Assembly (NCBI GenBank): GCA_022826865.1
Contig: JAJDUC010000028.1
Location: 1-64,000 of the forward strand
Length of the DNA: 64,000 nt
Reading direction: 5' to 3'
Source of the DNA: Anaerolineae bacterium
Lineage (GTDB): Bacteria > Chloroflexota > Anaerolineae > Aggregatilineales > Phototrophicaceae
Part shown: piece after piece, positions 1 through 64,000 of the stretch
Position numbering within the stretch: position 1 is the stretch's first letter
How the letters are laid out: each line of letters opens with the position of its first letter
The notes under the pieces: model-generated
Seen by the model: only the letters and a program-made list of their open reading frames with translations
Told to the model about the DNA's origin: nothing
Databases searched by the model: none
Translations under genes and position numbers: made by a program

Positions 1-2
1 AA

Positions 3-76
3 TGTAGGGGCGTCTCGTGAGACGCCCGTTGAAAATGGCCTGCAAATTGCGGGCGTTTCAGCGAAACGCCCCTACA
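3..76. repeat. 74-bp double-hairpin intergenic repeat, copy A1 (TGTAGGGGCG...CGCCCCTACA)
   Basis: Outer inverted repeat TGTAGGGGCG/CGCCCCTACA; inner hairpins GGGCGTCTC/GAGACGCCC and GGGCGTTTC/GAAACGCCC; related copies at 5966, 35975, 47761 and 58298. Confidence 0.85.
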
Positions 77-178
77 GATTACGAAATGTGAGGCGAAATT
101 GTCATTTGTCAGCGCAATTTCAATTTGATGCGATTGCCCTGTGCCAAAACTGCATTGTTGCGCGGGGTTTGGGCGAGT

Positions 179-1828
179 ATGATTCCGCACATGTGGCGAT
201 CTGTCGCAGCACTCATTCTTAGCGGCGCGCTCCTGGTCGGCTGCAATCTGAGCGCCGCCGCCAACGCCGACGTGCCCACGCGGGAGAACGCCGGCCGGCT
301 GCGGCTCTCGGCGTCCACCTCGGTTGCGACCGAGGCCGGAGCGACGGCCACTTTCACAGAGGTCCCGCTGACGGCGACAGCGTTGACTCTGGCGCCGACC
401 CAGAGCAGGTGCCTTAGCGATGAGGAGCGGCCGCCGCGCCGCGTATTCGCGGATGTTCGCATCGACTATGCGACGAAAGCCGCGTTAATCGAACAGCGCA
501 TCGAATTCCTCAATCGCGAAGATGCCGCGCTCGAAGAAATCGTGCTGGATGTGCAAAGCAATCAATGGGAAGACAGTTTCCAGTTGGAGCATCTTTCCGT
601 CAATGGGCGCCAGGTATCGCAGGAATTGCTCTTAAATCGACTCACTTTGGGGCTGCCGGAGCCGCTGGAAAAGAACTGCTGGCTCGAGATTGAGCTCGGG
701 TTTCGCCTGCAGCCTTCCGAGATCCGCGACGGTCTGCGCTCGTATCGCGGTTTCTTCGGATATAGCCCGCGACAGCTCAATCTGGGGCACTTCCTGCCGA
801 CGGTGGCTGCGCGGCTGGCCGGGCAATGGCGCATCCACGATCCAATCGGCATTGGCGAGCAGGTAGTATACGAAGTGGCCGATTGGCAGGTTCGCGTCAG
901 CGTTGAGAACGCGGATTCCTCCCTGAGGCTGGCGGCGCCCGGCGCTGTCACAGAGCTCGCTGACAATAGCTGGGTGGTTACATTGCCGGATTCGCGTGAC
1001 TTTGCCATCAGCCTGAGCGAAGAATTCGTCCTTCACGAGCAGCAGATCAATCAGGGGCTGAGCCTGGCCGTCTACTCCTTCGCCGATGCGCGAATTAACG
1101 CGGGTGGGCTCTGGCTGGATGGCGCGGAACATACCCTGAAGGAAGCGGTCAAAGCACTGGATTTGTTCAGCCGCTTATTCGGCGACTACGAGCGCGACCG
1201 CTTCGTCATTGTTCAAGGCGATTTTCCCGATGGCATGGAATTCAGCGGCCTGGTCTTTGTAGGCAGCGCCTGGTTTTACCAGTATGATGGCAGTCCAAGA
1301 AATTATCTCACGTTGATCTCGGTTCATGAGATCGCTCATCAGTGGTGGTATGCGAAGGTAGGCAACGACGCCGCGCTGAACCCTTGGCTGGACGAGGCGC
1401 TGGCGACATACAGCGAGTATCTCTATATTGAATCGGAATATCCGACGGAACGGAATTGGTGGTGGAGCTTTCGTGTAGCCGGCTATTTCCCGCAGGGGAA
1501 GGTGGACAGCACGGTCTACGAATTCCGCACCCCGCGCGAGTATATCAACGCGGTGTATTTGCGCGGCGTGCAAATGCTGCAGAATCTGCGCGACGATATT
1601 GGCGATGACTCATTCTTTGAGTTGCTGCGCGCGTATGGGGAAGCCGGCGCCGGACGGGTTGCCGAGCCGACGCTTTTCTGGCGCCATCTTACTGACGAGC
1701 AAGTCCCGATTACCTGGGACACTAGAAGCGAGTTCCTGCGCGATCCGGACGTACAGGCGCCGCCAGCGGAAGGCGCCGCGGGTCCGGTTGAAGCGACTGA
1801 AAATGAATCGGGAAAGGACTCGCCGTGA
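179..1828 (+). CDS. M1-family-like metallopeptidase, predicted lipoprotein
   Basis: HEIAHQWW...WLDEALATYSEYLY zinc-peptidase signature; lipobox LVGC after a hydrophobic N-terminus. The start at 179 is preferred over the tracked 125 because 125-143 lies in a dispersed repeat. Confidence 0.8.
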   Translation: MIPHMWRSVAALILSGALLVGCNLSAAANADVPTRENAGRLRLSASTSVATEAGATATFTEVPLTATALTLAPTQSRCLSDEERPPRRVFADVRIDYATKAALIEQRIEFLNREDAALEEIVLDVQSNQWEDSFQLEHLSVNGRQVSQELLLNRLTLGLPEPLEKNCWLEIELGFRLQPSEIRDGLRSYRGFFGYSPRQLNLGHFLPTVAARLAGQWRIHDPIGIGEQVVYEVADWQVRVSVENADSSLRLAAPGAVTELADNSWVVTLPDSRDFAISLSEEFVLHEQQINQGLSLAVYSFADARINAGGLWLDGAEHTLKEAVKALDLFSRLFGDYERDRFVIVQGDFPDGMEFSGLVFVGSAWFYQYDGSPRNYLTLISVHEIAHQWWYAKVGNDAALNPWLDEALATYSEYLYIESEYPTERNWWWSFRVAGYFPQGKVDSTVYEFRTPREYINAVYLRGVQMLQNLRDDIGDDSFFELLRAYGEAGAGRVAEPTLFWRHLTDEQVPITWDTRSEFLRDPDVQAPPAEGAAGPVEATENESGKDSP

Positions 1829-2211
1829 CTGTCTGTCCCGTCGATGCGCAAATCACATTTCTTTACACACGCGACCTGGCGCGCTCATCCCGGTTTTACG
1901 AGGGGGTTTTAGGTTGCAGTCTGACGCTCGATCAGGGAAGTTGCCGCATTTATCGACTGGCTGGCGGCGGCGCTTGCCTCGGCATCTGCCAGCGCGACGA
2001 TGCGCCGGAGAATAACACCGGGCTGATATTAACGTTGGTAGCGCCCGATGTTGACGCCTGGCACGAGCGGATTGTTGCGAGCGGCTGGCCCTGCGAGCAT
2101 CCGCCGCGCTACAATGCCCACTACAAGATTTATCACTTTTTCCTGCGCGACCCGTCGGGTTATCGCATCGAGATTCAGCGCTTTGACAGCGAAGATTGGA
2201 ATCAATCCTGA
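1825..2211 (+). CDS. VOC/glyoxalase-fold family protein
   Basis: Small protein with ITFLYTRDLARSSRFYEGVLG and FFLRDPSGYRIEIQRF, typical of VOC proteins; GTG start overlapping the upstream stop. Confidence 0.8.
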   Translation: MTVCPVDAQITFLYTRDLARSSRFYEGVLGCSLTLDQGSCRIYRLAGGGACLGICQRDDAPENNTGLILTLVAPDVDAWHERIVASGWPCEHPPRYNAHYKIYHFFLRDPSGYRIEIQRFDSEDWNQS

Positions 2212-2217
2212 GCGGGC

Positions 2218-4914
2218 TCAGCCGGTTGTCTTCATGCCAGCGGCGATGCCATTGATTGTCGCGAGCGTTGCATCCAGCACTGGACGCCGTTCGCTGTTGT
2301 TCCGCTCCATTTGGCGCAATTCGCGCAATAGGGCCACCTGCATAAAATTCAGCGGATCCACATAAGGATTGCGCCGTTCAATTGATGTTTTGATCGCGAG
2401 CATGTTATCCAGCAGCGCTTCCTGGCCGGTGACGTCCAAAATCATCCGGCTGCTGAGCGCGTGCTCGTCTTTGATCCAATTGAAATATTGCTCGCGCAGT
2501 TCCGCCGGATCCACCAAGGAAGCGTAGACCTCGGCAATGCCCATATCGGCTTTGGCCACATCAAGTTGCGCGTTGTCGATCAAGGCATTGAAGAAGGACC
2601 AATTGCGATACATTTCCCGCAGCAGGGCGAGGTTGCTGGAATGCTCATCGACAAAGGTCTTGAACGCGCTGCCAAGCCCGAACCAACTCGGCACGATAGC
2701 GCGGCTCTGCATCCAACTGAACATCCAGGGAATGGCGCGCATGGCGGAGAAGCCGCCCCGCGCTTGCCGCTTGGCCGGGCGCGAACTGATCTGCATCATG
2801 CTCAATTCTTCAATTGGCGTTGCCTGCTGCCAATAATCCAGGAAGCCATCGCTTTCGTATACGAACTTGCGGTAGCATTTCTGGCTCAATTCGGACAGCC
2901 GCGCCATGGCTTCGTAATAATGCGCCGGAACATGATGCCTTTCTTGCAAGCCCATACCGATCAATACAGCGTTAAGGACCTGGTTTAGGTGACGATGCCC
3001 AATGCCCCGGTTGCTGTAGCGGTAGGCGATGACTTCACCTTGTTCGGTAATCTTGACGCCGCCGTGCAAAGACTCCGGCGGTTGCGAGAGAATGGCGCGG
3101 TTGGTCGGTCCGCCACCGCGCCCAATGCTGCCGCCGCGGCCGTGAAACAATTCCAGCGAGACACCTTTTTCGACGCATTTCTCGGTAAGAATCCGCTGGG
3201 AATCGTAAAGATGCCAATTCGAGGCGATGTAGCCGCCATCCTTGCTGCTGTCCGAGTATCCGATCATCACCTGCTGTCGCAATCCGCGCTTGCCGGCGCG
3301 CGCGACCAAATGCTTGCGATACTCCCGGTTTTCAAACAAGTGCTCCATAATTTCGGGCGCCTGGTAAAGATCGTCGATGGTTTCGAACAACGGCACAATG
3401 TGGATATCGTGATCAATGCCGACCTCGCGCGCAAACAGCAGCATCGCCAGCACATCGCTGGGCTGCTTGGACATGCTGGCGATCACCGTATCAATGACTA
3501 TGGCATCGTATTCGCGGTGCGCTTGCGCGATCATGCGCCAAGTGCGGATGATGCGCTGCGTTGTTTCGGTGAAGATGCCGATCTCTGTGGGAAAGAGCGG
3601 ACGCCTGTTGCTGATTTCAGCCGTCAGCAGCGCCTGCTTTTCTGTTTCCGGCAATGCGCTGTAATCCTCCACAATGCCATAATGCGCGCAGAGTTCACCA
3701 ATGGCCGCGGCGTGCAATCTGGCGTCTTCTCGCACTTCGAGCGGCGTCAGGTGCAGGCCAAACAGGCGCGCTTTGCGCACGAGACGCTGAACTTCGCCCG
3801 TGGCCGCGCGCCGACCGCGATAAGCCTTCAAACTATCTTGAATCTGCAGCAAATCGCGCAGGAAGTCGCGGCTGGATCGGTATTGATCCGTAGCCAGCTT
3901 CCCTCGGATTGCCGCCAGCTTCTTGCGATACAGCTCGCCTGGAAAGCGCTTGTCCGGCGGATATTCCTCCCTCACCGCCGCCTGCAATTCTTCGGAGGCG
4001 CCGAATTCGTCCGTATTCTGCGTCAGATGCTTTGAAAGGCCGTCGATCTCTTCCAGATAGATTTGACGCGCCGTATGCCGCAGCGTCTCCAGTGTCTGCA
4101 AGGTGACATCGGTGGTCACATTGGGGTTGCCATCGCGGTCGCCGCCGATCCATGAGGCATAACGCAGAACCGGGGGCAGCTCCGTCCAATCCGCATCCGG
4201 ATACGAGCGTTCCAGCGCCAATTGCAGATCTTCGTAGATATCGATCACGACATCGAGGATCACCGAGCGAATGAAATAGATGCCGAAGTTGACTTCGTCG
4301 GCGACTTGCTTCTTGGATGCGCGCACCTGCCGCGTCTGCCAGAGCTCTTCAACTTCCTCCGCCAGCGCGCTCTCCAACTTGCGCAGCTCCCGCGGCAGCA
4401 GGGTCTGTCGGTCGCGGTCTTCCATCATCTGCGCGATATGACGCAGCTTGACAAGTATCTCTTGCCGTTTCGCTTCGGAGGGATGGGCCGTTAACACGAG
4501 GCGCAGCCGCGTCTGTTCCAGGAGGGCGCGCATCTGCTCGGCGGAGACGTTATTCTGCTTCAGCGCGCGGATGGCGTTGGCAATCGACTCCTTGAGCGTG
4601 CCATTGGCTTCCCGCTCGCGAATCACGCGTATTCTTTGAATGTCTTCGGCGATATTGATCAATTGAAAATAATTCGAAAAAGCTTTTGTCAGGATATTCT
4701 TTGATTCCAGCGGCAGGTTTTCCAAGCGGTCCGCCAGCTTGAAGGCGGCCGCGGCATCCCCGCTCCGGCGGGCTTTGGACATGGCGCGGATCTCTTCGAC
4801 CAGGTTGTAGGCTTCAAGGCCGTTCTGCTCTTGAATGATGATGCCGAGCAAATTGCCGAGCGTGCGTATGTCTCCGCCCAAGGCGCTTTGGCTTGCCTTG
4901 CGTCCTTCGCTCAT
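2218..4914 (-). CDS. ppc: Phosphoenolpyruvate carboxylase
   Basis: 898 aa; LTAHPSEAKRQ, GYSDSSKDGGY, FHGRGGSIGRGGGPTNRAI and ISSRPAKRQ motifs. Confidence 0.97.
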   Translation of the reverse strand: MSEGRKASQSALGGDIRTLGNLLGIIIQEQNGLEAYNLVEEIRAMSKARRSGDAAAAFKLADRLENLPLESKNILTKAFSNYFQLINIAEDIQRIRVIREREANGTLKESIANAIRALKQNNVSAEQMRALLEQTRLRLVLTAHPSEAKRQEILVKLRHIAQMMEDRDRQTLLPRELRKLESALAEEVEELWQTRQVRASKKQVADEVNFGIYFIRSVILDVVIDIYEDLQLALERSYPDADWTELPPVLRYASWIGGDRDGNPNVTTDVTLQTLETLRHTARQIYLEEIDGLSKHLTQNTDEFGASEELQAAVREEYPPDKRFPGELYRKKLAAIRGKLATDQYRSSRDFLRDLLQIQDSLKAYRGRRAATGEVQRLVRKARLFGLHLTPLEVREDARLHAAAIGELCAHYGIVEDYSALPETEKQALLTAEISNRRPLFPTEIGIFTETTQRIIRTWRMIAQAHREYDAIVIDTVIASMSKQPSDVLAMLLFAREVGIDHDIHIVPLFETIDDLYQAPEIMEHLFENREYRKHLVARAGKRGLRQQVMIGYSDSSKDGGYIASNWHLYDSQRILTEKCVEKGVSLELFHGRGGSIGRGGGPTNRAILSQPPESLHGGVKITEQGEVIAYRYSNRGIGHRHLNQVLNAVLIGMGLQERHHVPAHYYEAMARLSELSQKCYRKFVYESDGFLDYWQQATPIEELSMMQISSRPAKRQARGGFSAMRAIPWMFSWMQSRAIVPSWFGLGSAFKTFVDEHSSNLALLREMYRNWSFFNALIDNAQLDVAKADMGIAEVYASLVDPAELREQYFNWIKDEHALSSRMILDVTGQEALLDNMLAIKTSIERRNPYVDPLNFMQVALLRELRQMERNNSERRPVLDATLATINGIAAGMKTTG

Positions 4915-5052
4915 GTCATACTCCCGCCTGTCATGACTTCCGCGGATGATTCCGGATGATATTCTTGCGTGCGCCGCAAGGCACTATAGTTCAAGATATA
5001 GCCCATATCCAGTACAAGTTGAGCGCGCCCGCGACCGGCGCCGCGCGGCCGG

Positions 5053-5949
5053 ATGACCGCTCTCATTGAATGCGTCGCCAATTTCTCCGAAGGGCGCCGC
5101 CGGGCAACCGTCGCCAGCGTCGTCGAGGAGATACAAAGCGTCGACGGCGTAGCTGTCTTCGGCTGGGAAAGCGATGCCGACCATAATCGTTCGGTTGTCA
5201 CATTCGTCGGCGAAACCGGCGCCATTGCGGAAGCCGCGTTCTCAGGCATCCGCGCGGCGGCGAATCTGATCGACATGGAGCGGCACAGTGGCCAGCATCC
5301 CCGCGTGGGCGCCGCCGATGTGATGCCCTTCGTTCCACTCTGCAATGCGACGATGGCGGATTGCATCAAGCTGTCGCGCCGGCTGGGCGCGCGCGTCGGT
5401 CATGAGTTGAATCTGCCGGTCTTTTTATACGAGCGTGCCGCCCTGAAACCCGGGAACAAAGACCTGGCCGATATCAGGCGCGGAGGTTACGAAGGCCTCA
5501 GGCGCGCGCTCAACGCGGGCGAGCCGCCGCAGCCCGATTTCGGGCCGCGGCGCTTGGGCCGGGCCGGCGCTTGCGTAATCGGCGCTCGCGGCATTTTGAT
5601 CGCCTTCAATGTCTATCTGTCGACATCGGATGTCGCGGTCGCCCGCAAGATCGCGAGCTCCATTCGGGCATCGTCCGGCGGCTTGCCGCATGTCAAGGCC
5701 CTGGGCTTGCGCGTCAAAGGCTTGGCGCAGGTATCCATGAACCTGACCAACTACAAGGTCACATCAATACGACAGGCCGTCGTCGAGATTCGCCGGCTAG
5801 CCCGGACTTACGGCCTTGACATCGCTTCTTCAGAGATCATTGGTCTGCTGCCGCAGGACGCCCTGACGGAAGCGGATTGCGCCGAGTTCCGGGTGTCGAA
5901 TTTCAGCGCGGACCGCGTGCTGGAGGCGCGGCTGCGGCAATTGCTGTGA
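5053..5949 (+). CDS. ftcD: Glutamate formimidoyltransferase
   Basis: ECVANFSEGRR N-terminus, HSGQHPRVGAADVMPFVPL motif, 298 aa. Confidence 0.93.
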   Translation: MTALIECVANFSEGRRRATVASVVEEIQSVDGVAVFGWESDADHNRSVVTFVGETGAIAEAAFSGIRAAANLIDMERHSGQHPRVGAADVMPFVPLCNATMADCIKLSRRLGARVGHELNLPVFLYERAALKPGNKDLADIRRGGYEGLRRALNAGEPPQPDFGPRRLGRAGACVIGARGILIAFNVYLSTSDVAVARKIASSIRASSGGLPHVKALGLRVKGLAQVSMNLTNYKVTSIRQAVVEIRRLARTYGLDIASSEIIGLLPQDALTEADCAEFRVSNFSADRVLEARLRQLL

Positions 5950-5965
5950 CCCGTCAGAAGTATCG

Positions 5966-6039
5966 TGTAGGGGCGATTCTGTGAATCGCCCACCGAAACA
6001 AGCGGGGATTTTCGGGCGACACACAGTGTCGCCCCTACA
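5966..6039. repeat. 74-bp double-hairpin intergenic repeat, copy B1
   Basis: TGTAGGGGCGATTCTGTGAATCGCCC...GGGCGACACACAGTGTCGCCCCTACA; nearly the reverse complement of 35975-36048. Right flank (to about 6100) is also homologous to the flank of that copy. Confidence 0.88.
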
Positions 6040-6172
6040 TTTCGACCTTGCGCTGAATTTTGCACGACTTACTTGCGTTTACTTCTGTGTCTATGTGGTG
6101 ATTTATCCTGCGCCAAGCTAGGTGTTCAAGATATTTCCACCGATATAAACATTCCCTTCCAGCGCGCCAAGA

Positions 6173-6200
6173 TTGTTGCTGGTTTGAGCTGTGGTACAAT
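6173..6200 (+). promoter_or_regulatory. Candidate promoter for the peptide ABC transporter operon, followed by a 7-bp inverted repeat at 6204-6224
   Basis: TTGTTG-N16-TACAAT; then ATGCGCC-GAACTTT-GGCGCAT at the predicted transcript start. Confidence 0.5.
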
Positions 6201-6251
6201 CTTATGCGCCGAACTTTGGCGCATTTCAATTTGATAACCGGAGGACATATC

Positions 6252-7799
6252 GTGAACAGACGTATACCGGTCTTCTGTATACTGTTGGCGCTGATGTTGA
6301 CACCACTTTATGTAACGCTGGCGCAGGACCGCAATGTCTTTGTCTACGCCCATCCCGTCGCCTTCCCCAATCTGGATCCCAGTTCCGGGAATTCCAACGA
6401 AAACGTCGTCAACGGCAATGTTTATGAAACATTGACCTTTTATAACGCGCCGGGCAGTGATGAAGCGCTTAGCCCCAAATTGGCCGTTTCCTGGCAACCG
6501 TCCGACGACTCTTTGACCTGGACCTTCAACCTGCGTGATGGCGTGACCTTCCATGACGGCGCGGCCTTGGATGCCGCCGCGGTCAAGAAGTCGCTGGACC
6601 GCACGATAGGCATGGGCGAAGGCTCCGCCTGGATATTCGATCCGATCGAATCGATTGAGGTGGTCGATGACCTCGTCGTGCAGTTCAACCTGAGTTACGC
6701 GGCGCCGCTGGATCTGGTCTTGTCCGCTGGCTATGCCGCCTGGATCATGAGCCCGAACGCCGCCAATCAAGACAGCGCCTGGTTCAATGATGGAAACGGC
6801 GCCGGCACCGGTCCCTACAGCATCGCCGCTTACGAACCCGGTCAGCGCATGGTTTTGGAGGCTTACGCCGATTATTGGGGCGGTTGGGAAGAGGGCCAGT
6901 TTGACACCGTCGTCTTCGACATCGCTGAAGATGTGACGGTTCTGGAGCAGATGATCCGCTCCGGCAATGCCGATTTCACCTACAGCTTGCCCTTTGACAA
7001 CTATGGACCGCTATCGGAAGCGCAAGGCGTAACGGTTGATGTGACGCCGTCGTTCCAGAATCTGCTGATCCTGCTCAACAATGTCAAGGAACCGACAAAT
7101 AATCCCCTCGTGCGTCAAGCGATATCCTACGCATTTCCCTACGATGATGTGGTCGCGAGTCTCTACGCCGGCATGGGCACACAAGGGCGCGGTCCGATTC
7201 CCGCCAATATGTGGGGGCACGGATACGGCCTCTACCAGTACAGCCATGATTTGGACAAGGCGCGCGAGCTGCTGGCCCAGGCGGGTTATGCCGACGGCGG
7301 CATCAACCTGGTTTATACCCATGTCGCCAGTGATCTCGATGAGCAGCAGGTGGGCGAACTTTGGCGCGCCAGCCTGGCTGAAATCGGCGTCGATCTGGAG
7401 ATTCGCGGATTGGCTTGGGAAGCGCAATGGGATTTGGCGATCAATGATCCAGCTAGCGCGCAGGACGCCTTCGGCTTCTACTGGTGGCCCGATTACATCA
7501 CGCCAAACTCCTGGCTTTATGGCATGTTCCGCAGCGAAGAGGAACCCTTCTTCAATCTGGGCTACTATGCCAATCAGGATTTCGATAATCTGATCGACCA
7601 TGCCGCCGAAATCAGCGGCGTCGATCGCGCCGCCGCCGAGGACATGTTCATTCAGGCGCAAGAGATGCTCCTGGATGACGCCGCGGCCATTTTTGTCGTG
7701 GACCTGCCGGATATCCACGTGATTCGCGACGATGTCAGCGGATACGCCAATAATCCCGCCTATCCGCATGTCATCTTCATCCACGATCTGAATCGGTAG
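6252..7799 (+). CDS. ABC transporter substrate-binding protein, family 5 (peptide/nickel type)
   Basis: Signal peptide, then SBP_bac_5-like sequence (LSPKLAVSWQPSDDSLTWTFNLRDGVTFHDG). GTG start with GGAGG SD; the 6204 start in the track lies in the putative operator. Confidence 0.9.
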   Translation: MNRRIPVFCILLALMLTPLYVTLAQDRNVFVYAHPVAFPNLDPSSGNSNENVVNGNVYETLTFYNAPGSDEALSPKLAVSWQPSDDSLTWTFNLRDGVTFHDGAALDAAAVKKSLDRTIGMGEGSAWIFDPIESIEVVDDLVVQFNLSYAAPLDLVLSAGYAAWIMSPNAANQDSAWFNDGNGAGTGPYSIAAYEPGQRMVLEAYADYWGGWEEGQFDTVVFDIAEDVTVLEQMIRSGNADFTYSLPFDNYGPLSEAQGVTVDVTPSFQNLLILLNNVKEPTNNPLVRQAISYAFPYDDVVASLYAGMGTQGRGPIPANMWGHGYGLYQYSHDLDKARELLAQAGYADGGINLVYTHVASDLDEQQVGELWRASLAEIGVDLEIRGLAWEAQWDLAINDPASAQDAFGFYWWPDYITPNSWLYGMFRSEEEPFFNLGYYANQDFDNLIDHAAEISGVDRAAAEDMFIQAQEMLLDDAAAIFVVDLPDIHVIRDDVSGYANNPAYPHVIFIHDLNR

Positions 7800-7863
7800 C
7801 GACGGTCGCCGGGCGCGGTGCGGCTGCCGCTGCATCGCGCCCTCTCTCCCTTGAGCGGTTTGC

Positions 7864-8886
7864 ATGTTTACATTGAAGTATCTTCTGCGCCGGCTGGGTT
7901 TTTCAGTCTTCGTATTAGTCGGCGCGCTGGTATTGACATTCTTCGTTTCGCATGTGATTCCGAGCAACCCGGCTGCCCTGTACGCCGGGGCGCGGCCGCG
8001 CCCGGAACAGGTCGCTGAGATCGAAAAGAAACTCGGTTTGGACAAGCCGCTGCATCAGCAATTTTACCTTTATGTCAGTGAACTGCTGGAAGGCAATCTC
8101 GGCGAATCTTATCATTCCCGCCGCTCAATCAATACCGACCTGAGCATTTTCTTGCCTGCAACCTTGGAACTGGTCATCGCGGCGGTTCTAATTGCGCTGC
8201 TGCTGGGCATTCCGGTCGGTGTGCTGGCGGGCGCCTGGCCGCGCAGCCCGTTTGATTATGCGACCCGGCTGGTCGCCATCGCCGGTGTCTCAGTGCCGTC
8301 CTTCTGGCTGGCGTTGATCGCGCAATTCATTTTCTTCAGCCAGCTCGACCTGTTGCCCTTGGGCAGCCGCATCAGTCGCGACGCCACGCTCTTCTATCCT
8401 GTGACGGCGCAAACCGGCTTCTACCTCATTGACGCCGCCATCAGCGGAAATTGGAAAGCATGGGCAGACGCCCTGCATCATTTGATTCTGCCGGCGCTCG
8501 TACTAGCCGCCTATCCCTTGGGCATCACGATACGCATGATACAGACTTCAATGCTGGAAGCGCTATCGGAGACCTATATTACATCAGCGCGCGCGGCCGG
8601 CTTGTCGCGCCGGGTTATCCTCTTCAAGTTGGCTTTGAAAAACGCGATCATGCCGGCGCTGACGGTTGTCGGCTTGTCATTCGCCTATTCGATAACCGGC
8701 GCCTTCCTGGTGGAGACCATATTTTCCTGGCCCGGCGTGGGCAAATACGTCACTGAAGCTGTCCTCAACGTGGACTTTCCCGTCATCATCGCGGTTACGC
8801 TGGTCGTGACTGTCGTTTACATATTCGTGAATCTGGTCGTGGATCTGTTGCAATCGCTGCTGGATCCGCGCGTGCGGCTCGCTTGA
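7864..8886 (+). CDS. Peptide ABC transporter permease (DppB-like)
   Basis: RRLGFSVFVLVGALVLTFFVSHVIPSNPA N-terminus and DppB-type permease signature; in an operon with SBP and ATPases. Confidence 0.92.
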   Translation: MFTLKYLLRRLGFSVFVLVGALVLTFFVSHVIPSNPAALYAGARPRPEQVAEIEKKLGLDKPLHQQFYLYVSELLEGNLGESYHSRRSINTDLSIFLPATLELVIAAVLIALLLGIPVGVLAGAWPRSPFDYATRLVAIAGVSVPSFWLALIAQFIFFSQLDLLPLGSRISRDATLFYPVTAQTGFYLIDAAISGNWKAWADALHHLILPALVLAAYPLGITIRMIQTSMLEALSETYITSARAAGLSRRVILFKLALKNAIMPALTVVGLSFAYSITGAFLVETIFSWPGVGKYVTEAVLNVDFPVIIAVTLVVTVVYIFVNLVVDLLQSLLDPRVRLA

Positions 8887-9764
8887 GGCTATCGGTGCGC
8901 GCGCGAGTTGAAGTCGGTTCGACGCTCTGGTACCTGCTTAGAGATCGGGTTGCCCTGTTTAGCCTGGCTTTCCTCATCCTGGTTGCCTTGGCGGCGGTCT
9001 TTGCGCCACTGCTGACGCCGTATGCGGCGCAAGGCATGGGCGATCCGGACCTGGCAGCCAAGTTCAGGTCGCCCAGCATTGAGCATCCTTTTGGCACCGA
9101 TGGCCTGGGGCGAGATCAGGTCGCGCGCTTGATGTTCGGGGCGCGGCGTTCCCTGTCGATGGGTGTATTCGTCGTGGTCGCCGCCATTGCGATCGGCGCG
9201 CCGCTGGGCACGATCGCCGGATATCTGGGTGGCTGGGTTGACGAAGTCCTTATGCGCATTACCGACATATTTCTGGCCTTTCCGCCTTTGCTGCTGGCGA
9301 TCGCGATTGCCGCCGCTCTGGGCGCTAGTTATATCAATGCGCTGGCGGCTATCGCGGCGACCTGGTGGCCCTGGTACGCGCGTCTGGCCCGTTCGCAGAC
9401 CTTAAGCCTGCGGGAGCGCGCTTATATTGAAGCGGCTCGCAGCATTGGCGTGCGCGATAGGGTCATCATCATGCGGCATATTTTCCCCAATATCATGACG
9501 CCGATTGTCGTGCAGGGCACGCTCGATGTGGGCACGGCGATACTGGTCGCCGCCGGCTTGAGTTTCATCGGATTGGGCACGCAGGCGCCTTACGCCGATT
9601 GGGGGGTTATGATTAGCGACGGTCGGCTCTTCTTCTTGTCCGGCCGCTGGTGGCTGTCGACCTTTCCCGGTTTAGCCATCTTTTTCACGGCGATGGCTTT
9701 CAACTTTCTCGGCGACGGCGTACGCGTCGCGGCGGACCCGCGCTTGCGCAGGATTCAATCATGA
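8883..9764 (+). CDS. Peptide ABC transporter permease (DppC-like)
   Basis: HPFGTDGLGRDQVARLMFGARRSLSMG motif. Confidence 0.92.
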   Translation: MRLSVRARVEVGSTLWYLLRDRVALFSLAFLILVALAAVFAPLLTPYAAQGMGDPDLAAKFRSPSIEHPFGTDGLGRDQVARLMFGARRSLSMGVFVVVAAIAIGAPLGTIAGYLGGWVDEVLMRITDIFLAFPPLLLAIAIAAALGASYINALAAIAATWWPWYARLARSQTLSLRERAYIEAARSIGVRDRVIIMRHIFPNIMTPIVVQGTLDVGTAILVAAGLSFIGLGTQAPYADWGVMISDGRLFFLSGRWWLSTFPGLAIFFTAMAFNFLGDGVRVAADPRLRRIQS

Positions 9765-10735
9765 CGCTGCTGGCTGTGGAAAACTTGCACGTGCAATTCA
9801 GCACGCCCTTTGGCGCGGTCTACGCCCTGCGCGGCATCGACTTTGAACTGAGCAAGGGCGAGATTCTCGGCCTGGTAGGCGAGACCGGTTGCGGCAAATC
9901 CGTCACCGGCCGCAGCATTATTGGATTGTTGGACGAAAACGCCGAAGTCACGCAAGGTCGTGTTCGTTTTGAAAACGCCGATTTGCTGCAGCTCTCCGAA
10001 GCGGACCTGCGCGAAATCCGCGGCAATCGCATCGCCATGATCTTCCAGGATCCGGCCGTCGCGCTAAATCCTCTGTTTACAATTGGGCAACAGATCGGCG
10101 ATGTGCTGCGCGCTCACGGCGCCGATTTGCGCTCGGAACAGCGCGAGCGCGCGCTGCAGCTGCTGAACGATGTTGGATTGCCCGATCCCGCGCAGCTTGT
10201 TGACGTCTACCCGCATCAATTGTCGGGCGGGCAACAGCAGCGCGCTATGATCGCCATGTGCCTGGCGGCCGAACCGGATGTGATTATCGCCGACGAACCC
10301 ACCACGGCGCTGGATGTCACAATCCAGGCGCAGATTCTCGACCTTTTGCGCATGCTGCAGCGCGACCGCGAAATCAGCGTCATCCTCATCACTCATGACC
10401 TGGGCATCGTCGCTGAAACTTGCCAGCAAGTGGTCGTTCTCTATGCTGGCCGTGTGGTGGAGAAGGGCAGCGTTGAGACGCTATTTGCCCAGCCACAGCA
10501 TCCCTACACGCGCGGTCTTTTGTCGGCTTTGCCTCGCGCCGGCAGCCGCGGCAGAGAACTCAACGTCATCAGCGGCACGGTGCCAAGCGGGCTGGAGCGC
10601 ATCAAAGGCTGCGCCTTCGCGCCGCGCTGTGGATTTGCCATGCCACGTTGTCATGAGCAGCAGCCGGCTTTTAGCGCCTTCGGGCCGAAACAGCAATCAG
10701 CCTGTTTCTTGCATGAGCCCTTGAACCATGACTGA
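9761..10735 (+). CDS. Peptide ABC transporter ATP-binding protein (DppD-like)
   Basis: GETGCGKS Walker A, LSGGQQQR signature, C-terminal oligopeptide/dipeptide domain. Start set at ATG 9761 (ATGA overlap with DppC). Confidence 0.93.
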
Positions 10736-11705
10736 GCCGCTGCTTCGCGTCCAGGGCCTATCGATGACGTTCTCGCGCAAATCGGGCTTCTTCAGCCGCG
10801 TCGGCGAGGAGCTGCGCGCGCTAAATGACCTCAGCTTTACGATTAACGCCGGGGAGACGCTCGGCATCGTCGGCGAATCCGGCTGCGGCAAAAGCACTTT
10901 GGCGCGCTGCCTGCTGCGCCTGCTGACGCCGACAGCCGGGCAGATCTACTTCGCCGGTCAGGATTTGCTTGCGCTGCCGGACGAAACGATGCGACGGATG
11001 CGCCAACGCATGCAAATCGTGCTGCAGAATCCCTTTTCGTCGCTCAGTCCGCGGCTCAACGGCTTCCAGCTTATCGCCGAGCCATTGCGCACGCATACGA
11101 CAATGTCGCGCAAAGAAATGATGGACGAGGTCGCTGCGCTTCTGGCCGAGGTCGGATTGCCGAGCGAATTCATGAGCCGGCACCCGCATCAGCTAAGCGG
11201 CGGACAAGCGCAGCGCATCGCCCTGGCGCGCGCCTTGGCGCTGAATCCGGATTTTGTCATTTTGGATGAACCAACATCGGCGCTGGATGTTTCGGTGCAA
11301 GCGCAGATCATCAATCTGCTGATTCGATTGCAGAAGCAGCGCGCCTTGACATACCTTTTCATCACTCATGATTTAGGCGTGATTCAGCACATCGGCGATC
11401 GCATCGCCGTGATGTATTTGGGCAAGATCGTCGAAGAGACGAGCAGCGAGCGGATCTTTGCGAATCCGCAGCATCCCTACACTCAGGCCTTGCTCTCATC
11501 AACGCCGCTTCCGGATCCAAGCCGCAGCCGGCAGCGCATTATCTTGCCGGGAACGGTGCCCAGCGCGGTGGATCCGCCGTCCGGCTGCAGCTTCCATCCG
11601 CGCTGCGCCCATGTCATGGATCAATGCCGGACTTTATATCCGGCGGCGCGACAGACCTCGGTCGGTCATCATGTGAGCTGCCATCTTTATGAGAACGGCG
11701 CCTGA
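10728..11705 (+). CDS. Peptide ABC transporter ATP-binding protein (DppF-like)
   Basis: [39 protein letters not shown]. Confidence 0.93.
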
Positions 11706-11762
11706 ATTGAAAATGTCAACTGGCCAGACTATGGGAGCCATTGTGCAAAAGGACGGGAGTCT

Positions 11763-13802
11763 ATGAATCGTCAGCGCCTGGCAATTGATGTCGGCGGTAC
11801 ATTTGTCGACTTTGTTTCTCTCGACGAAGAGACCGGCGAAGTGCGCATTGAGAAATCACCGTCATCCGGCGCATTGGAGGTGCGATTCTTTGAAGGCATC
11901 GACAATTTAGCGCTGGATCCGGCGGAACTGCAGATGATCATCCACGGTTCAACCCTGGTGATCAATACCATCGTGCAAGAGAAGGGCGCCCATATCGGCT
12001 TGATCACGACCAAGGGTTTCCGCGATGTGCTGGAGTTGGGCCGGGGCAACCGCGAAGAAATCTACAATCTGTTTTATCGGCCTCCCAAGCCGCTTGTGGA
12101 GCGCTATCTGCGTCTCGAAGTCACCGAAAGGCTTGATGCGCGAGGCGCCATTGTGACGCCTCTTGATGAAGAAGAGGCGCGCCGCGCCATCCGCCAGCTC
12201 AAGGCGGAAGGCGTCGCCGGCATCGCTGTGATCTTCCTGCACGCCTATATCAATCCCGCGCATGAAGAGCGCATGCGCGATTTGATCCGGGAAGAGTTCC
12301 CGGAAGCAGAGCTGAGCATCTCCTCGGAAATCTGCCGCGAATGGCGCGAATTCGAACGCAGTTCCACGACCGCGCTGAACGTCTACACCAAGCCGAAGCT
12401 GTCGAAATACCTCTCCGCCATCCAACGGGAGCTGAGGCGCAGGCGCTATGGAGGCACGCTGAACATCATGCAGTCCTCCGGTGGCATCACCTCGCTTCGC
12501 GCCGCGCAGGAAGGGCCGATTCGGACGACAGTCTCCGGGCCGGCCGGCGGGGTTATTGGCGTGGCCGCTCTCGGGCGGGTACTGGACATGAATAATCTGG
12601 TAGCCGCCGATGTCGGCGGCACGACCTTCGATGTGGCGCTTATCAGCGAGGGACGGCCGCTGGAGCGCGCCGAGCATCGCATTAACCGGCGCCCGGTTTT
12701 GCAGCCGACCATCGATATCGTCTCCATCGGCGCCGGTGGCGGCAGCATCGCCTGGCTCGATGAGGCCAAGGGTCTGAAAATCGGCCCGCAAAGCGTAGAA
12801 GCCGAGCCGGGTCCGGCTTGCTTTGGCCTTGGCGGAAAGCGGGCAACGGTGACCGATGCGCAACTTCTGCTCGGCTATCTCGATCCAGACTATTATTTGG
12901 GCGAGCGCATGCGCCTGAGCCGCGAAAAGGCGCAGCGAGTCGTCCAGGAGCAGGTGGCGACGCCGCTGGACATGGGGTTGCTTGATGCAACGGCTGGCAT
13001 CGTGCATTTGGCGAATATGAATATGGCCTATGCCATCCGCAATATCACGATTGAGCGGGGCCACGATCCGCGCGAATTCTCGCTCGTCTGCTACGGCGGC
13101 GGCGGCGGGCTTTTCGCCGGATTCTTGCTGAATGAATTGGAGGCGGCTTCCGCCATTGTTCCGCTGAATCCGGCGACATTCTCCGCCTGGGGCTTGCTCA
13201 ATGCCGATTATCGCGAAGATTTTGTCCGTACCTATCTGACGCCTTTCGAAGACATCACTGCCGAGCGCTTGAAGCTGGAACTGGCGGAGTTAGAAGCCGA
13301 GCTGCGCGCGCGCTTCAGCGAGTACGGCATTGCCGCGTCACAAACCGTCATTAGGTTTCAGGCGGCGATGCGCTATCACGGACAAGAACATAGCGTCATT
13401 GTGCCGATCCTCGCTGAAGACTTTGATGATGAATTAAAATCGCTGCGACGCCGTCTGGATGCTCTGCACGAAAAGACATACGCCTTGGCGCTGCCGGCGT
13501 CGGCGGCGGAGATCGTCAATCTGCAAGCATCTATTCTTGGCGTCACGAAGAAGCCGGTTCTAAAGCGCATGAAGGCGCAGCCGAGTCGGGATGCGCTGAA
13601 GGGGGGACGCAAGATCGCCATTCGCGGTTACGGCGCCAATTTGGATGCGCTTGTATATGACCGGGCTAAATTGCCGGCTGGGGCGGAAATCACGGGCGCG
13701 GCGATCGTTGAGGAGTGGACCTCTACGACTTTGATCCTGCCCGATCAAGGCGCGACAGTCGATGAGTTTGGCAACCTGATAATCAAGCGGGTGGAATCAT
13801 GA
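11763..13802 (+). CDS. hyuA: Hydantoinase/oxoprolinase family subunit A
   Basis: RLAIDVGGTFVDFV N-terminus; SGPAGGVIG and DVGGTTFDVA motifs. Confidence 0.92.
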   Translation: MNRQRLAIDVGGTFVDFVSLDEETGEVRIEKSPSSGALEVRFFEGIDNLALDPAELQMIIHGSTLVINTIVQEKGAHIGLITTKGFRDVLELGRGNREEIYNLFYRPPKPLVERYLRLEVTERLDARGAIVTPLDEEEARRAIRQLKAEGVAGIAVIFLHAYINPAHEERMRDLIREEFPEAELSISSEICREWREFERSSTTALNVYTKPKLSKYLSAIQRELRRRRYGGTLNIMQSSGGITSLRAAQEGPIRTTVSGPAGGVIGVAALGRVLDMNNLVAADVGGTTFDVALISEGRPLERAEHRINRRPVLQPTIDIVSIGAGGGSIAWLDEAKGLKIGPQSVEAEPGPACFGLGGKRATVTDAQLLLGYLDPDYYLGERMRLSREKAQRVVQEQVATPLDMGLLDATAGIVHLANMNMAYAIRNITIERGHDPREFSLVCYGGGGGLFAGFLLNELEAASAIVPLNPATFSAWGLLNADYREDFVRTYLTPFEDITAERLKLELAELEAELRARFSEYGIAASQTVIRFQAAMRYHGQEHSVIVPILAEDFDDELKSLRRRLDALHEKTYALALPASAAEIVNLQASILGVTKKPVLKRMKAQPSRDALKGGRKIAIRGYGANLDALVYDRAKLPAGAEITGAAIVEEWTSTTLILPDQGATVDEFGNLIIKRVES

Positions 13803-15451
13803 GCGAAGTCGATCCGATTACGATGCAGGTGATCCGCAGCGCGCTGAAGGCGACCGCGGACGAAATGATGATCAGTCTGATTAAGACGGCGCATAATCCG
13901 CTAATTTACGAAGTGCAGGACTTTGGACTGGCGATCACCAACCAGCGCGGCGAAATGTTGGCCGAGGGTTCTGGACTGCCCGGTTTCATGGGCTGCCTGG
14001 GACCGACGGTGCAGAGCGGCCTCCGCGCTTTGGGCGCCGCGGGTTACGGCGAAGGGGATATTGTCTTGGCCAATGTCCCGTATGACACCGGCACACATAT
14101 CAGCGACACCGCCGTCTACATGCCGATCTTCTACCAAGGCGAGTTGGTTGCGTTTTCGGCGCTGATGGCGCACTGGGCTGATATCGGCGGCAAAACGCCC
14201 GGCGGCTGGTGCCCGGATACCACCGATATCCATCAGGAAGGCCTGATCTTCGACCATGACAAATTGGTCGAGGCCGGGCAAGTCAACCAAACATTCATGC
14301 GCTTTATCTTGAAGAATGTGCGCTTCCCCGAGCTTGTGCATGGCGATCTCAACGCGATGATCGCCGCTTGCCGCACCGGCGCCAAGCGTTATGTCGCCCT
14401 CTGCGCGCGCTATGGCGCCGACACCATTCAAGCCGCGATGGATCAGGTATTCGACCAATCCGAGCGCATGATGCGCGCAAAGATCAGCGAGATTCCGGAC
14501 GGCTCTTATGCCGCCAGCATTATGATGGATCACGACGGCGTCGAAATCGACAAGCCCTACAAGCTGGCGGTGACGGTCGACATCGACGGCGACGCCATGC
14601 GCGTTGATTGGACCGGCACGGCCGATACCGTTTCAGGCCCGACGAATCACCCCTTCATCGGCACAGTCGCCCTGGCGCAAACCGTGCTCAAGTCCCTTAC
14701 CATGCCGCATGATCCGATGAATCACGGTCATTTGCGCCCGCTGACGGTGACTGCGCCCGACAACACCGCGGTCAACCCGCTGTACCCGGCGCCGACCGAT
14801 TCTTATGGATATGTCGGCGAGATGATCATCCACCTGATGGTTAAGGCGCTTTCAAAGGCGATACCCGAGCGCTGCCCGGCCTGCACCTATCAAATGTTCG
14901 GCTGCGTCTTCTACCGCATGGATCCGCGGCACGGCAAGCCCTTCATCTTCATAGAGCCGCTTGACGGCGGCGGCGGCGCTTTCCCGCATGCCGATGGCCC
15001 GAACGCGCTTGTATTTGTCGGCGATGGCAATGCCCCCAACACGCCAACCGAGGTCATTGAAGGGCATTATCCGCTGCGTGTTCGACGGCACACCTTCAAC
15101 CTGGAAGGGGCGGGCGCGGGCAAGTACCGCGGCGGCCTGGGCGTGATCCGCGAATACGAAATGCTCGAGGACAATATCCTGATCCAGACGATGAACGAAA
15201 ATACGATCAACCCGCCCTGGGGCCTTTATGGTGGAGGCGACGCCGGCGTCAGTAGGCTGATAGCCTGGGCCGGCAGCGATAAGGAAGAGGAAATCACCCA
15301 ACGCGTCTATCTCTATGGCCCCTTCAACAAGGGCGATGTTGTCAGTCAGCGCTCAACCGGCGGTGGCGGCTGGGGCGACCCGCGCGAGCGCGATCCCAAA
15401 TTGATCGAATACGACCGTCGCAACGGTTTCGCGCTCGCTGATGAGACCTGA
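13799..15451 (+). CDS. hyuB: Hydantoinase B/oxoprolinase family protein
   Basis: DPITMQVIRSALKATADEM N-terminus; GGAGKYRGGLGV-type motif; ATGA overlap with hyuA. Confidence 0.93.
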   Translation: MSEVDPITMQVIRSALKATADEMMISLIKTAHNPLIYEVQDFGLAITNQRGEMLAEGSGLPGFMGCLGPTVQSGLRALGAAGYGEGDIVLANVPYDTGTHISDTAVYMPIFYQGELVAFSALMAHWADIGGKTPGGWCPDTTDIHQEGLIFDHDKLVEAGQVNQTFMRFILKNVRFPELVHGDLNAMIAACRTGAKRYVALCARYGADTIQAAMDQVFDQSERMMRAKISEIPDGSYAASIMMDHDGVEIDKPYKLAVTVDIDGDAMRVDWTGTADTVSGPTNHPFIGTVALAQTVLKSLTMPHDPMNHGHLRPLTVTAPDNTAVNPLYPAPTDSYGYVGEMIIHLMVKALSKAIPERCPACTYQMFGCVFYRMDPRHGKPFIFIEPLDGGGGAFPHADGPNALVFVGDGNAPNTPTEVIEGHYPLRVRRHTFNLEGAGAGKYRGGLGVIREYEMLEDNILIQTMNENTINPPWGLYGGGDAGVSRLIAWAGSDKEEEITQRVYLYGPFNKGDVVSQRSTGGGGWGDPRERDPKLIEYDRRNGFALADET

Positions 15452-15463
15452 CTCGGCCAGGGC

Positions 15464-16999
15464 TTATTGGGCGGGCGGCCGATATTGCAAGGCTTCGGCG
15501 ATATGTTGCACTTCAATATCGCTTGCGGCGTCAAGATCGGCGATGGTGCGGCTCAACTTGATCACACGATGATAGCTGCGCGCGCTCAATTGCAGCTTGC
15601 GGACGGATAAGGAAAGAATCTGCCGAGCCTCCCGGCTCAGCGGGCAGAATTCGTCAATCTGGCTGACGGACATGTCGGCGTTGGCAAACAGACCGGGATG
15701 GTCTTTGAAACGCTCGGTCTGCCGCCGGCGCGCGCCTTTGACGCGTTCGCGAATATCGCTAGAGGATTCCGCCTTTCTATCCGCCATCAGTTTGTCGAAA
15801 TCGACCCGGGGCACATCAATGTGGATGTCAATGCGATCCAGAATCGGGCCAGATATGCGCGAATGATAGCGCTGAATCTGATTGGGGCTGCAGCTGCAAG
15901 CGCGTTGAGGGTCGCCATGGAAGCCACAGGGGCAAGGATTGCGCGCGCCCACAAGCAGGAAATTCGCCGGGAAGGTGAGGCTGCCTTTGGCGCGGCTGAT
16001 CGTGACGATCTTGTCTTCTATGGGCTGCCGCATGACTTCCAAAACGCGGCTGGGATGTTCGTTGATTTCGTCCAGGAAGAGTACGCCGCGATGGGCCAGG
16101 CTGATTTCGCCGGGCTTCGGAATTGAGCCGCCCCCGACCAGCCCTACCTGGGAGATGGTATGGTGCGGCGCGCGGAAAGGCCGCTGGCGCACGAGCGGCT
16201 CATCACGCGAGAGCAGATCAACAATCGAATAGATCCGTGTGACTTCAAGGGCTTCCATCAGGGTCAGCGGCGGCAGGATGCCGGCCAGGGCGCGCGCGCC
16301 CAGGCTTTTGCCGGCGCCCGGCGGACCGGACATGAGAATGTTGTGGTTGCCGGCGGCGGCGACCTCCAGCGCCCGTTTCACATGCTCTTGCCCGCGTATA
16401 TCGGCGAAATCGATTTGCCCCTCTTCGCTTTGCCGCGCTTCAACTTCCGCCTCGAGGTCCGCTTGGTAGGGAGCAATCGGATTGAGTTGATAAAGATGCT
16501 CGACCAGTTGCCCCACCGATCGCACCGGGATGATGTCGATGTCCTGGATTAGCGCTGCCTCGCCCGCATCATCCTCCGGCACGTAGACCGTTTCGAAACC
16601 TTCCAGCCTGGCGGTGTAGACCATCGGCAGCACGCCTTTCACATGGCGGATGCTGCCATCCAATGAAAGCTCGCCGATGAACATGGCGTTGTCCAGCGCG
16701 TGCAGCGGAATCTGATCCGTGGCCGCCAGGACGCCGATGGCGATCGCCAAGTCGTAAGAGGGCCCGTGTTTGTTGATGTCCGCTGGCGATAGGTTGACGA
16801 CGTAAGCCTTGTTGGGGAAACGCAAGCCGCTGTTGCGGATGGCGGAACGCGCCCGCTCCTTGCTTTCACGGACGGCGACGCCCGGCAAGCCGACCAGATT
16901 GAAACTCGGCAGATGGGCGCGAGGGTTGAAGTCCGTTTGCACCTCGACGATGTGGCCGTCCAAACCAATGACCGCGCAGGTGTTTACGATGGCAAGCAT
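15464..16999 (-). CDS. YifB/ComM family Mg-chelatase-like AAA ATPase
   Basis: GHIVEVQTDFNPRAHLPSFNLVGLPGVAVRESKERARSAI and GPPGAGKS; start ATG at 16999. Confidence 0.92.
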   Translation of the reverse strand: MLAIVNTCAVIGLDGHIVEVQTDFNPRAHLPSFNLVGLPGVAVRESKERARSAIRNSGLRFPNKAYVVNLSPADINKHGPSYDLAIAIGVLAATDQIPLHALDNAMFIGELSLDGSIRHVKGVLPMVYTARLEGFETVYVPEDDAGEAALIQDIDIIPVRSVGQLVEHLYQLNPIAPYQADLEAEVEARQSEEGQIDFADIRGQEHVKRALEVAAAGNHNILMSGPPGAGKSLGARALAGILPPLTLMEALEVTRIYSIVDLLSRDEPLVRQRPFRAPHHTISQVGLVGGGSIPKPGEISLAHRGVLFLDEINEHPSRVLEVMRQPIEDKIVTISRAKGSLTFPANFLLVGARNPCPCGFHGDPQRACSCSPNQIQRYHSRISGPILDRIDIHIDVPRVDFDKLMADRKAESSSDIRERVKGARRRQTERFKDHPGLFANADMSVSQIDEFCPLSREARQILSLSVRKLQLSARSYHRVIKLSRTIADLDAASDIEVQHIAEALQYRPPAQ

Positions 17000-17084
17000 G
17001 ACAGCTCCAGGCATGAACCTCCGTTGCCATAAGGCTACTGGCAAAAGCGGAGAAAATCACGGCTGAATTTGGGAAGAGTTATTA

Positions 17085-17579
17085 TTACGTTTGTAATTGT
17101 AAGTAAGGAATAATACCGCCCGCTTCTACAATCTCCCGCACTTCCGCCGGGAGCGCCGGAAACGAAAAGACCTGCCCGGCGAAGCGCAACTCGTATGCAT
17201 CCATGTCGATTTCAATCATGTCGCCAGTGCTGACTGCTTCAGCCAACGCCGGGCACTCGATGACAAGCAGTCCGTTATTGATGGCGTTGCGGTAGTAGAT
17301 GCGGGCGAAGCTAGCCGCTATGACGGCGCGCGCTCCAACCGCGACCAGGCAGGTCACCGCTTGCTCGCGGCTGCTTCCATTGCCCCAGTTGCGTCCGGCC
17401 ACAATCACATCGCCGGGACGCGCCGCCCCCGCGAAACGCGGATCCAGATCTTCCAGGGCGTGGCGCGCCAGCGCTGCTGGCTCAAGACTGACGGTGTAGG
17501 TATATTTGCCGGGGAAGATGACATCGGTGTTGACGTTGTCCCCGAATTTCCAAACGCGATGCGCGGTCCCTGCCATCAT
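17085..17579 (-). CDS. lysU: Aconitase-family small subunit (LeuD-like; probable homoaconitase small subunit)
   Basis: [20 protein letters not shown] and [13 protein letters not shown]; adjacent to LeuC-like gene and lysine cluster. Start at ATG 17579, not the tracked 17864, which runs into the upstream gene. Confidence 0.8.
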
Positions 17580-17598
17580 CTGCCTTCCTTCGCCGAAT

Positions 17599-18906
17599 TC
17601 AAGGCTGGCGCCCGCTTGTGATTTCTGCCGGGTGTATGAGTTGCCCGGCGACGCAGCTTGCCGCGACCACCGCCGGATTGGCCAGGTAGATTTCGGCATC
17701 GGCTTCGCCCATGCGTCCGCGAAAATTGCGGTTGGCGCTGCTGATGCAGACTTCGCCCGGCGCCAGAACACCCATGTGATTGCCCATGCAGGGTCCGCAG
17801 CCGGGTGTGCCGATGGTCGCGCCGGCTTCCAGCAGCGTGCCGATATATCCGGCATCGACCGCATCGCGCAAGACCAGAGAGGACGCCGGTATGACGATAA
17901 GCCGAGACTTCAATTGTTTGCCTTCAAGGACGGCTGCTGCTGCCGCGATATCTTCCAGGCGGCCGTTGGTGCAGGTGCCGATGAAGCCAAGATCCACGGC
18001 TGTCGCCGCGATTGCGGAAAGCGGCAGGACCTTATCAACCGCGTGCGGGCACGATACCATCGGCTCGATGTCATGCATGTTGATTCGGTGTTCCGCCGCG
18101 TAAACCGCGCCGGCATCCGGGTAGAGCGCGTGCTCTCGGAATCGGTCGAGGCGCTCCGCCCAGTCGGCCGGTCGTGTGCGCTTCAAGGTGTTGTCGATCC
18201 AGTTCCAGGTGACCTCGTCCGGCGCGATGCAAGCGTTCTTGGCGCCCATCTCGGCCATCATGTTGGTCAGCGCGGCGCGCGAATCGGGCGACAGATCGGC
18301 GATGCCGTCGCCAGCAAACTCCACCGCCATGTAAGCCGCGCCTTCGGAAGACAGCTCGCCGATCAGGTTGATGGTCAGGTCCTTGGTTGTGACGCCGGGG
18401 TTCAGGCGGCCAGTTAGCGTGACGCGCATCGTCTCCGGCACGCGCAGCCAGAGTTGGCCCGTGGCCCAGAGCGCAGCGACCTCGCTGCGCCCGATGCCGG
18501 CGCCAAAGGCCCCAAGCCAGCCGAAATGCGGGCTGTGGCTATCGGCGCCCAGCAGGGACAAGCCGGGTCCGACGATGCCCTCCTCACAAAGGACCTGGTG
18601 GCAAATCCCGCGGCCAATTTCAAAGAAGTTCGATATGCCTTGTTCCCTAACAAAGTCGCGGATGCGCGCGTGGTTCAGCGCATGTTTTGCCGATGGCGGT
18701 GGAACGGCGTGATCAAGCGTTATCGCAAGCCGCTCCGGGTGCTTGACCTTCGCTTGCGGAAGCTGCGCGAATATCTCGGCGATGGCGGCGGTATTGTCAT
18801 GACTGAGGATGACGTCCGGCTCGCTGATGATGATTTCGCCCGGCCGGACTGATTTCCGTTTGCTTGACCGCGCAAGCAGTTTTTCCGTGAGTGTTTGCAT
18901 CTCCAT
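17599..18906 (-). CDS. lysT: Aconitase-family large subunit (LeuC-like; probable homoaconitase large subunit)
   Basis: [31 protein letters not shown] and [12 protein letters not shown] motifs. The lysine (rather than leucine) role is inferred from context. Confidence 0.8.
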
Positions 18907-18983
18907 ATCTTCGTTGCTTTTGCCCAATGGATTCTCTGCTAGAATGGCTCGGCGGCGACGACTTCAATAAATCTAAGGGCGAT

Positions 18984-20273
18984 ATGCTGGCACAAGATCT
19001 GCGCGAAAAGCTCCACCACAACTATTTCGTGAACATCATGGACGGCAGTCTATTCGGCTTTGGCGTCTCGGGTTTAGCCTCCTATGTTACCATAATCCCG
19101 CTCTACCTGTCCTTCTTGACCGAGTCGACAGCGCTGATTGGATTTGTAGCGGCTCTGTTTCACATAGGCTGGCAGACGCCGCAGCTGTTAACCGCCAATT
19201 ATGTTGCAGGCCTGCGGCGTTTCAAGCCGATGACGGTCGCGATGACGCTGATCGAGCGCGTGCCATACTTTGGATTGGCCGCCGTCGCCTTCCTGATACC
19301 CACAATCGGCGTCGATCTGGCGCTTGCTCTTACGCTGCTGCTTCTGCTGATTCAGTCTCTGGGCGGCGGCTTCACCGGCAATGCCTGGCAGAGCATGATC
19401 AGCAAGATCATGCCACCGCATCGGCTCGGCACTTTTTTTGGCGTGCAGTCGGCCTGCGTCAACCTCTTTGGCGCGGGCGGCGCCTTGCTCGCCAGTTTCA
19501 TTCTGGATCGCAACGGCTTTCCCGAGGGCTTTTCCCTGCTTTTCTTCATCGCCGGGCTGAGCCTGCTTGTTTCATTCTTCTTCCTGGCCTGGACCTATGA
19601 GCCCGAGAGCGCGCCCACAGATGTTGTCGAGCGCGTGAACTGGCGCAAGTTCGGCGGCCGCCTCCGCGAGATCCTGCATTTGGACCGAAATTTTCGCTGG
19701 TTTCTGGTCGCCCGGGCCTTGACCGCCCTGAGCCTCACCGCAATTTCTTTCTACACCATTTTTGGCATTCGACGATTTGACATGTCCCCGGAGTTGGCCG
19801 GCGCCTTGACAAGTGTCTTGCTCATTTCGAATACGGTGAGCAGCGCCGGCATCGGTTGGCTGGGCGACCGCTGGGGGCACAGGCGCGTGCTGATCCTGGC
19901 GAATGTGTTGACCGTGCTCGCCATCGCCATAGCGCTGACGGCGCCGGATGTCTACTGGTTCTACCCGGTCTTCGCCCTCACCGGCTTCGTCAATTCATCA
20001 CAGTGGTCCACGATCATGACCATCACCGTGCAGTTCAGTTCGGTCGCGGAACGTCCGTTTTATATCGGCATGGCCAACACGCTCATCGCGCCGGTGTCCA
20101 TATTGGCGCCGATTATCGGCGGCTGGCTGGTTGATGCGGTCAGCTTCGAATTGAGCTTCGGAGCGTTCGCGCTGGCGGGGATTCTCTCGATTATGGTTTA
20201 TGTCATTGCCATGGACGACCCGCGGGGAGCGGACGGCGCCAGCGGAGCCGACCGGCTCGCGACGGCGGATTAG
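18984..20273 (+). CDS. MFS transporter
   Basis: Multi-TM protein with duplicated MFS halves; ATG 18984 has an AGGG SD and an upstream TAGAAT box (18939-18944). The tracked 18891 start overlaps the divergent lysT start. Confidence 0.78.
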   Translation: MLAQDLREKLHHNYFVNIMDGSLFGFGVSGLASYVTIIPLYLSFLTESTALIGFVAALFHIGWQTPQLLTANYVAGLRRFKPMTVAMTLIERVPYFGLAAVAFLIPTIGVDLALALTLLLLLIQSLGGGFTGNAWQSMISKIMPPHRLGTFFGVQSACVNLFGAGGALLASFILDRNGFPEGFSLLFFIAGLSLLVSFFFLAWTYEPESAPTDVVERVNWRKFGGRLREILHLDRNFRWFLVARALTALSLTAISFYTIFGIRRFDMSPELAGALTSVLLISNTVSSAGIGWLGDRWGHRRVLILANVLTVLAIAIALTAPDVYWFYPVFALTGFVNSSQWSTIMTITVQFSSVAERPFYIGMANTLIAPVSILAPIIGGWLVDAVSFELSFGAFALAGILSIMVYVIAMDDPRGADGASGADRLATAD

Positions 20274-21421
20274 TCCTCAACCGCAATTGGCATGTCGTAC
20301 AGCATGCGGTCGACATCCGCGACGGTGATCGGTTGGTCGTCTGCCAAAGATTTGACCCGCGCCGTCACCTGCTTCAGCGCCTCTTCCGGAAGATGAATCC
20401 CGAGACCGAGCGCGCGGTCGCGTATCGCGTTGCGACCGACCAGCCGGTGGGCGACATCGATCATGCGGGACATGCCAAAATCTTGGGGATCAATCGCTTC
20501 GTAGGTTGTGGGGTTCAGCAGCACCGCTTTTGTATGCACGCCGGCTTTATGGTGGAAGGCGACTTCGCCCGTGATCGGCGTATTAAAAGGGATGACGATC
20601 CCCAGTTTGGCGGCGACGAGTCTTTCAATCTCGGCGAGCAGCGGCAGGTCATACTTGGCTACCAGCTTCTGATCACTGGCATAGAGCCTCCCAATCAGCG
20701 CGCCCATCGGCGTGATGCCGTTGCGTTCGCCAATGCCGAGAACGGTGGTGTCTATATGGGTCGCGCCCGCTTGCAGCGCGCAAAAGGCGTTGGCTACGGC
20801 GCAGCTGCTGTCGTTATGACCATGAAACTCGATATCGCAAGAGACGACATCGCGTAAATTGGAAATGAGATTGTATGTCGCCAAGGGATCGGCAATGCCA
20901 ACGGTATCGGCGACGCCGACACGGTCGACTCCGGCTAGATCAATGGCGCGATACACCGTCATCACATCGGCGAAATTGCTGCGGAAGGTGTCTTCGGTGC
21001 TGAAGCGGGTCTCGACGCCTTGGCTCTTGAGGAAAGCGATGATTTCTTGCCCGATACGAATAACCTCGTCCAGGCTTTTGCCATGGCTGTATTCGCGCAT
21101 GTATCTGGATGTGCCAATGTAGACATCAGCGCCGTCAACGCCGCAATCCACCGCCAGCTTGGCGTCTTCCATATTGGCGCGAATATGTGTGAGCAACTTG
21201 AAGCGGCGCGGCATTCTCGCCAGAGCGCGAATGGCTCTGGCGCTTTCCGGGCTTGCCACCGGCGTCGACAACTCCATGTATTCGACACCGAAGCGATCCA
21301 GCAGTTGAGCAATTTCCAGCTTGTCGTCAATGGTGAAGTGCGCGCCGCGGAACTGCTCGCCTTCGCGCAGGGTCGAATCGATGAAGTTGAAGCCGTCCGC
21401 GAGAATGTCTCGGTTGTACAT
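20270..21421 (-). CDS. hcs: Homocitrate synthase
   Basis: NFIDSTLREGEQFRGAHFTIDDKLEIAQLLDRFGVEYMELSTPVASPES, EFHGHNDSSCAVANAF, LGIGERNGITPMGALI; directly downstream of lysK. Confidence 0.9.
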   Translation of the reverse strand: MYNRDILADGFNFIDSTLREGEQFRGAHFTIDDKLEIAQLLDRFGVEYMELSTPVASPESARAIRALARMPRRFKLLTHIRANMEDAKLAVDCGVDGADVYIGTSRYMREYSHGKSLDEVIRIGQEIIAFLKSQGVETRFSTEDTFRSNFADVMTVYRAIDLAGVDRVGVADTVGIADPLATYNLISNLRDVVSCDIEFHGHNDSSCAVANAFCALQAGATHIDTTVLGIGERNGITPMGALIGRLYASDQKLVAKYDLPLLAEIERLVAAKLGIVIPFNTPITGEVAFHHKAGVHTKAVLLNPTTYEAIDPQDFGMSRMIDVAHRLVGRNAIRDRALGLGIHLPEEALKQVTARVKSLADDQPITVADVDRMLYDMPIAVED

Positions 21422-21439
21422 TTGCTTGGCTCGCTTTGC

Positions 21440-22492
21440 TCAAATTGATTGGAGAACCGCAGTAAGAACGTTTATTGATTTTAGATACTCGTCAAGAATG
21501 ATATGCTCCCGCGGCGTGTGATCCAGCGCGGAATCGCCCGGCCCATAAGCCACGATCGGGCAATTCCAACCGGGGCCTACCACATTCATATCGGAAGTGC
21601 CTGTCTTGTGGACAAAGCGTGGCACACCACCCATACTGCGGATCGCGCGCCGGAACTGGCGGCTGAGTTCGCTGTTTCTGTTGGCGGTGATGGCGGCTTC
21701 CGCGCCGCGCGCGCGCAACGTCGCGCCATTCCCAGCTGAGAATTGCGCCCGGATGCGCTCAGGCGAGCCCCCCGGCGGTAAGCGCAAGCCAATCGTCATT
21801 TCGGCGACGCCGTTCACGCCTTCTTGCCAGGTATTGATGTCGCGCAGCGAAGCGTCCAGCCGGCCGAAGATGGTGTCAATTCCCTGATTTTGATTGTCGC
21901 AAATGGCTTTGACTTCAGCCCAGAATGCGAGCGCGCGCTCAGCCGGGCTCGGTTCATCGCCGGCGCTATGCGCCAGGCCGCCCTCCCAACGCCAGTCAAG
22001 CAATAACCTTCCCTTGTATCCCAAGGTAATGCGGTCCCAGCGCGATGGTTCGCCGATCACGCAGTAGTCGGGCTGATAGCGCTGCAGGGCGTAGCGCGCG
22101 CCGCGGCTGGTCGCGGCTTCTTCTTCTACCGCGCCGATCACGATGACTCTTATGTCTTCCGACAGGCGCGCGCGGCTCGCGGCGGCGGCGAAAGCGCAGA
22201 GCGGCCCCTTGGCGTCAACGGCGCCGCGACCATAGAGTTTGCGTCCCTCGCGTTTTACAAGCGGGAATCCGGCGAATGTGTCGATATGTCCGAGGAGCAT
22301 CACTTCGCGCGCGCCGGCGCCCATGACACCCACGGCATTGCCGGCCCCGTCGACGAAAGCGTCGTCATAGCTGGCCGACTTCATCCAGTCAACAAGGCAG
22401 GCGGCCGCCTCGCTCTCTTCGCCGGAAGGGCTGGGAATGGCCACCAGATCTTGCAGCAGCTGTTCGGCGCTGCGGTCGCATGGGGCAGCCAT
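21440..22492 (-). CDS. lysK: [LysW]-lysine hydrolase (M20 family)
   Basis: VAIPSPSGEES, LGHIDTFAGFP, GRGAVDAKGPL, GAVEEEAATSRGARY; located in the lysW cluster. Start corrected to ATG 22492. Confidence 0.9.
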   Translation of the reverse strand: MAAPCDRSAEQLLQDLVAIPSPSGEESEAAACLVDWMKSASYDDAFVDGAGNAVGVMGAGAREVMLLGHIDTFAGFPLVKREGRKLYGRGAVDAKGPLCAFAAAASRARLSEDIRVIVIGAVEEEAATSRGARYALQRYQPDYCVIGEPSRWDRITLGYKGRLLLDWRWEGGLAHSAGDEPSPAERALAFWAEVKAICDNQNQGIDTIFGRLDASLRDINTWQEGVNGVAEMTIGLRLPPGGSPERIRAQFSAGNGATLRARGAEAAITANRNSELSRQFRRAIRSMGGVPRFVHKTGTSDMNVVGPGWNCPIVAYGPGDSALDHTPREHIILDEYLKSINVLTAVLQSI

Positions 22493-22494
22493 CG

Positions 22495-23661
22495 TTAGCC
22501 CAGGACCTCTTTGATCGCGGCGACGACATCCGCCAGCTGCGCGCGGTTGATGATGAGCGGCGGCAGAAGCCGCAGTGTATTCAAGCCGGCCGGCAGGGCG
22601 AGCGCGCCGCAATCTTGAAGCGCTTTCAAAACTGGCGTCACGCGCCCGCGCAACTCCAAACCGACCATTAGCCCACGTCCGCGAATGGCGCGAACGCCTC
22701 TCAAGTTGAGTGATTCCAGCTCCGCCATGAGCCAGGCGCCGTTTTCACGCGCGCCGTCTACCAGCCTCTCGGCGCGTATGGTCGAGATGGTGGCGATGGA
22801 CGCGGCGCAAGCCAGGGGATTGCCGCCGAAGGTGCTGCCATGTGTCCCACGGTCGATGGGACCGTGCACGTCGCGCCAGCATACCGCGCCCATCGGAATG
22901 CCTCCGCCGATCGCTTTGCCCAGCGCCATAATGTCGGCTGTGATGCCGGCATGCTCGCAGCCAAACCAGCGCCCGGTCCTGCCAAAACCGGTCTGAATCT
23001 CATCCATGATAAGCATGGCCCCGGTTGCATCGCAGCGTTCACGCAAGAATTGTAGATAGATGTCATCAGCCGGATGCACGCCGCCTTCGCCTTGTATTGG
23101 TTCGATCACAACCGCCGCGGTCGTTTCGCTTATCGCCTCTCCCGCCGCTTCGATATCGTTATACGGGATATGTTCAACTTCCGGCAGCCAGTCCTGGAAC
23201 GGCTGGCGGTATTTCCTTGTCCAGGTCAGCGATAGCGCGCCGGCGGTCCGACCGTGGAAAGCGCGCTTCGAGGCCACAATCCCGCCGCGGCCGGTCAGTA
23301 ATTTTGCCACCTTGAGCGCGCCTTCAATCGCTTCCGCGCCGCTGTTGCACAAGAAGAAGCGATTGAGGTCGGCCGGCGTGACCGTCCGCAACAAGGCGTA
23401 CAATTCGGCGCGGCGGTCGTTGTAGAAAGACTCATGGCTGGTCACAAGCGTGGAGGCCTGGGCCGTGATGGCGTTCAGAACGGCGGGATGGCAATGCCCC
23501 AGGGCGGCGACGCCCTGGCCACTGGTCGCGTCCAGGTAGCGAACCCCATCGAGATCGTAAACATATACGCCTTCGCCCCGTACAAGAGCGGTAGGCCGCT
23601 TGCCATAAGCGCCCGAGCCATGGCGATCTTCCAATTCAAAGGCAGTTTCAATTTCTATCAT
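22495..23661 (-). CDS. lysJ: [LysW]-aminoadipate semialdehyde transaminase
   Basis: Class III aminotransferase (LDATSGQGVAALGHCHPAV, MDEIQTGFGRTGRWFGCEH, HGSTFGGNPLACAA); start ATG 23661 overlapping the lysZ stop. Confidence 0.92.
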   Translation of the reverse strand: MIEIETAFELEDRHGSGAYGKRPTALVRGEGVYVYDLDGVRYLDATSGQGVAALGHCHPAVLNAITAQASTLVTSHESFYNDRRAELYALLRTVTPADLNRFFLCNSGAEAIEGALKVAKLLTGRGGIVASKRAFHGRTAGALSLTWTRKYRQPFQDWLPEVEHIPYNDIEAAGEAISETTAAVVIEPIQGEGGVHPADDIYLQFLRERCDATGAMLIMDEIQTGFGRTGRWFGCEHAGITADIMALGKAIGGGIPMGAVCWRDVHGPIDRGTHGSTFGGNPLACAASIATISTIRAERLVDGARENGAWLMAELESLNLRGVRAIRGRGLMVGLELRGRVTPVLKALQDCGALALPAGLNTLRLLPPLIINRAQLADVVAAIKEVLG

Positions 23662-24467
23662 GCTGTAAACCTCGTGCCGGCGCCGGAGAGCGCTCGCGAG
23701 ACCGGGCGCGGCAGGCGGCCGTCGCCAATGATCACGGATTCTACGCCGGCCTCCAGCGCTTCCTGGGCGGCGAGCACCTTGCGCTTCATCCGCCCCTGCG
23801 CCCATTCAAGCGCGCGGTCGATATCCGCTAGCGCGATTGACTCCACGAATGAAGATTCGTCCGGAAATTGGCGGTAAAGTCCGCGCACATTGCTCAATAT
23901 CACCAGGTTCGCCGCATGAAAGGCGCCGGCTACGGTCGCCGCGGCCCGGTCTCCATCGACATTTAGCAATCCATCATCGCTGTTCGCCATCGGCGGCAAC
24001 ACCGGCACCTGGTTTTGAGCAAGGGCCTGGCGGAGGCTTGCCGCGTTCAGACCGCGAATTGCCCCACTGTGATCATCGCGCACCATGCGTCGGCGGCCGT
24101 TCACCAGGGCGCGAATCGCTTTCTTGCGTTCCCCCCGCAAGGCCACATTTTCAGCAACGAAACCGGCCGCATTGACGTCAAGTTGACACAAGCCGGCCAC
24201 AAGCCGCTCATTCGCGCTTGTGGCGGCGCTAACATAGATATCGCGGACGGCGGGCGGCGTGTAACGGGAACTGTGCCCGGAGGGCGAGATCAGATTCTGC
24301 ACGGCAACGCCCAACTCGGCGCAGAGTTGATTCATCGCCGTGCTGACGCCATGAACAACAATCAATGGACGCTCCGCGGCGATGCGAGCCAGGTCATCAC
24401 AAGCGGCATCCAGGTCTAGGCCTTCGCCGCCACCGAGTTTCACAACCAGCAAGTCTTTCCGGGACAT
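23658..24467 (-). CDS. lysZ: [LysW]-aminoadipate kinase
   Basis: Amino acid kinase fold (LLVVKLGGGEG...VVHGVSTAMNQL; NVDGDRAAA) with LysZ-like divergence from ArgB. Confidence 0.92.
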   Translation of the reverse strand: MSRKDLLVVKLGGGEGLDLDAACDDLARIAAERPLIVVHGVSTAMNQLCAELGVAVQNLISPSGHSSRYTPPAVRDIYVSAATSANERLVAGLCQLDVNAAGFVAENVALRGERKKAIRALVNGRRRMVRDDHSGAIRGLNAASLRQALAQNQVPVLPPMANSDDGLLNVDGDRAAATVAGAFHAANLVILSNVRGLYRQFPDESSFVESIALADIDRALEWAQGRMKRKVLAAQEALEAGVESVIIGDGRLPRPVSRALSGAGTRFTA

Positions 24468-24480
24468 TGCTAACCCGCCT

Positions 24481-25506
24481 CTATGGATAAATGCCGGGGA
24501 ATTCAAGCCCGGTCGTTTCTTCAAAACCAAACATGAGATTCATCGATTGAACGGCGCTGCCCGCAGCGCCTTTGCCCAGATTGTCCAAGGCGGCGATCAG
24601 GACCAGGTGCCGTCCATCGCCCGCCAAGTCAAAGCCGATATCGCAGAAGTTGCTGCCGGCGACGATGCGCGGCTCGGGCAGGCGGTGCAAGCCGACTTTG
24701 CCGCTCACCAAGCGCAGAAAGGGCTCGTCGCGATATTGCCCGCGATACAGACGCCAGATATCGCGCTCGACCAGTGGCTCGCCTAAATCGCAATGCGCCA
24801 GCAGGTGTACGCCGCGCACCATTTCAATCGCTGTCACCGCGAAACGAATGGGGACCGCGCAGCCGAGGACCATTTGCACTTCCGCCATATGGCGGTGGCC
24901 CGATGCTTTGTAGGTACGGACGGCGCCGCTGCGCACCGGGTGATGCGAGCCGGCATTGCCTTTGTTGCCGCCTTCGGAGGAACCAACCTTGATCTCTATC
25001 AGCGCGCGCTCAAGCAGGCCCGCCTTCACCAAGGGCAGCAGCGCCAGATTCACCGCGGTCGCGTTGCAGCCGACGCCGCTGACGCAATCGACGCCCCGCA
25101 GCAGCTCGCGATTGACTTCGGGCAAACCATAGACGAAGCGGTCCAACCATTGCGGCGCGGGATGCGTCTCGCCGTACCAGCGCTCGTAGGCCGATGCGGA
25201 ATCCAGGCGAAAATCAGCCGAGAGATCGATCAGCTTCGGCGCCAGCGCCGCGTAGCGGTCGATTGCGTCGGCGACGGTCCCATGCGGCAGCGCCAGGAAG
25301 AGCAGATCACATTTTTCCAGCGTATCGGGATGGATGAACTTTAAGTTGGAGACGCCGCGCATGTTCGGATGTACGCTGTGAATGTAGCGCCCGGCATGTT
25401 CCCGGCTTGTGATCTGCGCCAATTCCACGCCGGGATGAAAATGCAGCAGGCGCAGCAGCTCGCCTCCGGTGTATCCGCTGCCCCCGACAATGCCCGCTCG
25501 AATCAC
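24481..25506 (-). CDS. lysY: [LysW]-L-2-aminoadipate 6-phosphate reductase
   Basis: IRAGIVGGSGYTGGELLRLLHFHPGVELAQITSREHAGRYIHSVHPNMRG; ArgC/LysY family; 5th gene of the lysW cluster. Confidence 0.93.
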   Translation of the reverse strand: MIRAGIVGGSGYTGGELLRLLHFHPGVELAQITSREHAGRYIHSVHPNMRGVSNLKFIHPDTLEKCDLLFLALPHGTVADAIDRYAALAPKLIDLSADFRLDSASAYERWYGETHPAPQWLDRFVYGLPEVNRELLRGVDCVSGVGCNATAVNLALLPLVKAGLLERALIEIKVGSSEGGNKGNAGSHHPVRSGAVRTYKASGHRHMAEVQMVLGCAVPIRFAVTAIEMVRGVHLLAHCDLGEPLVERDIWRLYRGQYRDEPFLRLVSGKVGLHRLPEPRIVAGSNFCDIGFDLAGDGRHLVLIAALDNLGKGAAGSAVQSMNLMFGFEETTGLEFPGIYP

Positions 25507-26381
25507 GCGATCGCTCCAACTTGTTCGATAACAAAATCGATTACTTCCTGCGCGATGTCGACGCCGGTTGGTTTGCTGCTGTTGCGAAACTCCATCGTGT
25601 GATTGATTTCGTTTACGACATAGCGCCCGGTCGCGTCTTCCAGCAAATCAATCGCAAGGATGCCGCCGCCTACGGCCCGCGCCGCGCGGACGCAGATATT
25701 GTCAAGCGCGGCGTTAACCGGGCAGTTCGTGGCAAGGCCGCCGCGGGCGGTGTTTGTGATCCAGTGGTTGGATGCGCGGTATATGGCGGCGATCGTTCTG
25801 TCGCCGACCACAAACGCGCGAATGTCGCGCCCCGGTTTTTCCACGTATTCTTGTACGTAATAAATGTGATGGTTGTAATCGCCCAGCGTCTGGCGATGTT
25901 CCAGGATGGCCTCGGCGCTGTCGCGGTTGTGGACGCGCGCCAAGAGCCGGCCCCAGGATCCGGTCACCGGTTTCAGCACAGCCGGATATTCGACATTTTC
26001 AATCGCCTGCAGGGCGCTGTCCGGCGTGAAGGCTACACGCGTATGCGGCTGCGGTATGTCATGCCGTGTCAGAGCGATGCTCGTGCGCAGCTTGTCGCCG
26101 CAGACGGCGGCCGTTTCGTAAGTATTGTAGCTGCGCAGGCCCCAACTGTTCAGGATGGCCAGCGCATACATGCCGCGCGACGTGCTGACGCAGCGCTCGA
26201 AGATGAAGTCGTAATCGCGCCAGGCGCAGCCGGAGGGCGCAAGCTGCTCGGCGCCCTGAGTGAGATTAAAGTTCAGCTCGCGGTCCAGAATGATATCCGG
26301 GCTGATGTCGCGGCTGTTAAATGCCGCAATAATCAACTTTTCTTCCGCGCGAATATGCGTGACAAGCAAGGCGACGCGCAT
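25503..26381 (-). CDS. lysX: [LysW]-aminoadipate ligase (ATP-grasp)
   Basis: RVALLVTHIRAEEKLI, ATP-grasp domain with VLKPVTGSWGRLLARV and EINHTMEFRNS; start ATG 26381. Confidence 0.93.
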   Translation of the reverse strand: MRVALLVTHIRAEEKLIIAAFNSRDISPDIILDRELNFNLTQGAEQLAPSGCAWRDYDFIFERCVSTSRGMYALAILNSWGLRSYNTYETAAVCGDKLRTSIALTRHDIPQPHTRVAFTPDSALQAIENVEYPAVLKPVTGSWGRLLARVHNRDSAEAILEHRQTLGDYNHHIYYVQEYVEKPGRDIRAFVVGDRTIAAIYRASNHWITNTARGGLATNCPVNAALDNICVRAARAVGGGILAIDLLEDATGRYVVNEINHTMEFRNSSKPTGVDIAQEVIDFVIEQVGAIA

Positions 26382-26385
26382 GAGA

Positions 26386-26562
26386 TTATTCTCCCCAATC
26401 CTCTTCGACTTCCGGCGCCAACTCAAGCTCGATGGGGTCCAGGCACATAATCTCCAGCTCAGTGCCGCACTCCTCACAAGACAGGAGTTCGTTTTCCATG
26501 GCATCGTGAGGGATTAATATCACGGCGTCGCACTCCGGGCATAGCGGCGTTCCAGTTGTCAT
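26386..26562 (-). CDS. lysW: LysW amino-group carrier protein (58 aa; not in supplied ORF track)
   Basis: Translation MTTGTPLCPECDAVILIPHDAMENELLSCEECGTELEIMCLDPIELELAPEVEEDWGE*: two CxxC zinc knuckles and the C-terminal EDWGE signature of LysW; GAGGGG SD; immediately upstream of lysX. Confidence 0.95.
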   Translation of the reverse strand: MTTGTPLCPECDAVILIPHDAMENELLSCEECGTELEIMCLDPIELELAPEVEEDWGE

Positions 26563-26595
26563 TTTCCCCTCTTTTCTTCTCCCAGCGTCACAATC

Positions 26596-26619
26596 AAAAA
26601 ACCCGCCGTACGGGCGGGT
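26596..26619 (-). terminator. Intrinsic terminator (attenuator) in the lysW 5' leader
   Basis: Minus strand ACCCGCC-CGTAC-GGCGGGT followed by TTTTT; 36 nt upstream of the lysW ATG with no room for another promoter. Confidence 0.88.
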
Positions 26620-26659
26620 CTGCGTTTAACGTTGGATGACTACACAAACAAGCCCATAC
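26608..26659 (-). promoter_or_regulatory. Candidate antiterminator helix of the lys attenuator
   Basis: Minus strand 26659-26642 GUAUGGGCUUGUUUGUGU pairs with 26625-26608 ACGCAGACCCGCCCGUAC: 8 bp, a 2x2 mismatch, 8 bp, with a 16-nt loop. It fully overlaps the terminator 5' arm (26613-26619). Confidence 0.78.
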
Positions 26660-26728
26660 TCAGCGGGTGCGGGTCTTCTTAGCCTTTTTGCTGCTGCGAT
26701 GGTCTGGGCGCATGGCGTCGCGCTTCAT
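26660..26728 (-). CDS. Candidate lysine leader peptide MKRDAMRPDHRSSKKAKKTRTR
   Basis: 22-codon ORF with AAA AAG GCT AAG AAG (26675-26689) near its end, between a promoter and the terminator/antiterminator pair. SD is weak. The tracked 64-aa ORF in this frame starts upstream of the predicted promoter. Confidence 0.75.
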   Translation of the reverse strand: MKRDAMRPDHRSSKKAKKTRTR

Positions 26729-26742
26729 GTCAATTCCATTTA

Positions 26743-26769
26743 CAACATCGCACTTTAGCTTCGATGTTG
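26743..26769 (-). repeat. Perfect 8-bp inverted repeat at the predicted lys-operon transcription start (operator or 5' stem-loop)
   Basis: CAACATCG-N11-CGATGTTG on the minus strand, starting 8 nt after the -10 box. Confidence 0.6.
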
Positions 26770-26776
26770 GGAATCT

Positions 26777-26804
26777 ACTATATTCAATTTGTACTAAATG
26801 CCAA
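26777..26804 (-). promoter_or_regulatory. sigma70-type promoter of the lysW operon
   Basis: Minus strand TTGGCA (26804-26799), 16-nt spacer, TATAGT (26782-26777), in the intergenic gap after the kinase stop. Confidence 0.7.
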
Positions 26805-26825
26805 ACTAAACATACATCATTCAAA

Positions 26826-27767
26826 TCAATAGCCGAAGCGGGCCAGCGATTCACGCAGGGGCGGAAGATACTTCTCGCCGAAGATTGTCAAATGCACGAG
26901 CAGAGGATACAAGTTATAGATATGCCGCCTCGTCTCGAAGAACTCGGCCGCCAGCGGGATCCGTTCGCGATACGTTTGGAAGAAGGCCTCGCCTACACCG
27001 TCAAACAGTGTCATATAGGCCAATTCAATTTCATTGTGCGCATAGTAGAGCGCGGGATCAATGATGCCCACAACGCGCCCGCCTCGCGCGATCACATTCG
27101 TCCGCCACATGTCCCCGTGGATGAGGCAAGGATAACTCGGTTCAATCAAAAACTCGTCCAAAGCCCCGGCGATGCGCAGGAGCCGCTCCTCAAGCGCCGG
27201 CGGCAGATGGCCGCTCTCTCGCGCCACTTCGACCATGTAGAGCAGACGCTGTTCGCGGAAGAAACTGATCCATGACATCGACTGCGAATTCGGCTGGCGC
27301 AGCGGTCCAATCAAGGTATCGCGCTCGAGCCCATAAGCCTCGCCTCGCGCTTGATGACAATCGGCCAGCAGTTGCGCAAGATGAGGCAGGCTCGCGCCGC
27401 TCCATTCCGCCTCCCCGGCGATGTGCTCCATGAGCAGCAGGTTCGGCTCGGCATGCAAAACTTGGGGCACGGGCAATCGTGACTTGTCGCGAAGGTAGCG
27501 CAGCATATAAGCTTCGACCGTCAAGTCGTGGCCGCCTTCGCCGACCTTGGCCACGATGGATGTAGCGTCGGCGAGGTCTAGCCGCAGCACCTGGCTGATC
27601 ATGCCGCCGGGGAGCGGCTGCGCTCGGACCAGGCGGCGCTGAAGCAAAGTCTCGATCCTCTCTTTTTTCAAACCGCCATTTACGGTAGCCGAGGACCCTT
27701 GATCTTTTGCGTGAACGCGGTAGCCATTCTCGCTGCCGCCGAGCGGCTGTGATAGCGCTTGATTCAT
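26826..27767 (-). CDS. Fructosamine kinase family protein
   Basis: LIHGDMWRTNV...GIIDPALYYAHNEIELAYMTLF, FN3K-like; start ATG 27767. Confidence 0.88.
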   Translation of the reverse strand: MNQALSQPLGGSENGYRVHAKDQGSSATVNGGLKKERIETLLQRRLVRAQPLPGGMISQVLRLDLADATSIVAKVGEGGHDLTVEAYMLRYLRDKSRLPVPQVLHAEPNLLLMEHIAGEAEWSGASLPHLAQLLADCHQARGEAYGLERDTLIGPLRQPNSQSMSWISFFREQRLLYMVEVARESGHLPPALEERLLRIAGALDEFLIEPSYPCLIHGDMWRTNVIARGGRVVGIIDPALYYAHNEIELAYMTLFDGVGEAFFQTYRERIPLAAEFFETRRHIYNLYPLLVHLTIFGEKYLPPLRESLARFGY

Positions 27768-27895
27768 TCTGCTTTCCCGTTGGCCCGACGCTTGACGCAG
27801 CCTTCGCCAAACCACGCAAAGGGCGGCTTGACAGCGTATGAGCCCAAGCTGTATAATCCGCATGATTATGCCCGAAATTGCACAGGAGTAAATGG

Positions 27896-28081
27896 ATGGG
27901 CCCCCTTCCCAAACGCAAGGTGTCGAAGTCGCGGCGAGACCGCCGCCGTTCCCATCACGCCTTGACGCTCAATCACTTGGTGGAATGCGATAATTGCGGA
28001 GAGTATCGTATCGCGCACCGCGTCTGCCCAAAATGCGGATGGTATCGTGGGGAGCTGATTGTTGAAGTCAAGAGCGACTGA
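27896..28081 (+). CDS. rpmF: 50S ribosomal protein L32
   Basis: MGPLPKRKVSKSRRDRRRSHHAL...CDNCGEYRIAHRVCPKCGWYRGE; SD GGAG. Confidence 0.95.
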   Translation: MGPLPKRKVSKSRRDRRRSHHALTLNHLVECDNCGEYRIAHRVCPKCGWYRGELIVEVKSD

Positions 28082-28115
28082 CGCTCGCTTGGGCGTCTCC
28101 GGATTTGACCAAAAG

Positions 28116-28140
28116 ACCGTGCCAACGTTGCGCGGTTTTT
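28116..28140 (+). terminator. Intrinsic terminator after rpmF
   Basis: ACCGTGC-CAACGTT-GCGCGGT (one G-U pair) followed by TTTTT, preceded by AAAA. Confidence 0.75.
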
Positions 28141-28222
28141 CTTTGCGCAGGGCCTGAGAGATTCTCGCCGGCGCGCCGGGATTGGCCTTATCGGTTCAGG
28201 AATTAAACTGCGGATTAGAATA

Positions 28223-29173
28223 ATGGATTGGAAGACAAGCGCTATACTGTTCCCCGGTCAGGGTTCGCAAGCGCTGGGCATGGGCGCGGACTTCGCGCAA
28301 GACTGCGAACTCGCGCGCGAGACATTTCGGCAAGCGGACGTGATCCTCGGCTATGAGCTATCGCAAATCTGTTGGGAGGGTCCGGCGGACATCCTCGACC
28401 AGACGATCCATACCCAGCCCGCGCTTTACGTCTGCAGCCTGGCTATCTGGCGTGTTCTGCAAGAGCGGCTCCCGGCCGCGCGACCGGCTTGGGTCGCCGG
28501 CCACAGTCTGGGCGAATTTTCGGCTCTGACGGCGGCCGGCGCCTTGAGTTTTGAAGACGGACTGCGATTGGTTCAGGCGCGCGGACGACTGATGCATCAG
28601 GCAGGGGCTGAGAATCCGGGCGCCATGGCGGCGGTATTGGGGCTGGATGCCGCGCAAGTTGAAGAATTGTGCGCGGCGGTCTCGCGTGTAACTGGGCGGA
28701 GGGCCGTCCTGGCGAACGACAACTGCCCGGGTCAGGCCGTGGTTTCCGGCGACGTGAAGGCCGTCGATCAACTAATATCCGCCGCGAAGGAGGCCGGAGC
28801 GCGTCGGGCGCTCAAGTTGTCCGTCAGTGTGGCGGCGCACTCTCCGCTGATGTCGACAGCGCAGTCAGGATTCCAGAAGGCTCTGGATGCAACTGAGTTT
28901 TCGCCGCCGTCCATCCCGATCTATGGCAATGTCGCGGGCCGCCCCTTGACATCAGTGGCGGCTATTCGCGCCGAACTGGCGCAGCAGTTGACCCAGTCAG
29001 TGCGCTGGGCGGATTCCATGCGCGCCCTCATTGAAGCCGGCGCGCAGACCTTCATTGAGGTTGGGGCCGGCAATGTGCTGACGGGCTTGATGCGCCGCAT
29101 CGACCGCAGCAAAGGTCGCGTCAACTTGAACACACTGGCGTCTTTCAAGGAGTTGCTGGCGGGGCAATCCTGA
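28223..29173 (+). CDS. fabD: Malonyl-CoA:ACP transacylase
   Basis: ILFPGQGSQALGMG, GHSLGEFSAL and VAAHSPLM motifs. Confidence 0.95.
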   Translation: MDWKTSAILFPGQGSQALGMGADFAQDCELARETFRQADVILGYELSQICWEGPADILDQTIHTQPALYVCSLAIWRVLQERLPAARPAWVAGHSLGEFSALTAAGALSFEDGLRLVQARGRLMHQAGAENPGAMAAVLGLDAAQVEELCAAVSRVTGRRAVLANDNCPGQAVVSGDVKAVDQLISAAKEAGARRALKLSVSVAAHSPLMSTAQSGFQKALDATEFSPPSIPIYGNVAGRPLTSVAAIRAELAQQLTQSVRWADSMRALIEAGAQTFIEVGAGNVLTGLMRRIDRSKGRVNLNTLASFKELLAGQS

Positions 29174-29186
29174 TGGAGGCGCGGCT

Positions 29187-29990
29187 GTGAGCGGCGGGAA
29201 CGAGGCGAAAACGATCTTGACGCGGCGAAACGGCCTTGTCTTTGAGGTCACGCTTAATCGCCCGCGGCAGCGCAACGCCATCAATGACGATATGATGGAG
29301 GAACTGGCCGCTGCCTTTGATGATGCGGAGACGGCCTTTCATGAAGGCGCGCGCGCCGTCGTCATGCGGGCAGCCGGGCGCGCGTTTTCCTCCGGCATTG
29401 ACCTGGAGCAATTCCACGAGCCCGATGCGGATTTGCCGGGCAATCTCTTTCCATTTACAGCGCGTTATCAGGCGATCTTCAACAAGGTCGAACGCTGCTC
29501 GCTTCCCGTAATCTGCGTGATGCAAGGCTATTGTCTGGGCATGGCGCTGGAGTTGGCGCTGGCCTGCGACTTTCGCCTGGTGGCGGAGCGCACGAGGCTG
29601 GGTTTGCCCGAAGCGCGGCTCGGCATCATTCCCGATGTCGGGGGAACGGTGCGCCTGGTTAAGCTCCTCGGGCCGTCCCGAGCCAAAGATCTGGTTTTGA
29701 CGGGCAGAAACATTGAAGCAGACGAGGCCCTGGCCTGGGGTCTGGTCAACGCGGTTTATCCCAGATCCGAGTTGGCCGACGGCGTCGACGCCTTTGTCGA
29801 CGCGCTGTCGGCTGCGGCGCCGCTTGCCGTCAGCTATGGCAAGCGCGTGATCAATGACATTGTCGACAATGCGCGCGGTTTGCAGATTGAAGCCTGGGCG
29901 CAAGCGCAGTTATTCCGCACAGCTGACTTCAACAAGGCGGTCCGGGCTATGCTCGACAAGTCCTATCCGATTGATTGGGAAGGCAAGTAG
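29187..29990 (+). CDS. Enoyl-CoA hydratase/isomerase family protein
   Basis: Crotonase motifs RAFSSGIDLEQF, MQGYCLGMALELALACDFRLV, ARLGIIPDVGGT. Confidence 0.9.
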   Translation: MSGGNEAKTILTRRNGLVFEVTLNRPRQRNAINDDMMEELAAAFDDAETAFHEGARAVVMRAAGRAFSSGIDLEQFHEPDADLPGNLFPFTARYQAIFNKVERCSLPVICVMQGYCLGMALELALACDFRLVAERTRLGLPEARLGIIPDVGGTVRLVKLLGPSRAKDLVLTGRNIEADEALAWGLVNAVYPRSELADGVDAFVDALSAAAPLAVSYGKRVINDIVDNARGLQIEAWAQAQLFRTADFNKAVRAMLDKSYPIDWEGK

Positions 29991-30000
29991 CGCCGCCGCT

Positions 30001-30894
30001 TCACACGCTTGGCTCGTCGATGACCTGGCGCAGGTGTCCTCCGGCGTCATCGAGCAGTTTCCGCGCCTCGGCCAATTCAACGCCGCGTCGCCGCATCACC
30101 ACCGCAGCTTTGACCTCATTATTCGCCTGCGCAAGCAGTTCTTGCGCCCTCGCTTCGTCAACGCCGGCCAACTGCTGCACCAGCCGGCAGGCGCGGCCGG
30201 CTAGTTTCCGGTTGGTCACCTTGAGATCAACCATCAGGTTGCCGTAGACTTTGCCCAGGCGGATCATCGCGCCCGTGCTCAGCATGTTTAATATCATCTT
30301 TTGGGCGGTGCCGGCTTTCATGCGGGTTGAGCCGGCGATGATCTCGGGGCCGACATCAACGCTGATGCTGATATCGGCGAGGGCGCCGATGGGCGATGCC
30401 GCATTGCAGGCGATGGCGATCGTGCGCGCCCCGATTTCGCGACCGTGCTCCAAGGCGCCGACGACGTAAGGCGTACTGCCGCTGGCAGCGATGCCGCAAA
30501 TGATGTCAACCGCCGTCGCGCCTCGTTCAATGAGATCGCGGCTGGCCTCTTCCAGTTTGTCTTCTGCGCCCTCGATCGACTGCGTGAGCGCGCCGTAACC
30601 GCCGGCGATAAGGCCTTGCACCAGCTGCGGCGGCGCGCTGAATGTCGGCACGGTTTCGACGGCGTCCAGAATGCCCAGGCGTCCGCTGGTTCCGGCGCCG
30701 ACATAAAAGAGGCGCCCGCCCCTGGAAAGCGCTTCAACGACGGCGTCAACCGCCTCGGCGATTTGCGGCAATGCCATCTGCACCGCCGCCGCAACCTCGG
30801 CATCTTCCGCGTTGATTAGCCGAATGATGTCGATAGTGGAAAGCCGGTCAATTTCGCGGCTCAGGGGGTTGTCTTTCTCGGTAGTTGATATCAT
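30001..30894 (-). CDS. murQ: N-acetylmuramic acid 6-phosphate etherase
   Basis: FYVGAGTSGRLGILDAVETVPTF, SRMKAGTAQKMILNMLST; start ATG 30894. Confidence 0.95.
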   Translation of the reverse strand: MISTTEKDNPLSREIDRLSTIDIIRLINAEDAEVAAAVQMALPQIAEAVDAVVEALSRGGRLFYVGAGTSGRLGILDAVETVPTFSAPPQLVQGLIAGGYGALTQSIEGAEDKLEEASRDLIERGATAVDIICGIAASGSTPYVVGALEHGREIGARTIAIACNAASPIGALADISISVDVGPEIIAGSTRMKAGTAQKMILNMLSTGAMIRLGKVYGNLMVDLKVTNRKLAGRACRLVQQLAGVDEARAQELLAQANNEVKAAVVMRRRGVELAEARKLLDDAGGHLRQVIDEPSV

Positions 30895-31823
30895 GTTGCT
30901 GCCTGAGCGCGCCACTCCATCCGCGCCAGCATGGCCGCGCCAATGACCGGCCTGTGCCGCGCCTTGGGGCGTTGGGGAAGACCTAATCCCACTGCGACTT
31001 CGCGCGAAAGGATATTGTCATTATTGAGCAGACCGCCGGCAAAAGCGATAGGCGCGGTCGCGAATTCAGGCTGCCGCTGAATCAGCTTGACCTGGCCGAC
31101 TAAATGACGCGCCGCTGATTTCACAATGCTGAGCGCTTCGCGATTGCCGCCCGCCGCCTGCTCAATAATGAAGGGCGCCAGGCCGGCCAATCGCTGCGCT
31201 GGCGCCTCGTCGGCGCGGTAGAGCCAGGCGATGAGATCGCGCGTTTGCGATAAGCCGAGTTCGTCCAGGCAACGCCTTTGCAGGCTGTCGCTGTGTTCGC
31301 CGCCGTTGCCTTCGCTGCTCCTTATGATAGCGCGGAGCAATTCGTTGCCCAGCCAGACGCTGCTGCCTTCGTCGCCAAGCAAATAACCCCAGCCACCGGT
31401 TTGCCGCTGCCGCCCGCCCGGCGCGCTGCCGAAGGCCGCGCTGCCCGTGCCAGCCAGGATCAGAATGCCGTGCCGCTGGGCCAAGGCGCCAACGAGAGCG
31501 ATCTCCAGGTCGGAACTCGGTACGATCAAGCTCGTAGGCAGCACCGGTCTGAGAGTCTCCACCAACCATTGCTCGCTATGTCGATTGGATGCGCCGGCGA
31601 TGCCGATGCCGACCGCTGTGATTTCTCTCGCTTCACGCCCGGCGCGCTGGAGAAGCTGACGGAGGCTGCTGCGAATGCGCGCTCGCGCCTCTCGTTGACC
31701 GATGACATTCGGATTGGCGGCCCCTGTAGATAGTGATGAAAGCGGCGCCAAGTCATCGCCCGCCAGCGCGACTCGCAGGCCGCTGGCGCCGCCGTCGATC
31801 CCAATGAAACAAGGCGCGCTCAT
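30891..31823 (-). CDS. BadF/BadG-type ATPase, probable N-acetylhexosamine (GlcNAc/MurNAc) kinase
   Basis: FIGIDGGASGLRVAL, ILAGTGSAAFG, GGWGYLLGDEGSSVWLG; operon with murQ and nagZ. Confidence 0.88.
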   Translation of the reverse strand: MSAPCFIGIDGGASGLRVALAGDDLAPLSSLSTGAANPNVIGQREARARIRSSLRQLLQRAGREAREITAVGIGIAGASNRHSEQWLVETLRPVLPTSLIVPSSDLEIALVGALAQRHGILILAGTGSAAFGSAPGGRQRQTGGWGYLLGDEGSSVWLGNELLRAIIRSSEGNGGEHSDSLQRRCLDELGLSQTRDLIAWLYRADEAPAQRLAGLAPFIIEQAAGGNREALSIVKSAARHLVGQVKLIQRQPEFATAPIAFAGGLLNNDNILSREVAVGLGLPQRPKARHRPVIGAAMLARMEWRAQAAT

Positions 31824-33007
31824 GTCGAGGCAATTTCCCGAACGATGAGATCATGAATGGCGCGGCGGAAAGCATGTATACCCTCCTCCTGCCGGCCATG
31901 ATACACGCGATTGCTCAGGACGGCGCAAACCAGTTCCCGCGCCGGATCTATCCAGAGCGACGTGCCGGTGAACCCGGTATGGCCGTAAGACGCCGCGCTG
32001 AAGAGATCGCCGGCGGAGGAATCCCGCTCCGATTTGAGCATCCAACCCAGCCCGAGGCGCATCTGTCCGCCGGCCTGTTCGCTGGTCGCCAAAGCGCGCA
32101 GTCGAGGGCTGACTTGGAGGCGCGGGTCATTGGCAAGCCAGGCTTGGCCGAAACGCGCAACATCTTCGGCGGTGGCGAAGAGACCGGCGTGTCCGGCGAT
32201 GCCACCGACACCGCAGGCATTTTCGTCATGGACTTCGCCCCAGGCGCGGCGCCCGCGCCAGTGCCGGTCCATTTCCGTAGGCGCGATGTTCTCTCGCGGC
32301 AGACCATTCGTCACCGGGTTGTAAGTGAAGGAGGACAAGCGCAAGGGGCGCAAAACCAGTGTGTTTACGGCCTCGTCCAGTCTCGCGCCTTGCAAACGGG
32401 CGACAGCCTCTCCCAGCAGCATGATGCCGATGTCGCTGTAAAGGATTGCGCTGCCGACGGCGCCGGCAAATGGGAAATCAAGCATCGCGTCCAGGCCGCG
32501 CCGCCAGCGCTTAGCCGCGTAGCCGTCTCCAGCTGAAGGCTCGGGCGGCGGGCTGTCGCCGGCGCTGAGATAAACCGAGCGCCAAGCCGGCAAACCTGAT
32601 GTGTGCGTGAGCAAGTGCCTGAAGGTGACCGATCCGGGATCTACCCTGTTCCGGCGGGTGCGCGTGGGAAAGGGCAGGAACCTGCGCGTGTGCGGGTCTT
32701 GAGCGGCGCCCATACCGCGCGGACTCAGGCGACCGAATTCCGGCAGTATGTCGATCAGGCGGGTTTCCAGCCCGATCGCCTCGGCTTCAACCAGGGCGAG
32801 GAAACTCGTCTCGACTATGAGCTTGCTCACCGACGCCAGATCAAAGAGTGTCTCCCGCGCGACCGGCAATTGTCGCTGCTCCGGGTCAATCCAGCCCCAG
32901 GCCTCATGCAAGATTGTCTGCCCCTGATGCATCACGCAGATGCTTAAGGCGGGGAAAGTGGACGGCAGATGACGCGCAATCAACTGCTCCAGGCCGCTGC
33001 TCTTCAT
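31820..33007 (-). CDS. Serine hydrolase, class C beta-lactamase-like (YbbE-type)
   Basis: FDLASVSKLIV (SxxK), LYSDIG (YxN-like position), GHTGFTGTSLWIDP. Confidence 0.88.
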   Translation of the reverse strand: MKSSGLEQLIARHLPSTFPALSICVMHQGQTILHEAWGWIDPEQRQLPVARETLFDLASVSKLIVETSFLALVEAEAIGLETRLIDILPEFGRLSPRGMGAAQDPHTRRFLPFPTRTRRNRVDPGSVTFRHLLTHTSGLPAWRSVYLSAGDSPPPEPSAGDGYAAKRWRRGLDAMLDFPFAGAVGSAILYSDIGIMLLGEAVARLQGARLDEAVNTLVLRPLRLSSFTYNPVTNGLPRENIAPTEMDRHWRGRRAWGEVHDENACGVGGIAGHAGLFATAEDVARFGQAWLANDPRLQVSPRLRALATSEQAGGQMRLGLGWMLKSERDSSAGDLFSAASYGHTGFTGTSLWIDPARELVCAVLSNRVYHGRQEEGIHAFRRAIHDLIVREIAST

Positions 33008-34545
33008 GCCAAGGGAACCGTCAGTTTGCCGGCTGGGAGAAAATCGCCGCAGATAGCGTCAACAGCTGCTTGCAGCGATGGCGCGCTATCGCCGTTCGTG
33101 CAGATAATGCTGTCGGCGCCGTTCAGCAGGCCGGCATCGTATGGATTGCGCGCGCAAATCAAAATCACTTTCTCTGAAAGGTCGATGATCTGTTGCGCCA
33201 GCCGCAGATAGCTGGACTGCATGTGTACATTGCGGGTCAGCAAAACGATGACATCGGCGGACGCGGCGATTTCGCCCAATACCTTGTCGGCGATCGAATC
33301 CGCGCCATCCAGATCGACGACCCTGCCGTTCACTTCGGGCAGACGGCGGCCCAGCATTCGAGAGAAGGCCCGGCGCGAGTGGGCGTCAGACGCGTCCAAA
33401 ATGTATTGGGCGGCAATCTCGATGCATTCGATTCTTCCCTGCGCCTTTGCGATTGGAAAACACTGCCCATGCTTCAGCATAACCAATCCGGCGCGGGCGG
33501 CTTTTGCGGCGATCGTTCGGTGCTCGTCACTGCCGATCACAGTGATCGGCGGCTGCTGATCCAGGTTGAAGCGGCGTTTCAGCGCCTGAATGCGCTCGAC
33601 AGCGCCGTCAACACGCGCGCTTGGGATGCGTCCCGATTTCACCGCCGCCAGAAGGGACCGGAATGCCCCCTCATGTCGTCGGCGCGTATGCGAGAAGAGC
33701 AGCAAGTCGACACCGGCTTCGACAGCCAGCACGGCTGCCTCGCCAGCGTCGAAGCTCCGCGTGATCGCTCGCATTTCCATACAATCGCTGCAGACGGCGC
33801 CGGAATAGCCCAGTTCTTCCCGCAGGAGGCCGGTCACGATCTCGCGCGACAGCGTGGCAGGATTGCGGCTGTCCAGCGCGCTAAACATGACATGCGTCAG
33901 CATGACGCAAGCGACGCCATTTTCGATGGCCGCCTTGAAGGGGACGAGGTCCTCGCGGTAGAGGTAATCAAGCGAGCCCTCCACTTTCGCCAGGGCCTCA
34001 TGTGTGTCGATTATCGTATTGCCCAGCCCGGGAAAATGTTTGACCGTTGCGGCGACGCCGGCGCGCTGCAACCCGCGGATCTGCGCGCTCACCATCTCCT
34101 GAACGAGCGCGGAGTCGCGCCCGACGGAACGCGTGCTAAGCGAAGGATTATTGGGCTGATGGGCGATATCGGCGACCGGCGCGAAATTCCAATTGATGCC
34201 GAGGGCCGCCAATTCGCGCCCCAGCATCAAGCTGATGTCCTCGGCGAGTTGGCCGCTGCCGGCCGCGCCCAGGGCCATGGCGCCGGGGCTTTCGCTGAAG
34301 CCTCTGCGCAGCCGGGCGACCAAGCCGCCTTCTTGATCGATGCCCACCAGAATCGGCTGTTTGGCCGCCCGGCGGCATTCAGCGACCAGGCGCTTGACTT
34401 GCGCCGGCGTTTCGATATTCCGCGCAAACAGGCATATTCCGCCAACCCGCCCCTCGGCCAGGCAACGCAATATATGGCGCGGAGGTCGCCGGCAATTGAA
34501 ACCCGCAATTATCAATTGGCCAACTTTTTCTTCAAGCGGTAGCAT
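33004..34545 (-). CDS. nagZ: Glycoside hydrolase family 3, beta-N-acetylhexosaminidase
   Basis: EEKVGQLIIAGF, VKHFPGLGNTIIDTHEALA (KHFPG), SDCMEMRAI. Confidence 0.92.
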   Translation of the reverse strand: MLPLEEKVGQLIIAGFNCRRPPRHILRCLAEGRVGGICLFARNIETPAQVKRLVAECRRAAKQPILVGIDQEGGLVARLRRGFSESPGAMALGAAGSGQLAEDISLMLGRELAALGINWNFAPVADIAHQPNNPSLSTRSVGRDSALVQEMVSAQIRGLQRAGVAATVKHFPGLGNTIIDTHEALAKVEGSLDYLYREDLVPFKAAIENGVACVMLTHVMFSALDSRNPATLSREIVTGLLREELGYSGAVCSDCMEMRAITRSFDAGEAAVLAVEAGVDLLLFSHTRRRHEGAFRSLLAAVKSGRIPSARVDGAVERIQALKRRFNLDQQPPITVIGSDEHRTIAAKAARAGLVMLKHGQCFPIAKAQGRIECIEIAAQYILDASDAHSRRAFSRMLGRRLPEVNGRVVDLDGADSIADKVLGEIAASADVIVLLTRNVHMQSSYLRLAQQIIDLSEKVILICARNPYDAGLLNGADSIICTNGDSAPSLQAAVDAICGDFLPAGKLTVPLA

Positions 34546-34554
34546 CGCGAATGC

Positions 34555-35763
34555 TCACTGCGGGCTGGCGGCGAGCCGAGCCGATTCCCAGCGGATCATG
34601 AATTGATAGATGATGAAAGAGAGCAGGGCGCCGATGAAGACAAAAAAGCTGATGGATTCCGCGCCGATGTATTCGGCGGATACACCGCCCAAACCGGACA
34701 GCGCGGCGCCGCCCAAACCGGCGCAGCCGACCTGGAAGCCAATTGCGTTGCTGGCATGTTCATCGCCGACGCGGTCTTTGGTCTGAAGGATGAGGATCGG
34801 GAAAATCGCCGCCAAGCCGAACCCGATGCCGATCAGTCCGACGAAACTGAGAATCTCATTCAAGTTGAGGAAGAGCAGAAGCGCGCCGCCAAGTGAAAAT
34901 GCGAAGCAGATGTTGAGAAGCGTCCGGTCGCCCAAGCGCAGGGCCAGCAGCCCCATCAGGATGCGGCCGACCGTGAAGCTGGCCCAATAAAGGCTGACCC
35001 AGGCGCTGGCCACTTCTTGCGGAAGGGCGCGCGCCTCGATCAGCAAGGTATTCGCCAGTTGACCGGTGCCGATTTCGATGCCGCCATAAATGAAGAAATA
35101 GAGCATGCTGATCAGGACTATTGGCCGCTGCAGACTTTCCGACAATGGCGGACGCGCTGCCGGCTTTGATTTGGCGCCTTTGTCCTGCTTGATCCGCCAT
35201 TGCGGCAAGGTAAACAGAATGACCAGGCCAAGCAGGAGCATGACGCCGCCGACCAGGATATAACTGGATTGCCAGCGCCCATTTTGATCGAGCACGAAAT
35301 AGGTGACAACAAAGGGCGCAATCGTCAGGCCAATGCCCCAACAGGCATGCAGCCAATTCATGGCGCTGGCGTCGTAATTTGCTGAGACAAAATTGTTCAG
35401 GCCGGCGTCCATCGTGCCTTTGCCGATGCTGGTGACAAATGCAACGCATAAGAGAATGATCCAAACCGGCGCGACAGCGTAACCAAGCAAGCCAAATCCG
35501 GCAAAGGCCATGCCGCCTACCAGCACCGGGCCAATAGAAAAGCGGCCGATGATTGAGCCGCTGAAGAAAGCGGCGAGGAGACCGCCGAGCATGGCGGCCG
35601 GGGCGAGAGCCGCCAGCGACTCATGCGACACGCCGAAGGTCGCTTGCATGTAAGTCCAGGCGATATTGAGCAATCCGCTCGCAATGCCAATGACGATGAA
35701 TACCAGGTAGGCGACGATGATCGCGAAATGATTTGCTAATGCTCTCACAAAGGCTCGATTCAT
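34555..35763 (-). CDS. MFS transporter (candidate muropeptide/amino-sugar importer)
   Basis: 12-TM MFS-like; first gene of the nagZ-murQ operon. Substrate is inferred from context only. Confidence 0.82.
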   Translation of the reverse strand: MNRAFVRALANHFAIIVAYLVFIVIGIASGLLNIAWTYMQATFGVSHESLAALAPAAMLGGLLAAFFSGSIIGRFSIGPVLVGGMAFAGFGLLGYAVAPVWIILLCVAFVTSIGKGTMDAGLNNFVSANYDASAMNWLHACWGIGLTIAPFVVTYFVLDQNGRWQSSYILVGGVMLLLGLVILFTLPQWRIKQDKGAKSKPAARPPLSESLQRPIVLISMLYFFIYGGIEIGTGQLANTLLIEARALPQEVASAWVSLYWASFTVGRILMGLLALRLGDRTLLNICFAFSLGGALLLFLNLNEILSFVGLIGIGFGLAAIFPILILQTKDRVGDEHASNAIGFQVGCAGLGGAALSGLGGVSAEYIGAESISFFVFIGALLSFIIYQFMIRWESARLAASPQ

Positions 35764-35930
35764 TTAGTCCGCGCGAGTTTATGATACTCCCTCGCTTCTG
35801 TGGCGCAATAGCTCATCGCCATTACCGGTCAATGAAACGGGATAACTTGGAGCATGGGGAGTGGCGAATATCGTGGATATAATTCTCTTAGCGAACACGA
35901 CACAGGTTTTTTCACCACAGAAAACACAGA

Positions 35931-36086
35931 AGTAAACGCAAGAAAGTAATGCGAATTTCAGCATAAGGTCGATATGTAGGGGCGACACTGTGTGTCGCCC
36001 GAAAATCCGCGCTTGTGTCGGCGGGCGATTCACAGAATCGCCCCTACACCGTTCTTCAGATTTTGCAGGACTTACTTGCGTTTACT
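35931..36086. repeat. Composite nested inverted repeat: outer AGTAAACGCAAG/CTTGCGTTTACT enclosing 74-bp repeat copy B2 (35975-36048)
   Basis: Perfect 12-bp outer arms at 35931-35942 and 36075-36086; the inner element is nearly the reverse complement of 5966-6039. Confidence 0.82.
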
Positions 36087-36242
36087 GAGGGCACAGAGTT
36101 ATCTTTTTGTACGGCGCATTATGTAATAACCGCCTATTCACCACTCCTGAAGCATGGCCGGCGAGGCGGCGGCCCGCGCCTTTGTGGTAGACTCCAGACA
36201 TTCGCCGAAGCAACTGTCATCGAGACTTCTCAGGAAAATAGA

Positions 36243-37316
36243 ATGACGGCCAAGAGCGACGACGGCTTGATTGAAGCGCGTCCCGACGAACAATTTGACG
36301 AGGAGCGTTTGCGCGGATATTTGCGCGGCCGCTTGCCCGGCGCCGCCGAGCCGATGACAGTTCGGCAGTTCAGTGGCGGCAAAGCGAACTTGACCTATCT
36401 GCTGAGCTTCGGCGATGCGCATGAATACGTTCTGCGCCGTCCCCCGCTGGGGACGTATGCCCCGACAGCTCACGACATGGGGCGTGAACATCGCGTGTTA
36501 TCTGTGTTGCCGCGGGCCTTTCCCTTTGCGCCGCGCGCTTTTCTGTACTGCGATGACGGTGGCGTGCTCGGCGCGCCATTTTTCATTATGGAGCGCTGCC
36601 ATGGCGTCGTCGTGCGCGACACTATGCCCGCGCAGTTCGCCGCCGATCCTGCCGCGCCACAGAAGATGAGCGCAGCCCTGGTTGACGCGCTGGCCGACTT
36701 TCATGCCGTCGATTATGCCGCGCTGGGTCTGTCCGATCTCGGCCGTCCTGCGGGTTTCATCCAGCGGCAGGTTGAGGGCTGGTATCGGCGCTGGGGGGCG
36801 GCCAAGCTGGAAGACAGTCAACAAGTCGATGAGATCTACCGCTGGCTGCGCGAGCGCCTGCCTCATTCTTCCTATCACTCGCTGGTGCACAACGATTACA
36901 AGCTGGACAACAGCATTTACGACCGGCAGGATCCAGCGCGCCTGGTCGCCATTCTCGATTGGGACATGTGCACCTTGGGTGATCCGCTGTCAGACTTGGG
37001 GGCGCTGCTGACTTACTGGACGCAGCCGAATGATCCGCCTCATGTGAAATTAATCGGCGCCATGCCAACTGGCGACTTCAACTTCTATACGCGGCGGCAA
37101 ATCCTGGAGCGTTACGCCGCCAGGAGTGGACGCGACCTGGCGCAGATGCGCTTTTATCATGTTCTGGGCATCTTCCGCCTGCTGGTTATTTTGCAGCAGA
37201 TCTATATCCGCTACCAGCGCGGCTTCACGCAAGACAGGCGTTTCGCCAAAATGCATTTATCGGTGGCTGCCCTGGCCGAATGGGGGCTCGAAGTCGCGGC
37301 TGGTTCTTACGAATAA
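36243..37316 (+). CDS. Phosphotransferase family protein (APH/ACAD10-like kinase domain)
   Basis: FSGGKANLTYLL, LVHNDYKLDNSIYD, AILDWDMCTLGDPLSDLG; start ATG 36243 rather than 36015, which lies in the repeat. Confidence 0.88.
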   Translation: MTAKSDDGLIEARPDEQFDEERLRGYLRGRLPGAAEPMTVRQFSGGKANLTYLLSFGDAHEYVLRRPPLGTYAPTAHDMGREHRVLSVLPRAFPFAPRAFLYCDDGGVLGAPFFIMERCHGVVVRDTMPAQFAADPAAPQKMSAALVDALADFHAVDYAALGLSDLGRPAGFIQRQVEGWYRRWGAAKLEDSQQVDEIYRWLRERLPHSSYHSLVHNDYKLDNSIYDRQDPARLVAILDWDMCTLGDPLSDLGALLTYWTQPNDPPHVKLIGAMPTGDFNFYTRRQILERYAARSGRDLAQMRFYHVLGIFRLLVILQQIYIRYQRGFTQDRRFAKMHLSVAALAEWGLEVAAGSYE

Positions 37317-37330
37317 GCCGCGCCCAACGG

Positions 37331-38062
37331 TCAAATGAATTCGAGATGATCGCTGCTGGCATTCTCGATATCGCTGTAATTGCCGCGCAGGTGACGATAC
37401 TCATCCGGTATGGTCAGCGCTAGCCGATACATCGCTTCCGCAATCATGTGAGATAACTGTTCCCGCGGAATGCGCTTCTGGCCATCGGTTCGGAAGCGAA
37501 AGGGCGCGCCAAAAACCACCTTGGCGTAGGCGCGGCGCAGCCGCTTGAAACGACGCCGCCAATCCTCAGCGCCGCAGATCGCCGTCGGCACAATAACGGC
37601 ATTGGCTTTGCAAGCGACGAATGCCAGGCCGTCCTTGGCTGGCTGAATGCCCCCGGAATGGCGCGTGCCCTCCGGCGCCATCAGCACAAGCTGCTCGCTC
37701 TTCAAGAGTTCAATCGTCTGCATCAATGCTTTGCGGTCGAATTGGCCGCGGCGGATGGGGTAATGCCCCCATTGACGCAGCAGCCAGCCGAGGATGGGAA
37801 TCTGAAAATTCTCGATCTTTGACAGGGAGACGGTGTGACGAAAGGGAATGCTCGCCGTGACGACAATTGGATCCAGATACGAAACATGGTTGATCATCAG
37901 GCAGGTTCGCCCGCGCCGCGGGACGTTTTCCAGGCCCTCCACATCAACCCGACAGAAGGCCGGTACAGCCGCTCGCAGCAGCGGATGCAAGATACGGCGG
38001 CGCTTGTCATATTCCGGCTGGCGCGCGATGTATTCTTCTATGCTCAAGTCCTGGGCGGTCAT
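37331..38062 (-). CDS. 1-acyl-sn-glycerol-3-phosphate acyltransferase family
   Basis: MINHVSYLDPIV (HX4D-like region) and APEGTRHSGG motifs. Confidence 0.85.
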   Translation of the reverse strand: MTAQDLSIEEYIARQPEYDKRRRILHPLLRAAVPAFCRVDVEGLENVPRRGRTCLMINHVSYLDPIVVTASIPFRHTVSLSKIENFQIPILGWLLRQWGHYPIRRGQFDRKALMQTIELLKSEQLVLMAPEGTRHSGGIQPAKDGLAFVACKANAVIVPTAICGAEDWRRRFKRLRRAYAKVVFGAPFRFRTDGQKRIPREQLSHMIAEAMYRLALTIPDEYRHLRGNYSDIENASSDHLEFI

Positions 38063-38868
38063 TGCCGCCTGCCGGCCGCTTTTGCAGGCTTGCGTTTGCG
38101 TTCGCGGCGAATACGGCGGATCTCAGCAATCTGCGGCGCCTGCGTCAGCATGGCTTCCACCTCCGCGTCATCCAATTGGTACCAGGCGCCTTTGCGCAAG
38201 GTGCCCAAGCCGAGCTGCCCGATGTGGGTGCGCACCAACCGTATCGCCGGGTGCCCAAGCGCGGAGGCGATGCGGCGGATCTGCCGTTTGCGCCCTTCAA
38301 TCATGACGATGCGCAGCACCGTCGAGCGCTTGCTGGATTGCAAAACCGTCACCGAACAGGCGGCGCTGCGGCTGTCGTCCAGCCAGATGCCTTGTTCCCA
38401 ACGCTGGATCGTCTCCCGGCTCGCTTTACCCTTGACGGTGACCTTGTAGGTTTTGGTGTGTTCGTATCGGGGATGGGCGACGCGATTGGCCAACTCGCCG
38501 TCATTGGTCAAGATCATGAGACCTTCGCTGTCCGCATCCAGGCGGCCGATAGTGAACAGATGGCCGGGCAAACCCACCAGTTCGCGCACGGTCGGGCGAC
38601 TGTCTTGAACGTTCGCTTGATTGCTGCTTAAAACACCCTTGGGTTTGTTGAAAACGATGTAGAGGGGCGCGACGGAAGCGCCGACGCGGCTGCCATCGAC
38701 CCGTATATCGTCCTGTTCCGGATCGGCGCTGGCGCCCAGCGCGATCACAGCGCCATTCACCCGCACCCGTCCTTGACGGATGATTTCTTCACAACGCCTT
38801 CGGGAGCCGATGCCGGCGCCAGCCATGATCTTTTGTACGCGTTGCCGCGGCACGTTCATTCCTTTCAT
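38059..38868 (-). CDS. RNA pseudouridine synthase, RsuA/RluB family
   Basis: S4 domain (RVQKIMAGAGIGSRRRCEEIIRQGRVRVNG) and GRLDADSEGLMILTNDGELANR. Confidence 0.92.
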   Translation of the reverse strand: MKGMNVPRQRVQKIMAGAGIGSRRRCEEIIRQGRVRVNGAVIALGASADPEQDDIRVDGSRVGASVAPLYIVFNKPKGVLSSNQANVQDSRPTVRELVGLPGHLFTIGRLDADSEGLMILTNDGELANRVAHPRYEHTKTYKVTVKGKASRETIQRWEQGIWLDDSRSAACSVTVLQSSKRSTVLRIVMIEGRKRQIRRIASALGHPAIRLVRTHIGQLGLGTLRKGAWYQLDDAEVEAMLTQAPQIAEIRRIRRERKRKPAKAAGRRQ

Positions 38869-38957
38869 AGCGTCATCTCGACGCGCTGAACATATTATTT
38901 TATGGAATCGGGGCGAGCTGCGCCAGAGCGAATGAAGGCCGCCGGGCGAGCCGGACG

Positions 38958-39926
38958 CTATAGATGGAATCGCTGGCGCCAGGCTTGCAGATCCGCAAGT
39001 GTGGCATTTCCCCCGCAAACCACCACGACCACATTGTCTTCCGGTATGATGGGAATCGCGCGGAGTTTGAGGGCGGCAAAGACGCATGACATTGCCGGCT
39101 CAACCAGCAGTTTCTCCTGATCCAGGCATTCGAGCATGGCGGAAACAGCATCGGCGTCGCTGACGGACAGCACATCCGCGACGCGCTCGTGAACGATGTC
39201 GAATTGGCGTTGACCCGGTCTGTGCGCGCCGAGCGTGTTGGCGATTGAGGTGATAGCGGGCAAGGTGACCGGTTGGCCGCGGCGATAACTTTGAGTCATG
39301 GAATCGGCGCCGAGCGTTTCAACCCCGTATACGCGCGCGCCTGGCGATTGTTGGGCGATCGCTGAGGTGATGCCCGCGATTAATCCGCCGCCGCCTATAG
39401 ACGCAATCACCAGGCTGGTTTCCGGTCGATCGCGCAGTATTTCCAATCCTATAGTTGCTTGGCCCGCCATCACCGCGTCATCGTCAAAAGGATGGATATA
39501 AGCCAGGTTTTCCCGCTCGGCCGTGTCCAGAGCCATAGGATTGCACTCGGCCCATGTTTCGCCAAACATGACAATCTCCGCCTGATACGCGTTAAAGGCT
39601 GCCACTTTGGAATCTGGCGTATTTTCGGGCAGGTAGATCCTGGCGGGAATGCCGAGACATTGCGCCACATAAGCAAGGCCCAAGCCGTGATTTCCGCCGG
39701 AGGCGGTGATGACGCCACGGGCTCGCTGCGCCGCGTCCAGCGACAAAACCGCATTGGCCGCGCCCCGCGTTTTGAAAGAGCGCGTCGGATTCAGAAGCTC
39801 AAGTTTGAGATATATGCTGGCGCCCAGCATTCGGCTGAAGTATTCGGAATGCACAAGCGGAGTAGGCGGGGATAGCGCCTTAATGCGGCGAGAAGCCGCG
39901 CGAATGTCATCGAGAGGAATCAACAT
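38958..39926 (-). CDS. Threonine/serine dehydratase family PLP enzyme
   Basis: KLELLNPTRSFKTRGAANAV, ASGGNHGLGLAY, GGGGLIAGI; start ATG 39926. Confidence 0.9.
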   Translation of the reverse strand: MLIPLDDIRAASRRIKALSPPTPLVHSEYFSRMLGASIYLKLELLNPTRSFKTRGAANAVLSLDAAQRARGVITASGGNHGLGLAYVAQCLGIPARIYLPENTPDSKVAAFNAYQAEIVMFGETWAECNPMALDTAERENLAYIHPFDDDAVMAGQATIGLEILRDRPETSLVIASIGGGGLIAGITSAIAQQSPGARVYGVETLGADSMTQSYRRGQPVTLPAITSIANTLGAHRPGQRQFDIVHERVADVLSVSDADAVSAMLECLDQEKLLVEPAMSCVFAALKLRAIPIIPEDNVVVVVCGGNATLADLQAWRQRFHL

Positions 39927-39945
39927 TTTGCCGGCGCTCGCAATC

Positions 39946-41679
39946 TCAAGGGTCCGCCGACTTGTCGGTGACGATGAATTGCAAAGGAATGCCCAGCAGC
40001 AGACGCGTCTGCGCCACCAGAGTTGGCAAAGCCACCACAAGCAGTGTCAAGACAAGCATGAAAGGAATGCTGAGCAATTCCAGCAGGGATTCGGTCAAAG
40101 TATAAGGCGCGACTCGCGGCGGGCGAATGCGGTAATCCTGCACTTGATAGACTACAACCAGGATCAGCATGATAAGGCCGGATATGGCCAGCATCGTCCA
40201 GGCGGGGTGGCTGGAGGCGAAGCCCTCGGCGACATAGACGAGCTTGTCGCCGGCGGCGAATAAGCGGTCCATTTTGACCGGAGCGATATCCGGATGGAAG
40301 AACACCGGCAATTGCGACCCGACCGTCAAGATGATCCAGCCGGCGCCGGCCAGGAGGATATCATGCGCGATCCGCAGCAGCAGCTTCAGAGAAGCCAAGG
40401 ATACGACCTGAGGATTTTCAATCAACTTGGCGAGCATGTAGCCCACTTCTTTGCTGCCCCAGGCGTGACGCAAGGTCTGGCTGTAGCGATTCCGGATTGA
40501 CTCAAATATGTTTGAGCCGGTTGTCGAATCGGCCAGGAACGGCAAATAGATATGCTGCAGCTCAACGTGGCCGCCGGTGGCGAAATAGGCTTTGATCAGC
40601 ATGTGCCATTCATCGGCGATCACGTCCGTATCCCAATTGCCGCTTTGTTCGAGCAATTTAAGACTGAGCGAGTAGGACGACATAGGCATGGCCATCCACC
40701 AGGGCGCCGCCAGATATGCCAGCTCAAAGGCCGTTGCATAGGTATTGATGATGCGCATCAGCGGATTGACTTGCCAAATGTTGCCGTGATAGCGGATCGG
40801 CGCTTGCCAGAAGGTACGGTGGCGGTTTTCGCTCAGCGCGAAGTGATAGGTCAACGCCGCAAAATGGTTGTCGTGCCAGCGCGTATCGGCATCCATCGTG
40901 GTGATGACGATATAGTCAGGATTCAGGAATGATTCATCGACCACATTTTCCAGAAACCGGTTGACGGCCCAAGACAAGTTGGCCGACTTGCATTGCATTT
41001 CTCCAATCAATCCGCGCGGATGCACCGTGAAGTAAACATTGGCGAACTGGTCCTCATACTCGCGATGCAGGCTCTGCGCCTTTTGGTAACTATCCGGCTC
41101 CGCCCCTTCCATCGCCAGCAGGACGGAAATCTGAGTCTTGGCATTGCGCTGCCGTCCGAGCTGGTCCAGTGTTCTGCCCAGGACCTTCATGGATTCGTTG
41201 TAGTTTGGGATGACAACGAGGTGATGCACGCTATCCCAATCGAGCGAGCCCGGCTTTCTATCCGCCAAATACTTTTGATGCCAGTCAATGCTTTCCCATT
41301 CCTTGATCCGGCGGATGCCGATCGCGTTGGCGATGCCGGCGAGGAAAAAGCGAAACGCGGAATACGACGCCACCAGGGCTGCAGTCAACATCAAGGTTAA
41401 CGGGAAGGCGACGGCGCTGGCGATCGAAACGAGCAAGGCGAGCCAGGCAATGAAACCCGGGATCCCGTCCAGGACGCGCTCGGGTATGGGTGGAAGGGGC
41501 GCGCCGCCCCAGATGGAGCGCCCAACATCGGATGGGCGCGGTGGTCGTGGATTGCTGGATCTATAGGGCACAGTAATCTCAGCGATCGGGGGCGATGCCG
41601 GAATTGGGCGGCGCCTGCGCTGGTCTCCTGGCGTAACGGCCAAGCCCCCAACCCAGCATGCGCGACGCCGAGCGGGCAA
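39946..41679 (-). CDS. Membrane glycosyltransferase, family 2-like
   Basis: VVIPNYNES, TTMDADTRWHDNHFAAL (DxD), several C-terminal TM segments; start codon uncertain. Confidence 0.8.
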   Translation of the reverse strand: MPARRRACWVGGLAVTPGDQRRRRPIPASPPIAEITVPYRSSNPRPPRPSDVGRSIWGGAPLPPIPERVLDGIPGFIAWLALLVSIASAVAFPLTLMLTAALVASYSAFRFFLAGIANAIGIRRIKEWESIDWHQKYLADRKPGSLDWDSVHHLVVIPNYNESMKVLGRTLDQLGRQRNAKTQISVLLAMEGAEPDSYQKAQSLHREYEDQFANVYFTVHPRGLIGEMQCKSANLSWAVNRFLENVVDESFLNPDYIVITTMDADTRWHDNHFAALTYHFALSENRHRTFWQAPIRYHGNIWQVNPLMRIINTYATAFELAYLAAPWWMAMPMSSYSLSLKLLEQSGNWDTDVIADEWHMLIKAYFATGGHVELQHIYLPFLADSTTGSNIFESIRNRYSQTLRHAWGSKEVGYMLAKLIENPQVVSLASLKLLLRIAHDILLAGAGWIILTVGSQLPVFFHPDIAPVKMDRLFAAGDKLVYVAEGFASSHPAWTMLAISGLIMLILVVVYQVQDYRIRPPRVAPYTLTESLLELLSIPFMLVLTLLVVALPTLVAQTRLLLGIPLQFIVTDKSADP

Positions 41680-41785
41680 ACCGGCGCGTTGGCTTATCTA
41701 TTCGCCGTAATCATAACATAGTCGGGTTCCCTCGCAAACAGGCGCTCGTTCGCGCGTGGTCCAGCGGCGCCTTTGCGACTGGGGG

Positions 41786-42973
41786 CTATCCCTTGCCTTT
41801 ACCCTTTGTCCCGCGCTGGCTGGCAACGGCGACCAGGTTCGTATGATAGTCGTATATGTTGCGCCGTTTCACCGCCTGGGCGTCACGCGCCAACTGCACG
41901 AGCTTGGCCACCAGCGCTTCGGCGCTATAGCCGCTCTCGCGCCAGAGGTAAAAGGCGAGCGAGCCCGGCAGGGTATTGATCTCGTTGAGAAAGAAGGTCT
42001 GCGATTCGGGACGCGCGAGAAAATCTATCCGGGCGATTCCCCTCCCGTCCAGCGCTCGAAAGGCGCGGATGCTGGCATCCTGGATCTGCCGCGTTAGTTT
42101 AGCGTCAAGCGGCGCGGGAATGATGCGTTCAGCGCTTTTCATGCCTTCGCCGCCGCGCAAGTATTTGTCTTCATAAGATAGAAATTCGTCCCATGACAGC
42201 GGCTGTTCCAGGGTTGAAGCTTCGAAATCGTCAGCGAAGCCCATCACTGAGCAGTTGATCTCAACTCCATCAGTGATTGCCGGCTCCACCAGGATGCGGC
42301 GATCGAAGTTGGCGGCGATATCGATGCTGGCCCGCAATTGCGCCTCCGTTTCCGCGCGCCCGATGCCGATGCTGGAGCCTAAACTGGCCGGTTTGATGAA
42401 GAGTGGAAACTCGAACTTGTCCCGAGTCTCGGCAATCACGTCATCGGGCGCGTCCAGCCATTGCTCGCGTGTAAACCAATGGTCATTCAACACGGCTATG
42501 CCGGCTTGCCGCAAGACCTGCTTGGTCATAATCTTGTCGTTGGTCAGCGCGGAGCCGAGCGTGGCGCAGCCGACATAAGGGATATCGGCCAATTCCAGCA
42601 ATCCTTGCAGACTGCCGTCTTCGCCATGTGAACCGTGCAGCGCCGGAAAGCAGACATCAATGCGCCGCGCATCGCTCACCCTGAACCGGCCCGCCAGGGG
42701 ATTCAGGATCAAGCCATGATGACGCGTATCCGGCGAGAGCAGACATGGCAGCAGGTCTGAGCGAGCCGTGATGTCGTCGTCCTGGAAATTTTCCAGTTTA
42801 GCGAGCGTCGCCCCCGTGAACCAACGCCCATCGCGTGATATGTAGACCGGCACAACATCGAAATGCGCCCGCGACAAAGCGTCCATAATCTGCTGCCCGG
42901 TGACGATGGATACATCGTGTTCAACGCTGCGCCCGCCAAAGATGACGGCGACAGATGTTCGGCGGCTGCTCAT
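41786..42973 (-). CDS. ddl: D-alanine--D-alanine ligase
   Basis: VAVIFGGRSVEHDVS, FPALHGSHGEDGSLQGLLEL, IKPASLGSSIGI, FLNEINTLPGSLAFYLW. Confidence 0.96.
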   Translation of the reverse strand: MSSRRTSVAVIFGGRSVEHDVSIVTGQQIMDALSRAHFDVVPVYISRDGRWFTGATLAKLENFQDDDITARSDLLPCLLSPDTRHHGLILNPLAGRFRVSDARRIDVCFPALHGSHGEDGSLQGLLELADIPYVGCATLGSALTNDKIMTKQVLRQAGIAVLNDHWFTREQWLDAPDDVIAETRDKFEFPLFIKPASLGSSIGIGRAETEAQLRASIDIAANFDRRILVEPAITDGVEINCSVMGFADDFEASTLEQPLSWDEFLSYEDKYLRGGEGMKSAERIIPAPLDAKLTRQIQDASIRAFRALDGRGIARIDFLARPESQTFFLNEINTLPGSLAFYLWRESGYSAEALVAKLVQLARDAQAVKRRNIYDYHTNLVAVASQRGTKGKGKG

Positions 42974-43075
42974 ACGGCGAACCTTACTCAGAAACCGACA
43001 AGGGCGATAATATGCGGGCGCGCGGCAGCATGTCAATTGTCCAAAGGACTGCCTCGCGCCTGGATGGCCGGGCGT

Positions 43076-44722
43076 TCAGTATGTATCCGGCAAGTCGTTC
43101 AGGAATAGTACCGTATCCCCGGCTCTTAAATGCTGCTGATACCAGGCGACCGACTCCTGCAGGCTCGCTACAACCTGGACTCGCGCCCGATCGAATGATG
43201 TCGTATGTATCGCCTCCAGTATCGCTTTGGTCTGGTCCGCGCCAACCAGGATAATATCGGTGGCCTGCTCCGCGGCCAACAATCCCAGTTTGCGGTTCTC
43301 TTCATCTTGCAGGGCCCCGAGTTCGATCATGCCGGGCGTAATCAGCAGGCGCGCGCCATCGCGGTGCATTCCCAGAACCTTTAGGGCGCTGACGACACCA
43401 CGGGGATTGGCGCTGTAAGCATCGTTAATGATGGTGATGCCGCTGGCCGTCGTTTCGGTGACGAGGCGGCTCTCGGCCGGCTGCAAGCTACGAATGCGCA
43501 AGGCAATATCGCGCAAGGCGATGCCTTCGTGGAAGGCTACCGCAATGCAAAGCAATAGATTTGTCACATTATGCTCGCCCATGATGCCGGTGACGATCGA
43601 CGCGCGCTCGCCCGATTTCACGTTTGTGACGGCGAATTCAAGCCCGTCGAGGCTGGATGCGATGTCGCTTGCGATCCAACTGACATTCTGTTGAGCCGCT
43701 TCCGCCAGCGTCAACTCGCGGCTTACCGACAAGCGCGTGTCGGGATATCCCTGCGCCGCCATTTCGCGGATGTAGGGATTGTCCCAATTGAATATAGCCA
43801 GGCCATCCGGCGGCAGATTCTTGATGATTTCGTACTTGGCCCGCTTGACGTTTTCCAGCGACCCAAAGCGTTCGAGGTGCTGCGGGCCGATCTCGGTGAC
43901 GATGGCGATATCCGGGGGCGTCAATTGGCAGATGCGCGCTATCTCGCCTTCGACATAAGCGCCCATTTCACTGATGAAATACTCGCTGCGATAATCGTCG
44001 GCCAGATCGCGATTAATCGCGAGGGATATGCCCATAAGCGTGTTGTAGCTTTTCGGCGTGGCATAGGTCTGGTAGCGCGCGCTCAAGATATCGCGGAGAA
44101 AGGACTTCGTGGTCGTCTTGCCGTAGCTGCCGGTGATGCCGATGACCTTTGGCCGAAGCTTCTCAAGCACAGCGGCTGCCCGGCGCAGATAGCGAGCCCG
44201 CAAATGCAATTCCAGCGGCTGCATGAGCAGGTTGCCGGCAACCAGCCATAGCGGTGTCAACAGGAAAATAAGGAGACCTATGCTGCTTTGCAGCCCGAAC
44301 TGGACGAAACTGCTGTTCAGACTTGGCGGCAAGGCAAGCGCCGACATTGTGGCGGCGATTAACAGGCTGCTCAGCGCGCAGGCGCCAAAGAGGATTCGTC
44401 TAAGTCGGGCGGTGACAACGAGGACTGATTTCACTTCGGTCTCGCGCGCCGGGATGATCGCAAGCGCCGCTGCGAAGATCGCGATCAAAGCCGGCAAGAT
44501 GCTCTCGGGCGCTTCGCCCAAGATGAAACCCAATGCGAGACCGCCCAACCAGGCGGAAAGCGGTCGGGTCGGAGGCTCACCGCGCAAGCGATGCCAGGCC
44601 CAATTCAGGTAGCGCCGGCTCATATATTCTTCAATTTGGAAAAAGCGCGCCTGCCGGTAAATCCGCAGCCATACACCCAGGAGCCAGATCAATGCCAGAA
44701 GAAACTGCAAGACGTCGCGCAT
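43076..44722 (-). CDS. murF: Mur ligase family protein, MurF-like, with N-terminal membrane segments
   Basis: GITGSYGKTTTKSFLRDIL, INDAYSANPRGV; an approximately 180-aa hydrophobic N-terminus precedes the ligase domain. Confidence 0.87.
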   Translation of the reverse strand: MRDVLQFLLALIWLLGVWLRIYRQARFFQIEEYMSRRYLNWAWHRLRGEPPTRPLSAWLGGLALGFILGEAPESILPALIAIFAAALAIIPARETEVKSVLVVTARLRRILFGACALSSLLIAATMSALALPPSLNSSFVQFGLQSSIGLLIFLLTPLWLVAGNLLMQPLELHLRARYLRRAAAVLEKLRPKVIGITGSYGKTTTKSFLRDILSARYQTYATPKSYNTLMGISLAINRDLADDYRSEYFISEMGAYVEGEIARICQLTPPDIAIVTEIGPQHLERFGSLENVKRAKYEIIKNLPPDGLAIFNWDNPYIREMAAQGYPDTRLSVSRELTLAEAAQQNVSWIASDIASSLDGLEFAVTNVKSGERASIVTGIMGEHNVTNLLLCIAVAFHEGIALRDIALRIRSLQPAESRLVTETTASGITIINDAYSANPRGVVSALKVLGMHRDGARLLITPGMIELGALQDEENRKLGLLAAEQATDIILVGADQTKAILEAIHTTSFDRARVQVVASLQESVAWYQQHLRAGDTVLFLNDLPDTY

Positions 44723-44805
44723 GGCCGGTCCCCATTCGCAATTACATGGGCATTATACGGCTTAATCTCCGGGAGGGGAAACCGGGCGCGGCGGCCCGCC
44801 TGGGT

Positions 44806-45585
44806 TTAATCGCTGCGAAACAAGGCTTGCAGGATGCTGGCCGTTTTGTCGGGGAAATCCAGATAGGCATAGTGGCCCGCGCCTTCGTGAACGATCAGGG
44901 CGGCGTCGGGTATCGTCTTTTCCAACTTCTGTCCCATCCATAGCGGCGTCTCCGCATCTTGGTCGCCCCAGATCAAAATGGTCGGCGCCGCGACCCGAGC
45001 CGCGTATTCCAGCAAGTCTTGATTGACGACCTTGATCAAGGTCTGGCGCATAACGGGGGAGGCCGCCTGAAAATCGGGCGAGCCGTAGCGCCGGTTGTAT
45101 TTGGCGCGAAGAAGCTGCGCTGCTGCATTGGCGCCGGCGGCTTCCAACCCAGCGCGGAGACCTCGATAAAGATTAAGACGCAATCTGCTATGGAGTGGGG
45201 GCTTAATTCTAATGCCAGCGCTGTTGGATAGGGCCATGCTCTTGATGCGCTCGCTGTTTTCCGCGGCCAGCGCCAAGCCGATCCTGCCGCCGAGCGAATG
45301 CCCAAAATAGTGCGCCGCGCGCAAACCGTGATGATCCAGATAGGCGAGACAGAACGCCGCATAATCCGATACGGTATAGGGGGCCGGTGGTTCGTCGCTT
45401 TCGCCGAAACCGGGCAAGTCCAGCATGTAGCAGCGGAAGCCGCGGCGGCTGAGCCGCTGCGCCAAGGGCTGCAGCAGGTCGATGCTCGCGCCCCAGCCAT
45501 GGACCATCAGGACGGGCTGGCCTTCGCCCTGGATACTTTGCCGTATGGAGATGCCCTTGATACGGGTTCTTTCGGCGGCTGCCAC
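44806..45585 (-). CDS. Alpha/beta hydrolase
   Basis: VLMVHGWGAS, YFGHSLGGRIGLALA (GHSLGG), C-terminal GHYAYLD. Confidence 0.9.
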   Translation of the reverse strand: MAAAERTRIKGISIRQSIQGEGQPVLMVHGWGASIDLLQPLAQRLSRRGFRCYMLDLPGFGESDEPPAPYTVSDYAAFCLAYLDHHGLRAAHYFGHSLGGRIGLALAAENSERIKSMALSNSAGIRIKPPLHSRLRLNLYRGLRAGLEAAGANAAAQLLRAKYNRRYGSPDFQAASPVMRQTLIKVVNQDLLEYAARVAAPTILIWGDQDAETPLWMGQKLEKTIPDAALIVHEGAGHYAYLDFPDKTASILQALFRSD

Positions 45586-45591
45586 AGGAAA

Positions 45592-47508
45592 CTAGCCGAT
45601 TGCGCTCAGTGGGATCGTGTCTTGTTGGCTGGCGCGCCGCTGGCTGATCGGCGTAACCGGCGGGCACTCCCAGGCCAAGTCTTCCGTGTTTGAACGTTCC
45701 TTGGCGAATTTCGGCAAGATGCCGCAGGCGAAGCACTTGTCGCGGCAATCGACGCGTGTTTCCCGCCGAATGCTCATCAGATAATCATCCAGCAGGAATT
45801 TCTTGCGCAGGGCGGCATCAATGTGATCCCAGGGGAAGACCTCGTCCAATCCGCGTTCGCGATCGTTATAGAAGTCGGGATCCAGATGGCATTCTTCAAA
45901 GGCGCGCAGCCATAGATCATGCCGATGCTGATCTTGCCAGGCGTCAAACTTGCAGCCCAGTTCCCAGGCGCGGCGGATCACCCGGCCCAGACGCCGATCG
46001 CCGCGGCTGAGCCAACCCTCGAATTCGCTGTCATCAAAGTTGTTCCAACGCAAGTGCATGCCACCGCGGCGCAATTGCCGCTTGAGAAGCGCCAGTTTGG
46101 CGTTGACGCTCGCGCGCGTATCTTGCGGCACCCATTGGAAGGGCGTATGCGGCTTGGGGATGAATGTGCTCACGCCGACATTAAGCGTGGCTTTTTTGCC
46201 CAGGATTTTGGTGCCTTCGTTCAAAGTCCGCAGGCATAAGTCCACGATTGCTTGGACGTCTTCCAAGGTCTCTTCCGGATGCCCGATCATGAAATAGAAC
46301 TTGATTGTGCGCCAGCCGCGGGAGTAAACCTCGCGGGCGGTTTGAATCACCTGATCGTCCGGCACGTATTTGTTGATCAGGTCGCGCATTTTTTCGGTGG
46401 CCGCTTCCGGCGCGAAGGTGAAGCCGCTGCGCCGCGTCCCGCCGATCTTCTCCAGCAGATCGGCGCTGGCGCTTTCGATGCGCAGGCTCGGCAAGCTCAA
46501 GCTCAAGCCCGCGTCTTTATATTCCCGGTTGACCTCTTCCGCCAACTGCTCCACCCAGGCATAATCCGACGACGACAAGCTGAGCAAACTGATTTCCTCA
46601 AAGCCGGTGTGTCGGACAATTTCGTCAATGGCCGCCATGATTTCAGCCACCGGCCGCTCACGAACGGGCCGGGTCACCATGCCGGCGTGGCAAAAGCGGC
46701 AGCCGCGCGTGCAGCCGCGCATGATTTCGATGGGCGCGCGATTATGCACCGTGTCGATGTTGGGTACGATGAATTTGGTGAAAGGCTTGGGAAGGGTGAC
46801 CACGATGCGTTTGAGAACGCGCGCGGGAAGATCTGGCGTGTTGGGCAGCACAGAACGAATTGTGCCATCGTCATGGTACTCAACGTCGTAGAAGCGCGGC
46901 ACATACATGCCTTGAATCCGGGCGATTTCTCGCAGTTGGGCATCGCGCGATTGTCCGCGCATGCGCCCGATAAGCTGCGCGATCTCAACGATGATTTCTT
47001 CTCCCTCGCCGATGACAAAGGCATCAATGAAATCCGCCATCGGTTCCGGGTTGTAACAAGCATGTCCGCCGGCAATGACAAGCGGATGCCGCTCGTCGCG
47101 CTCGCGGCTCAAGACGGGCATTCCCGCCAAATCCAGCAGATTGAGCGCATTGGTATATAGCTGTTCGTAAGGCAGGCTGATGCCGAGCAGGTCGAAGTCG
47201 CGGATCGCGTGCTTGGTCTCCAGCGAATAGAGCGGAATATCAGCCCGGCGCATCACCGCTTCCATATCCAGCCAAGGCGAAAATACGCGTTCAGCCAGCA
47301 TGTCCGGCTGGAGATTGACCTGGTTGTAAAGATTCATGATGCCCAGGTTGGACATGCCCAAGTCGTAAACGTCGGGAAAGGCTAGCGCGACTTTGATATC
47401 GATTTCGCGCCAATCTTTGACGACGCTGTTGTATTCCCCGCCGACATAGCGGCCGGGTTTTTCCACTTGCAGCAGGAAGCGATCCAAACTACTCTCGATT
47501 GAAGGCAA
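45592..47508 (-). CDS. Radical SAM protein (TIGR03960-like/YgiQ-related)
   Basis: RGCTRGCRFCHAGM (CxxxCxxC), B12-binding-like N-terminus (VYDLGMSNLGIMNLY), CRDKCFACGI C-terminus. Confidence 0.9.
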   Translation of the reverse strand: MPSIESSLDRFLLQVEKPGRYVGGEYNSVVKDWREIDIKVALAFPDVYDLGMSNLGIMNLYNQVNLQPDMLAERVFSPWLDMEAVMRRADIPLYSLETKHAIRDFDLLGISLPYEQLYTNALNLLDLAGMPVLSRERDERHPLVIAGGHACYNPEPMADFIDAFVIGEGEEIIVEIAQLIGRMRGQSRDAQLREIARIQGMYVPRFYDVEYHDDGTIRSVLPNTPDLPARVLKRIVVTLPKPFTKFIVPNIDTVHNRAPIEIMRGCTRGCRFCHAGMVTRPVRERPVAEIMAAIDEIVRHTGFEEISLLSLSSSDYAWVEQLAEEVNREYKDAGLSLSLPSLRIESASADLLEKIGGTRRSGFTFAPEAATEKMRDLINKYVPDDQVIQTAREVYSRGWRTIKFYFMIGHPEETLEDVQAIVDLCLRTLNEGTKILGKKATLNVGVSTFIPKPHTPFQWVPQDTRASVNAKLALLKRQLRRGGMHLRWNNFDDSEFEGWLSRGDRRLGRVIRRAWELGCKFDAWQDQHRHDLWLRAFEECHLDPDFYNDRERGLDEVFPWDHIDAALRKKFLLDDYLMSIRRETRVDCRDKCFACGILPKFAKERSNTEDLAWECPPVTPISQRRASQQDTIPLSAIG

Positions 47509-47760
47509 GTGTGTTTCGTTCCCTTTATCTTACTCATAGACGGCTAGATTATAGCCGAATATACCGGTCATGTATAGCGATGACGGCAGTCGCACAGAGC
47601 AATCGCATCAAAACATTATCCGTCGAATGCCATGTGAACATGTAGACACCCGCGCTGCGCGGCAGCGGCTCACGCAAAATACTTTGCGTCCTGCTGTGTC
47701 GTAGCTCCCCCTTCTCTAGCTTGCTGGGGAAGGGACCGAGTATGGGGTTTGCCGCTCGCA

Positions 47761-47825
47761 ATGTAAACAAGGGCGTCTCGTGAGACGCCCGCTGAAAATG
47801 GCCTGCATATCGTGGGTATTTCAGC
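47761..47825. repeat. Decayed copy (A2) of the 74-bp double-hairpin repeat
   Basis: GGGCGTCTCGTGAGACGCCCGcTGAAAATGGCCTGCAtAT matches copy A1; the right hairpin has degenerated. Confidence 0.75.
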
Positions 47826-47988
47826 GGTTCGCTTTCCCGCGCCGGGAGTTTTGCCCGCTGGGAGATTCTGCTAAATATGGAAAATCTTGGCAGTGATCAT
47901 CGCTCGCAGATCCTCGCGCGGCTGCACGAGTTGGGCGCACATGCGTTTGAGCAGACCTGGTTCTGCATTTGTGGCATTCAGATGGAAT

Positions 47989-48906
47989 TCAGATTGATAT
48001 TCGGCTCAGCTCGACCGCTATCTCAGCTGCGACCCGCGCATTGTTAATAAGCAGCGCGATGTTGGCGCGCATCGATGCGCCGCTGGTCAACTCGCTCACG
48101 CGGCGGAGTACATAGGGCGTGATCTCTTTCCCGCCGATCTCGGCTGCCTCCGCCTCTTGCGTAGCGCTTTCGATGGCCGCTTCGGCCATTTCGGCCGGCA
48201 GCTCTTTGTCAGCCGGGACGGGCACAGCGATCAGGATGCCGTGCGCGGCGCGGAGTTGTTCGGCGGCCGAGATGATCTGCGCCGCCGCCGCGGCTGATTC
48301 AATGCGCTGGTCGATCGGCAAATTGCTGCGCGCGCTGTAGAAGGCGGGCAAAACATCCGTCCCGTAACCCAAAATCGGCACGCCGTATGTTTCCAGCGCT
48401 TCCAGCGTCAAGGGCAGGTCCAATATTGACTTGGCGCCGGAACAGACCACGGCGACCGGCGTCCGCCCGAGTTCGATAAGATCAGCGGAGACATCATGCG
48501 GCTGGCCGCGGTGAACGCCGCCGATGCCACCGGTGGCGAAGAGCTTGATGCCAAGCATGGCGGCGATGATCATGGCGCCGGCTACCGTAGTGGCGCCGTC
48601 CTGCCGCAGGGCCGCCGCGATAGGCAGGTCGCGGCGGCTGCACTTGCGCACCGTTCCCGCCGGGGCTTGCGCCAGCATATCAATCTCCGCCGCCGTGATA
48701 CCGGCTGAGATTTCTCCCTTCAAGATGGCGATGGTGGCGGGAATGGCGCCCGCCTCGCGCACAGCGTCTTCCATCGCCAGCGCCGTTTCAACATTGAGCG
48801 GATAGGGCAGCCCATGTGTTATCAGCGTCGACTCGAGGGCGACCACCGGGCCCCGGCGTTCAAGGGCAGCTAGGATTTCAGCGTTAGCTTTGGGCGTTGG
48901 CGTCAC
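47989..48906 (-). CDS. psuG: Pseudouridine-5'-phosphate glycosidase
   Basis: VVALESTLITHGLPYPLNVE, FATGGIGGVHRG, VVCSGAKSILDLPLTLEALETYGVPILGYGTD. Confidence 0.95.
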   Translation of the reverse strand: MTPTPKANAEILAALERRGPVVALESTLITHGLPYPLNVETALAMEDAVREAGAIPATIAILKGEISAGITAAEIDMLAQAPAGTVRKCSRRDLPIAAALRQDGATTVAGAMIIAAMLGIKLFATGGIGGVHRGQPHDVSADLIELGRTPVAVVCSGAKSILDLPLTLEALETYGVPILGYGTDVLPAFYSARSNLPIDQRIESAAAAAQIISAAEQLRAAHGILIAVPVPADKELPAEMAEAAIESATQEAEAAEIGGKEITPYVLRRVSELTSGASMRANIALLINNARVAAEIAVELSRISI

Positions 48907-48964
48907 GTGATACGCTTTCTTCTTTGGACTCCGGTTTGGACTCCGGCGAAGCGCTAGCGGCGCG

Positions 48965-49627
48965 TCATGCCGGCAAGAGATGCAGCTTGAAGCGATGAAT
49001 GGAATGATGGCGGTCGTCCAGGCCTAACAATTCAATCAGGTGATCGGGTCTCATATTGCCCCGATCGCCGACGGACAGATGCGCGATCAGGTCCTCGTCT
49101 TCGTCAATGTGCAAGGCAACAATCAACGGGCGCACATCCATGACGCTGCGTTTGCGTTTCCGTTTGCGTTCGACGATGATGGTCTCCCGGCTCATAATTC
49201 CCTCTATTTTCTGCCGCAGCGCGTCGCGACTGATACCATCGGCAAAGCGGATGCGATACTCGGCGCTTTCAACCCGGGAGTGCAGCGCAGAAGCGCGCAC
49301 GTCGACTTCGTCAATCGCTTCAATGGTCAAACCTTGCGGCGAGACGGCCAGCAGCTGCTCGGTCAAATCGCGTTCGACGAAGTCAATGCGCTCTCGCAGA
49401 GAAATGTCAAGAATCTCACATTCGCTGGAAATGCCTAGCGGCAAGGGCATCGCCAGTTGGATGCGCGGCCTGGTGTTAAATCCCTGCGTATAGAGCAGGG
49501 GCAGTTCCGCCCGCCGCAGCAGGCGTTCCCAAATCTTGGCCACATCGAGGCTGCTTGTATACTTTAGCGGCCCGGCCTTTCCGAACGTAATTCTCAAGCG
49601 TTGGACAACCGGCGAAACGTGGCTCAT
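48965..49627 (-). CDS. TIGR03936/DUF2344 family protein (radical-SAM-linked)
   Basis: RITFGKAGPLKYTSSLDVAKIWERLLRRAELPLLYTQGFNTRPRIQLAMPLPLGISSECEI. Confidence 0.9.
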   Translation of the reverse strand: MSHVSPVVQRLRITFGKAGPLKYTSSLDVAKIWERLLRRAELPLLYTQGFNTRPRIQLAMPLPLGISSECEILDISLRERIDFVERDLTEQLLAVSPQGLTIEAIDEVDVRASALHSRVESAEYRIRFADGISRDALRQKIEGIMSRETIIVERKRKRKRSVMDVRPLIVALHIDEDEDLIAHLSVGDRGNMRPDHLIELLGLDDRHHSIHRFKLHLLPA

Positions 49628-49707
49628 TTGTTCCAATGCCCGTCTGGAAGATTCGCTTGTCTTGCGCTAAAATATACTAGGCGATAGCTGGAGTCTAGGG
49701 AAGGTGA

Positions 49708-50172
49708 ATGAGCCGGGATCCTGCGCAAGGGGAGGAGCGCCGCCGCGAGCTGGAGCGGCTGCAGCGCCGGCGCCTGTGGCTCGGTGTCTTGTTGCCATTT
49801 CTTGTGGCGCTCGGCATTTGCGCCGCAATTCTTGGGACGACGCTTTCACTACGACAGCCGATGCAAGTGACCCTTATGGCCGATTCGGCGCTGACCGTGC
49901 TGGCTCTCATACCGATTTCCCTTTGTCTATTTCCCATTGTGCTGCTGAGCTTGGCGATGGTGGCTTTGGCCAGCCGTTGGCAAGCGCGGACAAGGTCGCC
50001 GCTGCGCCGCCTGGAGTCTTGGACGGCGGCGCTGGAACAAAATGTCGAAGTGTGGCTCAGGGGGGCGGATGAGCGCGTCCTGAATTGGGCGGTAAAGGTG
50101 GCGCCGATTCGGCAGTTGCTCGGCGCCTTTGATCAACCCGTGGCGGAAGCGCAGGAAGAGGTGGACGAATGA
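49708..50172 (+). CDS. Small membrane protein of unknown function
   Basis: Two hydrophobic segments; 4-bp overlap with the next ORF. Confidence 0.6.
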   Translation: MSRDPAQGEERRRELERLQRRRLWLGVLLPFLVALGICAAILGTTLSLRQPMQVTLMADSALTVLALIPISLCLFPIVLLSLAMVALASRWQARTRSPLRRLESWTAALEQNVEVWLRGADERVLNWAVKVAPIRQLLGAFDQPVAEAQEEVDE

Positions 50173-50444
50173 GCAAGGACCAGAATACGGGAACTGCCCC
50201 GGGCCTGCAGGATCGCAAGGCGCGTATCATTCTGTTGGGCGCCGGACTTGGCGCGGTGTTCGGCTTAATTTCGAGTTATCTGTATACTCGCGCGGCGGAA
50301 GAGAGCGACAATGCCGACGCGGGCGCGGTGAAATCTGTCAGCACAGGACAATTGCTGGCGGTCTTCGTGGCTGTGCTCGGTCTCGTCCGTCAGATCGCCG
50401 AACTTGGCAAGAGCAAAGACGCCGACAAAGCGGCAAAGAAATAG
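50169..50444 (+). CDS. Small single-pass membrane protein of unknown function
   Basis: ATGA overlap with previous gene; hydrophobic segments (IILLGAGLGAVFGLISSYLY). Confidence 0.6.
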   Translation: MSKDQNTGTAPGLQDRKARIILLGAGLGAVFGLISSYLYTRAAEESDNADAGAVKSVSTGQLLAVFVAVLGLVRQIAELGKSKDADKAAKK

Positions 50445-50448
50445 ATCC

Positions 50449-51129
50449 ATGTGCGGAAGATATACCTTAACGGTGGACGCCGAATCGATTCAACTGGCAT
50501 TCAATCTGGACTCGGCCGAAGGCTGGCTGCAGCCGCGTTATAATATCGCGCCGACGCAGCAAGTCGCGGTCATTAGCGACCGGGATCCAAAATCGCTTTC
50601 CTTTATGAAATGGGGGCTTGTGCCTTCATGGGCTAAAGACCCCAAGATCGGCAACCGCATGATAAACGCTCGCTCCGAGACGGTGGCCGAGAAACCGTCT
50701 TTCCGCACAGCATTTAAGCGCCGGCGCTGCCTGATACCGGCTGACGGCTATTACGAATGGTCGCGGCAAGGCAAGAAGAAGGCGCCGATGTATATCCGGC
50801 ATTGCGAACGGGATATCTTTGCATTCGCCGGATTGTGGGAAAGTTGGAAATCAGCGGACGGGTCCTGGTTGAATACATGCGCGATACTGACCACTGACGC
50901 GAATGAAAGAATCCGTCCGATTCATCATCGCATGACGTTGATCCTGGAGCCGGAAGACTATGATCTCTGGCTCGGGCCCCGGGAGCTTAAGCGCGAAGAA
51001 TGGATGCCCTTGATGTCCGGACCAAATCCGGATCAACTGGAATACTATGAAGTCTCGACGGAACTTAACAGACCAGTGAACGATAATCCCGCTCTTATCG
51101 AGCCTGTGGCCGGCAAGTCTCTGATCTGA
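50449..51129 (+). CDS. SOS response-associated peptidase family (SRAP/YedK/HMCES-like, abasic-site DNA-protein crosslinking)
   Basis: MCGRYTL N-terminus (catalytic Cys2), YNIAPTQ, NARSET, DGYYEWSRQGKKKAPMYI, IHHRM. Start ATG 50449. Confidence 0.95.
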   Translation: MCGRYTLTVDAESIQLAFNLDSAEGWLQPRYNIAPTQQVAVISDRDPKSLSFMKWGLVPSWAKDPKIGNRMINARSETVAEKPSFRTAFKRRRCLIPADGYYEWSRQGKKKAPMYIRHCERDIFAFAGLWESWKSADGSWLNTCAILTTDANERIRPIHHRMTLILEPEDYDLWLGPRELKREEWMPLMSGPNPDQLEYYEVSTELNRPVNDNPALIEPVAGKSLI

Positions 51130-51160
51130 CGCGTCGTCGCAGGCGGGCGGATGAGTCCCG

Positions 51161-53701
51161 CTAGTTTTCTTCTCGGTGTTCCCGCAGCAGATGCCGCAGC
51201 GGATCTTGACCCGGCGGAAGGATGACCTTGCGGCTGCGCCCGCCGCCCAATTCTTCGCCGACAACGCCCAAACTTTCCAGCAGGTCCATGATGCGGGCGG
51301 CGCGTGGATAACCCAAGCCGAGGCGGCGTTGAATCAGCGAGGTCGATGCCTCGCCGCTTTCGACGACGAAACGCAGCACATCCTCGAGCAGTGGGTCTGT
51401 TTCCTTCAGAAACTGCTGACGATTCAGCTCCGCTTCCCAGGGATTCGACGACTGCGCCGCGGCGCCATCTTCTTCCGCCAATCGTTCATTTTCACTTTTC
51501 CAGTGTTGAACGACAACGCGGACATCATCTTCGGAGATGAAACAGCCTTGTACGCGCCGCGGTCCAGCTGCGTCCGCCGACAGGAAGAGCATGTCGCCGC
51601 TGCCCAAAAGATCTTCGGCGCCCGTCCGATCGATGATCACGCGGGAGTCGGCGCCGGACGCGACTGAAAAGGCAATCCGCGCCGGGAAATTCGCCTTGAT
51701 CAAGCCTGTGATTACATTGACGCTTGGGCGCTGCGTGGCGATCACTATATGCATGCCAACCGCGCGCGCCATCTGCGCCATGCGGGTGATCGAGCGCTCG
51801 GTTTCCTCCGGATTGCTGAGCATAAGGTCGCCGATTTCGTCGACTAGAATAACCAGGTATGGCAATGGTTCGGCCTCGGCGCCGCGCAATAGCTGTTTTT
51901 CGTTGTACATGACAATATTGCGCGCAGCCTGCGCTTCCAGCAATTTGTAACGTCGGTCCATTTCCTGCGTACACCAGCGCAATGCGCCGATGATGCGGTC
52001 GTGCTCTATTTCCACCGGACCAACAAGATGCGGGATGCCGTCGAAGCGTGTTAGCTCCACCATCTTTGGATCCAGCATAACCATTTGCAGATGATCGGGC
52101 GCATACTGCATGAGCAGTGAAGTCGCGATAGCAGCCATGCAGACGGACTTGCCGGAGCCGGTAGTGCCGGCGATGAGAAGATGCGGCATCTGCGACAGAT
52201 CCAGCGACACCGGTTGTCCGCGGACATCGCGACCCAAGGGAATGAGCAAGGGCGCGCGATTGCGCCGCTTTTCTTCCTGATACTCGTCGCTTGCGAGGAG
52301 GTTGCGCAATGCAACCAGCGCTGGTTCTTTATTGGGCACTTCAATACCCATGTAGTTGGTGCCCGGTACCGGGGTTTCCAGCCGCAGGCGCTTAGCCGCC
52401 AGCGCCAGCGACAAATCACGCGCGTAAGACGCAATCTTGCTCATACGAATGCGTTCACTGCCGTCTTCGCGGTGGGGTTGCAGCGCGTATCGCGTCACGG
52501 TCGGGCCGACCTGTACTTCTGCCACCGTCGTTTCCAAATCGAACTCCAGCAGTGTATTGCGGATCAACATCGCGTTGTGGTTGATCTCTTCTTCGTCGGG
52601 CATGACCAGGTCCGCCGAAGTCAAGCATTCAATGCTGGGCAGGGCGCCCGGCCAAAGCGGCGGGCCTGGCGCAGACGGCGCCGGCTCGTCCGCGGCGAGC
52701 TCAATTTCTTGCTCGCCCGCAGCCTCAAGAGAAGAACTGTCCGGGCTGCTTTGGTCAGCTGTTTCGGAATCGGCGGACGCCGACACAACTTCTGTCGCCT
52801 CGTCCGGGGTGGTGGTTTGCGCATCGCCATTGACCGATGCCGGATGCCGGATGCGAGCCAGGGAATTTGCCGGCGCCGCGGCGGATTGGCCATCGTTTGG
52901 CGCATCGGCCGGCGGGCTCGCCCGCTCTTGTCGTATTCGCATGATTCCCGTGCGGTAATCGGGCGCCTCCGCCAGGCGCTTGTATAGGCTTTGCGTCATT
53001 TCGTCGGCGGCGCCGCTTGGCGCCTGGCGCGCTTCTTCGCTGAACGTTTGCAGACGCATGCCAAATCGCGCGAGAACCGCCACAATATGCCTGCGCCGCA
53101 ACCCCACAGCAACTACCGCGCCGACAACAATGAGCGCAGCGAAAAACACCAAGGCGGCTTGACGCCCCATGATCCAGTAGAGCGGATAGCTGATGCCCCA
53201 GCCGATCAGGCCGCCGCCTTGACCGGCCCGCGCCAGCGCCCGCAATTCACTGTCGCTGTTTCCCAGGTGCAAGACGGCCAGCGCCGAAAGGAATATGATT
53301 TCCAGCGCCAGCAGGCGCGCCGGGCTTAAGCGCAGCTGTATGCCCGCCTTTGGCAACCAGAGGACAACGCCCAAGGCAAACAAGATCCCCGCCACAAAGA
53401 CGGCGCCATCGCCGGCTATGGCGGCTAACATGTCCGCCCAGGACACGGCAACCAAGGTGTCAGACGCGATGTATAGCGAGATAAAGGAGAGGATGCCAAA
53501 GACCGTCAGCGCAAAGCCAACGACCTCGTTAATCCAGGGCGGCATACTATCCTTGAGATCTTGCCAAAAATCGAATTCGTCGACGGTACTGTCCAGCGGT
53601 TTGATGACGTCCGCTACCGTCTTGGCTGGCCCCTCGATTTCGTCTTTGGATAGGAATTGCCGCTCCGAGTCAATGGACTGTTCATTCACGTGCAGTTCCA
53701 A
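51161..53701 (-). CDS. ftsK: FtsK/SpoIIIE DNA translocase
   Basis: Four TM segments, LLIAGTTGSGKSVCM Walker A, ATQRPSVNVITGLIKANFPARIAF, C-terminal winged helix (gamma domain). Confidence 0.95.
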   Translation of the reverse strand: MELHVNEQSIDSERQFLSKDEIEGPAKTVADVIKPLDSTVDEFDFWQDLKDSMPPWINEVVGFALTVFGILSFISLYIASDTLVAVSWADMLAAIAGDGAVFVAGILFALGVVLWLPKAGIQLRLSPARLLALEIIFLSALAVLHLGNSDSELRALARAGQGGGLIGWGISYPLYWIMGRQAALVFFAALIVVGAVVAVGLRRRHIVAVLARFGMRLQTFSEEARQAPSGAADEMTQSLYKRLAEAPDYRTGIMRIRQERASPPADAPNDGQSAAAPANSLARIRHPASVNGDAQTTTPDEATEVVSASADSETADQSSPDSSSLEAAGEQEIELAADEPAPSAPGPPLWPGALPSIECLTSADLVMPDEEEINHNAMLIRNTLLEFDLETTVAEVQVGPTVTRYALQPHREDGSERIRMSKIASYARDLSLALAAKRLRLETPVPGTNYMGIEVPNKEPALVALRNLLASDEYQEEKRRNRAPLLIPLGRDVRGQPVSLDLSQMPHLLIAGTTGSGKSVCMAAIATSLLMQYAPDHLQMVMLDPKMVELTRFDGIPHLVGPVEIEHDRIIGALRWCTQEMDRRYKLLEAQAARNIVMYNEKQLLRGAEAEPLPYLVILVDEIGDLMLSNPEETERSITRMAQMARAVGMHIVIATQRPSVNVITGLIKANFPARIAFSVASGADSRVIIDRTGAEDLLGSGDMLFLSADAAGPRRVQGCFISEDDVRVVVQHWKSENERLAEEDGAAAQSSNPWEAELNRQQFLKETDPLLEDVLRFVVESGEASTSLIQRRLGLGYPRAARIMDLLESLGVVGEELGGGRSRKVILPPGQDPLRHLLREHREEN

Positions 53702-53848
53702 AACACATGAGTTTATTCGGCTAAGACAAGTATAGTCAGATTCAGAAATGGCAATGGCGAAATCAAGGACAAAACCACAACTGCTGACGATGGAATGGCA
53801 GCCGGAGCATGTGGCGCGCGGCGAACCGGCTGCGCAGTCGCAATTCGC

Positions 53849-55768
53849 TTAATTCAGCAATTCACCTTCGCGTTCCAGGATTTCGTCGGTGACGGCCAGA
53901 ATCGCGATCCGCTGCTTGCGGTAAAGATCCGCTTCGCTCATGCTCAGTTGCCGCGCGACTTCGCGGACTTTTCTGTTTTCAAGGAAGCGCAATTGCAGAA
54001 TGTTGTAGAGCGTCCATTCCGGGCTCAGCAGCTTTCTTTCGCCTTGAGGTCTTAAGGCGTCTATCGCGTCCTCAAGGAGCTTGCGCAAGGCATTCAATGG
54101 TGTTTCGCCTTCCTCCGCCATCCGGCGCTGTATGACGCGCAGCGCAATCATGTTGCTCTGGCTTATGCCGGAGCCGCCCCAATAATGCCGCAGCGCGGCG
54201 CGCACTTGTTCGAAGAGTTCCTCACGGTCGGGCAGCGCGTTGACATTTGGCGGCAGGGCAAAGGACTGCCGGTATTCCACCTGGCCGGCCCGGGACCGCG
54301 TCATCTGAAACTGCGGCAACAAGCCCTCCAGCAAATTGTACATCTCCGCTTGCAGCCGCATATCATCCAGGCTCGTTTCAACGCGATTCACAAAGGCGGC
54401 CAGGTTGCCGCTCGGCGACTCAATCTCTTCCTCCAGTCGATCGCCAGCCTTCAGCAATCCAAGGACGCCAATCGAAGGCGCTTGCGAGCCATTGCGGCTC
54501 AGTCTGTTGCTGAAGAGGGGCACCAGGGTAAATGAGCGCCACTCAAGCGAGCCGGATTCAAGCTCGCTGTTTTTCATTTGACAGATTTTCGCTAGCAGAT
54601 CGTCATCTTGCAGAACCTCGTCCTGGTCAAAATCCAAGCTGCCTACCGCGCTGATGAATTCCGGCGCCTCCCGCTCGAAACTGATGACGAATGCGCGGTC
54701 GATGCGGAGCTGATCGCAGATGGATTCGGTTGTCGCCAGGATGAGTTGCGTCAAGTCATGGTGCGTCAAGACGCGATCGCCAAGGGTTTGCAGCTTTGTA
54801 ATCTGCTCGCCGTCTTCGTCGCGATAAATAAAGAGCTTCTCAAAATGCGGCTGGGCGAGCGAAACAAACCATTGCCACAGTAAAACAGCGCCGACGACGG
54901 CCGGCGGTGTTAAGGCATCGCCCGGCAAGCTCAAAATCCTCGTGGCCTGCGTCGTGAAATTGACGACCGCGAGCGCGATCAAGCCGGTCGCCGGGCCGCG
55001 CAGCAAGAAATCCAGCAACTGCTTTTTGACCAAGCGATCGGGAATGTCTGAGCCGAAAAAGTAAAGCGGGTAGGAAAGAAAGAAGAGCATCAGGATGATG
55101 ATGATGTTGGCGGTGTTGATCACGAGCAAGCCGAAAACCGTGAATTCGTCGCCCGGGTTCAAGAGCACAGAATAAGGGAAGATGCCCAAGGCCGGCGTCA
55201 GGAAGGAGATCTGCAAGTAGCCCATCCGGCGCCCGGTCGCGCGCGTCAGGCAGCGCTTGCGCGCGCGTTGAACGTTGTAGAAGGCGAATCCGTTGGCGAG
55301 CACAAAGTAGACGAGATAAATCAGAAATGTCCAACCGGCCTGAATGCTAAGCAAACCGTCTGTTTCAACGAATTGAACGAGCGAATCGCCCAAAGCGACG
55401 GAGAGCAGAAAGCCGGCGCCGATGATATAGAGGAGCCGAATGACACGGCGGCGGCACCCGCGAGAGGGCAAACCCGTGGTCGCCAGCAGGGCGTCGGAAA
55501 GGTGATAAGCGGCCGCCGGGACAAAGGCGATGCCGATCCACTGCAGACGCGACGCAATTTCATGGGCGATGCTGTCCGGCCCGAGGGAGATAAAGGCGTC
55601 GGTCAGGTAGGCGACGGTGACGCAGGCCAGCACGACCGCCGATGTTTTGGCGACGCGGTTGTTGAGGTTACGCGTAAGATTAAATAAGAGAAGCGACACC
55701 GCGATGATGGCGTTGCCGGCGGTCAAAGTCTCGTTGACGGTCTGGAGTAAAGTCGTCAGTAAGTTCAC
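53849..55768 (-). CDS. 7TM-type sensor protein with GAF-like region and C-terminal HTH-like segment
   Basis: About 7 N-terminal TM segments; middle region LILATTESICDQLRIDRAFVISFE; C-terminal NILQLRFLENRKVREVARQLSMSEADLYRKQRIAILAV. No kinase motifs seen. Confidence 0.55.
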   Translation of the reverse strand: MNLLTTLLQTVNETLTAGNAIIAVSLLLFNLTRNLNNRVAKTSAVVLACVTVAYLTDAFISLGPDSIAHEIASRLQWIGIAFVPAAAYHLSDALLATTGLPSRGCRRRVIRLLYIIGAGFLLSVALGDSLVQFVETDGLLSIQAGWTFLIYLVYFVLANGFAFYNVQRARKRCLTRATGRRMGYLQISFLTPALGIFPYSVLLNPGDEFTVFGLLVINTANIIIILMLFFLSYPLYFFGSDIPDRLVKKQLLDFLLRGPATGLIALAVVNFTTQATRILSLPGDALTPPAVVGAVLLWQWFVSLAQPHFEKLFIYRDEDGEQITKLQTLGDRVLTHHDLTQLILATTESICDQLRIDRAFVISFEREAPEFISAVGSLDFDQDEVLQDDDLLAKICQMKNSELESGSLEWRSFTLVPLFSNRLSRNGSQAPSIGVLGLLKAGDRLEEEIESPSGNLAAFVNRVETSLDDMRLQAEMYNLLEGLLPQFQMTRSRAGQVEYRQSFALPPNVNALPDREELFEQVRAALRHYWGGSGISQSNMIALRVIQRRMAEEGETPLNALRKLLEDAIDALRPQGERKLLSPEWTLYNILQLRFLENRKVREVARQLSMSEADLYRKQRIAILAVTDEILEREGELLN

Positions 55769-55839
55769 CGGGATTCCAAGCGCAAGAACCGGCCCCTATC
55801 CAAGCCATATTTTAGCAAAAAACGCGACGGCCAACGGGG

Positions 55840-56403
55840 CTAGATGGACAGACTGAAAAAAACAGCGATCTCGCGGTTGGCAAAATGATGATCGTTAAAG
55901 CCGCAGAAACTAAACCCGAGCGCTTGGGCAAAGAGGATGCAAGGATAGTTCGTCGTTGGTATCTCGAAGATGATCTGGCGCAGGTCGTATTCGCTGGCCC
56001 AAACCCGGGCGACATGCGCCAGGCGCGAACCTAGGCTGCGGCGGCGATAAGGGCGGTCAATGACGATGTCCTGCAGGTAGGCCACCTGACTCAATTCATC
56101 GACGCGCATCGAGACAAAACCCAAGATATGATTGCTGCTTTTATCCTGAACCACAACAAAGCAGTAAGCGCGCAACAAGGCGGATTCCAAATGCGCCGGA
56201 TTGGTTTCGTGCCGGGAATCAAGGCGGCGCGGCAGCCGCTGCCGCCGGCAATTCACCTGGATCTCTTCCGAGAGTTCCTGCAATGTCATTTGCCAGACAT
56301 GTTCAGTCTGGTATGCGCCATCCAAAGCCAGGCAATACGGAATGTCTTCCGCCACGCCGTCGCGAAAGACCAACTGCGAATGATCAAGGCCCGCATTCTG
56401 CAT
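55840..56403 (-). CDS. GNAT family N-acetyltransferase
   Basis: VDELSQVAYLQDIVIDRPYRRRSLGSRLAHVA acetyl-CoA binding motif; FAQALGFSFCGFND. Confidence 0.82.
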   Translation of the reverse strand: MQNAGLDHSQLVFRDGVAEDIPYCLALDGAYQTEHVWQMTLQELSEEIQVNCRRQRLPRRLDSRHETNPAHLESALLRAYCFVVVQDKSSNHILGFVSMRVDELSQVAYLQDIVIDRPYRRRSLGSRLAHVARVWASEYDLRQIIFEIPTTNYPCILFAQALGFSFCGFNDHHFANREIAVFFSLSI

Positions 56404-56548
56404 CAACGAACATTCTCCCTGGCTAGCGGCCGCCAGCCGGTTGCGCCAAATATCGCCCAAGGATTCGCCGACGAACCCTTCGCCGCGCGAATGGGCTCGC
56501 CAGACTGGGCTTTGCAACCAGTATAGTCAAGTTTGACGGAGGAGACCG

Positions 56549-57847
56549 CTAAACTTCGTAGAGATAATCCTTGAGGATGACATGCGCGGAAGACTGACGC
56601 AGGCGATTGAGCGCTTGCGCTTCGAGTTGACGAACGCGCTCGCGCGTGACGCCGATCGTTTGACCGACTTCTTCCAGCGTATACACGCGGCCATCCGCCA
56701 GGCCATAACGCAGGCGCAGGATCTGCGCTTCGCGCGGCGGCAATTTGTCCAGAGCCTGCTGCAACTGAACATGCAGCAAGTGAGTGGCAACTTCATCCGA
56801 CGGCGCCGGACTGTTGCTGTCTTCGACGAAATCACCGAAAGTGGAATCGCCTTCGTCGTCAATCGGCGTTTCCAGGCTGACCGGCCGTCGGGAGATCTCC
56901 AATAGGTTCTCGACCTTGTCGGGCGTGGTATCCATGTCCTTGGCCAACTCGTCGATCTTTGGTTCGCGCCCCAATTCCTGCAGGAGTTGCAATTGGACGC
57001 GGCGCATGCGGTTCAACTGATCGCCCATGTGCACCGGCACGCGGATGGTCCGGCCCTGATCGGCGACCGCGCGGCTGACGGCTTGGCGAATCCACCAGGT
57101 GGCATAGGTGCTGAACTTGTGACCGCGCTGGTATTCAAATTTGTTGGTGGCGCGGATGAGGCCGATGTTGCCTTCCTGTATCAAGTCCAGAAAGGGCACA
57201 CCGCGGCCAATGTACTTTTTTGCCACGCTGATCACGAGACGCGCATTGGCGCGGATGAGATGCTCCTGCGCTTTTTCGCCGTCGAGCATGGTCTCCCGCA
57301 GTCCCTGCTCTTCACTCCAACGCAAAGTGATTTCTTGCGCGACCTCAATGTCTTCGAGCCGTTCACGGGCGAATTCGGCGGCTTCCATGCGCTTGGCCAG
57401 CATCACTTCTTCTTCCGCAGTGAGGAGCGGAACGCGGCCCGCCTCCTTTAGATACAGACCCACAACATCATCCGTATCCAAAGCCGCTTGATAACCAGCG
57501 TCGGCCGTCAAGTCCTTCTTCAAGACCTTGAGCAGCGCATCGCGCTCTTCTTCGTCCTCATCTTCAGCGCTCAGCGCATCGGCATGGGACTTTTCATCCT
57601 TGGTTTCGTCCCCCGCCTCTATCTCGTCTGCCTTGGCCGGCCCGGGTATGATCTCAATGCCGGCTTCCAGCAGGCTGTCCATGAGGTCGTCCAGCAGCGC
57701 CACATCGCCTTCAACATCCGGCAGCAATTCCAGGATGTCGCTATAGGAGACGAAACCCCGCTTGCGCGCCCTTTCGGCAAGCTGCTTTTGGATCTCTTCA
57801 CGCTGAGTTAATTGGGTTGCGTTGTCCAACACCGCTACCACAGACAA
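56549..57847 (-). CDS. rpoD: RNA polymerase principal sigma factor
   Basis: [69 protein letters not shown]; region 4 [19 protein letters not shown]. Confidence 0.97.
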
Positions 57848-58297
57848 GCCTTTCCGCTCAATTCAGTAAACTCGATCTATACAAACGCAATCTAAACAAG
57901 ACCCCGTCTTCAGGCAACTGGGATCGGATGCAGTCTTTCCGGATGTCCATGCGCTGCCTTGCAGAATGATATACATCAATTGGCGGCGATGTTCTTGCTT
58001 GTCGCCGCGTCTTCTCATCGCTATTTCATCAGCGACGGCGCGGCTGCTCGCAATCCAGTTTCACAATTTAACGTGTATTTGATTACTTGTCAAGTTTTTC
58101 ACAAAGTTGAATAATTCTACTTGATTCCACATGATTGCAGCAAACAAATTGACCGCTGCGCCAGGGCAATCGGACAAAAATGAAATTGCGCTGATAAATG
58201 ACAATTTCCCCTCCGTTTTCGTAATCTGCAGGGACGTTTGTCGGTCAGTGTCGGCGGTCAGTGTCTACGCTACCTACGCGCCTACGCGCCCCCCTGC

Positions 58298-58335
58298 AAC
58301 GCCCGCAATTTGCAGGCCATATTCAACGGGCGTCT
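58298..58335. repeat. Fragment of repeat copy A, inverted relative to 1-76
   Basis: AACGCCCGCAATTTGCAGGCCATaTTCAACGGGCGTCT matches the reverse complement of copy A1; flank homology runs from 58162. Confidence 0.75.
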
Positions 58336-58536
58336 AGCCGCGCCACAGGAAACAGAATCTGCGGGCGGAAGACACATCGGGGCGAAGCGGTCCAGGCGCC
58401 TGACAGCCGCGTCCAATATTGCCGGCCATGATCGTCCGTTCGATAATTCCGGACGAAAATCGTCCGGTCCTTTCTTTGACATTTCGTTCATTTTGCACAA
58501 AGAAAACGCAAAAGTGCATAAGATTACGCCGCTTGA

Positions 58537-58565
58537 TTGACGAAACTTGAGCTTGAAATTAGAAT
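58537..58565 (+). promoter_or_regulatory. sigma70-type promoter of the arg operon
   Basis: TTGACG (58537-58542), 17-nt spacer, TAGAAT (58560-58565). Confidence 0.78.
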
Positions 58566-58593
58566 GCTCACATAGTCATGCGGTAAGAGTCCG

Positions 58594-58683
58594 ATGTTGT
58601 CAGCGCAAAACTTAAAGCTGGCGAAGACGAGGCGCCGTCGCGACCTGCGATTGGAGATCAGTGTGGATTGCCTCTGTTGCTGA
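58594..58683 (+). CDS. Candidate arginine leader peptide MLSAQNLKLAKTRRRRDLRLEISVDCLCC
   Basis: 29-codon ORF, not in the track, with four consecutive Arg codons AGG CGC CGT CGC (58630-58641) plus CGA (58648-58650); AAGAG upstream; about 22 nt after the predicted transcription start. Confidence 0.8.
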   Translation: MLSAQNLKLAKTRRRRDLRLEISVDCLCC

Positions 58684-58723
58684 CATGGGGATAAGCTCAA
58701 ATGCACAGATTCGCCCTGATCTC
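58654..58723 (+). promoter_or_regulatory. Candidate antiterminator helix of the arg attenuator
   Basis: 58654-58669 GAGAUCAGUGUGGAUU pairs with 58708-58723 GAUUCGCCCUGAUCUC: 8 bp, 1x1 mismatch, 7 bp (15 pairs incl. G-U). It covers the terminator 5' arm 58713-58721. Confidence 0.78.
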
Positions 58724-58745
58724 GCGGAATGGATCGGGGCTTTTT
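58713..58745 (+). terminator. Intrinsic terminator (attenuator) in the argC 5' leader
   Basis: GCCCTGATC-N10-GATCGGGGC (9 bp, one G-U) followed by TTTTT, ending 16 nt before the argC ATG. Confidence 0.88.
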
Positions 58746-58761
58746 GTTTCTGGAGGAAGAA

Positions 58762-59766
58762 ATGACGAAGAACATTCGGGCCGGCGTATTTGGCGCTTCC
58801 GGTTACGCCGGTCTTGACCTGGTGGAAATCTTGTCGCTTCATCCCAAAGTGGATTTGATTTTCGCCACATCCAACAGCTACGCCGGCGACCCGGTGCCGG
58901 GCGCCTGCCTTAGATTCGTCCGCGCGGACGATGTTGAGTTTGATAGCGTGGACGTCATATTCCTGGCTCTTCCGCACAAGGCTTCGGCCGGCATGGCGAA
59001 ACGGGGCATTGACGCCCAATTGAAGGTCGTGGACTTATCCGCAGATCTGCGCCTGGATACACCGGAAGCATACGAACGCAGCTATCAAACGCCGCACCCG
59101 CATCCCGAATTGCTTCCAACCGCCTATGGCTTGCCCGAGATCAATCGCGCAAATATCGCCGGCGCCGATGTCGTAGCGACGCCAGGCTGTTACCCGACGA
59201 CAGCCTTGCTGGGGATTTATCCGCTGCTGCGCTGCGACGGGCTGCAGCCGGATACGCCAATCATCGTGGATGCGAAGTCCGGCGTCACCGGCGCCGGGCG
59301 CAAACCGTCTTTGACCACGCAATTTGCCGAGGTTTACGGCAATTTGGCGCCATACAAGACCGGACGAACACATCGCCACGTCGGTGAATTGGAGCAGGAG
59401 GCGCATAAGGTGAACGATCGGATTGGTCCGGTGATATTCTGTCCGCACCTGCTGCCGGTCGATCGCGGTTTAATGTCCAGCATATACGTGACCTTGGCGG
59501 GTTCGCTGCGCAGCGAGCAGGTGCACGATTTGTATACCGAGGTCTACGAGGGCGAGCCGCTGGTGGATGTATTGCCGCTGGGAGAACAGGCGACCTTGAA
59601 ACATGCGGTGAAAACCAACAAATGCGTGATTAGCATTACGCCGGTCCTTGAGCGCTATGCGCACATCACGAGCGTGACGGACAATCTGCGCAAAGGCGCG
59701 GCCGGGCAGGCCGTCCAGAATATGAACTTGATGTTTGGCCTCGATGAAACATTGGGACTAATCTAA
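58762..59766 (+). CDS. argC: N-acetyl-gamma-glutamyl-phosphate reductase
   Basis: IRAGVFGASGYAGLDLVEILSLHPKV, TPGCYPTTALLGIYPLL; ATG 58762 with GGAGGAAG SD. The tracked 58729 start lies inside the terminator. Confidence 0.95.
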   Translation: MTKNIRAGVFGASGYAGLDLVEILSLHPKVDLIFATSNSYAGDPVPGACLRFVRADDVEFDSVDVIFLALPHKASAGMAKRGIDAQLKVVDLSADLRLDTPEAYERSYQTPHPHPELLPTAYGLPEINRANIAGADVVATPGCYPTTALLGIYPLLRCDGLQPDTPIIVDAKSGVTGAGRKPSLTTQFAEVYGNLAPYKTGRTHRHVGELEQEAHKVNDRIGPVIFCPHLLPVDRGLMSSIYVTLAGSLRSEQVHDLYTEVYEGEPLVDVLPLGEQATLKHAVKTNKCVISITPVLERYAHITSVTDNLRKGAAGQAVQNMNLMFGLDETLGLI

Positions 59767-60554
59767 TGGCGGAATCGCCAACAGTTGTCAAGATCTCCGG
59801 CCACTGCCTCGATCGTGAAGGGCTGCTTCGTCAGTTCGCTGACATCGTAGCGCGCAGCGAGGAAGAGTTGATCATCGTCCATGGCGGCGGCAAAGAGATC
59901 AGCCAGTTGCAGCAGAAGCTTGATATTCGGCCGCGCTATGTTGATGGCTTGCGGATCACCGACGCGGACTCGTTGGCGCTGGTGGAGATGGTTTTATGCG
60001 GCAGCGTCAACAAACGGCTGGTGCGTCATTTGCTGGCGGCCGGCGTCGATGCCCAAGGCTTGTCGGGCGTTGATCGCGGCTTGGTCCGGGCGCGCCAGAT
60101 GCGGCATGAAAGTGCCGAGATGGGTTATACCGGCACGGTGGAGTCGGTAAGGCCCGAGGTGATAATGGATCTGCTCAAGCTTGGCGTTACGCCGGTGATT
60201 GCCCCGGTTAGCCTGGGACTGGGCAGCAACTACAATCTCAATGCGGATCCGGTTGCCGGAGCGGTGGCCGCGGCGATCAAGGCCGCCCGCGTCGTATTCA
60301 TTTCGAATGTCGCCGGCGTCCTGGTAGATGGCTCGCGCGTTCCCCGCATGACGCGCGAGCAAGCCGAGGCCTATATTGCTGAAGGCGTCATCTACGGCGG
60401 CATGATTCCCAAAGTGGAGACCGCGTTGAATGTGCTATCATCGGGCGTGCCGCAGGCCGTCATTACCGATTTGGATGGCTGGGCGCAGGAGGGCGGCACG
60501 ACATTTGTGGCGGAAAGTGACCGGCAGAATGCCAGAGAGGAAATATGTCAGTAA
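59766..60554 (+). CDS. argB: Acetylglutamate kinase
   Basis: VHGGGKEISQLQQKLDI, ISNVAGVLVDG, YGGMIPKVETAL. Confidence 0.95.
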   Translation: MAESPTVVKISGHCLDREGLLRQFADIVARSEEELIIVHGGGKEISQLQQKLDIRPRYVDGLRITDADSLALVEMVLCGSVNKRLVRHLLAAGVDAQGLSGVDRGLVRARQMRHESAEMGYTGTVESVRPEVIMDLLKLGVTPVIAPVSLGLGSNYNLNADPVAGAVAAAIKAARVVFISNVAGVLVDGSRVPRMTREQAEAYIAEGVIYGGMIPKVETALNVLSSGVPQAVITDLDGWAQEGGTTFVAESDRQNAREEICQ

Positions 60555-61747
60555 CAGAACAAGTGATTCAGAAAGATCTGCAATACAGCGTGCCGGTGGC
60601 GGCGCGGCCCGACTTCGTATTGACGCGCGGCGAAGGCGTGACGCTTTATGACGCCGAGGGAAAAGGCTATACCGATTGGGTCGCGGGCATCGCCGTGAAC
60701 GCGCTCGGTTATGGGGACAAAGAGTTGATGGATGTCGTCGGCCAACAGATGGGCACCGGCCTGATCCATGTCAGCGGCTTGTACCATACACAGGCCATGG
60801 TTGAGCTCGCCGAGCTGCTCTGCTCTATCTCATTTGCCGATAAGGCTTACTTCTGCAACAGCGGCGCGGAAGCCAACGAAGGCGCCCTCAAGTTCGCGCG
60901 GAAGCGCGCCTACGTCAACGATCAACCGAACAAGACGAATGTCGTCAGCTTCACGCAGGCTTTTCACGGGCGGACGCTGGGCGCGCTGTCGGTCACGCCG
61001 TCAGAGAAATATCAGAAGCCCTTCAAGCCGATGGTGCCGGGCGCGGTCGTCGGCGAATTCAACAGCATCGAGAGCGCGCGCGAACTCATCGACGATGATA
61101 CCGCCGCAGTTGTCGTCGAGCCGATTCAGGGCGAAGGCGGCATCAACGTGGCGAGCGCGGCATTCTTGCAAGCGCTGCGCCAAATTTGTGATGAGAGCGG
61201 CGCGATTCTGATTTTCGACGAGATTCAATGTGGACTTGGGCGCACGGGTGAGCTCTGGGCGCATACCGCTAGCGGCGCGACGCCCGATATCATGACCTTG
61301 GCGAAACCCTTGGCGGGCGGTTTGCCGATCGGCGCCATCCTTGTCACTGAGGAGATTGGCGCCGCTATGAGCCCGGGCGACCACGGCTCAACATTTTCGG
61401 GAGGCGCCGTCGTCACGCGCGCGGCCGAAATGGTTGTGAATCGTGTAAAGTCTCAAGGTTTCCTCGAGCATGTTCGCGAAGTCGGCGATTATTTGCTGGA
61501 ACGCCTGGCGGAGATCAACAGTCCGCATATCACAGACGTCCGCGGTCGCGGATTGATGGCGGGCATTGAACTGGATATCCCGCCGGCAAGCGTGGTGGCT
61601 GCCGGTTATGAAGAGGGATTGCTCCTGGTCAGTTCCGGCAGTAACGTCATTCGCTTTGTGCCGCCTCTGATCATTGAGAAACAGCATGTGGACGAATTGA
61701 TCGACAAGTTGACGCTGATTCTGGAGGGCATCGATGCCGAAGATTAA
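60545..61747 (+). CDS. argD: Acetylornithine aminotransferase
   Basis: FCNSGAEANEGALKFARKRAY, FDEIQCGLGRTGELWAH, HGSTFSGGAVVTRAA. Confidence 0.94.
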   Translation: MSVTEQVIQKDLQYSVPVAARPDFVLTRGEGVTLYDAEGKGYTDWVAGIAVNALGYGDKELMDVVGQQMGTGLIHVSGLYHTQAMVELAELLCSISFADKAYFCNSGAEANEGALKFARKRAYVNDQPNKTNVVSFTQAFHGRTLGALSVTPSEKYQKPFKPMVPGAVVGEFNSIESARELIDDDTAAVVVEPIQGEGGINVASAAFLQALRQICDESGAILIFDEIQCGLGRTGELWAHTASGATPDIMTLAKPLAGGLPIGAILVTEEIGAAMSPGDHGSTFSGGAVVTRAAEMVVNRVKSQGFLEHVREVGDYLLERLAEINSPHITDVRGRGLMAGIELDIPPASVVAAGYEEGLLLVSSGSNVIRFVPPLIIEKQHVDELIDKLTLILEGIDAED

Positions 61748-62963
61748 TCCCTCAATCGATAGCGTCGGCGGCTTTCAAGTTGCCGGCGTTCACGCCGGCC
61801 TCAAAAAGGACGGCGCAAAAGACTTCACGCTTATCGTCAGCGGGACGGACTGTGTCTGCGCCGGCGTGTTCACGCGCAATAAAGTCAAGGCGGCGCCGGT
61901 CTTGCTGGACATGGAGCGGCTGGCGCAGAACCCGACCATAATTCGGGCAGTTGCGACCAATTCCGCTTGCGCCAATGCCTGTACCGGCAGTGTCGGCTTG
62001 GAAAACGCGCGGGCAACGGCGGACCTGGCGGCGGATGCGCTTGCCATTGACGCCGAGCAAGTGCTGGTGATGTCAACCGGTGTCATCGGCGCGCATTTGC
62101 CCATGGACAAGATCGGCCGCGGCCTGCGGTTGTCACGGGGCGATCTCGGCTCGGATTGGCGGGCCGCCGCCGCCGGCATCATGACCACCGATACGCGCCC
62201 GAAACTAGGCTCCATTCGCGTCGATACAGCCGCCGGAAGTTATACCATCGCTGGCATCGCCAAAGGCGCGGGCATGATCGCGCCTGATATGGCGACCATG
62301 CTAAGCGTCCTCGTCACCGACGCGCAGTTGAGCTTGCCAGACGCCCAAGCCGCTTTGAGCAGCGCTTCTCAACAGAGCTACAACCGTATAGTTGTGGATG
62401 GGGACACCAGCACTAACGACACCGTCCTTCTCCTGGCAAACGGCCACAGCGGCGTTGAGATATCCGATGACGCCGCGCTGCGCGAATTCCAGGCCGCTTT
62501 GAATGCCCTGACGCAGTACCTGGCGCAAGAGGTCGTGCGCGATGGCGAAGGCGTGACCAAGTTCGTGACGCTGGATATCATCAACGCCGAATCGGAAGCG
62601 GCGGCGGAACAGATCGGGCAGACAATTGGCGCCTCGGTGCTCACCAAATCCGCCTTCTACGGCAGCGACGCCAACTGGGGGCGGATTGTGGCCGCGGCTG
62701 GACGCGCCGGCGCCGCATTCGAACCGGACGGCAGTTCCCTTTGGGTGGCGGCGGGCGAGGCGCTGCCCCAAGGACAGCGCGGCTTGCAGATTTTCAGCGG
62801 CGGCATGCCCACGGACTATCAGGAGGCGGACGCCGCGGCGATCATGAACGAGCCCTCAATCACCTTCACGCTGGACTGTGGCTTGGGCGGCGGCTGCGCG
62901 ACCATCTGGACCTGCGATATCAGCCACGAATACATCTCAATCAACGGCGATTACCGCTCCTGA
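61734..62963 (+). CDS. argJ: Glutamate N-acetyltransferase / ArgJ
   Basis: [36 protein letters not shown] (autocleavage-type MATML site), [17 protein letters not shown]. Confidence 0.96.
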
Positions 62964-62976
62964 AGAAGGGCTGGGC

Positions 62977-64000
62977 ATGCAAGCGGCGCTTGTTCTGGAG
63001 GATGGCCGGGTTTTCAGCGGCGACGGCTTCGGCGCGAGAGGCATTTCCACCGGCGAGATCGTCTTCAACACCTCGATGACCGGGTATCAGGAGATTCTCA
63101 CCGACCCGTCCTACTATCGTCAGATCGTGACGATGACCGTTCCCCATGTCGGCAATACCGGCGTCAATCTGGAAGATCCTGAATCGGACTCGGTTTGGGT
63201 GGCGGGGTTCGTCGTACGCTCCCTCAGTCCCATCGTCAGCAGCTGGCGCAATCGTGGCGACCTCGCCGGCTACCTGGAGCGGCACAATATTGTCGGCGTT
63301 GCCGGCGTGGCGACGCGGGCTCTGGTGCGGCATATCCGCGAGAAAGGCGTCATGCGCGCAGCCGTTGCGCATGGCGAGGAGGCGGCCGATACCGACCGGC
63401 TGGCGGAGATCGCCGCCGGCTCAATCGATATGTCCGGGGCCAATCTGGTCGATGCGGTGACGGTCGCCGAACCCTATGACTGGATAGAAGAAAGTGATGC
63501 GCAGTGGTATGGGTCGCGCCGAGCGCTGGCGAAACGGCCGCTAATCGTCGCCTACGACTACGGCATCAAGCGCAACATCCTGCGCATGCTGACCGACCGC
63601 GGTCTGCGCGTCAAGGTGGTGCCCGCCTGGACGCCGCCGGAGGAAGTCCTCGGGATGAACCCGGACGGCATCTTCTTGAGCAACGGCCCGGGCGACCCGG
63701 CCGCGGTCGACTATGCGATTAAAAGCGTGCGCGCGCTTTTGGGGACGAGTCCGGTTTTTGGCATCTGCCTCGGTCACCAGATCCTGGCGCTGGCATTGGG
63801 CGGGGAAACGGAAAAAATGCGCTTTGGCCACCGCGGCGGCAACCAGCCGGTGAAGAATCTGGCCAATGGCGAAATCGAAATCGCCGCGCACAATCACGGT
63901 TTTGCCGTCTCCGCCACAAGCGACCTCAACGGCGGCGAGATCACGCATCTCAACTTGAATGACAATACCGTCGCCGGCTTGCGCCACCGCGATCTGCGCG
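62977..64000 (+). CDS. carA: Carbamoyl-phosphate synthase small subunit, truncated by window edge (not in ORF track)
   Basis: [22 protein letters not shown]...[48 protein letters not shown]; open to the last base. Confidence 0.95.

Follow-up and report, generated by a model that had tools for sequence, protein, structure and literature searches.

A probable lysine leader-peptide attenuator upstream of lysW in an uncultured member of the Anaerolineae, and tandem versions of it in related lineages

How is a LysW-dependent lysine operon controlled in an uncultured member of the Chloroflexota whose relatives are known from MAGs only? The operon in question lies on the minus strand of positions 1 to 64,000 of contig JAJDUC010000028.1 (Anaerolineae bacterium, GCA_022826865.1), a 64-kb stretch of DNA that we refer to as the window. 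On the basis of NCBIfam models, it comprises, in order of transcription, lysW (26386 to 26562), encoding an amino-group carrier protein that ends in EDWGE; lysX (25503 to 26381; TIGR02144, above cut-off); lysY, of the argC family (24481 to 25506; TIGR01850); lysZ, encoding [LysW]-aminoadipate kinase (23658 to 24530; NF010659, above cut-off); lysJ, of the argD family (22495 to 23805; TIGR00707 above cut-off, with the best match, NF042418, below its own); lysK, encoding [LysW]-lysine hydrolase (21440 to 22612; NF003367, above cut-off); and the gene for homocitrate synthase, which catalyzes the committed step of the aminoadipate route (20270 to 21421; TIGR02146, above cut-off). A homoaconitase-family gene (17599 to 18927) is located farther downstream, past an MFS gene on the opposite strand. 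Since homocitrate synthase is encoded within the operon, we assign it to the aminoadipate lysine route rather than to an arginine system. The lysW product scored slightly below both curated cut-offs of NF041070 and TIGR01206 (50.5 of 53.2 and 64.1 of 75), and this gene may therefore be overlooked by automatic annotation.

The same genome also contains a lysA (diaminopimelate decarboxylase) homologue (414 bits; G000:C73:8470-9675, L217), and we therefore do not claim the aminoadipate operon as the sole lysine route; a search for a Lys leader at this homologue found none. The lysine riboswitch (RF00168) had no match in 41 genomes, namely that of the window and 40 relatives, and Rfam as a whole yielded no match in the window or in six of the tandem or relocated loci described below. 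Instead, the evidence assembled here makes it very probable that the operon is controlled by a ribosome-mediated (trp-type) transcription attenuator that senses lysyl-tRNA.

The putative leader ORF (MKRDAMRPDHRSSKKAKKTRTR*; 26660 to 26728, minus strand, 22 codons) has an ATG at 26728, with 26713 as the other candidate start, and a TGA stop codon at 26662-26660; its initiation signals, start codon and ribosome-binding site alike, are weak. Five Lys and five Arg codons (CGC) are present, and the KKAKK motif near the C-terminal end is encoded by the candidate regulatory codons AAA AAG (GCT) AAG AAG at 26689-26675, which the first-pass annotation had placed exactly to the base. When both strands of the window were scanned for a Lys-rich short ORF with an intrinsic terminator within ≤100 nucleotides, this was the one site found, and pattern scans of the same type for leaders of other amino acids returned a few chance-like candidates.

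Directly after the stop codon, segment 2 (GUAUGGGC-uu-GUUUGUGU, 26659-26642) can pair with segment 3 (ACGCAGAC-cc-GCCCGUAC, 26625-26608) to form a predicted antiterminator. The 16 bp originally counted for this pairing is the right number, but they are not one continuous helix; two stretches of 8 bp flank a 2x2 internal loop. Segment 3 includes the 5' arm and loop of an intrinsic terminator (ACCCGCC-CGUAC-GGCGGGU plus U6; 26596 to 26619), the stem of which is formed by 26619-26613 and 26607-26601 and is followed by six T residues at 26601-26596, 33 nucleotides upstream of lysW. The overlap of the terminator 5' arm with the antiterminator, the U-run and the lysW ATG are thus all located where they were first placed, and folding of the window leader yields both the antiterminator and the terminator, in line with the bistable folding that had been proposed as a check. 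Overlooked at first was a third helix, between the end of the leader (segment 1, CCCG, 26664 to 26667) and UGGG at 26656-26653 in the post-stop segment. In MFE folds this candidate anti-antiterminator (the 1:2 helix) comprises only about 4 bp in the window's genus, with varying pair types, and is weak here and longer in other lineages. With three helices, predicted to be mutually exclusive, in the order 1:2, 2:3 and 3:4, the element has the layout of a trp attenuator. The energy of the antiterminator duplex in the window (-24.7 kcal/mol) compares with a mean of -13.0 kcal/mol for shuffled sequences (P = 0.005, the floor of 200 shuffles), but in about half of the genus loci this energy is not individually significant; what carries our argument is conservation and covariation rather than any single fold.

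In the proposed mechanism, a shortage of lysyl-tRNA would stall the ribosome on AAG-AAG at 26680-26675; its footprint would end before 26659, leaving segment 2 free to pair with segment 3, and RNA polymerase would read through the resulting antiterminator into lysW. With plentiful lysyl-tRNA, the ribosome would reach the stop codon and cover the first ~10 nucleotides of segment 2, so that segment 3 would be free, the terminator would form and transcription would end at approximately 26596. This geometry, already outlined in the first-pass annotation, was reproduced by partition-function folding of all 34 genus sequences: when a stalled ribosome occupied the last Lys codon, the probability of the antiterminator was 1.00 in every sequence, and with a ribosome at the stop codon, it was 0.00 and that of the terminator 1.00, likewise in 34 of 34. 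These calculations assumed a footprint of 12 nucleotides downstream (10 to 14 were tried on the window), and the antiterminator was folded on RNA preceding the terminator 3' arm. In the absence of a ribosome, the equilibrium fold favors the antiterminator (the MFE structure in the window; mean probability of 0.81 over the 34 sequences) and, together with the ~4-bp 1:2 helix, this means that termination of an untranslated leader is not clearly predicted.

Absence of the leader ORF and the alternative helix from close relatives had been set beforehand as a refutation test. Both were found upstream of lysW in all 34 genomes of the genus (that of the window and 33 others). At the four Lys codon positions, 135 of the 136 cells specify Lys, and AAA and AAG replace each other at three of these positions; the KK[AV]KK motif is kept in 34/34, one of which has TK for the first KK. 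The stop codon occupies the same position throughout, represented by TGA (14 genomes), TAA (13) or TAG (7), while the codon flanked by the two Thr-type positions that follow KK specifies R, C, P, F, D, G, V, A or others. The combination of retained Lys residues with synonymous exchanges and a fixed stop position served by three stop types points to selection on a translated reading frame and, judged from these alignments, the leader ORF is under selection as a protein.

Farther upstream, a candidate promoter (TTGGCA-N16-TATAGT, 26777 to 26804, minus strand) was recognized from its consensus match and partial conservation. Matches of this type are expected about once by chance in the stretch (0.8 in shuffles). 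Of the promoter initially proposed, the sequence itself is present and TATAGT is conserved together with a preceding GTACAA-type core, but TTGGCA is not; when counted on this core, a TTTTTcGTACAA-N8-TATAGT block is found at the same place in 26 of the 34 genus relatives. The block, written TTTTTCGTACAA-N8-TATAGT upstream of the leader (26777-26804 in the window, with L002 to L033; 26/34 genus loci), may represent a promoter of unusual type or a site bound by a protein.

Among the genus sequences, the helices vary too little for a covariation test (RNAalifold on the genus alignment alone found no double changes in them), and a wider set was needed. LysX was used to retrieve 80 loci, nearly all of them from MAGs named Anaerolineae or Chloroflexi, and in most of these, lysW is preceded by a Lys-rich leader and a terminator. 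Alignment A2 was built from 42 first attenuators of diverse loci, chosen for the Lys leader and the terminator and not for pairing between segments. Here, 86.2% of the antiterminator cells form standard pairs, and 38 cells are doubly changed, compared with 13.3 ± 2.7 in shuffles (none of 500 shuffles reached this number); the covariation score of 0.306 exceeds the values of ≤0.105 obtained in slid registers, which provide the fairer control, since relatedness inflates the covariation counts, also relative to the shuffle control. The pair types include GUAUGGG:CCCAUAC, GUCUGGG:CCCAGAC, GUCCGGG:CCCGGAC and GUUCGGG:CCCGAAC. For the terminator, 93.9% of the cells are paired across the 42 sequences, with 18 doubly changed cells (3.2 in shuffles) and double changes at five of seven pairs. 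The covariation check suggested at the outset thus came out positive for both helices beyond the genus. In MFE folds of the 42 sequences, the 1:2 helix is likewise seen, formed by varied but compatible pairs (CCCGAC:GUCcGGG, CCGAAC:GUUCGG, CUGAAC:GUUCAG, CCGAAA:UUUCGG and CAC:GUG), including GC, AT and CG at one and the same offset. Considered one sequence at a time, its energies are better than those of shuffles (P ≤ 0.05) in no more than 12 of the 42 sequences, making it the weakest of the three helices.

Searches with the RNA alone placed the element at lysine genes exclusively. A covariance model of the genus alignment gave exactly one match per genome in 34/34, always before lysW, and, up to an E value of 5, nothing further in the genome of the window. 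The A2 model, run over 200 genomes of the class, matched 12 of them, a lower bound given the strict filters, and every match lay at lysine genes: nine at lysW (same contig and strand), two at homocitrate synthase and one at a lysJ cluster. In the two homocitrate synthase cases, both from another family (L199:510-627 and L210:505-610), the match directly precedes this gene, which heads the cluster there, and is located 5.6 to 6 kb upstream of lysW; in the third case (L211:2177-2282), it precedes a gene cluster with lysJ. As read from these positions, the attenuator relocates with the head of the lysine operon. Because the regulator tracks the pathway's first gene, whichever that is, control by lysine is supported independently of the leader codons. 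Of 40 sequences drawn from further families of the class, most of them regions upstream of lysW, the pattern scan matched 10 and, on the reverse strand, none; in the others, the operon may begin at another gene, as in L199 and L210.

The first-pass annotation is supported in its reading of the window's attenuator and missed the copies before homocitrate synthase and the lysJ cluster, as well as the occurrence of tandem copies in related lineages. On a LysX tree of 91 rows, labels from the pattern scan identified 30 tandem, 55 single and 6 rows without the element; the tandem loci, with two Lys-leader attenuators in series before lysW, fall in the region of L081 to L116, L040 and L044 to L048. 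The second leader typically ends in ..SKKKQSKKPDPRSG*, and its last codons form the antiterminator arm: UCUGGAU (codons for S and G and the start of the stop codon) pairs with GUCCAGA in the second terminator. In an alignment of the second attenuators (A3), 96.8% of the cells of this helix are paired, with a single doubly changed cell; since the helix is almost invariant, the assignment of the second copy rests on its leader, its terminator and their complementarity. All 34 rows of the window's genus were labeled single by the pattern scan, and the nearest outgroups (L082, L081/L034, L090 and L092) are tandem, which fits the second copy having been lost in the lineage of the window, although the labels require 14 changes on the LysX tree. 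Nevertheless, a second Lys leader (MISKTKQLKKTKQII*), together with a terminator, is present in one genus member (L013:1342-1444, the same site as L073); it is matched by the second-copy model R3 (E = 6e-9) and was kept out of the tandem label by the energy cut-off. On two contigs labeled Bacteroidetes and Pleurocapsa minor (L097 and L111), lysX is of the Anaerolineae type, falls within the Chloroflexota tree and is accompanied by tandem attenuators; these contigs probably represent misbinned or contaminated assemblies. On balance, we lean toward a scenario in which a lysine attenuator family has been kept vertically across the class Anaerolineae, with two same-signal copies in series frequent in the window's relatives, the window's genus having retained the upstream copy but not the second, and the element elsewhere having been re-anchored to the head gene of the lysine operon.

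Could the conserved leader act through its peptide rather than through its codons? A basic KKxKK sequence might arrest the ribosome upon binding of a free ligand, as in TnaC and SpeFL, the latter of which senses free ornithine, and codon starvation would then be irrelevant. The conserved core is indeed a peptide motif, KK[AV]KK with preferred neighbors. However, the spacing and context of the Lys residues differ widely by lineage and also when the first and second leaders of a tandem are compared (KKAKK, KKKQSKK, KKGKK, KRAKSKK and KKTKK), a variation that a specific arrest peptide should not tolerate; only the Lys content and the distance to the hairpins are kept. Moreover, arrest would be needed at low lysine levels, not with the ligand present. 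We consider peptide sensing very unlikely, and attenuation by lysyl-tRNA remains the preferred reading.

Two further alternatives are even less probable. Since LysW enzymes can serve arginine synthesis, and LysW/ArgW systems can be dual in archaea, attenuation might be tuned to arginine or to Lys and Arg jointly, and the five Arg codons beside the five Lys codons in the window's leader would agree with this. Across the 34 genus genomes, however, the Lys codons are conserved and the Arg codons are not: the codon before the last Thr encodes R in 8/34, and the last codon encodes H in 22 and R in 11. This free variation, in an operon that holds homocitrate synthase and [LysW]-aminoadipate kinase, removes the arginine reading, to which we assign a negligible chance. 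Equally improbable is an ordinary terminator of the upstream gene (26826-27863) preceded by a Lys-rich ORF by chance: the terminator does lie between this gene and the co-directional lysW, but every one of the 34 genomes keeps the ORF, its Lys codons, the position of the stop and the alternative helix, the antiterminator helix covaries, and the element tracks lysine genes, accompanying homocitrate synthase or lysJ in rearranged operons, so that conservation refutes a simple terminator as a sufficient explanation.

The kind of attenuator to which we assign the window's element is already known. Tsubouchi et al. reportedly described, in 2005, a leader-peptide attenuator on the lysine (aminoadipate) gene cluster of Thermus thermophilus, which is said to share with the present element the pathway, the Lys codons in a short leader ORF and the attenuation of transcription. 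The element described here differs in belonging to another phylum, in standing before lysW, homocitrate synthase or a lysJ cluster, and in occurring twice in series in relatives of the window.

The operon attenuators of trp, his, leu, thr, ilv and phe in Proteobacteria and Actinobacteria (PMC3766115, PMC1262725) similarly combine a leader rich in the pathway's amino acid with exclusive helices 1:2, 2:3 and 3:4 and a terminator before the first gene. Unlike these, the element presumably responds to lysine, matches no Rfam family and has a weak 1:2 hairpin in the window's genus, for which termination of untranslated RNA, a feature of Escherichia coli trp, is not clearly predicted. Among amino acid attenuators, Rfam was described as representing just those of his, leu, thr and trp, and a gammaproteobacterial origin has been considered possible for them (PMC3766115). 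The lysine riboswitch (L-box, RF00168) serves the same physiological signal in other phyla, with no aptamer present here. Tandem attenuators with two leader ORFs are found in Salmonella mgtCBR, where two signals, ATP and proline, are sensed (PMC3641672); relatives of the window, though not the window itself, resemble this arrangement in having two leader ORFs with predicted attenuation in series, but both of their leaders are Lys-rich and precede a biosynthetic operon. In the open literature searched, we found no report of a Lys attenuator in Chloroflexota and, as far as we checked, it is new to this phylum. The principle of attenuation has long been known; going by the loci compared here, its lysine version is widespread in the class Anaerolineae and often tandem in the window's relatives, and this tandem form is the more novel part.

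A lysine attenuator backed by comparative evidence in uncultured members of the Chloroflexota extends the range of attenuators in terms of phylogeny as well as of amino acids, and it provides a usable RNA model for a phylum in which little is known about regulation. If the scenario of a class-wide family with frequent doubling is true, a doubled attenuator would make repression ratios multiply or give the operon two thresholds for lysyl-tRNA, and the natural single and tandem versions offer material for testing the effect of doubling an attenuator.
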